Assembly (NCBI GenBank): GCA_001599715.1
Contig: BCHU01000003.1
Location: 1,054,001 to 1,118,000 of the forward strand
Length of the DNA stretch: 64,000 nucleotides
Source of the DNA: Phaeotremella fagi
Taxonomy: Eukaryota > Basidiomycota > Tremellomycetes > Tremellales > Phaeotremellaceae
Direction: 5' to 3'
The position numbers were made by a program, and so were the translations under genes. The notes below the pieces were generated by a model. It saw only the letters and a program-made list of their open reading frames with translations, was not told the origin of the DNA and searched no databases. Each line of letters opens with the position of its first letter. The stretch's first letter is position 1. Positions 1 through 64,000 of the stretch are shown one piece after another.

Positions 1-181
1 TTCTTGTTCGCGAACTCCTCAATGCTGAAGACGATGATGAGGCGGCATGTGAATTGTAAGCTACCAATCGACTCTACCCAAAATCACCCCTATTAACAAG
101 TACCCCAATTTTCTCAGGCTCAAATATCCGATCATTTTTGAGCACAAGATGCGCATAATGCAAGACAGCAATAAAAGATGA
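1..181 (+). CDS. 3' end of an unknown gene (partial)
   Basis: The window opens inside a coding exon. Frame 3 reads an acidic stretch containing NAEDDDEAACEL, followed at 56-117 by a well-formed intron: GTAAG donor, a CTATTAAC branch-like motif, and a TTTTCTCAG acceptor. The second exon (118-181) continues in phase and ends in HKMRIMQDSNKR and TGA. If the intron were not spliced, the frame would stop at once with TAA at 57-59. The good splice signals favour the two-exon reading. Too little protein is visible to name a family. Confidence 0.5.
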
Positions 182-547
182 TCTTATCTAATTTTCTCAG
201 TCATTCAAAAGTGGTCATCGACATTGACAAGTCAAATTTCCTCTATTCTGCATCATTCAATTCATCTCAGAACTAAAACATAGAATACCAAAAAAAATCA
301 ATAGAAAGAAGGAAACCTCAAATTTTTCATCACATTAAACCACTCGAAAATTCCACTCATAGATCTCCTGGTTCCATTGATGCTTGGTCAATCAATATTG
401 CTGGCGCTCATCCTCGTTAGATTTGATCAACTTTCGTACATTCTATTACATAAATCTTTATTGTATATAGTATATTCCGATCAATGAATTTTAGTATCAT
501 TACATATTATCAAGAACGAATCCTACTACCTAGTGAAGTACCGTATA
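182..547. other. Intergenic, tail-to-tail
   Basis: This AT-rich spacer lies between the end of a plus-strand gene and the end of a minus-strand gene, so it should hold both 3' UTRs. I see no ORF, repeat or RNA gene in it. Confidence 0.5.
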
Positions 548-1111
548 TTACCAGCTTTCGGAAGTCCAATTCATTCCCAATGTCCGCCCACCTCCTCCTC
601 CCAACATGGGACCTTGACCTACATTCGGCATCGTTTGAGGATAATTATGGGAATCATGTTGTGGGATATGTTGACCTAACGGATTAATAGTACCTCCACC
701 AGTTAACGGTAAACCATTAACCCCAGTTCCAAACCCAACTCCTACATTTCCGCCTGGGCCTGGCGAAGGCGACTGATAGCTCATACCCGGTAGACCTGAC
801 ATGTTACCCATGGAGGACATGATTGTCGACATGTTTGGATGACTACCGTTGGCAGGCGTATTCATGCCTCTTTGATTGAAATTGGAAATGGCAGCCAGAT
901 TGACTCCTTGATTGCCTCCGGATGGCGAATTGGTGTTGGTGGTTGATACATTCGAGGAGCGAAGCAGGTTAGGGTTGAATCCTGGATTTGTGTTCACATT
1001 CGGGTTGAAATGTGACCGACTGTTACTTGATTCCGAGGAAGAAGAATCTTGGGAATACAGAGGGGGCATCGTCCTCTGGGTACCTTGCTGTTGCAAATGT
1101 TGTTGTTGCAA

Positions 1112-1144
<33 letters not shown>

Positions 1145-2557
1145 CTGATGCTGAATCTGAAGCTGTTGAAGGTGGAATTGTTGTTGCGCATAAGGATTGT
1201 GAGGCGATTGGGAAATTGGGGGCGCTGCCTGGAAACCTGATTGACTTGAGCCTCCGCCATTCAATGTCATCGCCTGAGAAAGCTGACCGGGGTTGTTGCT
1301 GGATTCACGTCGATCTAGTCCCGCTGAGATTCTTCCACCACCGTGCATCTGAGAAGTATTGTCTGAGAGTCTCCTATTGATGTTGTTCTCATACCCAGGA
1401 CCATCAGAATTGTTAGCTGCCGCAGAGCCACGAATATCCTGAGATGAAGGAGTTGAGAGACCAGTTTGAGCGAGGGTAGCGTTTCGGTTTAGACGTACAG
1501 CATCATCCGTGTCTGTACCTGGCATCACATTTCTCGAATCACTCCTGTGAGCAGCTTGAGAGTGATTCGGTACCGATGATGAAGTCGTGGGAGGAAGATT
1601 TGATACGGTTGTGTTCACTTCTGTTTTGGGTTTCGGTAGATGGCTGTAGTAAAGCTTCGACGAACGATCTATCAAATATGACTGTGTATTGTAATCCCAC
1701 TGTGGCCCGCGGGCTTTCCTGGCTTGTGTCAACAGATGATTCCTACAAAAAACGGGATCAGTCAAGAGTATTTAGGATCGTGATGGAGGAAAACGGAACA
1801 CTGAATCCGGAACAAAGAATTTAAAATCGATTATCTTTACTCACCAATAGCTTGCACTCTGTTGTATAGAAGCTTTCTCTGTCTCAGGATCGGCTTTGGA
1901 CTTTGGGTACACAGGTGTTATGTTGACTATTGGCGTTGGGGGACCTGGATCGGGTGTGTCTTCGTTATCTTTGACAGAATCTACTTCCTGGGCAGTTACA
2001 ATGCCATTCGCTTCATTCTCTAACATTATCGATTCCGCCAAACGAGCCTCCTCCAGCAATCTCAGATGTTTTCGTCGTTGAGTCCAATGAAGATGAGCTA
2101 GATTTGGTAACGAACTTTCTAATTTACGCCGTTTTATCGATGCTGGCGACATGGACGACGAGAAATCTTCAGTCGGCGTTGCAGGGGTTGTGACAGGGTC
2201 CGTAGTAGATGACGATTGTAAAATGTTATCATCTGGCTGTTCTTCTTTGTTTGGTTCATCAGACGGGTAAAAAGTGAGGGCTTTGATGACAGGTAGTGAA
2301 GAAGAAGGATGGGATGGAGAATCTCGCCATGTCTTAATCTGTTCCGCGTCCATGAAAGATTCGATATCGAGGAATTGGCCTTGCTGAATCGCAATTTTCT
2401 GAGCAGTAACTAGAACATCTAAAGTTGGTCGAGATGAATCGTTGGAAAGATTATTGTTCATTTGTTTGGATGAAGAAGGTTTCGATAAAGAATGTGGTGA
2501 AGATGGAAGTAGTGGTAGATGGAGGGTAACCGTACGTGGAGGATTTGATCGAGGCAT
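548..2557 (-). CDS. Glutamine-rich protein of unknown function
   Basis: Two exons are joined by a 102-nt intron (1743-1844), which splices TG|G to give a tryptophan and continues as NHLLTQARKARGPQWDYN. The ATG at 2557 (MPRSNPPRTVTLHLPLL) is the first good start; the open frame upstream lacks an ATG in reasonable context. The N-terminal half is polar with basic patches (IKRRKLE, TQRRKHLRLLEEARLAE). The C-terminal half is low complexity, with a long glutamine run near 1090-1180 followed by Asn/Ser/Gly/Pro-rich sequence. This composition is typical of transcription-associated proteins, but I recognise no named domain, so a nuclear role is only inferred. The CAG/CAA run is a candidate for length variation. 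Confidence 0.7.
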
Positions 2558-3073
2558 GTTTGATTGTAATGTGTTTGTGCTTCGTGTTTCGTTGTAATGG
2601 ATCTGATTGGACTGGAAATATGGCGTCAAAGGAACTCCAGTAACCAGGAGAGGGGAATATCTCCAGATTTGGCGAACCGTAAGAGAGTAGCGGGTGAGGA
2701 GATCACTTGATCTCAAGGTTGAAGAGTTGATCTATCTAACACTGATATGTATATGGAAAGACGACTTCCGAGTATATAGGTAATAAAGATATGGATGTGT
2801 GGTAGTTTATGGATTGTACGAGTAAATATCAACAACGTCCTTAAGACGAGACATAGAGCCATTGAATCACGTGAGTCGAGGATATATACCACCACCGTAC
2901 CATATTATCTACATGCACCCATATTCATCACTCCATTTCTATCGTATAACCAGCAACTCAAATCTATCATATTCTAAACATCATCTCAATCATGCTAATT
3001 CAACCCCAACAACTCACTCAAATATCTCCCTCGTGTTGAAGTTGAAGCTAAAGTTGAATTTAAATTGATCAAG
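2558..3073. promoter_or_regulatory. Divergent promoter region
   Basis: About 500 bp separate the minus-strand Q-rich gene from the plus-strand MID1 gene, so the two share this upstream region. A TATA-like ATATATACC lies near 2880. No other elements are clear. Confidence 0.35.
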
Positions 3074-4939
3074 ATGAAGTTCTTCAATCCAATTTTCGTC
3101 TTCCTATTACTATTACCACCTAGTGGTGCTCAGAGTACTTCTGTGATTTCGACTGCTACCTCATCCACCAATGTTCTCACAAGCTCTGGTTCAGCAACAG
3201 TTAACGTTTCCAGGTCTTCCACTGCATCAGCTACCTCTTCCATTGCAGCTGCTGCGACACCTGTACTGTCCATCTCTGGTCTGCCTATCGTCTACACACT
3301 CCCTGCTCTCAATGCATCTCATCGTTCGCTACGTCTTTCCCTACCAGCAACATCGCCACTCTATCTAACATTAAATATCCTATCATCTCAACAAGCCAAT
3401 TCAAGCTCCCTATTACTACCAACAACACTGATTTCGACAAGCTCGCCTGTCAATTTCGTACTAGGATCGCGGTCAACTTCAGATTATTCATCTGGGGGTG
3501 TCAGAAGTAGTTCATCTGGTGCCAATCTAAAAAGTCGTTCAGGCGTAACGTGGCTCGTCTCATGGGATAAAGGATTTGGGAATTGGACATGGACAGAAAA
3601 TGATGCTATCAGCTGCCAAATCCTGTTAGGTCTTGGAATGCTCACAGATGGATCTTTGGATTCCAGTGTTACAATCGGAGACACGAGTGTCGTCGTACAA
3701 ATCCAAGCGTCGAGTAATGGTATGTGTAAATCATTTTGCTTTCCCTAACGCTATGCAGCGCCAATCAGCACTATTTCTCCAGCTGGTCCTCTTTGGGGTG
3801 ATTCAACATCAAATTCAGCGTTAATATTTTCCCCGCTATTGGCTTCTCACAAGAATATTCAGCCATCCTATCCTAATTATACTTTACCTGGGCCGCAGTT
3901 GGTAATGTCAGCGTATGAAGCACCAACGTCGACCAGTTCTCTACCATCCACCTCTTCGGCAACTGTCAATAACCCAAGCTCTTTTAGTCCGCAGTCAAAT
4001 TTAACCCTCATCATTGTACCAACTACTTCATCGCCCACCAATGATGGGCTTGATCTGTCTCTTGCAAGTGTCAAGATGGCAAATATCTCCACCGGAGGCG
4101 TAGGTTCCAAGCAGAACATGTTGGTAAATGCAACAGTAATGCCGCAATGGAACTTAGTGGGTGGCCAGGAAGGTTATAGGAGTTCTTGGGTTATCGGTGG
4201 ACTTGTTCCGAGCACCAACTATACTGCTTGGGTGTTGGATGAGTCTAATAATCGATTGAGTCAGCCTATGTGGTTTGAAACAAAAGAAGGTGAGTTGGGA
4301 CCCATGAGTAGTTTTGGTTCTATACTTACCAACTATTGCCTGCCAGACTCTTTCGCTTGCACTCTGATGCTGCCGACTCCTGAATGTCCTTCGATAGCTT
4401 ACGCTACACCTTTACCTGCGAATGCGACTTCTCCCTTGTTGCCATTATCGATCTTGCCCCAAAACATAAGCGATACCATAACGTCGTCTTTGACAGCTTT
4501 TTCTACCTCACTATCATCGACACCATGTGGTAGAGATTTTTATTCTCATGTTACCAGCTGTCTGGATTGCTATTCCTCCTACAGAGATTGGCTCTGTAGA
4601 ACAGCTGTCCCAAGGTGTGCCTCGAATTCGACCGTGTCAATTGGAAATGTACCGTCTCCGTCAACCATCTACCGCAGCCAGGCAAATCCTCGAAATCAGA
4701 TATTCGCTTCTTCCTTTGTCTTTCCTTACACAGAGATGCTCCCATGTCTCAGCACATGTAATGCTGTTGACAGATCATGTCCAGTGACTTTAAATTTTAG
4801 ATGCCCAGTCAGAACCAAAAACGGGGGTAATAGCTATGGATTTTTGGGAGACGACGATGATCAGGGTGACGGCAGTTCTGATGGGGGAGAGGTCGCTAGT
4901 GATCAATGGGGTAACCGATGGTGCAATGGTCCTACTTGA
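3074..4939 (+). CDS. MID1: Mid1-like stretch-activated calcium channel subunit
   Basis: The protein begins with a signal peptide (MKFFNPIFVFLLLLPPSGAQ), then a Ser/Thr- and N-glycosylation-rich extracellular region. The C-terminal half carries the cysteine framework known from fungal Mid1: FACTLMLPTPECPSIAYA, then CGRDFYSHVTSCLDCYSSY, DWLCRTAVPRC, and later C-rich segments (PCLSTCNAVDRSCP). Mid1 works with the pore protein Cch1 in the plasma membrane to let calcium in under stress and during mating. Intron 1 is 39 nt (3720-3758) with a CTAAC branch. A second likely intron at 4289-4345 is 57 nt, a multiple of three, and contains no stop, so retention would add 19 residues. The ATG at 3074 is chosen over an upstream in-frame TTG. 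Confidence 0.85.
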
Positions 4940-6640
4940 CGAAGCGTCTTAGAAAAATATGGCTGCTGCGATTGTATTGAATATTCATGTTTAACGACCC
5001 AAATGACGCTTTTCAGGGAAGAAGATGTCAGAGTTTCATTTGTAACCCTTCAAATAATCTTCACGCATTATTGGAATGACCATGGAGCCCACTAACATTC
5101 AACGCTCTCGCTGATAGGAAATCCGTCGACGTTCTCCCACCGTCTTTAAATGGTTTCTTGTTTGGAATTCCAATTTCAATCAGCTTCTTTTCACTTGCAG
5201 TTTACAGAGCAAAAGCGAAGTGGCGGGTGGAGTTTTTCTCAAACGGACTGTGATCGACTGACTAGCTAGCTTTGTTGGGCAGAAAGATATTCAACTCCTC
5301 CAGTCAGTTCCAATCCAAAAGACACACTTGACTTGAACTCAAATCATTTTCCGACAAAAGCGTTTGCACAAAGTGTTTCATTTCTCCCGGTCTAGTTAAT
5401 AAAGATGCGTTATGCAGGAAATTTCCAAGGAGCAGACAGAAATCCCATTCGTACCACCTACTAGTCAAGAGGATAGATACATAGGTGGATGACATTCCAT
5501 CGAAAGCTGTAATGGATTCTAGTAATTTGAATTCTTGCAACAAATAATCACAGGGCGATTCCACAGTATGTTGAAAAGTAAAGCCGGATGCGCTTTTGAC
5601 CAACACTCAATGGGAAAGCCACTCGTGATTTCCATCTCTGACACGTTCGTCGGCAGTCAAACTGAAAAGCAACATCTGTTGCTCTGGGTGCTGCTCACAA
5701 ACACAGCGACAAAGTTGTGAAAGAAAAGATACTTACAAAATAAGAAAGTTTAACCCGTTGTTTCTTCAAAGATCTGTTGAGCCGACCCACGCTATCGTCA
5801 TGTCGACGAGTGACAAAGGTAAAATATATACCTTTCAGGGGACACAGATGTCACATTGACTGTTTAACTGAGAAGCTGACTGATTCCAAAACAAGGAAAG
5901 TCTGAACCAGCATGGAATTGTCTACAGGTAAAATCTCTATAATGAGCGAGGTGAGTTCGGATGCGCACGATTCAAAGCTTAATACACTCATTCTTAGTTC
6001 AGTATGTGGGGAGCGGGCAATCATGATTGACATTGCTATCTCTTTCCCTAAGATTCCTCCAATTGTTATCCCGTTACTTTCGTCATTGCATCCTATAAAT
6101 CATGAGGTAAAGACAACCTTCATAAGAATGTTAATCCCTCATACCAATTGCAATCAAGCCAGTATCTAGTCAAAGTCACTGGCAATTTTCCATCGATAAA
6201 GATCAAACGTGATCTGCTCTAGCTAATATTGTCTACCACGTTGGGGACCTAAGTTGAACACGATTCTTATTGCACTACTTAGCTCATAAGTCTAGAATGA
6301 GAGCTTACGAGCTCAAGATAGTGTCCCCTTCATGCGACGTGTCAGCCTAGATCTTCAACGACTTGATAGTTGTTTCACAATTCAAACCCTCTTAGTAAAC
6401 ATGGACATATTATAACTGAAAATAAACAACCTACTGCTTCTACTGCCCCAGAAGCTCAAGCTGAATTGGTGGTGGAAATACCAAGCAGGTTGATGAAGGG
6501 TTTGCCATCATCATTCAGCCACTTTCAGCCAAAATCCAATCAAATTTCTCAGCAGCTAGAAAAGCTTCACTCTTCTTAACCTATGGATCAGAGACTCCAT
6601 ATAGTGCCATATACGGTATCAGACATACTGTTCTCTTATA
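4940..6640. other. Gene-poor spacer
   Basis: No convincing gene. Small ATG-started ORFs such as the 85-codon one at 5912-6169 resemble nothing I recognise and lack clear splice context. The stretch joins the end of MID1 to the LTR nest and may hold old repeat debris. Confidence 0.4.
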
Positions 6641-6646
6641 GAGTGT

Positions 6647-7146
6647 GTTGGACTAAGTAATGATTCTTATGAAGATGAAGACCAAATCTCTTGATCTAGC
6701 TTAAATTAGATCAGCCGTGCATACTCCAACAGAATTGTTCAGGTTGAAGACGCTTGTTTGTTCTACCAGAAACAGGTAATTGAAGAGTTCGAGTGACAGA
6801 AGAGACATGACTAGAAGCTTGATATCAGAAAATGAGAACAACTTCGATATTCTATCATCTGCTCATTCTCAAGTCTTCATTGACTATTTGAGAACAAACA
6901 TATTATCATTCAAAAAGGGTATATAAAGGGCATTATTTCGATCTTTATCTCTCTTCTCTTCTTTTCTTTTCTTTCAGGATCAATTATACACTTCACTTCC
7001 ACTTCTTTTTTTCCACCCAACCATCCACCCTTTTTAGAATATAGTATACACAGTGGTTCATTCTATTGTACATCTGATATCTTATTTATATCAACATCAT
7101 CATTACCTTTGTCACCAACCTCAACCTACTGTAATGAATATGTAAC
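6647..7146 (+). repeat. Degenerate LTR copy (family A-like), A1
   Basis: This segment carries the family A landmarks in order: GGGTATATAAAGGGC near 6919, a pyrimidine-rich run (CTCTTCTCTTCTTTTC), AGGATCAATTATACACTTC, the ACCCAACCATCCACCC block, ATATAGTATACACAG, and CAACCTCAACCTACT. The right part of the family is missing after that block. No target duplication was found, so the ends are uncertain. Confidence 0.5.
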
Positions 7147-7157
7147 ACGGAATCAGA

Positions 7158-7651
7158 TGTCATGAACCGCTTTAGAATTGCTTAGTAATCATCCAGTTAA
7201 AGATTGGTAATACATATTGTGGCAAAAGTACAATAGGCATCTGCCTAATAGGCATTTGCTCGTGCCTAATAGGCATTTGCCTAATAGGCATATGCTCGTG
7301 CTCGTTTGACAAGGTATAAAAAGCGGATTTTAATTATCTTTATCTCTTCTTTCTTCTTTTCTTTTCTTTAACTTTGGATCTCACAAATAGAAGGTCTGAA
7401 CCCTTCACTTCTTCATCCCTACTCCTCTTCCCTTTCAGTTCATAGTCTTAGTACATAGTTTAGCTATCTACATATATCTAGTCATACATCGTATACATTT
7501 ATATTTAGTTAATACTATTTGCCACCCACATAGTAACATCCTTTTACTTTATATCTTATCCTAGTTCAACTCCTTCCTTCCAGCAAGTCAGCGATCCTCC
7601 CAAGTCCTATCCTAGTCCATCCAACCCTAGTCCCCACCCACCTGCGTGACA
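7158..7651 (+). repeat. Solo LTR, family B, copy B1
   Basis: The element starts TGTCATGAACC and ends CCTGCGTGACA, giving TG...CA ends. Identical 5-bp flanks TCAGA lie at 7153-7157 and 7652-7656, as expected for an LTR-retrotransposon target duplication. The inside has AAGGTATAAAAAGCGG at 7311-7326, then a pyrimidine-rich stretch. Upstream of the TATA box are three perfect copies of the palindrome TGCCTAATAGGCA (7242-7254, 7263-7275, 7278-7290). There is no coding capacity. Confidence 0.85.
7242..7290. repeat. Palindromic tandem array in B1 U3
   Basis: Three copies of TGCCTAATAGGCA (arms TGCCTA/TAGGCA around a single A) lie 15-21 bp apart, with a half copy just before at 7231-7240. They end about 20 bp upstream of the TATA-like core. 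The position suggests transcription-factor sites, which is an inference. Confidence 0.75.
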
Positions 7652-7673
7652 TCAGAATACTATCATCAGATTG

Positions 7674-7996
7674 GCGTAACATCATGCTTATTTCTCTCCT
7701 CAAATTGATACTTCTACATGCTGATGAAACTTCCGCTCAGATAGTGACAATTCTGCCATTCATAAGAAAGTTTCATACAACATTCTCGTTCAGACACATA
7801 TATAGGACACTGTTCTTACTTCTTTCATTTCTTTTTCCTTAAATCTGGATCTCACAACATAATTTTTGAAGTCTTTGTTCTTCATCCCTAACCTGTACCC
7901 CTTTTTAGTTCATAGTGTTTTACTCTTTGACTTATACTATTAAGTATACAGATCTTGTTTACATTGTAGTCATTCATATTTCATTAATAATATTTG
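7674..7996 (+). repeat. Left part of interrupted family B LTR, B2
   Basis: The sequence matches family B (ATCTGGATCTCACAA, TTCTTCATCCCTA, CTTTTTAGTTCATAG, then TTAATAATATTTG) and breaks exactly at the insertion of LTR A2. The outer left border is not sharply defined; no clean TG start or target duplication is seen. Confidence 0.6.
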
Positions 7997-8533
7997 TGTT
8001 ATGACCAGCCATAACACAAGTCCTAAGTAGGGGGATTATATAAAGTTGTAAAAGGAAGGATTACATAAAATGAACCGAAGTTCATTGAACCGAAGCTCAT
8101 TGAACCTAGAGTCATTAAATCTAAGTTCATTGAACCAAAGGTCATTGAACCAAAGCTCGTTTGCTAAGGTATAAAAAGCGGATTTTATTTATCTTTATCT
8201 CTTCTTTCTTCTTTTCTTTAAGGATCAATTAATCANTTCACATCTCCAGTNNANACTTCCACTTCTTTTATCCAACCCACCCATCCACCCTTTNGTATAT
8301 AGTTTACATAGTAGTTCATAGTATCATACATCTACTATCTCTCTTTACTCATACATCATCACCTTCATCATCAACCTCAGCCTACCGGATCCTTCTAGGT
8401 TAATCATCTATATCTTATATCAGTCGACCAACTTCACAAGTCTACGAGGTACCCTTCGTCAGTAGTATCCCAAGCTTAGTAAACATTATCAGTCGTACAC
8501 GTCTCTGCTTACCTCTAGGGACGAGTCCTGACA
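7997..8533 (+). repeat. Solo LTR, family A, copy A2, nested in B2
   Basis: It starts TGTTATGACC and ends GGGACGAGTCCTGACA. The 5-bp flanks are identical (ATTTG at 7992-7996 and 8534-8538), and removing the LTR plus one flank restores the family B sequence TAATATTTGCCACTTAG. Inside are a 15-bp tandem array (8081-8155), AAGGTATAAAAAGCGG at about 8166, the pyrimidine run, and five N bases (8236, 8251, 8252, 8254, 8294). Confidence 0.9.
8081..8155. repeat. 15-bp tandem array in A2 U3
   Basis: Five consecutive 15-bp units of the type TTCATTGAACCGAAG, with one to a few changes each, follow a partial unit at 8071-8080. The array ends just before the conserved TATA-like core, the same relative place as the B1 array, but the unit sequence is unrelated. 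Confidence 0.8.
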
Positions 8534-8538
8534 ATTTG

Positions 8539-8703
8539 CCACTTAGTATATCCTTTCATAGTCACATCTATTATTATACTGTTATACTATTCTATCGTAC
8601 TTTATTACTTTATCATCACCAGTCAACCTCAAGTTTTAATCCATCCAGCAAGTCAGTGACTGATTCCCTCTTAGTCCTAGTCGTGCTAAGTCCTAGCGTT
8701 ACA
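8539..8703 (+). repeat. Right part of interrupted family B LTR, B2
   Basis: It continues the family B sequence after the A2 insertion (GCCACTTAGTATATCC, CCAGCAAGTCAGTGAC) and ends in GCGTTACA, a variant of the family B terminus GCGTGACA. Confidence 0.6.
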
Positions 8704-8919
8704 CCTACCTAACTCTTCTAGGATATTTCTATATAACGGTTCAGACGTTCTATTCGTGAAATGAAAATACTTTAACGAAGAAGCAAGAGAAAAGATTCAT
8801 AGATATAGATAATTGACTTTATCTACCTATTTGACTTGATTGTTCTCTTGTGAAATCATCAATAATTGAAGGAAAGCGGGCATCTAACTCAAATATTGAC
8901 CTTTTGGAGCATCTTTTAC

Positions 8920-9070
8920 ATACACAATCACAATCCAGCAATCCAATCTTCTTAGTATATAGTCGACGTAGAACTTCATAGTGTTGTTGAACATCTACTG
9001 TATTTTTTACCTATATCACCGCACTCTTGTTCTCGCCTCCAAGTCACCGGATCTACTATTTTCCAGGCAT
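8920..9070 (+). repeat. Decayed family A LTR fragment
   Basis: Weak but ordered similarity to family A: CAATCCAGCAATCCAATC, TTAGTATATAGTCGACGTAG, TTCATAGTGTTGTTGAACATC, and a final CCAAGTCACCGGATCTAC. No ends or target duplication can be set. Confidence 0.4.
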
Positions 9071-9307
9071 TTATAATGATCATGATTTCACTAAGGGCGA
9101 AGTATATCCACTTAAAAACAATAAAACTTAATTACATATTTAGAATTATGAACATTATAATCGCAGTAGCATTACCACAGCTACTCTATTCTATAAAGTT
9201 TTATCTGTGACTGTCTAAATTAACTTTAGCGTACTAAGGTAAAAGTGCTATGGGTGGCAAACATCAAATTCATGGTAGGTTATTATTGGGATGACTGACT
9301 CACAGTC

Positions 9308-9843
9308 TGTCACGCAGGTGGGTGGGACTAGGGTTGCATGGACTAGGATAGGACTTGGGAGGATCTCTGACCTACTGGAAGGATGGATGGAGCTGACCCA
9401 AGATAAGATATGAAGTGAAAGGATGTTATTATGTGTGCATGGCAAACAGTAATAAAATAATATACAAGTAAATGTATCTACTGTAGATAGTTAGAATGTT
9501 CGCTAAGACGACAAGCTAGAAGGGAAGAGGAGTAGGGAGGAAGAAGTGAAGTGTTCAGACCTTCTATTTGTGCGATCCAGAGGTAAGAAAAAGAGATAAA
9601 GATCTAGAAATTACGCATAAAGACCTTAGCATACGTCTGATTGAACATTGTCCCTTTGGACAATGTCTTATGGATAACGTCTAATTGGACACTAACATTA
9701 TTTGCCAATAAATCAGTTCATGTAATGACCGTGCATAAATAGGCTGCAACGGTACCACTTGACCAAAAAGTACAATATTCCATCAACGGCATTTGATTGA
9801 AATCGTATACTAGTATTCGACAGGGTCGTAACAGATCATGACA
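9308..9843 (-). repeat. Solo LTR, family B, copy B3 (reverse)
   Basis: On the plus strand it starts TGTCACGCAGGTGGG and ends GATCATGACA, the reverse complement of the family B ends. The flanks are identical CAGTC (9303-9307 and 9844-9848). The U3 side holds a perfect hairpin sequence, CATTGTCC-CTTT-GGACAATG (9646-9665). No coding sequence. Confidence 0.85.
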
Positions 9844-9848
9844 CAGTC

Positions 9849-10182
9849 ATTGATTTGGGAATTCTAAAAAGTTGAAGCATTTGGTGTTTCTTCAGGATGG
9901 AGACTCCAAACGTTTATAAGTGCACTTTGATTCTTTGACTTATATAAGTGTACCTGAATCTCACCTACATTATTGTCAGTTATAATTAGTAAATAATTAA
10001 TGATATTTGCCACTCGGTATATCCATTTTCTCTTATTACATTACTATGATATTATTATTTTATCTTATTCAATTATTTATTATCATTTATCTGCCTCAAG
10101 TCTTAGTTCACCCAGCAAGTCATCTCCTTTTAGTCCTTAGTCCTTAGTCCTTAGTCCTAGGCCCCTAGTCCGCGGCGTGACA
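9849..10182 (+). repeat. Degenerate family B LTR, B4
   Basis: It carries family B blocks: AATTAATGATATTTGCCACTC, TATATCCATTTTC, CACCCAGCAAGTCATC, a short TAGTCCT tandem, and a terminal GCGGCGTGACA. The left end is eroded and no duplicate flank was found. Confidence 0.55.
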
Positions 10183-10586
10183 TGTTGTAAACGATTATAT
10201 GGCCATGAAAAACAAGCGAGATGGAATGAATCAATATAAGGTTGGGATTTTGTTATGACCAGGTCATAACCCACATACTAGAGAGTGGATTTCATAAGAC
10301 TTAGATGGGGGAATAAAAACGAATTCTCAATGATCAAACAACCATTGGCCATTCAATCATTGATTGATTCACCATTGATTGTCCAATCATGGAGCATATG
10401 AATCGTTAGACAAGGTATATAAAGCCGGATTATTTGGATCTTTATCTCTCTTCTCGTTTTTCTCCAAGGATCAATTAATCAGTTCATTTCCACTTTTGTT
10501 ATCCAACCCACCCATCCACCCCTTTAGTATGTAGTTTACATACTAGTTCATAGTCTTATTTGTACATACTATCTAATTCATCATCA

Positions 10587-11106
10587 TGTAAAGATACGGA
10601 TAGTTAACTAAATTACACATCATTTCAAGCTGCTTATCAAACAATATTTATTGGTTTATAGAATAGTATTCTAAAGAACTCATTCTAGAAACAATCTTCT
10701 GGAACAAACTTATTCTAGAAAAAGTAATCTAGAAGAGTATACTAGAAAAGTATTCTAGAAACATCTTCTAGAAGAAAACTTATTCTAGAAGAGTATTCTA
10801 GAAGAGAAATCACTCTTCTAGAAGGATTGTACAGACAAATATAAGGACAGGATATTTGACCGGTTCTTGTTCTTCCCCAGAGATCTTAAATATCAGTTCA
10901 TTTTAATCTTTCACCCAAATTCCACTTCTTTATACTTATACTTATTATTTAATCTTCATATACAGTATATTATAATATATTATTATTGCCGTCGATCAAT
11001 TCACAAGTCCACAGATTTCATCAGTTGTGATTCAAGCTTTTTAGTAAACCTTCATAGTCGTACACGTCTCTGTTGGATCTATCACCTCCAGGGACGAGTC
11101 CTGACA
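10587..11106 (+). repeat. LTR C1 nested in A3, with heat-shock-element array
   Basis: It starts TGTAAAGATACGG and ends CAGGGACGAGTCCTGACA. Identical flanks CATCA lie at 10582-10586 and 11107-11111, and excising it restores the family A sequence. The right end resembles family A but the left part differs. Its U3 contains repeated TTCTAGAA motifs (10683-10823), followed about 15 bp later by a TATA-like ATATAAGG. It has no protein-coding capacity. Confidence 0.85.
10683..10823. promoter_or_regulatory. Array of eight TTCnnGAA heat-shock elements
   Basis: Perfect TTCnnGAA matches start at 10683, 10697, 10713, 10753, 10766, 10783, 10796 and 10816; seven are TTCTAGAA and one TTCTGGAA. Further near matches (ATCTAGAA, ACTAGAA) lie between them. 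TTCnnGAA is the core dimer bound by heat shock factor (established). A functional role here is inferred from density and from the position just upstream of a TATA-like box. Confidence 0.6.
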
Positions 11107-11278
11107 CATCATCACCTTCATCATCAACCTCAACCTACCGGATCCTTTGAGGTTATATCTAATACCAGTCAACCAACTTCAAAAGTCTACAAGGTACCCT
11201 TAGTCAATTGTACCTCAAGCTTAATACACCTTATCGGTCGTACACGTCTCTGCTTACCTCTAGGGACGAGTTCTGACA

Positions 11279-12604
11279 TGAGGTCGACTGAGGTGGAGAT
11301 CTACAAACCAGACGCTTGACCAATGGCTACATACAACTCGTTAAATTATTTGGTGGACTTGAAGTCGAAGACAACCGACAGCTACCAGCCAATGTAGAAA
11401 GAGAATATCTGGCTTACGGTAGTTCTGCGCGATATAGTATTTGTTTTAGGAACGAAAATTTCATGCAGCAAAACGAAAAGTTGGCAACAAATACTTAGAG
11501 ACATAATTGTCCGAGGGTATAGATGACAATAATGATCAGCTAAATGCTGATGTAGGGGTTTTTGTTGAAGTCAAGTCGCTTAAAGAATGACTCGACTCTT
11601 CTTCTGAATTTATGGAGGCCAAGGGATTTCGAATGTTCGGAGTGCAGACAAAATCAAACTTCACAACAGAACTTGATTGCTTCCTCGCAATATTCCTAAC
11701 TCCCCTTGGACTGAAAGAATTGGAAACGTTGACTTGAGTATCCCTCTTACCAGAAAGAAACTTCGGACGACTTTAATCTCACATCCAGGTACGTTCAATC
11801 AATACTTCGAAAGCAGGGCTGGGAAGATTTATCAGAAGCCGCACAGCACGAAACGGACAACTTAGACGTAGTCAAATTTAGCACCAAGGCCTCCTTAGAC
11901 AGTACTACTTCTGGTGATCTCTCTCTTCGCAAGCAGAAATGAATCTGTTGGGGGGTTTGAGTTTGGAGAAAAGAAGAGAGATTGTAGACAAAACAGATGT
12001 ATCGTATGTTCTCCAGTATGCCACTTTTGGTTTCATCACCTACTGTCCTTCTTCCACCTCGCCAGTCGTTAAACGATTAGTGTCTGTCGGCGACCGTATG
12101 TGAATCTTCTTCGTCTTTTTTATTTCTATTCTTTTCAATTTTCACGACGAACCACTTCGGGGTTTCTTGATTCGCTTTTGCGGATCAGTTGAATAGCTAG
12201 AGAATTTCGAGCGAGGGGGAAGAAAACTGTGAAGACTCGTTTCCTCTTGGGAAACTTGCTGCTCTGAGTACTATGGTGAAGAACTCCCAACATAAGAGGA
12301 ACTGAATCTCAAAGGAGTCTTTTTATGCACAACTTCGTCATTAGAAGGTAAATGCCCGGCAGGAAACGTTCTTACAAGACATCGTTTCATCAAACTTTGC
12401 TTCTTCGTGCTGCATCCATCTGGCAAACATCTACTCAGGGAACTGACTACATAATCGAGTTGTAAATTCTGAGTACAGATACTATGGGACCTGCCCGCTG
12501 TCCCCAATCAAAATTTCATCCGTTGATTATTGGTGATTCAAACAGAACACTCTCGCAAAATTTTAATTATTTAGAAGAGGTTGTTAGGATTTGGCAAACA
12601 TTTC
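11279..12604. other. No supportable gene
   Basis: Between the last LTR and the LIM gene, only short ORFs (for example 11316-11498 and, on the minus strand, 12271-12507) are open. None resembles a known family or shows a convincing exon chain. Part of this is presumably the 3' UTR of the LIM gene. Confidence 0.4.
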
Positions 12605-14975
12605 CTAGCAGAAATTTCTAAGACCTTGATGATTTGTAGAATAATGAGACAAGGGTTTTCGAAGTAAGGATGGAGGGTTGGATTCTTTGTCTCTGCGGTC
12701 TGAATTCTTGGTCGAAATCTTTTCTTCCGATCTAGGTCTCGAGATGCCTGTAGGCTGGAGTCATTCTGTTAGTACGATCTACTGCTAGTACCTACCTTGC
12801 AATTCTGACACAACAGATAACCACTGTGCTCAGAAGCTACTCCGTTCATCATCTTGCCGCATCCCACGTCAGCAGTAAGGAGACCATCGGTTTTGATTCC
12901 ACATCGGAAACAATGTTTATGCCACGAGCTGCCTTCAGGTCCACGAACCCATTGAGTATCGTAAAGGTTGATGATTACTCGACATTGTTGACAATGTCTT
13001 TCAGTCATTTGTGGAAGTTTTGATGGGTGAACTGCCTTCGATGATTTAGGATCAATGTTCCCACTCGGTTTGTTCGATTTCGAAGCATCGCTTGATGATT
13101 GAATTTTTGTATTTCGAATTCGAGTACCACAAGCTTCGCACGTTAGACAATCCAAGTGAAAGACCTTGTTATCGACAATTGCAAGTGACTCGTGCCGACA
13201 ACTGACATCTGATTTGAAAGTTGGCTCTGGTCCTCGCATTCTATCGAATAGATAAGGTAAGGAAGGTTTCTGAACAGATTCAAATTTGGACCTCAAATCG
13301 GTTACTGTCCGTTTCTGGGTTTGTTAACTACGAAAAAGATCTCGTTTGAGTCGTTCCTCCTTCGCGGCTATGTCCCGGCGAGCTTTTTCTTGAATCCATT
13401 CTTGACCGCGATTAAGCTCCACAACGGTTTTGGCAAGCTCTTTTTCCTTGCGCTTCTCAACCTTTTCTTGATGCTTTCCTAGTTTCCTCAATGCTGTATC
13501 AACCGCTTGTCTTTCCATAGTGATTGAGTAATCGTTAAAATGGTTGAACTGCCGAATTCGATCTTGTACCTTGGGTGAAGAAAGGAAACTAGAGGAATTA
13601 CGTCCTGGGAGATCGGGTAAACACTTGTCATCAGCAGAAAACGAAGTTGAATGTTTCGATACTCGACACTTGACCGGTTCCGGAAGAGTAGTGGTAGGAG
13701 CTTGGCGAGTACGGTAATTCGACTGTAGATTTTCGTCGCGGACAGGATTCAGTCGTCCATTGGTAGAAGCACCCATAGGACCAGCTGTTCGAGAAATACC
13801 AGCTTTGGAGCTCAATGTAGATTGTAAAGTATTGAGAGACATGGGATCCCTTTCAGCACGCTGTCCAAGGCGTTTAACACTATCTTGGAGAGTCAAATCT
13901 CCTGGAGGACCATAACGAAAGTTCTTTGATTCAGTGGCTGAGGATTGACCTTCGGTTGCTTGCGAGTATATCGCATCAAAACATGATTCACAGGAGGGCT
14001 CTCCAGACGTCGGTAGTAAGACTCCAAAAGCGTCTTGACCATTGAAACCTGAGAGTGATCTTCCGCAACCTGTGACTCATTAGTGGTCTTCCACAGTTTA
14101 AGACCTACTGATACAATCGTAGCATTTACTGTGCCACTTTCGTGAATCCTTCCCTGTAATATGAACACCACCATTTCCTTCTTCCATTTCACCTAGGATC
14201 GGTGTCTTACAATTATGGCAATTGCCAAAGGAGAAGTATTGAGCATAGCAGCTTCTACATAGAGCATCTTCCTTGTTAACATTCCGGGCAGGTATAGCAC
14301 GACTTTCTATTAGCAATGACGGATGAGGAGACTTGCCTTGCAGGATACAGTTTGGTTCCTTGTTTCAAGTCGCAAGAGCAAATCTTGCATTGTGGATGAA
14401 TAATGTTTGGTTGTAAGACGGATCCGTAAACTGGTTGTCAGCTTGAAGCAAGTCAACAAAGCTTACCTCGAGCCAGCTCGGCGGTAGGTTTGGGACCAAC
14501 AGCAACATCGAAAGTATCCAGACTTTGAGATGTACACATTGAAGTTGGCGTCGAAGAGCAAACTTCTAGACGAGGACTTGGAAATGATTTAGAAATCGCG
14601 ATAGAGGATGGACGAGAACGGGAGAGGTGTTTTTCTTGAACTCCTGTGAGACTTTGACTGTTTGCAGACATAGATCTCTTGTGAAGATGTGATGGGTTGG
14701 TGGTCATGTATCTTTTGGTTGTTTGTCAGGTTTTTTACAGCATAAAACTCACCTCTTCGCCCATCGATCGGGGCTACCTGAAGCCTGACTTGGTGTCAAG
14801 TTGACTTCGATCGGAGAACCACGCTCTGTGTGACAATGGTTCAGTATGATATGAATGTAGATTGGTAAAGCCAATCAAAAAAGAGGACCTGCCTACCTAT
14901 CCCCTTTCCACTACATTTGTTACATTCAATGCCAATGTCTGAGACCGCATTTCCACAGAAATTACAAACGATCAT
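12605..14975 (-). CDS. LIM-domain protein with N-terminal zinc ribbon
   Basis: The protein starts MIVCNFCGNAVSDIGIECNK, a CxxC...CxxC ribbon, followed by a Ser-rich linker. The first LIM-like segment spans HPQCKICSCDLKQG to ALCRSCYAQYF. The second LIM has CHNC, HSKCYDCISC and CESC. A basic coiled stretch follows (KHQEKVEKRKEKELAK). The C-terminal LIM pair includes FHLDCLTCEAC, CQQC, WHKHCFRC and CQNC. The likely tail ends in GLRNFC. Introns are very short; one (14303-14336, 34 nt) appears to be GC-AG, and only that reading keeps the LIM frame. LIM domains bind protein partners, often at the cytoskeleton or in Rho signalling. The exact family member is not resolved. Confidence 0.75.
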
Positions 14976-15135
14976 TGCGAAAGAAGGCAACGAACGAAGA
15001 GAAGGGAGGTGATGGATTCAAATAGGTCAAAGGAAGATGTACGTTGGAGTGAGAGTTATACTGTACTGTCAAAGTAGAGTATTTCTATTGATAGGAAATG
15101 AGGGTGATAGTTAGAATAGACAGTGACAAGATGAG

Positions 15136-15164
15136 GTGAGAGTGAGAGTGAGAGTGAGAGTGAC

Positions 15165-15216
<52 letters not shown>
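15136..15216. repeat. AGTGAG microsatellite
   Basis: About 13 near-perfect hexamer units of AGTGAG type, drifting to AGTGAA at the right end, lie between the LIM and YjbQ genes. The strand is purine-only and could be length-variable. Confidence 0.9.
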
Positions 15217-15219
<3 letters not shown>

Positions 15220-15480
15220 TTAATCAGAAGAATTCTATCAATATATGGACGAGTGTTTCAGGCACCAACATAACCAACGTTGAGTGGCAAAATCAAGCAC
15301 GCACCGTGATAAAGGTAGGACCGTTTAAAGTATCACTCATAGTGCAGTGACTACCAGTGCAGTGAGGTCATTCTGTCATTGATTACTTAGACATAGATAT
15401 AGCATCGATAATCTCTTCTCCATTGTATACTGCTCTCCTCACCTCTATCTCATTAGCATCTATAGTATCTATCTCACACT

Positions 15481-16245
15481 ATGCCCTGGCAGAAAACTTT
15501 GTGAGTCGATATCGTAATAAATGTCAGTTCAGTTCAGTTTACATCCCAACCATCAGCTCCCTTCCAGCTAACAAGAAAGGCATGCATCTTGTGACCAATG
15601 CAGTCGTCAAAGAATGTCAAGAAGGTTTGAAAGATGTAAAGATTGGTATATTCACTCTGTGTTGTCTACACACTTCAGCGGCTCTTACCGTTAGTATCCG
15701 AAATCCAGCAATATATTCGAGTTGTTGAATTGATAATCTTGCAGGTTAACGAGAATTGCGACCCGTGAGTGTAGAATGTTAATGCAACGAGACGTCCCTA
15801 ACTGGATATTTACCAATCTCATCCTCAGAACCGTTCGAACAGGTAGGTCTCAGTTACGATGTTTGTGCTAACATGTAGACATGGACATGGCGTAGGTCAC
15901 AGTACCAAAGATTATTCTGATGTGAATAGACTCGACACCATTGTCCCGGAATCTCTCAGGTGGGAGCATACAGACGAAGGACCTGAGTAAGTAAATAATC
16001 AACGACCCTCTAATATCAGTGATTCTACTTCCCACACAAAAGCTTCCTTGTTGGGTAACTCGATAACTCTACCTATCGCTAATGGTAAGCTTGTGTTGGG
16101 CACTTGGCAAGGAATCACTCTATGTGAATTGTAAGTGCTTCATCAGAGAGTTTAGTACCGCTCTCAAACCAATTTTAGTCGTCATTCTGGGAACGGTTGG
16201 GGTGGACGTGGCGAGGGAAGGAAGGTCGTAGCTACCATCTTGTGA
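15481..16245 (+). CDS. YjbQ/UPF0047 family protein
   Basis: The spliced reading starts MPWQKTF, as in the family, and continues IPTISSLPANKKGMHLVT, CCLHTSAALTVNENCDP, DMDMALDTIVPESL, HTDEGP, then SLLGNSITLPIANGKLVL, GTWQGITLCEFRHSG and a short C-terminus VVATIL. HTSAAL..NEN, the DEGPDD region and GTWQG..LCE are the conserved motifs of this single-domain enzyme family, reported in bacteria to have weak thiamine phosphate synthase activity; the fungal role is unknown. The gene is split into about eight tiny exons; intron 1 is only 32 nt (15501-15532). Earlier TTG-started readings are not used because the ATG at 15481 gives the family N-terminus. Confidence 0.85.
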
Positions 16246-16313
16246 GTGTGATTCTCTGAGTCAGACTATAAGAAACTTATCATACACGAAAGGCCGTAAA
16301 AATGCATAAAAAA

Positions 16314-18031
16314 CTATCGACTCTTCTTTCCACCTTTCTCCTTGCCATTCTTCTCAATTTTGGGTAGACTTCCCTCCCATTTCTCTCGCCCTCCGTTCTC
16401 CCATTCGTTTTGAAGCCATGATGTACAATCAGCAGAACTCGATGTAGGATTATCTAGTTGCCAAACATTGATAGCCTTGACAATAACTTGAACGAGAGGG
16501 GATGGCTTGAGGCTCAGGAGAGCTAGGACCTCTTTTCCCTACAAGGTCAAAAGAAAGTATGGATGAATGACTTACATTCAATAGGGGAGGGGCTTCTACA
16601 CTGACTGGTAACCCAAGCTCATTGATCCTCTCGATGAAAGTTTGATATTCAATCAATTTCGTCTCCGCACTCTCGTCCCAATCTCCCTTCCATTGTGGTA
16701 GTATTGACATGACAATGGCCCAAACGATAGAGACTTCCCATGGTTGAGTCTGTTGTAGAGCAACTCCTATATTTGATCTACCGTCAAGTTCAGGATACAG
16801 TAAAGAAGCAGAGAAAAAAAGATTGGCAACGGAGGTTTTCCACTCAGTGGAGAGCTGAACATTAGCAGCACCCTGTCGATTCTTGACTCACCTTCAAACC
16901 GTCACCAAGAAGTACAGTAACGGCCGGGACATCCTTTTTCTGTTTGATGCTGATATTCCTGAAAGGACAGGTTGCTGCTGCCATCCACAACTTTTCATTG
17001 AGCTTGAAACCTTTCCTCTCTAGATGGTGTAGTATTTGAGCTGCAGACAGAGCTTCGTGTCGATTGGGGGGTTCGATCCCACATTCAAATATTGAAGAAT
17101 GGAGGTCAAGAGAATCGATCAAAGAAATGGCGCGGAATGGGTCATGCTGCATCATCTTCGAAACCTCGATTCCTATTCGTTCTTTTGATACTTTGGTGCG
17201 CAAAGCTGCCTGTTTAATCGATTTAGCGACATACAAGAATGAAATCAAGAAGAAGAAACCCCAGCTACCTTTACATCGTCAGCTCGTATTGCTTGTTCAA
17301 CTTCCTCTGCGATTCGAAGACTGAAACGACTCGCAAAGCGTACGCAACGAAGAATCCGCAAAGGATCATCATGGAATGTTTGTCTCGGCGGCAATGGTGT
17401 TCGAGCGATGCGTTGATCGAGGTCTTCCAAACCCTTTTCCGTTAGATCTTCGACTTGTTTAGTATGAACGTTGTAGAACAGTGAGTTGATAGTCAAATCT
17501 CGCCGTGAAGCATCCTCCAGAGGAGTGCCTAATTGCTGAAAGAATTAGATCAGTCACCAATCAAAAAACACTAGTTTTAAGCTTACGATTTGATCTGGGA
17601 TCCTACTATCTGCATATGTTTCACTTCTCAGACCGACAAAGTCACATTCTAATCCCATTATTCTGGTTGTACCCGTTTCCAGATGTTTACTTTGTTCTGG
17701 ATTTGCAGCGACTTTCCCAACTGATCCAACAATGATATCCTTAGTTTTTAAATCATCTACGAAAGCTACTGCGAATTGATGCCCTGAGGATATATTGAGA
17801 GCAATATCCAGGTCAACTGAAGGTTTTGATAGCAACTTGCAAAGTCAATAAGGGTATCTCGTCATCACTTACTTTATCACGAACCCATCCTCCTGCGATT
17901 CGACATTCAACAGGCGGTTCGCATCTTCTTGCAAAATCGTCTAGAAGTTCGACAAATTTAGATTCCGTAGCATTCAGCTGGATTGATTTAGTTGACATTG
18001 ATCTGAATGGTCGGAGGAAGGATAATCTCAT
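16314..18031 (-). CDS. CCA1: tRNA nucleotidyltransferase (CCA-adding enzyme)
   Basis: Class II CCA-adding enzyme that builds or repairs the 3' CCA of tRNAs. The nucleotidyltransferase head shows CRIAGGWVRDK and SVDLDIALN (the GG..RD and DxD metal motifs), then the flexible-loop region, SRRDLTINSLFYN, EDLDQRIARTPLPPRQTF, and DPLRILRCVRFASRF, with helical neck and body after that (SKERIGIEVSKMM). The first ATG gives MRLSFLRPFRSM, an Arg-rich leader suited to mitochondrial import. The second Met at residue 12 would give a cytosolic/nuclear form, as known for yeast CCA1. The lysine-rich C-terminus ends KGGKKSR. Confidence 0.93.
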
Positions 18032-18225
18032 AGATAGATAATATTCGACAGTGAAGGTTCAAGCAGGGAGAGGGAAAGAAGAAGAAAAGTTACCAAAGCA
18101 AAAAGGTGTGGGGCTCCATAACGGTTACAGATACTGTAGGCGCAGCGCATCCAACTCAACAACACAACTACGGCAATTACAGTACATTTTGACTATCACT
18201 TTCACCATTATTACCATTGATTAAA

Positions 18226-19626
18226 ATGAATGACAACGTCGCGATAGCTATAGATCGTATCAAGTTCTACGCTAGAGATGCTGTAGTGACTTTGACTCAG
18301 GTGAGTTGATGGTTTTTGATGTTACTAACTTCCAGTGCATTTGCAAACCGTATGTGTTGATGTGAATCAATCTGACCTTCAGCGACGCGACTTTGAAAAT
18401 CAATGGACGATCCTATAAAGTTGAGAAGCTTCTCGGTGAAGGTGGATTCTCTTTCGTGTATCTTATCAGGGATGAATCCTCTGGACGATTATTTGCTCTT
18501 AAAAAAATCTTGGTGACTTCAGGTCAAGAGGGTGTGAAAGAGGCTATGAGGGAAGTTGAAGCCTATCGTCGATTCAAACATCCAAACATCATCAAAATTC
18601 TAGACTCAGCTGTTGTACAGGATGAAAGTGGGGACGGTAAAATAATCTATCTGTGCGTATATTACGAAGTTTTGAACTCATAGTCAGATTCCTACCCTTT
18701 TATTCTCGAGGAAATTTACAGGACGCAATGGCTTCGGCTTCAGTCACAGGAAACAGGATGTCTGAGCAGAAGCTTCTTGAACTTTTCCATGGAACTTGCT
18801 TAGCGTGGGTTCGTATTCTAAAACGATACTTACCTATAGTGTCCGAGCCATGCATCAGTACAGACTTCCCGCTGTCAACGCAACATACCCGCCTACCAGA
18901 GAAGAAGACTCACCACTCAATCAACCAGATGTTGTTTTCGATGGAGATGAAGATCTGGGTGAATCAGATCAAGGCGAAATTATACCCTATGCTCATCGTG
19001 ATATCAAACCAGCGTAGGTTTTTAATGTTGAATATACCCTTGACACCAAGCAACATCATGATCTCAGACGAAGGTGCTCCTATTCTTATGGATTTCGGTT
19101 CCACCATCAAGTATGTGGATGTTAGATTATTTCACTAATGAAAGGGCTCGGATTGAAGTAGAAACGCGGCAGCAAGCTTTATTGGAGCAAGTGAGTTGCA
19201 ATATAAGATTCAGAGCTAATGACAGGATATCGCCAGCGAGCATTCCTCGATGCCGTATCGAGCACCCGAACTATTCGACGTCAAAACAGGAAAGGCTTTG
19301 GATGAAAAAGTTGACATTTGGGTGAGTTTGACAAAGTACAAGCTAAACTGATGTCAGTCACTCGGATGTACACTGTTTGCAGTCGCATATGGTCACTCTC
19401 CATTCGAGGTTGACGGTGGATCGATAGCAATGGCCGTAGGCAGTGGAAGATATCGCCATCCTGCAAATTCAGGTTATTCATCCAAACTCGTTCAACTAAT
19501 CGATGCTATGCTGGTAGTAAATCCAGAACAAAGACCTGATATTCAAAAGGTAATTACATACATCGTTCCTAACTAAATTATATATCTTAGGTGATCACTT
19601 TGACAGAAGAAGCTCAGCGCGATTAA
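18226..19626 (+). CDS. STK16/Env7-like serine/threonine kinase
   Basis: After short N-terminal exons the protein reads QCICKPDATLKINGRSYKV, then the kinase domain: glycine loop LLGEGGFSFVYL, lysine in FALKKI, hydrophobic core, catalytic AHRDIKPA, then NIMISDEGAPILMDFGS (DFG), an APELFD activation-segment end, and a C-lobe ending EEAQRD. The CIC next to the kinase start matches the acylated Cys pair of STK16/MPSK1, the family of yeast vacuolar kinase Env7, so membrane anchoring is likely. The domain fills almost the whole protein, also typical of STK16. There are at least seven exons. Confidence 0.85.
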
Positions 19627-19714
19627 GTCAAGAAGAGGATATTTTGATGATTATGCATTTCTGAATCCCCTAGTTCTTGCTTCTGCTGCCCATCTCAAGT
19701 GAGTGAATTGAATT

Positions 19715-20418
19715 TCAATGGGGTTGATTTGGGGATGAGGGCGTCGTGGAAACGATGGGTACGGATGGAAATGAGGGGAAATTTGAGGCATTGGGATCGG
19801 GAGTCTCGCCAGATGAAGTGAAGGCTTGGGCTGAGGTGTTTAAGGTCAGTTTTCCCAGTCCTAAGTCTGCAACTACGTCGTAACGAACCATTTGTCTCTC
19901 AAATCTAATCATTTGATCCATAACCACCAAATGTCTGAGTAAATCCAAAGGGATAATGGGAATAAAAGGGTAGGGATGTTGAGCTTGAAATCTTGAATGA
20001 TGATTGGGAGAGAAAGAATTGGTAGTGTAAGGTCGCATGTAGACAGGATGAGGTGGCGGCGGTGGTGGTGGTGGGGTGTAGACGAATGAGGTAGGAGAGT
20101 CGTCTTGACGGTGTTCAATAGATGTTTTCAGATCATATTCCTCCCTTGCTGCGGGATCGGAGAGGGTAGCATATGCCTCTGAAGAGATGAGATAAAAAGG
20201 TCACCCTGTCGACAACTTACCGTTGACTGTTTGAAATAAAGCTGTAGCTGAAGGATCATCGTTCTTATCTGGATGGCAAGCTGCTGCACGCTTGAGATAC
20301 GCTTTTCGAACTGGATCATGTCAGTGATTAAACAGTACACCGAAATCTGATTCTGTCACATACTTTCAGTTTGTGTAGCGTCTTTATCAATTTCAAGTAT
20401 TGTGTAATGGTTGATCAT
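19715..20418 (-). CDS. J-domain (DnaJ-type) co-chaperone
   Basis: The N-terminus reads MINHYTILEIDKDATQTE, then IRKAYLKRAAACHPDKNDD with the HPD motif that stimulates Hsp70, then ALFQTVNEAYATLSDPAARE, a complete J domain of about 70 residues. After that comes a Pro- and His-rich tail (TPPPPPPPPHPVYM) with no zinc-finger or client-binding domain, so it is a type III J-protein. It is convergent with the kinase gene (about 90 bp between stops). The last exon may hold an unrecognised intron near 19815-19860. Confidence 0.85.
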
Positions 20419-20745
20419 GTTGAATGAATGGACCTCTTTCTGATCTCATCTACCTAGCCATGCAAGTTGAAAATGAGGATGAAATGAAGGTCACTCTTTG
20501 AAAGAAGGAGATAACTGACAGCAAAGCAAAAGCGAAATGAACGGACTTTGAACAAAGGAGGGATAACACACGACAAGAGCATGCTTTGCTGTTTCACTCA
20601 GTCCTATCCCCTCCGTTGCTAGGCACATTTTTGATCTCTCAATTGGCTCATGGTCCTGCGGTCAATATGACTATTCTAACCTTCTATCTATGTTCTATCT
20701 ACATAACAAGTATCATACATGATCATACAATGAATAGCATCCACG

Positions 20746-23042
20746 CTACCCTTCTACTAAACCTCCTGTAGTTCCAGACTCTTCGTTATTCCTCGTCCTT
20801 CTGCCCTTCGTTGGCACTCCTGCGTACTTGTCTCTCATCCGTTCATATTTCTGTCTTTGCTCTCGAGACACACTTGGCTGAGTTTTCAGCGATGCCGCCA
20901 AAAAGTTCTCCACCGTGACTGTGACTTCATTGGTATTCGTCTCCTCTTTATCCGTTTCGAATGCTCCATCCTCTTCTAACGCAGATCTCAGAGCAAGAGT
21001 AGCTGCTTCGCGAACTAGAGCAGCAATATCCGCTCCAGAAAACCCGTCACAATTATCTCCCGATACAATTTCTTTGATTCCTTCCCAAGCTTCAGCCCGA
21101 ATTGGCGTCTTCTTTGTGTGTGTTTTCAGGATTTCGAATCTCTCTGTCGATGAAGGAAGATCTACATACAACAGCTTGTCGAGACGTCCAGGTCTAGCCA
21201 TAGCGGGATCGATCATGTCAGGTCTATTGGTGGCCCCAATAACATAGACTGCTTTACGAGAATCCAATCCATCGAGTTCTGTAAGAAGTGTGTTAACCAC
21301 CCGGGCAGAAGATTCAGACTGTAGTTGTCAGCTCAGTAAAGGAGGTCAACTCACCATCGAATCGTCTCTGCGTGGAACCAAAGCATCCAATTCATCAAAG
21401 AATATTACACATGGTGACGAGGCTCTAGCTCTAGCGAAGACCTGTCGGACAGCCTTTTCACTCTCACCAACAAACTGAGTATTGTCAGCTAGTTGGATTT
21501 AATGAAGAGGGTTTTGAAGAAACTCACCTTGTTCAGTAACTCTGGACCTTTGACGCTGATGAAATTCGCTCGAGATTCATTCGCTACGGCTTTCGCCAAC
21601 AACGTCTTACCGCAACCAGGGGGTCCCCAGAGCAGTACACCACTGGGTGCATCAATTCCAACTGTACTGAACAATTCAGGTCGCCGTATGGGTTGAACAA
21701 TTGCCATATGGAGTTCGTCACGAATTTGGCTAAGAGCACCAATATCAGTCCAAGTGACGTCCGGAACAGTAGCGAATCCTTCTCGTTTAGCGGAAGGTTG
21801 AACAATTTTCAAAGCAGCGGTGAAATCGGAGGGTAAGAGGGTGAGAGTCGACAGCTGTTCTGGTGTTAAAGGGAAAGGATGCGATATGAGAAAGCGAGCA
21901 ATAGGGGTTTGTAGAATGTCGGCAGGAAGGGTCGAAAATGGAGGATCATCTAGTGCCATATTTTCTAAACCTTCAGGATCTGGAAGAACCAAGCGGCCCT
22001 CTCCAACATCCTCGAAAATGCGTTTTACTGCAATTACACCAGCTTCAGTTGCCAGTGAAGTAAGGTCGGCACCAACATATCCGGGAGTTGCTTTTGCTAA
22101 TGTTTTGAAGTCGACATCGCCAGACATCCTCAGGTTGGCGCAGAGAACTCGCAAAATCCTGATTGATCAGTAGAAAGCCTTAGACGACAATGCGGGGACT
22201 CACTCCTCTCTGCCCTCAACGCTAGGAACACCCATTTCTATCTCATGATCAAATCTTCCAGCACGACGCAATGCAGGGTCTAAGGAGTCAGGTCGATTTG
22301 TTGCGCCAATGATAACTACAGGCTCCTCTGAAGTTGAGAGATCGTCCATACAAGTCAAGAGTTGAGCGACTATTCTTCGTTCCATTTCTCTTTGAGCTGT
22401 TTCCCGTTTTGGAGTGATGGCATCAACCTCATCTAAGAACAAGATACATGGAGCGAGTTTCTTTCATCAGTCTCTTTCTTTTGGACTGAACCTACCTTGG
22501 CTTCATCAAAAGTATCCCTGAGTGTCTTTTCCGACTCTCCTGACATGCCCGACACTATGGAAGGCGCAGACACGGAAATAAAAGGCAAGGATAATTCCTA
22601 TAGATAATTAGATTGTGTTAATCATTTTACTTACGCCTGCCAGACATTTGACTAATTGAGTTTTACCACCTCCAGGAACACCGTGCAGTAAAACTCCTCT
22701 GGGTCTAGGGACACCTGTGTACTGATATATTTCAGGATGAAGTAGGGGAAGGACGACAATTTCCATCAGCTGCGTTATTTGAGGTTTCAAACCACCAAGG
22801 TAGGAAAGTTTCAAGTCGGGGGGAGCATATTTGCTTGATAACGTATTGCCATCTGCTCGGGGTCGTTTCTTGCGAGTTGCTGTCGGTCGCTCTTCTGGCG
22901 CAGGTGTCGTTGCGTCAGATGATTCTGCGGCAGGAGGATCGGACAAATTATTGAGATTTGTGGTACGTCTAACTCTTTTCTTTGGAGCGGTTGCCCAAGC
23001 AGCTGTGAGAGATTGATTTAGTGAGGATGAAGGAATACTCAT
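20746..23042 (-). CDS. RIX7: AAA ATPase Rix7/NVL, 60S ribosome biogenesis
   Basis: Type II AAA protein. The N-terminal region has basic clusters (KKRVRR, RKKRPR) suiting nuclear import. D1 has Walker [11 protein letters not shown] and Walker [11 protein letters not shown], followed by [21 protein letters not shown]2 has [18 protein letters not shown], Walker [12 protein letters not shown], and [20 protein letters not shown] with arginine fingers. The linker starts [17 protein letters not shown]. Rix7 extracts Nsa1 from pre-60S particles in the nucleolus; the N-terminal nuclear signals and the sequence around both ATPase sites fit Rix7/NVL better than Cdc48. It ends in a short basic tail. Confidence 0.93.
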
Positions 23043-23228
23043 GTTCCTATGATTATAAAAGTTGATTGTAAACAAATCATTAATCTCTCAAAATTCAAAA
23101 TTACTGAAATGACAAAATGCGGGGGAATTAATGACGTGTATTTTGATATTTGACAATGTGATACTATTGTTGTATACTATCATTACATACGATTACCACT
23201 GTCGTTTTCAAATTCTATCTCATCAATC

Positions 23229-24233
23229 ATGACAGAAAATGATAGAAGAATGAGCGTAGGCTCATCCCATTCTCGGCCAGATGTTGATGATGCTCCTGTC
23301 AAGTAAGTTACCCTGGCTAATTGAAGGTGAAGCTGACTCTGACTCTGACCTTAGACGACAAAGAGTTGATTCCAAGGCAGAGGATAAAGTTCGAGGACAA
23401 CGATTGTTTGGAAATCTACTCGGAACTCTACAAAAGTTCAAAAAGGATGACAAGAATAGCAGGGCTAGTGAAGCTGTAGGTCCACATTCTTTTCAAGTCG
23501 ATACTGACACAAACAGGCCAAACGTCGTGAACAAGTTGCATCGAGAATCGCAGCAAAGCTTAGATCAGAAACCACTTTACAACATGATATCGCTGAATCA
23601 GAGAGAGAATTGAAGACTTTAAGAATAGCAACAGATTCATCGGAGTTCGTTCTCAAACATAAAACGGCAGCAGTAAGTTTCAATGTCTGAATAACCTGCT
23701 GATGAAAGATGTCCGCTCGACATGCTTCCTTGCGACCAATTGCAAAATTCCTGTATACCTCTAAACCCACCCCATCGCCCTTGATATTCGAAACGACTTT
23801 ACTCAATCCTTCACCTATCCCCCTCTCTCAGGGTCCATCGAGAGAACCTCAGATTGGACAATTAAAACCACTGTACTTTGTAAGTTACTTCAAGAACGAT
23901 AAATATCACATCAATTACTGACGGTTCTCTCAGTTACCCAAAATCCTGTTACCCGAGCAAGAAGACGAGCTCAAGACACGGATTGCTAATTTAGATGAAA
24001 TGATAGGAGAAGAAATATTAGCGTTAGAAAAAGAAAAGGAGAATGTAGCAGTGACGGCATCAACGAATAAAGCACGTATCGAAGAACTTGCTGCTAAATT
24101 GGACGTTCTGCGTAAACAAGCAAAACCTGTTGAAAGGGCGGCTTCAACCCCTCGTGGAGAAGAAATGGAAGTTGATAGGGAAGAAGGTGTTCAAATCAGG
24201 GGAGAGGATGGAGATGTTGAAGTAGAGTATTGA
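23229..24233 (+). CDS. Pinin/SDK/MemA family protein
   Basis: The N-terminal exon is MTENDRRMSVGSSHS. The core motif GQRLFGNLLGTLQKFKKDD is the pinin/SDK/MemA signature, followed by AAKRREQVASRIAAKLRSE, an acidic/basic coiled coil. A central LYF region leads into a second coiled coil (LEKEKENVAVTASTNKARIE) and an acidic tail. Animal pinin works with the exon-junction complex and in splicing; a splicing role is plausible in this intron-rich genome, but is inferred. At least five exons. Confidence 0.8.
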
Positions 24234-24342
24234 GTGATTGGCTATTCATCCATCTGGGATTATCAAAATTGCTTCTATGCATATGTATATAACAAATCGA
24301 CCTAAATTATACAAGAAACACAGACAGAATGCTTTTATGATT

Positions 24343-26637
24343 TCAAGACTTGTCCCACAAAAAAGATCGTGCGTTGTCAGATGCAGCAATCTCTTGTTTC
24401 GATTGCAGTAACTCCTCTAATTTGGCGTGAAGCTGTTGTCAGTAACGTTCAAATAATTGGACTCACTTCAACATTTTCTCTCTCTACAGTCTCTGACCGT
24501 CGTTTAGCCTCCTCAGCAATCTTGACATACGACTCTATGCTTGGTCTTTGGTCCAGTTCAACTCTCGGTCTCGGTTTGTACTCCTGTTTCGGTGACAACA
24601 TAGGAATAGTAGATTCAGCTTGTTTTTCCATGCGTAAAGCTCGTATCAGCTGGTCGAGCTGATAGCATCGACCTTTCCAATGCTCTACTTCATTTTGTGC
24701 ACGATCGAAACCAGCTCTATCGTTGTCCCTATTCATTAGTCAAGGTCTCTGGATGCTACTCACCATAATCTCAGCATGTCCTCCATCTGTTTCATTCGAA
24801 TCTCATAATCAGCAATATGTCTAATCTTCGGTTCCGCTTCTGTCAATTGATTCTGTAGCTTGAACCGCCTAGGTGATCAGCAAAGTTCACATGTGGACTT
24901 ACTCATTCTTTACCGCAGCCAACTCTTCTGTTTGGCTTTTGACTACTGCATGCAAATCATTGACTTCTTGTCGAATTTGGACTGCTTCCTTGCCCCATTG
25001 TCGCTTTTCATCTCTAAACCTTTCATTTTTGGTTCTTAAACCATCACCCCATTCAGCGTGCTTTTTCTTGGCCTTTGAAGCCTCCGCCTTCTGATTGTCT
25101 AGTTCGATCTGAAGACTCTCGATGGTTTTCCGTTGTTCTTTTGAATCATTTGCGAGACTATGAATTTCCGCCTCATCACTGTCCATCTGCAAGGAGGTCT
25201 TGTGAAGACGCCCAATGTCTGTTGTCAGCTTGATCGTCTGATCATTACGTACGATAAATATATTGTCTTCTAATCCGATCCGTCACTTGGGCTTCTAGAC
25301 GTAGCAATTGATTTTCGCGCTGTAGTCGAGCAATATCAGAAGTTGGGGCAGCTATAGATTTTGATTCTACACTGATTGAAGCATCATTCTCGATCTCCGC
25401 AGGTGTCTCGATGTCCTCAAAATCTTCCATGAAATCAAATTGTTCGTCCATCCTTTTCTCTGAATGTGCGATCAGGTGTGCACGAGACACAAATTCTGAT
25501 GGATCGAATTTGTCCCAACGCTTATCGTCCGCTAATTCACTTGCAGAAGTAAAAGAAACGATGGAAGAATGAAGTTGGAAGTCTCGTAACATGGGACCAA
25601 CTCTTGCGGCCAATAGTCCCTCCGGCCAAACCACGTCCCACCCAACATTGTACACAGAGTCGATACCTTTTCCTTTCAGATACGAAACAGGATCTCGAAC
25701 AAATGCGATAACGTTTGAAGGCCATCCACCGTACATTGTTACCAGAAGAAGTCTGACAGATCGTTCGGGTTGAAAAGCAACAGGTAATTGGAGATCTGAT
25801 TCCATCGCCGAGGTTTCGACTTGCCAATCCAGTACAGGGTCAGGCTCAAATGTGCGAGTTCTTCCATCCAGAGCTTGATTGGGTTCCACAAAAGGTCGAT
25901 TCTTCCACAATATCGCTCGACCAAGTACGACCATAACCAGTGGTATGTATTCAGTCAGCTCAGCTGGTGCAAACGGGATAACACTGAACAAAGCTCTGAG
26001 CGCAATGGGGAACAGTTGGTTGCCTGTGTCTAGTAGAAGACTTCGAAGAATCGTCGAATAGAATGGAAGTTTGGGTAAAGTTGTCATGAGCGTTGCTGCA
26101 GGGGATGATCCAGGGATATAGGGGTTCGCTAAGACGACAGATAGAAGTAGGAGTAGAAGTGGTATTCGATGAGTGGGTTGGACATATTCTTCGTTACAAA
26201 TCGAACAGAATGTCTGATGTTAGGACTATCAACAATATCTCTCACCTCAAAATCCATGTTTCCCCATTTGACAAGGACACTTTCAGCGCGAGAGTTTTGC
26301 AAGTACAATTTTTCAAACCAGAATTTATGACTGAAGACTTTGGAAGTCAATCCAGAAGCGATGTAATTTTCGACATCTGGTGATCCTGATCCCCTTCTTT
26401 CAACCTCTACCCATGCCTGTATATCAGCTTCCCATTGAGCATCAGGAGCTTGTCGTGCTGCAGAGTATAAATTCTCAAACCGGTGTTCACTAGGAGCTAG
26501 AAGAATTCCAGAGCTTGCTGGTGTGACTTTCTGGTTGTCGACCTCAGAGGATGGGATTAACGGTGCCGTTGCAGGATGTTCAAGAACTGTTCCTCCATCA
26601 GTTTAGGATGTAACAGTATACGTACAAGCTGTAGACA
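24343..26637 (-). CDS. TSC1: Hamartin (TSC1) homologue
   Basis: The N-terminal helical part reads KLPFYSTILRSLLLDTGNQL, then PAELTEYIPLVMVVLGRAI and LLLVTMYGGWPSNVIAFVRD, RVGPMLRDFQLHSSIV, and DDKRWDKFDPSEFVSRAHLI. These follow the order and spacing of human hamartin (LFHRLYGMYPCNFVSFLR; RRWKRLETHDVVIEC). The C-terminal third is a long coiled coil (ARLQRENQLLRLEAQVTD onward) ending SFLWDKS. Hamartin pairs with tuberin as a GTPase-activating complex for Rheb, restraining TORC1. The start ATG at 26637 gives MSTA and then a 39-nt intron. Confidence 0.8.
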
Positions 26638-26845
26638 TGACGAAAGTCGTCCTGCAGTGGACCAGACTGTCGAAATCCTATGAACACAGAAAAGGATTAT
26701 GCACAGGATGAAGAAGTAGATGTGATTAAGATGATTGATGATGATGGTTGCAACATTAAGTACGTTCGAGTAGCAAGATACCGGAGTTAATTCGTTGTTT
26801 AATAGGTTCATTTCCTTCTTAACTTTAACTTGCTACATTCCCACT
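26638..26845. promoter_or_regulatory. Short divergent promoter
   Basis: Only 208 bp separate the start codons of TSC1 (minus) and the dehydrogenase (plus), so they probably share a bidirectional promoter. No clear TATA box is seen. Confidence 0.4.
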
Positions 26846-28033
26846 ATGCAATCTTCCTCTAGGTTGTTACTCAGACCTCTATCTGGACGTAATCCTCTAC
26901 GGGTGTATTCACAGAGTTATCGCTTTCACTCGAACTCACTGCCAAAGGTTTTACTGTTGGACGAGATAACATTAGCCAAAGATGACTTGGATCAATTGAA
27001 ACAGGTAGCTACTGTTACTGTGAGTTTCCAATTTACTCTAGGCATATCTAACATCAGTCACTCAAAGAAAAAGATAGAGCTTCATTCTTGAAGGCTTGCA
27101 AGACCGATTATGAAGGGGTGACAGCTCTTTATCGACATTTCAAAGGGACTGCTTCTGTTCGAGTAGGTCCTGATTGTCTGAGAATGTTTCTAACTATAGA
27201 TCACTGGCGTTTTTGACGAAGAACTCGTCGCAAAATTACCAGCTTCTTTGAAATTCATCTGTCATAACGGAGCTGGGTACGATCAAAGTAAGTGTCATCG
27301 AGAAACATTGTTGATGTCAGTTTCCATCCCTGCCTGCTCATCCAGATCAATACAAGTTTCCAATGTTCCAACTGCTGTTGACGATGCTACTGCCGACACA
27401 GCGGTCTTCCTGATGATCGGTGCTTTACGACAATACAAGCCAGCTTTGGCCTCAGCTGTTGCTGGAACCTTCAACTCTAATCTCCCGTTATCGAATGATC
27501 CGAAGGGTAAACTTCTGGGTATACTTGGAATGGGGGGTATAGGTCGGGCTTTGGCTCGTAGAGCAACAGCTCTGGGTATGAAAGTTCAATATCACAATCG
27601 AAATCGACTACCTTCTGAGATGGAGGCTGGAGCCGAATACGTTACATATGAAGAAATACTGCAGACGTCTGATGTGGTCTCGTTAAATCTTCCGTTGAAT
27701 CCTTCGACTAAACACCTGATCTCGACCTCAGCTTTCGATAGGATGAAGAAATCTGCAATCCTGATCAATACAGCTCGGGGACCTATTGTCGATGAGACGG
27801 CTTTGATTCAAGCTTTGGACAATGGAACTATAGCTGGAGCGGGTTTAGATGTTTACGAGAACGAACCTCATATCCCTCAAGCTCTTCTCGATAATCCAAG
27901 GGCATTCTGTTTACCTCATGTAGGAACATTGACGGTCGAAACACAGCGAGAGATGGAAGCTTTCTGTTTACAGAATATTATTCATGGTTTACAGCATGGT
28001 CATTTACGAACGGTAGTTCCAGAACAGAGATGA
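26846..28033 (+). CDS. D-2-hydroxyacid dehydrogenase (glyoxylate reductase type)
   Basis: The N-terminus MQSSSRLLLRPLSGRNPLR is Arg-rich, suiting a mitochondrial presequence. The catalytic domain has CHNGAGYDQI, the Rossmann motif LGILGMGGIGRALARR, NLPLNPSTKHLI, INTARGPIVDE (catalytic Arg), GLDVYENEP (Glu) and LPHVGT (His). The order and motifs match yeast Gor1-like glyoxylate/hydroxypyruvate reductases using NAD(P)H. Intron at 27288-27320 is only 33 nt; splicing it gives GYDQISIPACSSRSIQVSN, the expected family sequence. Confidence 0.92.
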
Positions 28034-28265
28034 GAAGTGGAGGGGTCTCAAAGTCTGGACAAGTTGATGAAAGAGTAAGACTGCGATCGAAAGACGTTTG
28101 GTAACGATCAGTGTCATGGTAAGGGTGACATAGCAATTTTGTGATGGATAAATCTATGATATAAGCAATCTATATAGAGAAAAAGGAGTGAACGAATGAA
28201 TGTGTAATAACTATTGTACAATCGAAAAGAAATGTCGTGAATCGTCAAAAAGAAATCCAGAAAAA

Positions 28266-29829
28266 CTACAGAGGTCTGGGTTTAAGTAAACGATCCATCT
28301 CTTGTCTTTCCAACTCCTTCACTCCCTTCTTCTTGATAACAGCATCCCTGATAGTCACAGCACCCGAAGCTTCCAATGTAGATTTGAGTTTACCAGAGTC
28401 ACGTAGAGCAAGAACTTCGTGGTAATTACCCACTGGTTTACCAAGGAGTAACAGTTGCGGTAACTCAGTGGTGTCGAGTAATCGCGCGATAAGAGGGATG
28501 AAAATTTGATGATCACGACGTTGATCAACATCAATGACCAAGGGAGCTGGAGTGATTTTGTATTGGGCGAGCATCTTCTTGACTTCACGGTGCCATGGGT
28601 CACGCATACGACCTAAGAGAAGGATAGGGTAGATGGCGTTGACCTCGTCTCGGAGGAGATCAAGATCCTCCCGAGCTGTTGGTCTGGTTGGATCAAAGTC
28701 AAGGACTATGGATGGGTCAAGAGGAAGTTCGGGATTAAGAGGGGGGAGGGAGTTTGAAGTGGTTGAGGTGATGAACTGATCATTTATTAGTATATTGCCA
28801 GACATGGAGATGGATTGACTCACGTTGATTAGAGCGACAAGTTCTTCGTCTTTGTTCAAGAATTCGATTGGTTCGGTGTTTTCGTTGTAAATGGAAGAGG
28901 TAACGGGAACATGGGCTGGAGCTTGAGCGAAACCTCTTGACATGAGACGTGTTTGGAATGGGGCTTCAACGGCGGCAGCTGAAGAACCAGATACAGCCCT
29001 TGAGAGAAGAATACAGGCGAAAGTTGCGACAACGAAACAGAACAAAAGAACGGGTCGATGACGTCTAGGTACTCGTAGTAGATACTTCAACGAAGATAAA
29101 GCTTCGGGTTTAGTCATTGGATAGCTTTTGGACTACGGGGAATCAGTTTTGATTGCATGACGACAGCATCAGAACTTACTTTGGTAGAGAAGGAAAAGAA
29201 TTTCCTTTCTTCTATGGGATGTCCTTTTGGTGTCGTTGGGACTGATTGAGCTTCTCTTTTCTCCCTTTCTGCCGATGAAATCATAGCACTTCGTAATGGA
29301 TGATTGGGAGGTAGAACTGGGAGACCTTGTGAAAGAGTGAGCAAATCATCAGTCGACTCGTTGAGAGAAAGACCTAGATCTGGTTTCGAAAGGGAACCAA
29401 GAGAAGCGATATGATCGTTAAGTCTGGAAGTAAGGGCTTGTCCAGGGCTGAGAATTGGTGTCAACAGACCAGAGCTCATGTCAGGTGAAGCTTCGAAATC
29501 AGAATCGTATTCTTCATCAGGTAAAAGAGGTGGTAGAGTGAGGGGTGATGAGGGGGTGAAAAAGGGAGTGTTTGAACCAGTAGGAGTTGTCGCTTGATAA
29601 GAGTGACGTTGGGTGGTGAGCTGATTGCTCGAAGTGTTGATCTGAACTGATCTTGACATGTTGGAGGTGGCCAGGAAGCCAAGTGCACCGAGTTTAGGTG
29701 ATACTGGTGGGGTATCTGGAAGTAAGATTACAGGGTTGTAGGCAACCTTCCTTTGAGACGAATGGTTGGGGATAGTAGAGGAAGAAGATCCGTTTGAATC
29801 GTATGGATTATCAAAGTATGACTGAGAAG
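28266..29829 (-). CDS. Type II membrane protein with glutaredoxin-like domain lacking catalytic Cys
   Basis: A 47-nt intron (29133-29179) joins a Ser/Pro-rich cytosolic part (GALGFLATSN, ERKFFSFSTK) to SKSYPMTKPEALSSLKYL and a single membrane span (LLFCFVVATFACILLSRAV). The lumenal end is a thioredoxin-fold domain: IYPILLLGRMRDPWHREVKK, then LPQLLLLGKPVGNYHEVLAL with the cis-Pro and GK.VG.Y pattern of glutaredoxins. The usual CPYC or CxxS active site is DPWH, so no redox cysteine is present there. Yeast Grx6/Grx7 have the same topology in the early secretory pathway. The 5' end is unsure; an acceptor near 29829 suggests a further upstream exon. Confidence 0.7.
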
Positions 29830-31439
29830 AAGGATACGTCAGTCCAGCTGGCAGCAAGGAGTAAAAAAAGGGATGATGTTGATGGGAGAAAAGAAAAGAT
29901 AAGGTATTAATAGACAAAGAGAAGAGGAAAAGGAAAAGTGAACTAAAGGAAAGGAAAGGGGGGGCAGGGATCTGAGAAACGTTTTGATTGATTGAGTGAT
30001 TGATTGATGAATAAATTTGATGGCAATGGCCATTTCATTATGGTGTTTCGGGGGTATAACGTTTAGGTTTATTCACACTCACCATTTTGAACTAAGTTAT
30101 TCCTCTTATTTACTTAGATCGTGTTTCAGTATTCTCGTTGTGTGTCACAGAACTGTTTGATTCAAGTTTCTTCTTTGGTTGGAGTAATACTGAAGAAAAA
30201 GAAACAGAGGTGGATGGGTTGATAAATGATGAACACGATCTTGACACTCTCTAACCTATATGTATTTTTCGTATGTCCATTTTATCCTTTATTTCATCTC
30301 CCGTCATCATCGTTAGACGGTCGATCTTTGTCTCTCACATTGGATTACTAGGGTCAGCCACAAGCGGGGAGACCTTCCTCGATGTCAATCTTTTATTTTC
30401 ATCTTTGAACGGTAAGTTCATTCAGGAACCTAGTTTTTGAATTGGTGACATATGAATTATGCCTACGGAAACGATGATATGGTCGGCAAGTAGATCAAGG
30501 ATCCAGGTCCAAATCGAAAGAATTCAATTTAAAAGTGAAAGATGACTCGGTTGAACTGACATTTGGTGTTAAAAAGTGTTTCTGAATTCCCCTCGAACGG
30601 GCTGAAAGTGGAAGGAGTTGAAAACAAATTCTCCTTGTGGCGCTTTATTAAGAGGGGACGAGCTGAGGGAAATCTTAAAGGAACCGTTTGAAGTGAATGT
30701 GAATCGCAATAACTAACATACCCGAAACATTGAATCCTTTATATTTGATCCTGATACCTGGTTTTGGTTTGGGTTGGGGGTTTGATTTCGCAGTGTGACG
30801 GGTAAGTTGCATTCCAATGAACGTATTCAACATATCTAAGACCTAAGACTTTTCTTCTCCTTAAATCCCAATCCGGCTAACTTTGTCGGGTTAATTACGT
30901 TACGTGCTCTCCTTTTCCTCTCCTCTCCCGCCTCAATTCCCTTTTTCTTTCGGGAATAGTTTACGTAACCTGCATTACAACCCCTGAATATCATGTTGTC
31001 AAACTTGACGACTTTTGTGACTCACCGGGATTCACACTCTTAATTAGACTGGACTTACTCTCGATTCATAGACCTCTACATACCAAATATTGATGAATGA
31101 ATCACTTTGTCGATCCAGATACCATCACTCTGCTTCAGGCATAGGTTGTTTTTCAGTCGATGTCGGCAGAATCAGGTCGAACCCTTATCCGAAAACTTGT
31201 GCGATCGAGAAACTTCACTCATTCCAGTCACCGAAATACAATCTTGGCATAAGAAGGTCATCCCGTACTTTTTGAATTCATGAATTAATGACGTTGTCCG
31301 TTTGAGCTCTTGGCCACTTGATGCTTGACTGTTGCATTACTCCGAACCCTCGATTCTCGCAACACAGATGTGACATGACAATAAAATAACAAAAATAGGT
31401 AAAACAAGAAAATCGACGCAATCCTGACGTTTATCCCGT
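29830..31439. other. Long spacer, 5' region of the glutaredoxin-like gene
   Basis: About 1.6 kb between two minus-strand genes. It contains pyrimidine runs (for example 30915-30950), probably the promoter and 5' UTR of the upstream gene, but no supportable coding exon. A first small exon for the glutaredoxin-like gene may lie near 30033 (an ATG is present). Confidence 0.4.
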
Positions 31440-33666
31440 TCAAGCCCCAAAAGCCGCTTGCGCAGCTGCTTTTTCAGCCAAGCTACCCCGGGCTTCCCAT
31501 TCAATCTTTGACACGGTAACCATCTCGTCTTTGTTCTTTTTATCGGACAATTTACCCCATCCTCCGCCCCCTGGAGTCTGGATGACCAGTCGATCACCAG
31601 CCCCGAAATTAACCGTTGCTTTACCACCCAGGTTAACTTTTCTAACCTTCCCACCGGTCTTGGTGGGTTGTTTCAACCAAGTGTTGATACCTGTTTTTGC
31701 ATCCTCACCACCTGCTAAACCGTATGGTGCTTTCGCGCGTCTTTCTGAAAGCATGGAGATTTGCAATGGCTCAAGGAACTCGAGATCTCGAACAACACCG
31801 TCACCACCAGAGTAAGCTCCTAGACCACCAGAGTTTGTTCTGTAAGAAAACTCGCGAAGAATGACAGCTACATCATCAGTAGTGTTCCTCAATTGATGAC
31901 CTACGGTAACGTCTCTCCAAAATCTCTGGGTCAGTGATACGTGTGTTGGTCATGTGGCAACTGGGACTTATCAGAATGGTTCTTTGACAACAAGGATGAC
32001 ACTTACTGGACTCCTGATGTTCCATTCCAGGTGGGTCCAGCACCACTACCACCTGCAATAGTCTGACGTTAACGTTAATTTGTAATTCAAACTCACCTCG
32101 TAGTAACCCCAACCTGACTTGACCTCTCCAGTCTCTTGATTCTTGCCTCCCACACCAAAACTCAAATTGTTGCAACAACCTTGACTGGCAGCGCAAGCGT
32201 TGAAAGCTTTCAAAACAACATCAGTTATACGTTGAGAAGTCAAGACGTTTCCTGCGCAGACAGCTGCTTCGGGCGAAGGATTTAGGAGACATTCATCTGG
32301 TATGACGACTGTGAGGTGTCAGTTTGAGCCAGTAACCAACGACGAGGAACATACTGTCTAAAGGAACCAGACACCCAGCGTTAAGAGGAATATCTTGGTT
32401 GACCATAGCTCTCATACTGAACGTCAGTCAAAATATCGCACTATCAAACTCACCAATAGATAATAGCAGAATGGACAACAGCAATAGGAGCGTTCAAATT
32501 TCCTCGAACTTCTGGTCCAGTACCGGTAAAATCGAATACTGCACTGCCTGTGTCCTCATTTATCGTTACTTTGAGCGCGATTGGGGATCCGTCATCGAGG
32601 TAGTCAATAGCCTACTGCTATCAGCACATCTTCGAGACATTCATCCAAGACTTACGGAGAGCTCATTGGAACCAGCAGCTGTAGCAGCTTGCTTCAACAT
32701 AGTTCGAACCGCTTGTTCAGCATTACTACGATTCGTATGAGCTAAGTATTGATCGAAGTCTTGGCCATGGTGCTGTACTTACAGTTGTACGTATCTCATG
32801 TATCCGTGAACAGTTTCTAGACCATTTTCTCCGACCAAAGAATGTAGCAATTGAGTACCTTTGTGATTTGCTGCAATTTGCTAAGAAAAGCGTCAGCTGC
32901 AACTCCCTTCAGAGTCCAGACTAGTCTCTTACAGCTTTGATATCACTCTCGACATCTCTGTAGTTTCTGCAACCACTGCAACCGGGATATTTTGCAGGTT
33001 CTTCAACAAGTAATTGGTACAACCCTTTGGCATCGAATTTTCCACCTGAGACAAGTTTGAATGATTCGATTTCTGCTCCCTCTTCAGCTAAAATTGTACT
33101 GTTTGAAGGCATGGAACCACCGGTGATACCCCCAATATCGGAGTGATGAGCTCTGGAAGCGGTAAAGAAGATGATTTCTGTTTCTCTTCCAGGTGTTGGA
33201 TTGAAAACAGGAGTGATGACGGTTAAATCTAAGAGAGTTAGTTTTAGAATGACATAAATCCATAGAGTAAACTTACCAGGAAGATGCGATCCACCAGCCA
33301 TAGGAGAGTTTGCCAATAAGACATCACCATCCTTGAGATCTTTACCCCAACGAGAAAGCTGAAATTTGACAGCGAAAGACATCGAACCTAGATGGACAGG
33401 AATGAAAGGTGCATTGGCTACTAGATCACCTGTGTCACTGAACAGGGCGCAACTGTAATCAAGTCTTTCTTTGATATTGGTTGAGATAGAAGTTTGTTGG
33501 AGGGATCGACCCATAGCCTCAGCAACTGACATGAATCGGTTGGCGCTGATGTCAAGCCGACAGTCAGCATCTTCGTTGATCTCATGGACGTGACTCACAA
33601 AAGACTAAGGGTGATTGGATCATATTTGACGTTTGGAAGAGCTGTGATAGGAGTTTGAATTGTCAT
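31440..33666 (-). CDS. Hydantoinase/5-oxoprolinase B-type protein (HyuB)
   Basis: It starts [20 protein letters not shown]. Next come [91 protein letters not shown], and near the end [18 protein letters not shown] and [13 protein letters not shown]. These are the hallmarks of the HyuB/OplB half of ATP-dependent 5-oxoprolinase. In most fungi this half is the C-terminal part of one fused protein; here it is its own multi-exon gene. It is head to head with HyuA (458 bp between starts). Substrate (5-oxo-L-proline, D-form or a hydantoin) cannot be told from sequence. Confidence 0.9.
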
Positions 33667-34124
33667 TTTTGCAAAGTTATTTTGATGAGAATAGACAACA
33701 CTTGAATGGTATGGTTGTTATAAAGTGGAAAATAACTCAAGAGCTTGAAACCTTTGATTTATCCCGATAAACCGAAAGCGGAGTGATTCCACCTCCATGA
33801 GATGCATGCATCATGATATCCTAGTATCTGCTGGAGAAAAAGGAAAAGATAACAAAGGTAAAGATGAAATTACCAGGCACGGCAAAATATCAGGATTTCC
33901 GGGAGGAGCGTCCTCCTTAATCTCCCAGCGGAATTCTCAATATCTTTCGTTTTTGAGCAAAAATGTAGCCAATGGTATGCGACAGTCATAAGCTAAACTA
34001 GGTCGTGGAGTCAATAATGAGGATCAATATTTATTTCCCGATCTTGAATCATCTTACAATAAGTAGCAGGACATACCTAATTATTTGTTTTTATCTTTCA
34101 TCTTAACACTTCACAAACAAAATC
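33667..34124. promoter_or_regulatory. Bidirectional promoter of the HyuA/HyuB pair
   Basis: 458 bp between divergent start codons of two subunits that should work together. I see no TATA box; a shared control region is inferred from the arrangement. Confidence 0.45.
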
Positions 34125-37100
34125 ATGACCGGTGTAAAATTATCTTCAGCTATCCCAGATCATTCAATCAGAGTCAGCATTGACAGAGTGAGTAATTCCT
34201 TTTACATTTGAGCCTGTCTAACAGGTGATTAATTATTTTAGGGAGGAACATTCACAGATGTCCATGCGTAAGTTTTAGCATTTTGTCCAACAGAATTTAC
34301 TGCTAACACCTCCCATCTCAGCTCCTTCCCAGACCCTAAAAACCTTGACGGTCCACGTAAGGAGATCATAACCAAGCTCCTTTCCCAAGATCCTTCCAAT
34401 TATGCAGATGCTCCAACGGAAGGTATCCGCAGAATCTTGGAAACCGTTGTTGGCGAGAAAGTACCTCGAGGAATTCCACTTCCAACCCAGAAAATTGGTA
34501 AGTTGAGTAGGGTTAGCTGAGCAGTCTTAGACACTGATGTAAACAGACTGTGTTCGACTTTCGACTACCGTGGCGACTAACGCTCTTCTTGAGCGTCGTG
34601 GTGCTAAACATGCTTTGCTTATCACCAAAGGCTTTGGTGATTTACTCTCTATCGGTAATCAAGCTCGTCCTCGTATCTTCGATCTTAACATCAAAAAACC
34701 ATCGACATTATATGGAGACGTAGTCGAAGTTGATGAACGGGTCACTCTTGTTGGTTACACATCGGATCCAGAACAAGCTTCTCATTCAGTCCAGTTCGAT
34801 GCTTCTGGTAAAGTTGTCAAGGGATTCACTGGTGAAGGTATACAAAGCACCTTGGGAGAGAATGACAAGATTGTTCGTGGAATGAGTGGAGAGGCGGTAC
34901 ATATCCTCAAACAACTCGAAGAGGATAAAGTAGCAGCCGATTTAACAAGATTGTTCAGTGAGGGGTACAGATCCGTTGCTGTGGTTTTGGCACATTCGTG
35001 AGTTGTTTCAGTACATCTTCTATTTGTTACTGACTGAACCACAACAGATTCACTTTCCCCGATCATGAATTAGCCATCGGTAAAATTGCACAATCCATTG
35101 GTTTTGAACACATATCCTTATCTTCTCAACTTCTACCTATGATTCGCATGGTACCAAGAGGTGTATCAACTACAGCCGATGCGTACCTGACCCCAGTTTT
35201 GGGAGATTACCTTAGCGGTTTTTACTCTGGATTTGAAGGTGGTAAAAATGGTGACCTTAAGGTCGAATTTATGGGATCAGATGGTGGTTTGGTTGATCTC
35301 AGAGTAAGTAATCGATCGTTCGTAGGCATTAATTGACACCACGAAGAATTTCACAGGTTTGAAATCCATCCTTTCCGGACCTGCTGGTGGTGTAGTAGGG
35401 TACGCTTTGACGAGTTGGGACGAGGAAGAGCGATCACCCGTTATTGGGTAAGTGCATTAGCTGAAGATGAAAATTGTGGACTTCAATCTGATAACAAATA
35501 ACCAGATTCGACGTCGGTGGAACCTCAACTGATGTGTCTCGTTTCGATGGAAAGTACGAGATTGTTTACGAAACCACTACAGCTGGTATCTCGATCCAAA
35601 GCCCTCAACTCGATATCAACACCGTAAGTTTTCGTTCCCGAACAGGGCTAAATGTTGTAGGTTGCAGCTGGAGGAGGTTCTTGTCTAACGTTTAGAAATG
35701 GCATGTTCCATGCAGGTCCTGAATCAGCTGGTGCACATCCTGGACCTGCTTGCTACAGGAAAGGGGGTCCATTGGCTCTCACAGACGCCAACTTGCTTTT
35801 AGGGAGATTGGTTCCAAGAATGTGAGTCACAAATTCCAAGACTATTGAGCGACCCTCCAGCTGATATAAATTAGCTTCCCTCGATGCTTTGGTCCCAACG
35901 AAGATGAACCTTTAGATCCATCTGCTTCTGAAACAGCCTTCAAAGCACTTCAAAGCAAAATCGCCCAAGAAACTGGTACTGAAATGAGCTTAGACGACAT
36001 GGTGAGTTGAGCGGTTGTTGAATGAACCTAATTGCTAAACAATCTTAGATCTATGGATTCATCACCATAGCAAACGAAACCATGTCGAGACCAATCAGAA
36101 CCTTGACAGAAGCCCGTGGATTTGCTACTGCCAAACACATGTATGTTTACTCGATTTCATTAGAACAACTAACTCATATCGCTTTACAGACTCGCATCCT
36201 TCGGTGGTGCAGGTGGTCAACATGCTTGTGAAATTGCTGAGGTGAGTGCACATCAACATTTAATCCTTGGGAGCTTACTGATGCTCTCACAGAGTCTTGG
36301 TATCACCCGCATTCTCATTCATCGCTATTCTTCCATTCTTTCAGCTTACGGTTTAGCCATGGCCGACAGGTTAGTCTATTGTTATCTTCACTCCGAAGAA
36401 ATCCAACTAACTAAGAGCAGAGTGTACGAACAACAAGAACCATGCTCTTCTGTATACGAATCTAGTACTATTGCCTACCTCACTGCTCGTTTGGATTCAA
36501 TCGCAGAAAGAGTTCAAACTGAGTTGGGCACTCAAGGATTTTCAGAAGATAAGATCAAGTTGGAGCGAATGCTTCACATGAGATTTGACGGTAGTGATAC
36601 CTCATTGATGATGTATGTGCTTGGCGATTTTACATGAAGTTATGGGCTAACAAACATCTAGTTCTGAACCAGAAGATGGCGATTTCGAGAGAGAATTCCT
36701 CAAAGCTTACAAACATGAATTCGGATTTTTGCTGGAAAGCAGAATCGTTGTTGACGATTTCAAGGTGAGTTCCTTCTATGTCTGTGGTGAGGAATGTATG
36801 AGCTCATAAGTTTTCCCAGGTCAAAGGCGTTGGTAAATCTGTAGGATCCCTCGGCGAATCTGTGTTCTCCGAAATCAAAGCCCTTCAAACCGCAGCCGTC
36901 AACCCAAAGACATCATCAAAAGTCAGCGGTAGACAAGATGTATTCGTCTCCCCTGCTGGCTCTACCAAGGGTCAAAGAATGAGTACACCTGTATACGAAT
37001 TGGACTCTCTTGATGTTGGAGATGTGATTGAAGGTCCAGCTCTTGTGATTGACGCCACACAAACCATCTTTATCAATATGTGAGTTAAATGAGTCTTTCG

Positions 37101-37190
37101 CAATCAGGATTACGCTGACAATCTGTTAGTGAATGGAGTGCTACTGTCACATCGAGACATCTGCTCATCACTAGACCTGCAATTGAGTAG
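34125..37190 (+). CDS. Hydantoinase/5-oxoprolinase A-type protein (HyuA)
   Basis: The N-terminus [16 protein letters not shown] is the nucleotide-binding motif typical of eukaryotic oxoprolinases. Then [135 protein letters not shown] and [14 protein letters not shown] follow, all HyuA core motifs. It ends with a beta-rich C-terminal domain ([18 protein letters not shown]) and [12 protein letters not shown]. About twelve exons. The stop lies where the A half ends in fused fungal enzymes, so the HyuB domain is absent here and present in the divergent neighbour. Confidence 0.9.
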
Positions 37191-37572
37191 TTTCCGTAGA
37201 ATAGGCGTATACATCTTGTTGATTTCTTTCATGTATTATTGTAATGGTATCTATGATTTGCCTGCCACCTTCAGATTATTTCAATTCACCGAAGCAAAGT
37301 GAAGTTTAGGGACCGTTTGACTTCCGATGGAACATGTCCATAGTTGCCGCTCGATTTCCGCAACCATTTCCTGAGATTAAGGTCAGATTTCAAGACCAAA
37401 GACTGTCAGTGAAATCTAAAGCCGATAAGATAGAAGAGTGGAAATATCGATATGCTGAAGTACAGTCCATCACCATAAGTAGATCTATATAATCCACTCA
37501 GTCAAGCTCAAACAACCACTCTACCTCAATTATCACCACCCAAACACTTCATTTCAGCGCTCCACATTCCCA

Positions 37573-38606
37573 ATGGCTATTATCAAATCTTTCCCAGATA
37601 GTGAATCAGTTCGTCTAGCTAGTCGAACTGGTACTTTCAAAGGAACGACCTCAGGACACGCAACAGCTTACGTTCAAGCCAACCTTTTGGTCTTGCCTTC
37701 AAAATATGCGGCGGACTTTAGAGGTTTATGTCAAAGAAATCCAGTTTCTTGTCCTCTGTTAGGTGAAAATGTTGCACCTGGAAATCCAAAACTTCAAAGT
37801 CATCTGGCAATTGATAGTGATATCACTACCGATTCACCTGGTTACAATATGTGAGCTGTCAATGTTTCGATAAACACGCCTGACCGGTAATGTTTCTAGT
37901 TATCAAAACGGTAAACTCATCAAAGAAGATATCGTCGACTGTAAAGAGTTCTGGACAGAAGATAGTGTAGCTTTCCTTAGTCAGTCTCAAATGTTTGGAA
38001 ATATATCTTGACTAATCTCTTGCAATAGTCGGTTGCTCTTTCAGCTTCGAACAAGCTTTGGTCGAAGCAGGCTTAGTACCTCGTCAACAAGAAACAGGAA
38101 AGATCGTTCCTATGTACAGGACCAAAGCTATGCTTTGCCCTAGTGGTAGTGAGTTTGTTGATCATCAATCTTGAATGTCACGAAGATAATGTACTAATTT
38201 CGATCTCGCAGTCTTCTCTGGTTGTATGGTAGTTTCAATGAGACCATACCGTCCAGAATTAGTAGAAAAAGTTAGAGACATAACCAGACCATACATCCAG
38301 ACTCACGGTGAACCCATTGCCTGGGTAAGTATCATCATTAATAAATTTGATCATCAAACAATAAAACGATTGCTGACTGAATGACAGGGACCTGACGCCG
38401 CTGCTCAGTTAGGAATTGCAGACGTAATGAAACCAGATTTTGGAGACGCACCAGATTTCAAAGAGGGTGAAGTACCAGTCTTTTGGGGATGTGGTGTCAC
38501 CCCTCAATTCGTGGTCATGTCTTCCGAAATCGAAGGTATTAGCATTGGTCACACTCCTGGAAAAATGATCTGTCTTGATCTTAAGATTAAGGACATCCTT
38601 CAATAA
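37573..38606 (+). CDS. D-glutamate cyclase-like protein (DUF1445 family)
   Basis: It starts MAIIKSFPDSESVRLASRTG and shows HATAYVQANLLVLPSKYAAD, ARGLCQRNP-like FRGLCQRNPVSCPLLG, DSVAFLIGCSFSFEQALVEAG, ETGKIVPMYRT, GCMVVSMRPYRPELV, THGEPIAWGPDAAAQLGI, PDFGDAP, EVPVFWGCGVTPQFVVM and SIGHTPGKM. This is the whole DUF1445/D-glutamate cyclase family, whose mammalian member DGLUCY converts D-glutamate to 5-oxo-D-proline. It lies 382 bp after HyuA on the same strand, which supports a shared 5-oxoproline pathway. Five exons. Confidence 0.88.
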
Positions 38607-38717
38607 ATAGTCTATTCTCCTGCTAGCGTTGTATTGATTTTATTGATTTTATAGAATGCCAAGAAATGCATATGTAGATTTACAACGATTAAATTGGCCA
38701 AAGATACAACTGGTTAA

Positions 38718-41645
38718 TTAACCTGAACCGAAAAAGTTTGCCCATTGCATGTCTTGATTGGCCCCAAGACTGTTGCCATTGCTGTTTCCAGTTTGGTTGA
38801 TGTGATTGTGTTGAAAGTTGTTTGGAAGTTCGGTCAAAGTTTGGGGGAATATAGGTTGATTGTTAGGAAGGTTCATTCCATTGAGATTTTGCATATGCAA
38901 CTGAGAATCAACAGGTGATTGAGCAAACGGCCAAGGCGTTTGAGTTTGTGGTTGTTGGTAGTTCCCATTTACGTACATTCCACTAAATGCGTTCCCTTTG
39001 AAGTCGATGGGGGGTGGTGGTGCTGTGAAAGGGGTCGAGGAGGTTGGACCAGCTTGTGCAGGAGGTAAGCTGATGTGAGCAAACAATGAACGCAGAAATT
39101 CGGCTAATTCAGGTGTCATACGTGGAGGTTGATATGATGTTTGAGGAGGAGGAGGATTATACGGTAACGACCTAAAATCAGTATATGGTTTTATAAAGAA
39201 ACTCACATTTGAGAAGCATTTCGCATCCATGACTCCAAAGCCGCCTGTTGGTTGTTCTGAAAAGGTATTTGCTGTGGTTGCTGCTGCTGCTGCGGCTGTT
39301 GCATATTTGGAAACTGGATGGGTGGAGATTGTGAAGGCCAAGAAGTCTGTTGTGGCTGAGAAGATAAAAGGTTGGTGTTCAGCCAAGAGTCCATGAAATT
39401 GTCGTTTGCACTTTGTTGCGGTTGAGGTATTGACATTGGTTGAGACAGGTTCTCAAACGAACCCGCAGCCCGAAGTTGAGCCCAAAATTCTTCTGATATT
39501 TCACCTGAAGCATCCTGCACTGGTTCGTTTCGCTCTGGTGGTATCCATTCTTTGACAAGAGACTCCAGGATGTCTGCTTTGTCACCGGCAGCAGGCCACG
39601 ATACAGCGACAAGACGTAAAAGCTGAACACATTCTTCAGCTCTCTCGATGGCTTCTGTTTTCTTCTTTGCGTCGACCTGATGAACGGCTGTTAAAAGATG
39701 GGTTGTTCCAGCGGTAAAAGCGACGTTCAACAAAGTCGGGGGTGTAAATCTCAAATCGAATCGATCATGATATTTCCGAAGTAAATTATTGATTTGTGCT
39801 GCGGAACGATCACATCGCTTTCGTCAGCGATGAACATTTCAAAACATACCTTCATGGCTGAGACTGCCTGTTTTTCCGCCCCTTCCCCGCGCTGCCCAGC
39901 GAGATTGACAATGGGTCGATAATAAGGTCGATGTAGGAGAATAACAAGCCATTCATATGCCAGATGTAACATCAAAATGTGAGGGAGGGCAGTTTTGCCA
40001 GATTGCGTGGGGATGACCAAGGGTGCAGATAGTTCATCATGCCAGGTAGCAAGAGAAACGCTACACTGTCAGATGGTTCATAGCTTTTACTTACTTCAAT
40101 TTACTGATCGTCCCGTCTCGAAGTAGTTTATTCACATCTGAATTAAGAGAATATCTGACGTCAACTCTTCAACGTATTTTGAGCTTACAGTGTGGTCATT
40201 ATTTTCTGCATGATGACTGAAAGCTTAGCCGTCTCCACGAATGTGGAGCTGAGATAACTGTCTTGTGGGGCCATACGTGAAGAAGGATCAGTCCAAGTCC
40301 ATTGTATTTTGTCCATAGCGGGATCAACGGATGGAAGAGGAGTGCTATCTGTCAGGATTGCTCCAAGATCGTTACTTACTTGTAATCTTGCACAGAGTGT
40401 GGACGCCCAATATAAACGGACCAGCATTGATCTTGTATGAACACTGTCCAAAAAGCGTTATTTCTTTGCTGCATTTCTTCCTCAGACATCCCATTACTCT
40501 TGACGAGGGAGGTGCAATCGACATTCAATCCCACTAATATTAGCTAACGCGTAATGGTGCACTCACAAGACTGAGCAGCTCTGTCAGCCAAAGCGTAATA
40601 CGACCAGCCTGCCGTATGATCTCCTAAAGTCGAATGATAACTAGATTTTAGAGCTAAACCATGAACAGTCGCTAACGTCGGTCTCATCAATTCCGCATCG
40701 AGATGTTTTTGAGCCTCTTCAGCATACACAGCTCTGTTCGAAGGATCTCGTAACCAATCCTCATCAGCAAACATTAAAGCAATAGCTAACATGATGTTAT
40801 GTAGCAATGGTGAATAATGTGCTGTTCTAGGTGGTGGCGTGTTCGACGAGGCTGATACCGCACGTAATAAGTCCCTTTGGAAGAGATTTGGTACTGCTCT
40901 CAAACCCCATGAAGAGAAGAATCTGAAGAATCGATCTAAAGCTATTCGATGTTGATCTGCCGACAATTTAACAGAAGTAGGGAGATATCGACGATAGTCG
41001 TGTGGTTCATCTGGATCCACGACATTCTCCGCTGCTGGTGACCGTTTATTTGGAATTTTAGAAGATAGATGAGCGTAAGCACTTGTGGGGCCATGAAAAT
41101 GAACTTCTTCTCCACCATCATCTCCCATCTGAAATTGTTAGTCAAATTTGAACTGATACAAATACAAACACACCTGTAAATGTAGCATCGTCTGTGACAC
41201 CGCCTCAAGACCTTCGTCATCTTCTTCATCACTAGCATCCAATGCCTCCAGAGGGGGAGGTAGTTGTTGACCTTTATTTTCCAACAAGCTTTCTAACTCC
41301 TTGATTCGACTTTTCAAGGCTTGAACAAGCTCTAGTGTAGGAGCACTTCTTCCATCCCCGCTCATACCCCATCGACAAGTGTCCTGTTTTGAAGTCAGTT
41401 GGTGTTGGGATCTGACAACATACACTGAAAGCAACGCATGTTCCACAAGTCGGTTTTCGACCATCGCATTTGTGTTTCCTAATCAAATGATGAGTCAAAA
41501 TTCACTGCATTGTCCTATAACGACAAACTGACCTTCTCTTGCAGTTCTCGCAAGCTTTAGTGACATTAGTCCTCCCGGTTATTTTTTTCCGTTTACTTGG
41601 TCCAGCTTCAGCAGGAGTTGAAGATGATTCACTGGGTGGAGACAT
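38718..41645 (-). CDS. Zn2Cys6 fungal transcription factor
   Basis: The DNA-binding domain reads TNVTKACENCKRRKHKCDG, RKPTCGTCVAF and DTCRW, i.e. CX2CX6CX6CX2CX6C, assembled over three exons. A coiled coil follows (LVQALKSRIKELESLLENKG). The middle region has the fungal-specific factor homology (LSADQHRIALDRFFRFF, LHNIMLAIALMFADEDWL, TVHGLALKSSYHSTLGD, AGWSYYALADRAAQSC). The C-terminus is Gln/Asn/Pro-rich (PQQQQQPQQIPFQNN) and probably an activation region. It ends convergently with the D-glutamate cyclase-like gene (112 bp between stops). Being next to the oxoproline genes, it is a candidate regulator of them (inference). Confidence 0.88.
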
Positions 41646-43018
41646 TATGAAACTCTGTATGGTTCAGTGATGATTGAACACCCTCTTCTTAGAATGATAC
41701 CATATAATTCATATCATAAATGCATGGCAATGCAACGAGTAAGGAGGAGAGGAGTGTCCAGATAAGCATAACTGTCATTTCCGGTTGCTTTCCGTTACTA
41801 CAAAGGGAAATTTTAAAGATAAGAGCAATTCTTAGACGATTCCATTAACATGACGTGTATTTTAAGTAGAGTAGGTTATCAATTGTTCACAATTACAAAC
41901 GTTTAGGCTGCCTCTTTTTTATGCCTACTTTCTTTCCCTAGTCAGAAAACTAAAGGCAAATGAGTACAGTGGTGACTCTGCAGATGTTTTCTGCTTAATC
42001 CCCAAGCGTTGACTCGGGAGTACACATGTCCCCCTGTCAATCCGTTGGAGATTTAAACGAGCATAGGCGGTGGAGAACTCGACAGTATCCGATACGTTTT
42101 CAGGGATACACGTCGAGGTGTCCAAGATGCAGAGAAGAGCCTGGACCACAAGACACTCAATTATTAAGTTAATGAAAATGGGGGGTTTCCTTGGTTGCAA
42201 AAACGTCGATTGGCTATAATATGATTAAATTTAGAAGCGGATGCAGAAGCAAAGGAACTAATACCAATATGCCAAGGACAACGAGAGGCGCTCCCGTTAG
42301 TGGCCCGTTTAACGAGATTTATAAATCGTTGGTTACCTACTGCGGGAATTTCGGTGACACTTTTTTCGGAGGCGATACTGGAAACCGAAGGTCGTGGGCG
42401 TCACTTGCTGCGCGGGAGGCTTCTCAGTAGGTCACGAGTTTGACTTAGGCTTTGATTATTAATTATTGGAAATCGTTACCTACTGCGGGTAATGTGGCAG
42501 GGTTTTCAAAATCAGGTGCCGATCATTCTCAGTTCGGGTCTGACCATTTTTGTCTATTCGTCGGTCTTCTTTGCTAGACAAGATCAGCGTATTCCTAAGT
42601 GACATCCTTCGATCACTTGTCAGGAACACTCGTCAACCTGGACGTTACTTGGCTTTCGTCAGGAACATGATGGGATAGAATTACAAAGTTGGCAGCTGGG
42701 TTGTCGTTGGAGATGACATCCATCCAGATATTTAACAACTTTCGGTTACTGATATCGATGTGCCTAAATTTTCAGTTTGAGGTCTAACGGGATATGATTG
42801 TCGTTATTTATCAACGAGAATGCTTGTCCCGTTCTCGAGAAGAGTCCAATAGATGAATGGCGCTTTTTTGCAAGGATGCTTCAACTGAACTATTCCAAAT
42901 TCCACAAACGTGTTGTGAATTTTCACCTCCCAAGAAGAGGTATAAATAGGGGATATTTTGTGCTCTCTTCGATGTGTTCTTCCAACTCTCCCCCACTTAT
43001 CACACCACAATCACAAAC
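41646..43018. other. Long divergent intergenic region
   Basis: About 1.4 kb with no supportable gene, holding the upstream regions of the Zn2Cys6 gene and the secreted Cys-rich gene. A direct repeat with core TTACCTACTGCGGG occurs at about 42333 and 42476, each preceded by AAATCGTT. CGTCAGGAACA-type repeats occur near 42620-42660. Confidence 0.4.
42941..42950 (+). promoter_or_regulatory. TATA box of the secreted Cys-rich gene
   Basis: TATAAATAGG stands 69 bp upstream of the ATG, a strong consensus TATA box. This fits a gene with high or inducible expression, as cell-surface protein genes often are. Confidence 0.6.
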
Positions 43019-44740
43019 ATGCGATTCTTCTCCTCACTCACTTCTGCTTCTTTGCTACTCCTCCCTCTCATCAATGCCTCACCAGTTCCTGCAACTGCAC
43101 CAGAGGTAGAAGACCGTACCCTCGGTCTTGGCCTTGGTCTACTCTTCCCCACTTGGTCGTGGCAGACTTGTGCCTACGTCCAAGGAAGTCTTAACAACGT
43201 TGACTACGACTTAGCATGTCTTTGTGGTAAGTCTGCTTCTCGTCAATTCTTGTGACCCCCAAAACTGACGAGGCGGTTTTGCCTACAGTCGGTTCCGCAC
43301 CAAGCATCTTCACTGCTAGTGTCGGTTTGGATTTCTTGCTCAACTGGTCAAAATCGCAATGTTCCTCCAAAGGAAAATCTTTCTACTATCCTCAAGGTTG
43401 TCAACCAACTTGTGACGGTAAAGGTGGTTACAGTTGTCCTAACGGTAAAGCTCTTGATGGAGTAAGTGTCACCTTCTGCCTATTGCGTTCTCAAGTACAG
43501 GACTGACTATGGACGTAGAGCTGTAACCAATGGTCTTCTTGTCCTAACGGTCAATGGATGAGCAGCGGTCACTGTTGTCCAACTGGTTCAGAATGGAACT
43601 CTGGTGTTTGGTAAGTTCACTCCGCTTCAAAACCCATCAATCCCATTCTTACACAGTAACAGCTGCCCAGTTGGTTCCACCGTCTCCAACGGTAAATGTC
43701 TCCCCAAATGTACCCCACCACCCCCACCAACCTGTGCCTCCGGTTCAAAATACTGTACTACGATGTGCTGTCGTAACGANATGAGCGAGTCTAATGGTAA
43801 ATGTGTCTGTCCATCNGGTCAAACCGACGATGGGANCAAGTGCTCGACCCCTCCACCNACCTGTGCCTCCGGTTCAAAATACTGTACTACGATGTGCTGT
43901 CGTAACGACATGAGCGAGTCTAATGGTAAATGTGTCTGTCCCTCTGGTCAAACCGACGATGGAACCAAGTGCTCAACTCCTCCACCAACCTGTTCAAGTG
44001 GATCTAAATGGTGTACTTCAATGTGCTGCAGAAACGACATGTCTGAATCAAACGGTAAATGCGTTTGCCCCTCCGGTCAAACCGACGATGGAACCAAGTG
44101 CTCAACTCCTCCACCAACCTGTTCAAGTGGATCTAAATGGTGCACCTCAATGTGCTGCAGAAACGACATGTCTGAATCAAACGGTAAATGTGTTTGCCCC
44201 TCAGGTCAAACCGATGACGGTACCAAGTGTTCNACNCCTCCACCAACCTGTTCAAGTGGATCTAAATGGTGTACCTCAATGTGCTGCCGAAACGACATGT
44301 CCGAATCTAACGGTAAATGTGTTTGCCCCTCAGGTCAGACCGATGACGGTACCAAGTGTTCCACTCCTCCACCAGCATGCGCAGCTGGTACCTCATGGTG
44401 TCAAACCAAATGTTGTCGTTCAGACATGACAGAGAGTAACGGTCAATGTGGTTGTGCATCAGGTTACAAAGATAACGGATCGAAATGTGTCATCAACACT
44501 CCAGCTCCACCAACTTGTCAATCAGGTTTCAGTTTCTGCAAATCCAAATGTTGCAGAGCCGATATGCTCGAAATCATCTTGGGCTCTTGTTCATGTGCTA
44601 CAGGTTGGAAGGATAACGGATCTAAATGTGTTAAACAATGTAATGGTTTGATTGTGAGTGATTTTAATCGACTGCCACGGATACATTGATCTGACTCTTC
44701 ATTCTCCTTTCAGAACATCTTCGGAATCTGTCTCTTGTAA
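43019..44740 (+). CDS. Secreted cysteine-rich protein with tandem 43-residue repeats
   Basis: Signal peptide MRFFSSLTSASLLLLPLINA, then a likely pro-region. The N-terminal domain (WQTCAYVQGSLNNVDYDLAC and KSQCSSKGKSFYYPQGCQPT) is followed by at least five repeats of about 43 residues (129 nt), each with CSSGSKWCTSMCCRNDMS, ESNGKCVCPSGQTDDGTKC and a TPPP spacer; repeats become divergent at the end (CQSGFSFCKSKCCRADML). Each unit has seven cysteines. The last exon adds NIFGICLL. I recognise no named family; a secreted, disulfide-rich surface protein or effector-like protein is inferred. Six N bases interrupt the repeats, so copy number may be wrong. Confidence 0.85.
43724..44380. repeat. 129-bp coding tandem repeat
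   Basis: Five nearly identical 129-bp units begin with CCACCAACCTGTDCC/TTCAAGTGG-type sequence; for example ccaccaacc recurs at 43982 and 44111. The units are more alike at DNA level than needed for the protein, which points to recent expansion or gene conversion. Confidence 0.8.
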
Positions 44741-45282
44741 ATGAGATCTTTCCAATCCCCCCCTTCCACATCTTCCTAAAAGTAACGGCCAGTGCTCGAG
44801 ATCATGACAGTCCTTCTATAATTTGAATTGAACCTTTGGATTTCCTTCCTCCTAAAAAACTTTCGAATCCATCTTCGAGTTCCTCTTGGGTTTCAAAATT
44901 TTGTACCAACAGTACCTTTTGACGATCTATATGCAAGCGTGAAGCTATCAATTAGCCAGGTGATCGAGTGTCAGCAGTAATTATCCAAAAACACCAAATT
45001 GTCCAACTAATCCCCGCTTACAGGAATGTCCTTTGTGAATTGAAAACTCTCTTCCTTTTATATCGTCTAACTTGTTACAAGATTGCCACAGCTATATATG
45101 CAACTAGTTTCACTGGTCTTAAAGTCAGATCATCATTTGCAAACCAAACTTCCCTCTTCCCCAGACACAATCCATTCTTTTTCACCCAATCTGATTACTG
45201 ACAATTCACATTACTCACAAACTCAAGCAAGACTGACATCCATTAACCCTTATAGACAAAAACACAACACCGTCAGTATCCC
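44741..45282. other. Intergenic, nothing seen
   Basis: Spacer between two plus-strand genes. It presumably holds the 3' UTR of the Cys-rich gene and the promoter of the next gene, with no clear element. Confidence 0.4.
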
Positions 45283-46838
45283 ATGTCATCTTCAGATTCC
45301 GACACTTCAAGTATATCCAAGAGATCGAGCACTGCCTCAACTCCAACCAGCTCAAATACCAGTGATTCAAACTCCGACACCGATTCAGATTACTCCACCC
45401 GATTCGATACAGATAACGAATCAACCCATAAACGTAAACAAGGCCCGAAAGCCAAAAAGATTAGTTGGGATGATGAAATCAAAGTTCGGGATATCTTTCC
45501 TAAAGGAAAGATGGCAAGACTGAAGATAGAAGAGGGGCCGGATATGTACTATAGAAGACTGTTAGCAGGGAAGAAAGCGGAAGAACCTGATTGGAGTGAT
45601 ACGGGGAGTTCTTATGGACCTAGGAAATCGAGAAATGATTTGATGTCTCCTAATAGAAAACCCAAGAAATCTGCTTTCAAGTGGAAGAAACAAGATCCTA
45701 TTTTGACTGAATCTTCGAAGTGTGGAATTTGGTATTCTGACGTCGACAAGTCGAGTTTCAAGGATTTCGATAACGAAGGAGTTACTGAAAATGGGAGACG
45801 TCAATTCGCTTCTACATTTACTAGTGAAGTCGCCAAAAATGATACGATTAATAAGGGTACTGAAACTACTAGAAAAACGAATCATCAGCGGGTTTACAAG
45901 ATGTTGAAAGATCGAGATCCAGAATTGGTTGATGAATGGGGTCTCTACACCAGAAAAGATAGAAAATATGCTGGACCGTGGCGAGGTAAAGAACCTGAGG
46001 ACAGACCAAGTAAAAAGAGTAAGTATCGGTAACCAACCACTCATTCTGATACTAAAATTGTTGCAGAGTCTTCAGATTCAGATAGTTCAGAGACCTCAAC
46101 AACAACTCCCGAGTCAACTACATCATCAACAGAAAGTGAAACTACCCCTACAAACACTGAGACGTCTGACGATAAATCCAAATCTGAATCTAGAACTGTC
46201 GAATCGTTCTTTACAACCTACGAACCATCCGAAGAATCCTACTCCAACCTCCACTACAAAAAAGTATATAACGAACTAACAGAAGAATTCGAAACCCATA
46301 TCTACGTTCCCGAGAATCTCCAAACCTCTTGTGAGATAGGTTTACGAAATTCCAAAGTTGACATCAAAATTAAGATTGGGGCTATATGGAGTCAAGCTGG
46401 TTAGTCATTCTTTTCTTCTCTTCCAGATCCAGAGGCTGACAGTCATAGTTTCAAACTGGGCGACTGATAGATCCAAAACTTACGATAGCACAGCTTCTGA
46501 ACTTGAACAAACTCATTCAGCTCTCATGACAAGATTATACAATTCCTGTAAATTTTGATTTCTTCTTTGGGTCGGTTAAAACGTGAAAGCTAACATTAAA
46601 TCGAACAGATGATGTCTCTAAAGATCGTTTGAAAGATTTAGCCAAGATCTCTTGTTCGGCTATTGATTATTATCAGGTTCATCATAATCAGACGTCAACC
46701 GATGAGTTGTTGTCTTCGTTTGATACTTTGGTGACATCAGAGGGATTTTCGAGACGGACAACAAACAGTTCAACTTGTAGTGCAGAAGGGTCGACACCTA
46801 GTTATATGGGAAATTCAATACCAATCGCAGAGTACTAG
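45283..46838 (+). CDS. Unknown Ser/Asp-rich protein
   Basis: Exon 1 reads MSSSDSDTSSISKRSS, an acidic Ser-rich head, then a basic-acidic region with KISWDDEIKVRDIFPKGKMA and GPDMYYRRLLAGKKAEEPDW. After an intron (46020-46067) the frame continues SSDSDSSETSTTTPESTTS and then a more ordered part (YEPSEESYSNLHYKKVYNEL, FETHIYVPENLQTSCEIGLR, AIWSQ). Splicing at 46399 and 46554 adds SNWATDRSKTYDSTASELEQ and DVSKDRLKDLAKISCSAIDY. I recognise no family; it could be lineage-specific. Exon borders are tentative. Confidence 0.6.
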
Positions 46839-47236
46839 CTTGAACAAGATGAATATCCTATTAATATTTCTATTTACTTATTTTATTATACTTGAAGTGA
46901 TGCATGAGATCCAATGGAGTATCGCAACTTGGGGAGAGTCTTGTAGAACAAACAGTACGAGCACGCTGCCACACTCGACATGACTAACTCTCAACGAAAT
47001 AAACTTATTCATCGAACAAACGAAAGAGAAAAGTAATAAATAAATTCAAACGTTACGGAAAGAAGTTGCAATTGCGAGCCCATCAGATAGGCGAAAAGAA
47101 TTTCAAAGAAGGTAGAAAGGGGAGGGAAGGGTAATTACGTTTTGTTCGAAAAAGCGTTTTAAAAAATAGGACCCGAACGACAAAAAGGAAAATAACCAAA
47201 TCAAAATCCAAATCCAATTTGAACCTGTATAGCCAT
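46839..47236. other. Intergenic, convergent ends
   Basis: Holds the 3' UTRs of the unknown gene (plus) and alpha-tubulin (minus). No other signal seen. Confidence 0.4.
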
Positions 47237-49331
47237 CTAGTACTCGGCCTCCTCCTCTTCTGCGTCAGCAGAGTCGATTCCGACTTCTTCGTAATCTTTC
47301 TCAAGGGCTGCAAGATCTTCACGAGCTTCGGAGAATTCTCCTTCTTCCATACCTTCACCGACATACTGAAAAGGAGTTAGCTCTAAACGCTTTGTTGTAT
47401 AATGAATGACTTACCCAGTGCACAAAGGCACGCTTTGAGTAGAGAAGATCGAATTTGTTGTCCAAACGAGCCCAAGCAGTGGCAATGCTGAAGGATGGGT
47501 TAGTGTTGTCCATTTGAGTAACGAAATTATGCTCACGATGTAGTGTTTGACAACATACAAAGGGATCGGGAAACCTTGGCGAGATCACCACCTGGAACGA
47601 GAGCTGGTGGCTCGTTACAGATACCAAGCTATGATTTTGTTAATCACGATACTCGATGCTATCGTAAGTCTTGCTCACCTTGAAACCGGTAGGACACCAA
47701 TCAACGAATTGGATGGTTCTCTTGGTTCTGACGTTGGCAACGGCAGCGTTGACATCCTTGGGAACGACATCTCCACGGTAAAGTAAACAACATGCCCTAT
47801 GATAACGTTAATTTGTTGTTCGTTACGACGATGTTGACGACGTACATGTACTTTCCGGCTCTGGGGTCACATTTGACCATTTGGTTGTTACTTTCGAAAC
47901 ATGAGATAGTCATCTCAGAGACAGAGTTGGACTCGTGGAAAGCTAAGAAGTTAGATACAGCAAGACTACGTTACTCACCCTTCTCAGCAGAAACGACTGG
48001 GGCGTAGGTAGCGAGAGGGAAATGGATTCTTGGGAAACTATGACAGTGTTAGGGAATCAAGAGTTTGATATTTGAATTTGGGGAACTTACGGAACCAAGT
48101 TAGTTTGGAATTCGTTCAAGTCAACGTTGAGGGAACCGTCGAATCGAAGGGAAGCAGTGATTGAAGAGACGACTTGAGCGATCAATCTGTTAAGGTTGGT
48201 GAATGATGGTGAAGTGATACCAAGGTTACGACGACAGATGTCGTAGATGCTAAATACAATCAATAACCATCTCATAGTTCAGACTCACGCTTCGTTGTCA
48301 ACCATGAATGAACAGTCAGAGTGTTCAAGGGTAGTGTGAGTGGTCAAAACGGAGTTGTATGGCTCGACAACTGATGTTGACATCTTTGGAGCTGGGTAAA
48401 CTGAGAACTCGAGTTTTGATTTTTTACCGTAGTCGGTAGAAAGACGTTCGAGGAGGAGAGCACCGAAACCTGAACCGGTACCACCACCGAAAGAGTGGAA
48501 GACGAAGAAACCTTGAAGACCTGAACAGTTGTCGGCGAGACGACGAACTTGCTCAAGGACGGAGTCAACGAGTTCTTTACCGATAGTGTAGTGACCACGG
48601 GCGTCTGGTTACAGACAATTAGCCCGCTGATCCAAAATTCGGTGAGAAACAACTTACAGTTGTTAGCGGCATCCTCTTTACCAGTGATCATGGTTTCTGG
48701 GTGGAACAAACTTCTGTAGGTACCGGTACGAACTTCGTCGATGACATTGGGTTCGAGATCGACCTGGAAACATCTGTGAGAAACGAGATCAAATCGAAAA
48801 ATGATCAGAAAAACTTACATAGAGAGATCGAGGAACGTGTTTACCAGCACCGGTTTCTGAGAAGAAGGTGGAGAATCCATCATCACCAGCTGAAGGGGAG
48901 TTCTCCATGAGACGTCCATCGGGCTAGATAAAGGAGTCAGTATAAACAGTCAACCTTGATGACCGAATCTAAATATCCAATTGTTTCCTGAATCAACCAA
49001 ACATGTGTACACTGTATCCGTACTCCATTCCATGCATCCAGTCCAGATATTTTCTCCCCCATTAACGTGAAAACAACTTACGCTGAGACCGTGTTCGATA
49101 GTGTAAAGTTCCCAACAGGCGTTACCAATTTGAACACCTAAAAAATTGTCATCAGTATCGCACAGACCCATCAAATCTTATTTCCCCAATTTTGTAGTAA
49201 TCCAATGACACCTACCTGCTTGACCAACATGAACCTAAAAGTGACAATGATCAGTATTCAGTGGCAATGAATGATGAGAACTATCATAAGTGATCAAAGG
49301 AATAGAAACTTACGGAAATGACTTCACGCAT
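47237..49331 (-). CDS. TUB1: Alpha-tubulin
   Basis: Starts [21 protein letters not shown] and reads on through DVEPNV-like [17 protein letters not shown], the GTP-binding GGGTGSG loop ([13 protein letters not shown]), [71 protein letters not shown] and [20 protein letters not shown], ending acidic EEEAEY. This is full-length alpha-tubulin with the C-terminal Tyr that can be removed and re-added. The loop holding Lys40 in animals reads [12 protein letters not shown] here, with no lysine, so the usual acetylation site is absent. About ten introns split the gene. Confidence 0.97.
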
Positions 49332-50178
49332 TGTTGTTTATTGATAATTGATGTTGAAGGATCTAATATCTGCAAGTGTTGAGATTGAATTGGATTGAAT
49401 TGTTTTTGGTGTTTGGAAAGAACGTTGTAGTAGATATTAAATGGATAATAGTATAGATGATAGATGAGAACAATTGAAGAGATTGAAGAAATGAACATCA
49501 GCTTTGTCCTTCAACGATCAAATGCCATGCGACGAGTGGGCGTGGGTAAGGGCGAGTGAAGGGAAGGGAGGGGGGTCTGTGTTGTTATAACTTACGAAAT
49601 GAGTGAGTTGATAGGATGAGTATGAGTTAACGTCGAGAGATGAGAGTGTGAGTGTATCTGTGTCGACGGAGATTATGGTAGGAGTAGGTGAGTGAGATGA
49701 ATAAGAATAGATAGATAGATGTATAGAATTAAGTTGATCAACCTCCCTCCCATCCTGCAGTGTTTGGATTCGTTGCATTGAATGGCTCGCGACGCGACAC
49801 ACGGGAGAAAACACTAAAAAATAATGAAAAATAAATAAATATGGCTCGCTACCACGTGGCTCAAGTGATGGGATCTTTGAAGTATTACTTCATCTACAAA
49901 GCTCCAACCACCCATACTCATACGCACACATGCACAATGCTATCTTCAGTTATCCTATCACTCAACAACCAGGAAACATACCACCATATACTGCATCCAT
50001 GCATAATTACAAGTGAAAGTAATACTAAAAATGATCTATTATACAACCTCGTCTTAAATCTTTCTTGTTCTTCTTCTGCAAAATAAATGCCACCACCGAC
50101 CTAAATTCCAATATCTCCCATAATACAACCAAAAAAGAATAATTCCAAACTTAAATAAGATTGAGGAAAATAAAGTCG
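49332..50178. other. Intergenic
   Basis: Upstream region of alpha-tubulin and 3' side of the DUF3295 gene. It contains short CA-type runs near 49910-49935 and no supportable gene. Confidence 0.45.
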
Positions 50179-52928
50179 TCACCATCCATGACTGCTATAA
50201 CTCGTATCCATAGTTTCGCTCCTCTTCTGTAACTCCCTTCTCAATCTCACCCTATCATTTTCGATTTCAGAAGGTGATCGATCGACAGGTCCATCAGTCG
50301 CTCTTCGTTGCATATGCGGAGCTTCGAATTTCGGTGATACAGACGAAGGTGATCCTTGAGGTAACACCGATAGATTCGCTGATGATTGGACACGACCTAA
50401 AACGGGTTCACCGACTCTTGTCAGAGGTCTCAAAAATCCTCCACCTAACACGTTGGGTTGGGTTCTTCTTCTTATCGGTTCAATGGGTGATTGTGCTTGA
50501 GACGGAGTTGGAGGTTTGTTAGAAGGGTTGTATCCCCCATGATGTGATCCAGATAATTGTTGAGGCGACGCTCGAGAGGGATCAGTGTTATATGAAGGTT
50601 GTGAATTATGTCTCTCAAGTGGTGCTCCATATTGATAACCATAATTCGTAAGATTAGTAGCTGAAGTCGACGTTTGTAAACGTGGATCAGTCGTACTAGG
50701 TCGAGGTTGTGGTGCGAAAGTTGCTTTTCGTACTGCTGATTTTTCTCTTTCAAGGATGATGTCTAGAAATGATCAGTATCATATCTTCTAATGAAGTGGT
50801 GATGACTTACTTCGACGTAACGATTCCGACATTTCTCTCATGATAATCGTCCTTCGTCTAGTCGTAGGTGATAAAGGTTGAACAATCCCACTAGCATCCA
50901 AAATAGGTCCACCAGTTGGTACAGGTTGAGCCACAGAGACCGCACCAACTTTAGCTTCACTCCTCGCGTCTCTCTTTGCGGCCAATTCTGCAATCTTCCT
51001 TCTAGTAGTGGACGAAGCGAGATAATCATCCTCGCTTTCTTCGCCTGATGATTCGAGATCAACTTCAGGAGGTGGACGCTGTTGATCAGTCAATTGAATC
51101 GATTCACAACTTACTCTCTCATCTGAAGTCCTTAAACCGGACGGCGCAGCTGTCACACTAACACCAGTTTGGACAGGGATGGCAACTGCCGACTTTGATC
51201 TCAAAAGACTAGGTCCAGGTGCCGGAGATCTACTCAAGCTAGATAATCCAACATGCGTAGGGGACGGTCGAATAGGTAATCCACTTTGATCAGTCTAAAA
51301 GAAAAATTAGTCAAAGCTCGATCAAAATCAAACATCAACCTACAAGATCTACCATACTGGCACCACGTTTGAATAAATTCGACAACAATCCCTCTGAAGT
51401 TTGTCTGTAATTTTCACCAAAGATTTCCTTCTTAGCAAACATCTTCCTCTTCTCTTGAGCATCCAACTCAGCCTCGATCCTAGCTCTTTCAGCAGCAGCC
51501 ACAGCCTTTTCTTTCTTAGACATCTTCTTCAAAGGCGTAGGAGCAGGTGGAGGTGGTGGATCTTTATCTTTAACGTTTGTCGATTTTCTCGAAATTTGAC
51601 GTGTTAATTGTGATAAATCGATATCCGCGTTGGACGAAGATCTATTTGATTTCGATGAAGAGACTTTTCGATTGATCGAGGGTCTTTTCGGTTTGACTGG
51701 AGATTCAGGTTCATCGTCCCATTCCTCATCTTCTTCTTCCTCGTCATCTTCCCATCCACCTTCTTCTTCTTCCGCCTCGTTCTTCAATTTAAGTGCTTCA
51801 GCGGCTTTCCTTTTTTCACTAGCAAAACGACCTTTCATGGTGGCGATAGAAACATGTCGTTTCTCTTTATCCTTTTCCGTATCTTTCCTACGTCTTATCA
51901 CTAATTCCCCACTTTCCGATTCACCTGAACTTCTACGATGTTCAGATAGTGGCGGTGGAATCTGCGAAACTACTTGAGGTACAGCCGGAGCAACAGGTGA
52001 AGTTTGAGAGATATGTGACGTATCAGAACCACTGCCCTTGTTTGGACTTGAATTGATGAAAAACCTGTTACGTCGTTTGGGAGATCGATTTTTACCAATG
52101 TGAATACCAGAGGGACCTGTTACACTGTTACTAGCATTCAAATTATTTTCTTCCTCTAAGATAGTTTCTTCGTCATTTTCATTTAAAGCAGGTGGGACAG
52201 CAGCACCACCAAGTAGACCACCTGCGTTCATGCTCCCTCCCAAACTTCCGACACGACTTGGGACAGGAGTAGGTTCAACCAATCGAATTTCCACGTTAGC
52301 AACAGGTGTATCAGGTAAAGAGATGAAAGGGGTGACAGGCGAAGGTTTTATCACTGGTAAACGATTTTTAGCGTCCAAGACCCAATCTTTAAAGTTATCT
52401 TCATCAAGTAAGAGTTTGAGTGCACCTCCAAAGGATCTTTTCTCGAAACTTCGACTACGTGGGAAGAGAGTTGTTGAATGTTCTGAATCGGGTGTATGAA
52501 CTGATATATCCATTGAAGATGCTGTGCAATTCGATGAAATTGATGGTCGACGTTTATGAATAGGTTGACCCCAGTGTCTAAAAAAGATACTTTAGCAAAA
52601 ATCAAAACGAGTAGGAAAAGATGATAACCCACCGCCAAGCCAAATTTTCAAGTCTCTCACCGTCTTTCACAATATCCGCCGCTCGAGATATAACTATCAA
52701 AAAAAGATTAACCTAAAGTAAAGAGATATTTTACACAAAGGATATAGACGAAAACTTACCATTCCAGATTTCTCCCACTCTAAATTCCTCCTCGTCATGA
52801 GAAAGATCATCTGAAAGGTTGATAGCAGGTTGAGCGAGACTTAGAAGTGGAACGTGACGCGGTGAACGAGTGACTGACGTTGTTGGTGAAGGGAGAGGTG
52901 GTTCGATTGTTGGATTTACGGCGATCAT
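50179..52928 (-). CDS. GATA-like DUF1752/DUF3295 regulator (Mks1-type)
   Basis: The N-terminus MIAVNPTIEPPLPSPTTSVT leads to an acidic stretch and GERLENLAWRHWGQ, the short DUF1752 helix shared with AreA-type nitrogen regulators. Later motifs belong to DUF3295: RFFINSSPNKGSGSDTS, KRHVSIATMKGRFASEKRKA, ENYRQTSEGLLSNLFKRGAS, TIIMREMSESLRR followed by ILEREKS, and PNVLGGGFLRPLTR. An acidic patch and many Ser/Pro sites lie between. Fungal members include negative regulators in Ras/cAMP and nitrogen-retrograde control. No GATA zinc finger is present, so direct DNA binding is not supported. Confidence 0.8.
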
Positions 52929-53736
52929 TGTGGAAGGTGTTGAAATGTGAACGTGGGATGTGATGTTGAGATACCAATTTATTGGGTGATAGGTAAATGT
53001 ATATCCATAATGAAAGTGATGATGAGAATAAGTATTGTAGCTGGTTTAAACGTTTATTCGTTGTCCTGGTGCAGGTGATTTATCGATCGTTTTCTTCTTG
53101 TGTCCTCGCTTAAAATTTGATAAGTGAGATTCAAAAAGTTTATCACCTGATTGATGGTATAACTACGATGCGACGGCAACGATGTTAAAGGAGGTGTTGA
53201 GAGGGGGAAGTCACAGTAAAACGAGGGGCACCTTGTGATTTTCACTGTGTATCAAAGGATGGTCCCCAATAATTATTGATTGATTGCGGCAATGCGATGC
53301 GGTAGGGAGGTGGGGTAGTGAATGGTGATGGTGATGGGGAGAGATAGAATGAAGTAATAAAGTAACAATTAATGTAAAGGAGAACTAGTATTGTGGATAT
53401 AAGATCTCAAGGTCACGTTGTTATTCTCACAACATGATTCTGCTATACGGCAAGTGGAAATCCCATTAGCCGCCCGCTGAAAAATTATCCCTTTGCTACT
53501 TAGTCTGGATTCTCGGATAAATAGATGTTATTACGGTCCGAACAAGATCAAGTAAGCTACATGGAAGTCAAAGAATAGATAGATATATGATAATGATACT
53601 CGTATGAAATAATTAATGCTGAACACTAGCGTAGAAGATGATTACAATGATGATATAAGTTGAACAATCATTAACAGGCAAAGGAAAAAACGACAAAAAC
53701 AAAATACTCTCTAACAATGCAATGCACCAACTCAGA
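52929..53736. other. Intergenic between two minus-strand genes
   Basis: About 800 bp holding the promoter of the DUF3295 gene and the 3' end of the MFS gene. A G/T/A-rich GGTGATGG run lies near 53320-53340. No gene seen. Confidence 0.4.
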
Positions 53737-56197
53737 TCAACTAACGATCTTCCCACTACCTTCCCCATTTCCACCACTGTCCTCGTAATCCCATTCCTCA
53801 GGTGGTTCCTCATCTTCATCAATAGCAGATAAAGCAGAAGAAGATTTATCTCCATTCGAGATGAACAAGCAAGTAATGAAATTGCCTATTGAGAAAATGA
53901 CCATGAATATCCACCATAAACGACCACCTAAAACTTTACCGTCCATTGAGATGGCGAATAGCTTTTAAGCAAGTATCAGCAAAAAGGGTGTGCCGAATCG
54001 GTAATGAATACACTTACAGCACTAACTAGAGATGGACCAATGACTCTAGCCATACAACCGACCGCTGTGGAGATACCATTGACAGCTCCAAAAGCAGTCT
54101 TATCAGGACTCGAAAAATTCACCAAAACCATCAAAAGACTACTGGACATGTTGACGAAAGTGACGAAACTCAACAAAGCATTGACGGCGATAGTTGTCGT
54201 CCAACCACGTTCGACAGGGTACATTAATGGGAAACCCATCGAATCGTCAATTTCGTTATCTGGCGATAAAGCTTCTTCAGAGTATTCCAACACTTTACGA
54301 AGTAACGGGAGAAGGAACCAGATTGGGATCCAACCGAATGAAAGTGTTTTGTAGGCCACACTCAGACCTAGGAATCTTCTTAATCTGTTCAAGACTAGTA
54401 ATTGACATGCGATTGACCAGAAGCCGTTGATTGACAGTGCAAAGCCGATCGCTGATGCCTGGTAGGGGATTAGTAACCGAGCTGGAAATTGATTTTGTCA
54501 CTCACAGACATTCCAAGACCACTGTAACAAGTCAGTACAGATACGATGAAAAAAGTCAAACCACTCACTTATTTTTATCAAAGAAAAACAACAAAGAAGC
54601 AGCACCCCAAGCACCACCGATAAATCTACACAAAAAAGTCAGCCCAAAAACCCCACACAAAAAAGTCTCCACCGATACATACGAATTCAAGAAAAGAGTC
54701 AAAGAAGTCAACTGCACAGGTCGTAAAGCCATCAACTCCCAGAATCCCCATGGACCAGTCTTTCCAGAAGGTCGATTAGGGTTGATAGCAGTAATCGGCG
54801 AAGACGATTCAGAGTTGGATTGTAATTTACCTAGCAGACTTTCTCGAACTGGACTAGATTCTGGATCAACTAGGGTAGAGGTATCTGACATGTTTGAATA
54901 GGAGGCTGATTGTCTTTTATGATTGGAGTTGAACATTTTTAATGAGAATGAGGTTGGTGAGGTTGAATGGTTCACTATTGAGGGTAGAGATTCTTTGTAG
55001 AATATTAATGCAAATATTAATCCTAGACATGTGAACGCTGCTGAAACTAGACATGCTGGAGTGGATGTTAGCTTTTACTGAGGACTGTATGACAGTTCAG
55101 ATCCAACTTACGAAGGAGGAACGGGTGAACTTGGAATATCGTCAATCGATCAAACCATTCAGGAAAGCGTTCGAAGGGATGAGAAAGTGAGCCACCCATC
55201 GCCGTACTATCCTAGCGTTAGTTGACATACCATCGTCAGATGGGAATAAACGTACCCAATGATCGTTCCCACAGTCCACGTAAGACCTGAAGTATGTTAA
55301 CAACGGATCCTTCGATCAACGCAAACAAGTCACATACCATACAAAGCAAAAGCTTCTGTGGCATTAGTCTCATCTGTGATATCACCCAAACTAGCTTTGA
55401 TAACCTGTAAAAAGGTAGATCAGTAAGAGGTATCACCAATCTAAAAACAACGTATGACGTACAGCTACATTTCCATTGAGAGCTCCAGACCTAATGAAAC
55501 ATCAGTAAACTTGCAATGGTATGGAAGACACGAGATTGACATACAAGCAACGAACGAAAATCATCATCCAGAATGAAGTGGATAAACCGCTGAATACAAA
55601 GGTATCTTTTGTCAATTCATGTCAGAGATTTGGTAAGAGGGACATACAAAAGTGAACCCGAGATAGCGACTCCCAAAAGTCCAACCAAAATGACAGGTCT
55701 TCTACCGATTTTACTAAAACAGAGAAAACGATTGTTGGTCAGCGACTTTCTCTCTTTTCGTGCTGAAAAGAAAAACATTTCCACATACTCTGATAATTTC
55801 GCCCAATGATATACGGTGAAAAATTGAACGAAGGCGAATACGGATTCCTTTATTTTTCCAAATCAGTATCAAACGACTTCCTTGATTTATAGACCCAACT
55901 CACCACTAGACCAGAATAGAAACCTATCCTATCTGGATTATCCGTTACCTGCAGTTCTTCTACCATTTGATTGATGAATGGAAAGATGACTGTTTGATTT
56001 GATGAGCTCTGAAGTTGAATTCGAGATAAAAGAGACGGATACGTACCTGTATATGCAACTAAGATTCAAGTCGAAATCGATCAACGACAATACCAAAATC
56101 AGATTAAATTTCACTTACTCGGTTCAGCTAACCTCACACCCATCAACACAGCGACCTGCATAGTCGGTAAAGGCGTCTGACCATATCTCGAAGTCAT
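53737..56197 (-). CDS. Major facilitator superfamily transporter
   Basis: The start MTSRYGQTPLPTMQVAVLMG runs into the first membrane span (VAVLMGVRLAE). The exon chain gives FPFINQMVEELQVTDNPDRI, the MFS motif KIGRRPVILVG between spans 2 and 3, MALYGLTWTVGTIIGY-like ALYGLTWTVGTIIG, then a long cytosolic loop between spans 6 and 7 with Ser-rich sequence, and spans such as TLSFGWIPIWFLLPLLRKVL and WWIFMVIFSIGNFITCLF. The acidic tail is EDEEPPEEWDYED. It resembles the fungal MFS group related to TetA/ZIF1-like drug or metal antiporters; substrate unknown. At least a dozen short exons. Confidence 0.85.
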
Positions 56198-57323
56198 CTT
56201 GAGAGAAATGGATTATATTTTTGAACAATGTAATCTGAATATGATGGTAATGCTGAATTCAGATGAAGAAATTGACAGAGGGTTCATCAGAAAGCTTTTA
56301 CACTTGACTGCACTTCGTTTCGTCGTCGTCTTCGTCAAGTCGTTAAAAATTGAAGAACAGATTGGTTGGAATCGTAACTGCACGAGGTTAAATCAGCTAA
56401 TCTTGTGCGCCGAATCTTTCTGAGTTGACGTACCAAAAATAGATGTAAATGGAACGTGATATGATCGTAAAGAAAATTTGATTTTGATCGTGCGATCCAC
56501 AACCAAAAGAACCTAGCTTCCTTGGTAGATGAAAAGTGGAGTTATTGGTTAACGTACACCAAAGATTCCAAGAAGAACTTAGAACAAATCGAATAGATGT
56601 AAGAAAGTAGTTCGTTCTTTTCGACTCAATCCTTCTATGGATCAATTTCATAAACGTCAGAGCGTCAACCTTCTTTTTCTCCATAGCTTAACCCTTCGTT
56701 CGAGATCATCATCCCACCATTTCTTACCTGTACCATTCTAAAAATGCCTCTGCGATTATGCGCTTCACCCTTAATGATGCTTCTATTCTCGGCGGAACCC
56801 GTGCGGGGACGTTGATCACCGGTAAACGTTTAGTCCGATTCGTACCTCAATTGAAGGAAGGTTGTTGGAGTTGCTAATTCCAGATAAATTGTTAAGTTGA
56901 TAGTCGTGTCCAATTATTGTATGAAACTGATAGAACATTGGGCCTAATGACATTGGAGTTTGGTCGTCCATCGGTGGAAATGACTGAAAATTGGAAGGAT
57001 AGTCTGAAAGTCAAAACTTCAGAAAGAATAACTTGAAACATCGTCTTCAATCGATTCGCATGAACTCGGTTCAGTGACAGATGGAGTTCTCTAATTATTA
57101 CATTCTCGAGAACATCCTACATGAGAATAAAAAACAAACTTGAGCGCTATTTGTGAAAAATGATTTGAATTGAAGCTACAGTGCATGGCGACATGTGGCG
57201 GTCAAAAGATTTATCAGCAATCCCACAAAATGATTAATCAGCCCGAACACACAAGAAACAGTATAAAACCAACCCGCCAAGAATCTTTCTCCGACTCCCC
57301 ACAAATCAATCAAGTAAAACCCA
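56198..57323. other. Divergent intergenic region
   Basis: About 1.1 kb between the MFS transporter and the SDR gene. No RNA gene or convincing ORF; open frames such as 56397-56684 (minus) have no family resemblance. Confidence 0.45.
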
Positions 57324-58083
57324 ATGACAATGTCGAAAATCGTTTTCATCCTAGGATCAGGCGCTAGAATCGGTCAAGCGATAACCCAAAAATTCTTGTT
57401 GGCAGGTTACAAAGTTGCTCAAGTTTCTCGTTCAACTTCGAGTCCGAATCCGTCTTCGGACTCTGATGTGATTCATTATTCAGCTGATTTGAGTGATCCA
57501 TCAACTGTTGAACCTATTTTCAACAAGGTTGAGAAACTTTGGGGTGCACCTCAGGTAGTTGTTTATAACGGTTTGTCAAATCTTTCGTTCAATGTCGTAT
57601 TCGTAATGATAATGGCTTTCAGCTTATGGATTGGTGGTAACCCCTGCAAATCCTTTATCAGCTTCCATAGAGGATCTAACCAAAACATTCAATATCAACA
57701 CTGTCTCTTCATACACAGCAGCACAAATCGCTTATACCAAAAACCCAAAAGTGACATTCATATTTACGGGCAACGCTTTGAATACAGATCTGTTAGCTCC
57801 GAATTTGACAACTATGGGAATTGGGAAATCAGCTTCTGCACATTGGATTCGGGAGGCTGCTAAATCTGAGAATCTCAGACCTGCGACGTAAGTCTTTACC
57901 TGTAGTGTCAGGTATTGATCTTTCAATGTTAGGTTTTATTACTGTGATCAACGTGATTTGGACGGCCGACCTTGTTATACTGGTCTTAATGGTCCCGCTC
58001 ATGCTGATTTATATTTGAAGTTGGCTGAACAGGAAGAACAGAGTGACCCTCTTGTGGTGTTCAGAGCTGAGCTTGTGAAGTGA
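57324..58083 (+). CDS. Short-chain dehydrogenase-like protein, catalytic Tyr absent
   Basis: MTMSKIVFILGSGARIGQAI carries the SDR nucleotide-binding GSGARIG motif, then VIHYSADLSDPSTVEPIFN (usual acidic DL), PQVVVYNAYG (NAG-like), TKTFNINTVSSYTAAQIAY, VTFIFTGNAL, and NLTTMGIGKSASAHW. In active SDRs this last segment is YxxxK; here the residue four before the Lys is Met, so the catalytic Tyr is missing. Two introns split the protein; both splice phases were checked by the resulting sequence. The C-terminus ends VFRAELVK. Confidence 0.82.
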
Positions 58084-58479
58084 TTATGTGATTGTTCAAA
58101 CGAAGAAGTGGTGGAAAGGGTGATGAAAGGAGTTTGTAGTAATAAACAGTCGATGAATTCTATTCAATCGATCGCGATCTTGCACTTCGATATCTCCCTT
58201 GCCCCCGACTCCCTTGCTCGAATGGCACTCAAACCAGAGATCCGATGTATGTTAATTATGTCATGAAACTGTATAGAAAGTGAAGATACGTAACGATTGT
58301 GAGGGCATGATGTATGCTAGCATTGATAAAAAAGAAATGTATGAAACGTTGCAATGATAGTGGGGGTGGTAAAGATATTTGAAATGACGGGAAATAGAGG
58401 GGGATCAAGTCCTATCAAGAAATAATAAAAAAAACACAAATAAAAATTGTCTTATCCCTCTAAAACTTTAGTCCTACGT
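58084..58479. other. Intergenic, convergent ends
   Basis: 3' regions of the SDR-like gene and the GPI-protein gene. No clear feature. Confidence 0.4.
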
Positions 58480-59394
58480 TTAGGCAACGACACCGAGGGC
58501 GGTAGCCAAGAGACCGAAGATTGCGATCATTGAGGTGGCGGATTCAACGTTGAGGTAACCGGCTGATTTAGCTGATGTTGAGGCAGCGGCTGAAGCAGCG
58601 ACGGTGGTGGTTGAAGTGGAAGCTTTGGAAGCTGATCCAGTTGATGCACCTGATGCAGCGGCGGTTGTACCAGCGGCAGCACTAAATATATGTCAGTTTG
58701 AGGTTTTAACGTAGATCAAGATGATAAAATACTTACGTTGTACCAGATGAACCTGAGTTGGTACCGAGACATGAAGTACTTGATCCAGATTGGATTACGA
58801 CAGCGCTTGAATAAGCGATAACACCTGAAGCATCGGTGATTTTGAGTGAACTAATGAATGTATCAGCTTGAATGTCATTTCGATATTATGACAAAATTTG
58901 TATTTTTACTTACACGTTGGTACCAGCGGCTAAGTCAACGTTCCAAGTGACTGGTGAGGTAGTTGCTTGTGGTAAGTTTTCAAGCTACATCGGTGATGTT
59001 AGTACTATATGACAGACATGGATCAAAGGGCACACTTACAGCAGCAGCTGATGGTTGACCACCTGGTAAGATGGCAATGAAGTATGGAGCACCTGAACCA
59101 CCTGAGAAAGTGATGGAAGCTGGTTGACAAACGATGAGGGAGGCCTGTGGGGTGTTAGTATAAATTTTAAATAAGCAAGGAACATCAGTCGAGATCGTGA
59201 TCATGTCAACATGCTTCAACTCTTACTTGTGAAGAAATAGAGTGAGATGTGATCTTGATCTCGATCGAATGAAAGGAAAACAACACAGCACCAGCAGGAA
59301 AAGAGAAGTTTTTACTCACTGGGGAGTTGATGGTCAAAGCAGATGCGATTGAAACAAAGGCAGAAGCGACAGCGAGTTTAGTTGAGAAGAACAT
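58480..59394 (-). CDS. Kre9/Knh1-like GPI-anchored cell-wall protein
   Basis: Signal peptide MFFSTKLAVASAFVSIASAL, then a small beta-sandwich domain with CQPASITFSGGSGAPYFIAI, LPGGQPSAAALENL, TSPVTWNVDLAAGTNVSL and KITDASGVIAYSSAVVIQSG, matching the N-terminal domain of yeast Kre9/Knh1 and its basidiomycete relatives. A Ser/Thr/Ala-rich stalk (GASTGSASKASTSTTT) ends in SAGYLN and a hydrophobic tail IAIFGLLATALGVVA, a good GPI-attachment signal. Expected at the cell surface or wall. Four exons. Confidence 0.87.
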
Positions 59395-60353
59395 TTTTTG
59401 TTACGAGTTGATAGAATGGGTTGGTAAGGATTAGATGTAAGGTGAATGAATATAAAGAATGAAGATGAATGTAGAAGAATGAGATGTTGATCAAATAGGA
59501 GAGGTGAGGTTTTAGACACTCGAGTGTCGTCGCGTGTTGATCTCTTTTTTTTTCTTTCGAGGCTAGGCTAGACTAAGGCTGTACAATGTATGAGTCTGTC
59601 CTGTAACGTCCTGTACTGCTTGTACGCCTGCCTTCAGTAAGTACTGCATACATACATACATCTCCTTCCTCTCCCTTTCCCCCCATGCCCTTCACTTCCC
59701 CTGTAAAGTATAAGTCTGTTCACATACTTCATTGGACGGTACGCGACGCGTCAATGGCTCAAATTTGCATTGATTTTATGCTGTGCTAAACGTGTTTAAA
59801 CCCTGTAACGAGCAACCGAGTAGTTACGATTCTCCGAGATAAAGTGAGTTTGAATATGAAATTGAATATGTGGAGGGTGTCCACTTTGATGTAAGAGTAA
59901 GTTACATAGATCTCACTGAACACTTTGTCAGTACTTTGTATCTTATACTTATACTTATCAAAGGTGGACTACCCTCTTTACTCATACTTACGGCCCACGA
60001 TGAAAACGAACAAAAGGATGATTGATGATGTGTACCAGTACCTGAAACAACGCAAACGCCCTAGTAACTTAGATAACGCACTGATCTCTTCTTTGCCCAA
60101 GAATCAAATACACTGACAGCAGAAGAATGTGATTAACGAATGAAAGGAAATCCTTATACTTATCACCTCATTTCGTCCATTGCTCTCATTCCCATGGATG
60201 CCATAGCTCAGATCTCAACAGATCCCAATCAATCAACCCCTACACGGAAACATCATCACTTTCATCAAGATCACTTTCATACCCCCTAGACTGATTTATT
60301 AATACCTTTGATACATCTCATCTAGTTACAAACTAGCAGTACTTGGCAGCGCA
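59395..60353. other. Divergent promoter region
   Basis: About 960 bp upstream of two divergent genes. A short ATACATACATACATAC run lies near 59645-59660. The 63-codon ORF at 59925-60116 resembles nothing known and is not called. Confidence 0.45.
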
Positions 60354-62989
60354 ATGTCATTTCCCCCTCCTCACCCTCACCCTCAATTTCATTCACCGAT
60401 CTCCTCATCAGACACTGCACTCCCCACTAAAATCTCAACCCAACGACCAGTCTTGAAAGCTAATCGTACAGAACCACCAATTCGTATCCATGATCAATTC
60501 CAACATCAACAAAATTTGAACATACCTAAAACACCAGCTTTGGAACATTCAGCTTCGACGGGTAGACTATCAGATCGACCTGATACACCGTTGGATTTTC
60601 TGAAAACTCCAAAAGGTATGGAAGGGAGTGGGAACGGGATCAGGACAAGATCTGTTAGTCGACGTTTTGATAACGTTGAAAGAGGTAGTAACGAATGGAA
60701 TAGGAGTCAGATTGTTATGGGTAGTGATTTCGGTGGTAGTGATCGACCTGAAGTGGATCCATCGATCAAAGGTATACCTCAAGGTTGGGAGGACGACATT
60801 TCGATTCAACTTCCAGTTATGGAAAATAAATCCAAAAATCAAATTAAACCTTTTCCAAATAATGACAAAGTCAGTCCAACAAAACTTTCACCTCCATCTC
60901 AACCTCAATCATCTTTCGCTAGTCATTCACGTTTGGCGAGCTTACGGGATGCCGGATCAAAAGCTAAATTAACGTCATTCTCTAATCTAGTTCGAGAAGC
61001 TCGAGGAAGGGATACAGGTAATAAAATCAATCGACAAAATTCTTCTACGGTCGGAGCTTTGACTTCCACACGTAAACCAACGCCAGCAGATCGATCAGCT
61101 CTCAAATCACCAATCAACACTCCATCACCGTTCTATAAACCTCAAATCGATTATCGAAAATCGAAATCGTTATCACAATCATTTTCACTTTCTGAAAAAT
61201 CAAACGATCTTTTGATATTCCCAAATTTCTCACCTCAATCACCGTCTACTTCTTTCCATTCGAATGCTGAAACGGTTAGTATCCCATCGACAGATGAATC
61301 AAATGTGCTACCAGATATATCGTTGGGTGGTTCTCATCTTACCCCAACTCACACTCAAACTTCAGATTCTGTTTCTACGAGTTTCACCAATCTTTTCACA
61401 ACTTCTGAAAACAGAAACAGTCAAAGGTATATAATGGATGAAAGTACGACATCACTATCGTCTTTCAAAGCGAGTTCAGAAACTTCCTCAACAACATCAT
61501 CGAACAGAGATCGAGTAATGGGAATCATCAAAGATCAAAATCCGAAAATAACAGAAATCGCCGGTCAAAGTCTAGTCTTCCTCCCACCGAAATTATCTGA
61601 TGTCGTCCCGTTCTCCTTGAACAGACCTTTCACAGCTTGGGATATCCCAGAGGACAACCATTCAATGAACGACGGTAGTCAGTTTGATTCAACTAAATCT
61701 GGAACTGGTTCTAAGAAAAGTAGGAAAGATTTTTTGGGATCTTGTTGGAAATTCTTACCTAAACCTAGGAATGGGTTTGGGGGGAAGAGGATTTGGTTGG
61801 AGAATGGGGAGGAGATTTGTAGGAATTATAAAGTTGGTTGGGAGAGGGATGTTTTGGATTCGTAAGTTGTGATTCAGTTTCGTTAGTTGGTATTGCTAAT
61901 AATTACAGCGAGGCAAGACTTCATGAAGCTATGTATGAAGTTCTCGATGGACGACATACATTGATCGAAAGTACAGAATCAACTCAACCAAGAACTGTTC
62001 TAGATGTGAGTGGAAAGCTCCATCTCTATCTCTATACTAACAAAGCAAAAGATCGGTACAGGAACAGGATTGTAAGTTTTCCCCTTTAATCTCTAGCTCC
62101 AAGAATTCTAATCAACTGTCATCTCAGATGGCCAATCTCGCAAGCTCTCGAATGGCAACAAACAAGATTCGTCGGACTTGACTTGGTACCCGTCCAAACT
62201 GATCTATCAAGATTAGCCACTGCCGAGAAAAACGCCAGAACTTCAATCAAAGGTACCGCCAGTGGTGTTGGTATGTGGGAAAGTGTTTCTCAACGTGTTT
62301 CATGGGATCAAGGTAATTTGTAGGTCACCTTTCTCAAGGTTTGAGATACTGTATATCAGAATTGATTTTTATGATTAGCCTCGACGTTTTACCGTACGAT
62401 TCTGGTGTTTTCGACATGGTTCATATTAGATTTATCGGTTTAGGTGTTCCTGAATCGAAATGGGGTGATTTGTTGGAAGAAGCTGTGAGAGTTTTGAAGA
62501 GAGGTGGGAAGTTGGAGGTACGTCCGGAAAACAATATTATCAAAACATACAGTAACTAACGAACACACGAAGATCGTCGAGACGAGCTACGTGCTCCCAA
62601 CCAAAATTGCCCCCTCCTTACGAAACTCCTTCGCAAGTCTCCTCTTATCAGATATGATCTCACCTCAACCCTCATTACCTATCCAATTCAACCTCCCCGC
62701 CCTGTCAACGATCAACAGTAAAACCATCCGTCCAACGTTGAAAACCATAGATGATCAAGATAACGCGATAACGTTCAACGAATGTTTATTGGATTACGTG
62801 AAGAGTGCTTTGGAATACAAAGGGACTGGGATTAAGGTTGGGCTGGGGGAGGAGGGGTTGATCAAGAAAGTTAGGGAAGAGTTTGTCAGGGAAGGAGGGG
62901 GACGGTGGTTTGATGGGGTGTTTGGTGGGGTTGGGAAGGGGGAGGAAGAGAGTGTTGCTGTTTGGGTTTGGGTTGTTGTTAAGAAGTAA
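60354..62989 (+). CDS. SAM-dependent methyltransferase with long disordered N-terminus
   Basis: The first about 500 residues are low-complexity Ser/Pro/Asn-rich, with phosphosite-like stretches (ALEHSASTGRLSDRPDTP). A short ordered segment follows (GKRIWLENGEEICRNYKVGW, EARLHEAMYEVLDGRH). The methyltransferase fold then appears: VLDIGTGTGLWPISQALEW (motif I, from a small exon at about 62050-62069), RFVGLDLVPVQTDLS, FLDVLPYDSGVFDMVHIRFI, WGDLLEEAVRVLKRGGKLEI and VETSYVLPTKIA. This is class I, in the broad group with fungal UMTA/LaeA-type proteins; substrate unknown. Confidence 0.85.
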
Positions 62990-63229
62990 ATGGTGGAGTG
63001 TTTCAAGTGTGATTGAACTGTTTGTTAAAGGTTTTTCTCCAGCTATTGTTGCTGTTGTCCTGTTTATCATATCGCTTCGGTAATGAAATAATGTTTTTTA
63101 TGATATTTTATGAATGATTTAACTGCCACTATCGGTAAGTTACCTTAGAGCAAATCGGTAATCAAAACAGACTCTGTATCCCAGATTATACTGTAACTTA
63201 CTTGACTGACGCCTGAACCCAAACCAACA
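62990..63229. other. Short intergenic spacer
   Basis: 240 bp between two plus-strand genes. Nothing notable was seen. Confidence 0.4.
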
Positions 63230-64000
63230 ATGTCAAAACTAATAAAAGTAGCAGCCGTCCAAGCCTCACCAATAGCTTTCAACCTCACTCAAACCCTCGT
63301 CAAACTGAAAACCCTAGTTTCCGAAGCTAAAACCAACGGTGCCCAACTAGTTGTTCTCCCCGAAGCTTTCTTGAGCGCTTATCCTAGACATTTGGGGTTT
63401 GCTGTTGGAGCTAGAAGTTTGGAGAGTCGGGAATGGTATGGTCGATATGTGAATGTATGTTTTTGAATTGATTTGGGATCTTTTTGGAAGGGTATTGACC
63501 TTTGGACACGCACGTCTTTAGTCTAGCGTGAAGGTTCCTGATGGGGTTGAAGGTAGAGATTGGTTAACCCCTTCTTTGTCTACACAGCATCAAGATGAAT
63601 TCTGGGCATTCAAAGAACTTTGTTTATTAGCTAAGAAAGAATCTGTTGTAAGTGAAAACAAAGCTCAACGAAAAAAAGATCTTTCAGATAGATTGCTAAA
63701 TTTGGAATTTACATTATAGCACCTCTCAGTAGGTGTCATTGAACGTTCAATTATTGGATCGACTTTATGGTGTACCAACTTGTTGTTTGGACCTACTGGT
63801 AGACTTTTATCTAAACATCGTAAATTACAACCTACTGCTGCGGAACGTATTGTTTGGAGTCAGGGGGAAGGCGATAACAATCCTTCTGGTTTGGTAACCT
63901 CCACTTCTACAGATAAAGAAAATGGTTCGACTACAGGTTCCAACGGTAATGATGAACTCGATATCAATGTGAATCTCAGTTCCAGCGATAATTTACCTGT
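63230..64000 (+). CDS. Nitrilase (partial, cut by window end)
   Basis: The N-terminal half of a CN-hydrolase: KVAAVQASPIAFNLTQTLVK, then AQLVVLPEAFLSAYPRHLG with the catalytic Glu, EWYGRYVN, HLSVGVIERSIIGSTLWC, and GPTGRLLSKHRKLQPTAAER with the catalytic Lys, followed by IVWSQGEGDNNPSG. These fit true aliphatic/aromatic nitrilases that hydrolyse nitriles to acids. The catalytic Cys lies beyond 64000. After IVWSQGEGD comes an Asp/Ser/Asn-rich stretch (STDKENGSTTGSNGNDEL) that is not usual at this place. Two introns, at about 63455-63523 and 63649-63719. Confidence 0.88.

Follow-up and report, generated by a model that had tools for sequence, protein, structure and literature searches.

The array of TTCnnGAA motifs found in the 64-kb stretch of Phaeotremella fagi DNA analysed here, hereafter the window, lies in the U3 of a 520-bp solo LTR and was probably an upstream activating region that recruited host factors of the Hsf1/Skn7 type and thereby linked transcription of the parent element to stress. 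In this explanation the LTR would stem from an old family of LTR retrotransposons, recognised only as solo or broken LTRs, and each TTCTAGAA would be a two-unit inverted site of the kind recognised by HSF-family DNA-binding domains. At least eight in number, the sites follow one another at distances of mostly 13-20 bp, the last of them 14-15 bp short of the TATA; they would most likely have recruited several such factors at once, which would have tied the element to host stress signalling, possibly to heat. More widely, such LTRs would have kept a common body while their promoter arrays were exchanged or renewed.

Eight perfect TTCnnGAA motifs, seven of them TTCTAGAA and one TTCTGGAA, occur within 141 bp (10683-10823, forward strand), with TTCNNGAA starting at positions 10683, 10697 (TTCTGGAA), 10713, 10753, 10766, 10783, 10796 and 10816; the array, which also holds degenerate units, was identified by motif scan, shuffles and a tandem-repeat call. 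The TATA-like ATATAAGG follows on the same strand at 10839-10846, with a gap of 15 bp to the last motif. A sequence-only reading of the window had reported these eight motifs and their place directly upstream of a TATA-like box, and both observations were confirmed. In 5000 dinucleotide shuffles of the 520-bp LTR the motif count averaged 0.30 and never exceeded 3, so none reached eight. Over the entire window, TTCnnGAA matched 38 times against a shuffle mean of 34, so that only the clustering of the motifs is unusual; outside the array, no 141-bp stretch of the window beginning at a motif contains more than two. Tandem Repeats Finder (TRF) reports a repeat of period 13/14 bp at 10665-10803, with a copy number of 9.9 and 68% match. 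Since the array is thus a degenerate tandem repeat of 13-14 bp units, its eight motifs are related by duplication and are not independent events, and the flat chance estimate of 0.03 given earlier, which presumes independent sites, had to be abandoned as a p-value. The motif count reflects duplication of the unit and then retention of its core. Scans of the window against Rfam (at the gathering threshold) and for tRNAs returned no match. Elsewhere in the window, at 43754-44454, a 129-bp tandem repeat with about five copies possibly encodes a cysteine-rich repeat protein.

The LTR carrying the array, termed type A here after its TTCTAGAA units, occupies 10587-11106 on the forward strand, runs from TGTAAA to CTGACA and is flanked by the target-site duplication CATCA on the left (10582-10586, forward strand) and on the right (11107-11111, forward strand). 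The left CATCA lies inside a CATCATCA run, so the exact edge of the LTR is slightly uncertain and could be shifted; the first ~20 bases are unlike those of the other copies. When the flanks were joined without the insert, they aligned across the junction to all five LTRs compared, with 155-159 matches in 184-192 columns. TG..CA ends, a target-site duplication, an empty site in the relatives and the lack of an internal region were therefore all found, which identifies the element as a solo LTR that cannot mobilise by itself and bears out the earlier placement of the array in an LTR promoter region. The solo LTR interrupts an older LTR of another type, type E (about 10251-11278, forward strand, outer ends set by eye), for which no target duplication was seen. 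A further nest was observed at C12:960511 (L009), where the U5 of a type A LTR is interrupted by a type C LTR, as opposed to the window, where type A lies inside type E. Such nested insertions could give the relative order of activity of the types.

An intact element with a type A LTR was not recognised: around at least 25 LTR matches, about 1.5 kb on each side contained no internal region, in a search that decayed pieces may escape and in an assembly that may lack collapsed repeats. The integrase family PF00665 (rve) has one match in the genome, at C10:356622 (L045), which was rejected by eye as the integrase of an LTR element, as it resembles an exon-split gene or an integrase of the DNA-transposon type. 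Two genome matches were obtained for PF00078 (RVT_1), the strong one being an open frame at C3:356532 (C3:356300-357300, L073), which we take by eye to be a Ty3-like reverse transcriptase; none of the at least 76 LTR matches in the genome lies near it.

The genome surveyed comprises 22.6 Mb in 24 contigs, and the 520-bp LTR has at least 25 matches in it, many of which cover the shared U5 end only. Eight copies of the array zone were aligned: C3 (the window copy), C12, C15, C11, C10, C6, C2 and C9. The seven further copies are variably decayed and keep the array at the same position in the LTR, C10 without any perfect motif. The number of perfect TTCNNGAA per cut piece is eight in C3, seven in C12, four in C15, six in C11, none in C10 and three each in C6, C2 and C9, and sites with at most two mismatches from TTCTAGAA amount to 7 to 13 per copy, a few of them outside the array. 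A TATA was found by pattern in six of the eight copies, and in five of these six the last motif ends 14-15 bp upstream of it; in the C10 copy an overlapping match spoils the measurement of this distance. Pairs of TTCTAGAA spaced 4-24 bp apart are restricted to the family, as they occur at 13 places in the 22.6 Mb, all in type A copies on C3, C6, C11 and C12, compared with two places genome-wide for the reversed-pattern control.

The repeat period of 13/14 bp is also what would be seen if the array were a neutral minisatellite in which slippage, or template switching in the course of reverse transcription, had multiplied a 13-bp unit and whose resemblance to a heat shock element (HSE) is incidental. 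Compared with the TRF unit, 501 of 543 core positions and 290 of 408 spacer positions match within the arrays (52 core and 40 spacer positions that are deleted were set aside), and in each of the eight copies the core varies less than the spacer (p < 0.05), a result somewhat favoured by array ends that were set by the motifs. This uniformity, the constant end of the array 14-15 bp before the TATA in five of six copies, and the coincidence of the core with a known binding motif make a minisatellite improbable, even though unrelated tandem arrays occupy the same place in other LTRs and the copies decay without preference for the core, both of which would suit it. Between copies, the core is no better conserved than the spacer, with 389 of 1430 core cells and 438 of 1582 spacer cells differing, summed over pairs and with core and spacer columns defined by third-party copies. 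The test for selection on the core between copies is negative overall, the three third-copy comparisons giving p = 0.018, 0.55 and 0.13, the first of which is given no weight here. Because core and spacer are equal in this respect, nothing keeps the copies functional now. We read the two comparisons together as a core that stayed uniform during the life of the element and copies that decayed freely after insertion.

Judged strictly, the array is not a heat shock element; judged loosely, it is one. Exact three-unit elements (alternating nGAAn with a 5-bp pitch) are absent from the window copy and from seven of the eight copies, the one exact nGAAn triplet being in the C6 copy, and exact elements of the gap and step types, scored by the geometry of these two types, number zero in all eight. 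Triplets with one mismatch were observed 11 times in the eight copies as opposed to 13.8 expected (the sum of eight means from shuffled spacers); C3 has three against an expected 3.0, and C6 is higher with three against 1.4. Spacing between blocks is 13 bp in 20 of 56 cases, the commonest value, which is out of the 5-bp phase, and 51 of the 56 fall within 13-20 bp. Under a loose rule, applied without a control, which joins nGAAn units at most 5 bp apart, the longest chain reaches 13 units in C3 and 4-10 units in the other seven copies. A genome search for a perfect four-unit HSE gave seven forward matches and eight for the reversed control, and is therefore uninformative. The sequence-only reading had seen the architecture of an HSF-driven promoter in the array; this stands as far as the fit of the motif to HSF-family DNA binding and the presence of the array in seven more copies are concerned, but not for the canonical spacing, which seven of the eight copies lack. 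Its further proposal that heat switches on the parent element gains from the Hsf1- and Skn7-like genes of the host described below, yet the LTR is a solo LTR, no parent was recognised, and related LTRs carry other arrays. Since these arrays lie at the same position, an array there is a general feature of such LTRs and no heat signature by itself. An argument against the activating role is that in Brassicaceae elements nTTCnnGAAn alone is described as a non-functional proto-element, the duplication of which made the strong ONSEN element (PMC5059998).

Four HSF-type loci were found in the genome. One of them has a recognition helix of the Hsf1 type, and the recognition-helix piece matches solved HSF domains. 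The best-scoring named relatives of this Hsf1 are Tremellomycetes: the top one is from Tremellales sp. Uapishka_1 (52% identity over 90% of the query), and others are from Kwoniella (43-47%), Cryptococcus (40-56% over 43-86% of the query) and genera of the Trichosporonales. Another locus is presumably Skn7-like, as recognised by eye from its receiver domain. The promoters of HSP70-type genes, which we named BiP, SSA, SSB and SSC by eye, and that of HSP90 were scanned for HSE-like sites without shuffles. The BiP-type promoter has the strongest native site, TTCTAGAATATTGTAGAA, with four units and one mismatch, the SSA-type promoter has TTCTAGATAATTC and the HSP90 promoter GAACCTTCCAGTA, both with three units and one mismatch. 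Two three-unit sites with one mismatch precede the gene at L062, a four-unit site with two mismatches precedes the SSC-type gene, and no HSE-like site was found in the upstream scan of the SSB-type gene.

Within the explanation favoured here, for which the binding of Cryptococcus Hsf1 to nGAAn (PMC9477856) also speaks, the question of which factor and which signal were involved leads to two special cases. In the first, the array would have been a true heat promoter, on which Hsf1 trimers assembled at heat shock and switched the parent on, as is the case for ONSEN in Arabidopsis. The HSP70-type promoters of the host contain TTCTAGAA or TTCTAGAT inside longer HSE-like sites, TTCTAGAA is the Hsf1 motif of Candida (PMC11774045), the C3 array forms its 13-unit chain under the loose rule, and the Cryptococcus elements TCN3 and TCN12, which have putative HSEs in their LTRs, move at 37°C (PMC12810828). 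The near absence of exact three-unit elements, the complete absence of the gap and step types and the other arrays of the related LTRs count against it, so that we regard this case as a real possibility but a somewhat doubtful one. As far as the motifs go, heat control of the LTR is plausible.

In the second case, the protein using the array would have been a different member of the HSF type (Skn7 or a second Hsf), in response to oxidative, cell-wall or morphogenetic signals and not to heat. The Skn7-like locus recognised by eye agrees with this, and so does the central TA of the core, which matches the repeat unit at 0.92-0.93 compared with 0.88-0.97 for the outer core bases: a plain requirement for TTCnnGAA would not explain a centre as uniform as the outer core. 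However, such uniformity can also arise from duplication of the unit, and we consider this case rather unlikely. In Candida, the motif of Skn7 is TCTAGA (PMC11774045) and that of Sfl1 is TTCnnGAA (PMC11774045; PMC3744398). As the Candida motifs of Hsf1, Skn7 and Sfl1 all fit the array, several HSF-family proteins could be its user.

Related LTRs likewise carry tandem arrays just upstream of the TATA, which consist of other units, several of them palindromic. To survey them, 24 TATA sites were compared. One is that of the 520-bp LTR; the other 23 come from a pattern scan that required short R-side words and covered the window region and the LTR loci surveyed, a fraction of all LTRs in the genome. 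By eye, 22 of the 24 sites were sorted into types according to their arrays, two being left out, and several sites are near-identical and therefore non-independent. The types are A (TTCTAGAA units, three sites), B (AGGCATNTGCCT, three sites), C (TGAACCNAAGTTCAT, four sites), D (GTCCAATCAGACATT, two sites), E (CAATCATTGATTG, four sites), F (AGGCAGAAG, three sites), G (CTGTANNTACAG, one site) and H (TTAGAAGCTCG, two sites). Four of the other types are present in the window, all on the forward strand: the type E U3 array with CAATCATTGATTG-like units at approximately 10327-10391 (TATA at 10416), the type C U3 array with TGAACCNAAGTTCAT units of 15 bp at 8071-8155 (TATA at 8170), the type B U3 array with AGGCATNTGCCT units at 7232-7301 (TATA at 7315), and the type H U3 zone with TTAGAAGCTCG-like units at approximately 6770-6880 (TATA at 6920). 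In this type H copy the repeat excess is not significant, as it was reached by 60 of 200 shuffles.

At 13 of the 24 sites, all of types A-E, none of 200 shuffles reached the number of repeated 7-mers seen in the 150 bp before the TATA; for the 150-bp R side this holds at one of 24, namely that of the 520-bp LTR. At the best site of F one of 200 shuffles reached the observed value, at that of G 16 and at that of H one, which makes these the weaker types, A-E being clear. An excess of palindromes (reached by at most 10 of 200 shuffles) was found in 11 of 24 U3s and in 3 of 24 R sides. Similarity was measured with local scores and a shuffled null; a pairwise identity that ignores gaps was dropped, as shuffled U3s already reached 0.80. 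Among types B-H, 150 of 151 cross-type pairs lie above 99.9% of the null on the R side and 14 of 151 in the U3, where low similarity is partly by construction, since the arrays themselves defined the types. What is informative is that the R sides are strongly alike where the arrays differ. The two type D sites share the array (score 44) and have less similar R sides (33), a contrast that hints at array exchange. Type A is more distant, with 1 of 57 pairs with other types above the null on the R side and 0 of 57 in the U3, and shares only the U5 end with them.

A tandem array before the TATA is thus a common property of these LTRs, and the type A array, the only one that looks HSF-like, is one promoter module among several that these LTRs carry. 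Related LTR bodies were found with non-homologous U3 regulatory regions, which is the pattern of modular U3 evolution known from Tnt1. As a more tentative proposal, the LTR superfamily might repeatedly have swapped the tandem array of transcription-factor sites that precedes its common core promoter, and each subfamily would in this way have come under its own host regulator; the version wired to HSF would then be the TTCTAGAA array, a fungal counterpart of ONSEN built from repeated two-unit sites, an idea about which we are doubtful.

The at least 76 LTR matches, several of which may share one LTR, are distributed over contigs C1-C15, and 12 of the 15 contigs have just one cluster each. In the window, the cluster is bounded by stop-to-stop frames of at least 120 codons, one ending at 4939 and the next starting at 12769, which leaves about 7.8 kb; the LTR zone itself contains one frame of this minimum length (10822-11319). 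In Kwoniella, the median centromere size is 6.7 kb, and the LTRs of both Kwoniella and Cryptococcus are mostly located in centromeres (PMC11185503). On account of the single clusters and of this size and location, the LTR nest at 4940-12768 is a candidate for a short centromere made of LTR remnants. It resembles the centromeres of Kwoniella and C. deuterogattii, which are likewise short regions with LTR remnants (PMC11185503). Two Piwi-bearing loci in the genome suggest that Argonaute was not lost.

The closest known systems are TCN3 and TCN12 of Cryptococcus, which are mobile in a temperature-dependent manner and have putative HSEs in their LTRs, two in TCN3 and one in TCN12; these HSEs were proposed as one cause of temperature-dependent transposition in Cryptococcus, and the same source states that heat-shock-induced activation of transposons via the host machinery is as yet undescribed in fungi (PMC12810828). 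Like type A, they are LTR elements of a tremellalean genus, and TCN3 shows 5-bp target duplications and solo LTRs. Compared by description, they differ from type A in being mobile (PMC12810828), whereas type A was recognised as solo or broken LTRs only, in which as many as eight perfect two-unit sites form a tandem array. ONSEN/COPIA78 and other heat-responsive COPIA elements of Brassicaceae share nTTCnnGAAn in the LTR and the duplication of a proto-element. However, the strong ONSEN element is of the 4P type (four nGAAn), with HSF binding and heat response demonstrated (PMC3907296; PMC5059998), whereas type A has separated pairs and its HSF binding and heat response are putative. In the Tnt1 superfamily of Solanaceae, evolution is modular, and most of the difference between related elements lies in the regulatory part of the U3 (PMC1838419); here, by contrast, what varies is a tandem array of short units, palindromic in several types, in remnants from one fungal genome. 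Putative HSEs in the LTRs of TCN3 and TCN12 (PMC12810828) and the modular evolution of U3 in Tnt1 (PMC1838419) are therefore already known. New, relative to a body of literature that contained few subscription papers, are the many tandem two-unit sites in a fossil family and their place within a set of alternative arrays. Retained in several copies of the LTR, the dense array of HSF-like sites provides a clean test sequence, and the occurrence of alternative arrays in one genome offers a direct route to asking whether retrotransposons diversify by switching the host factor that drives them.
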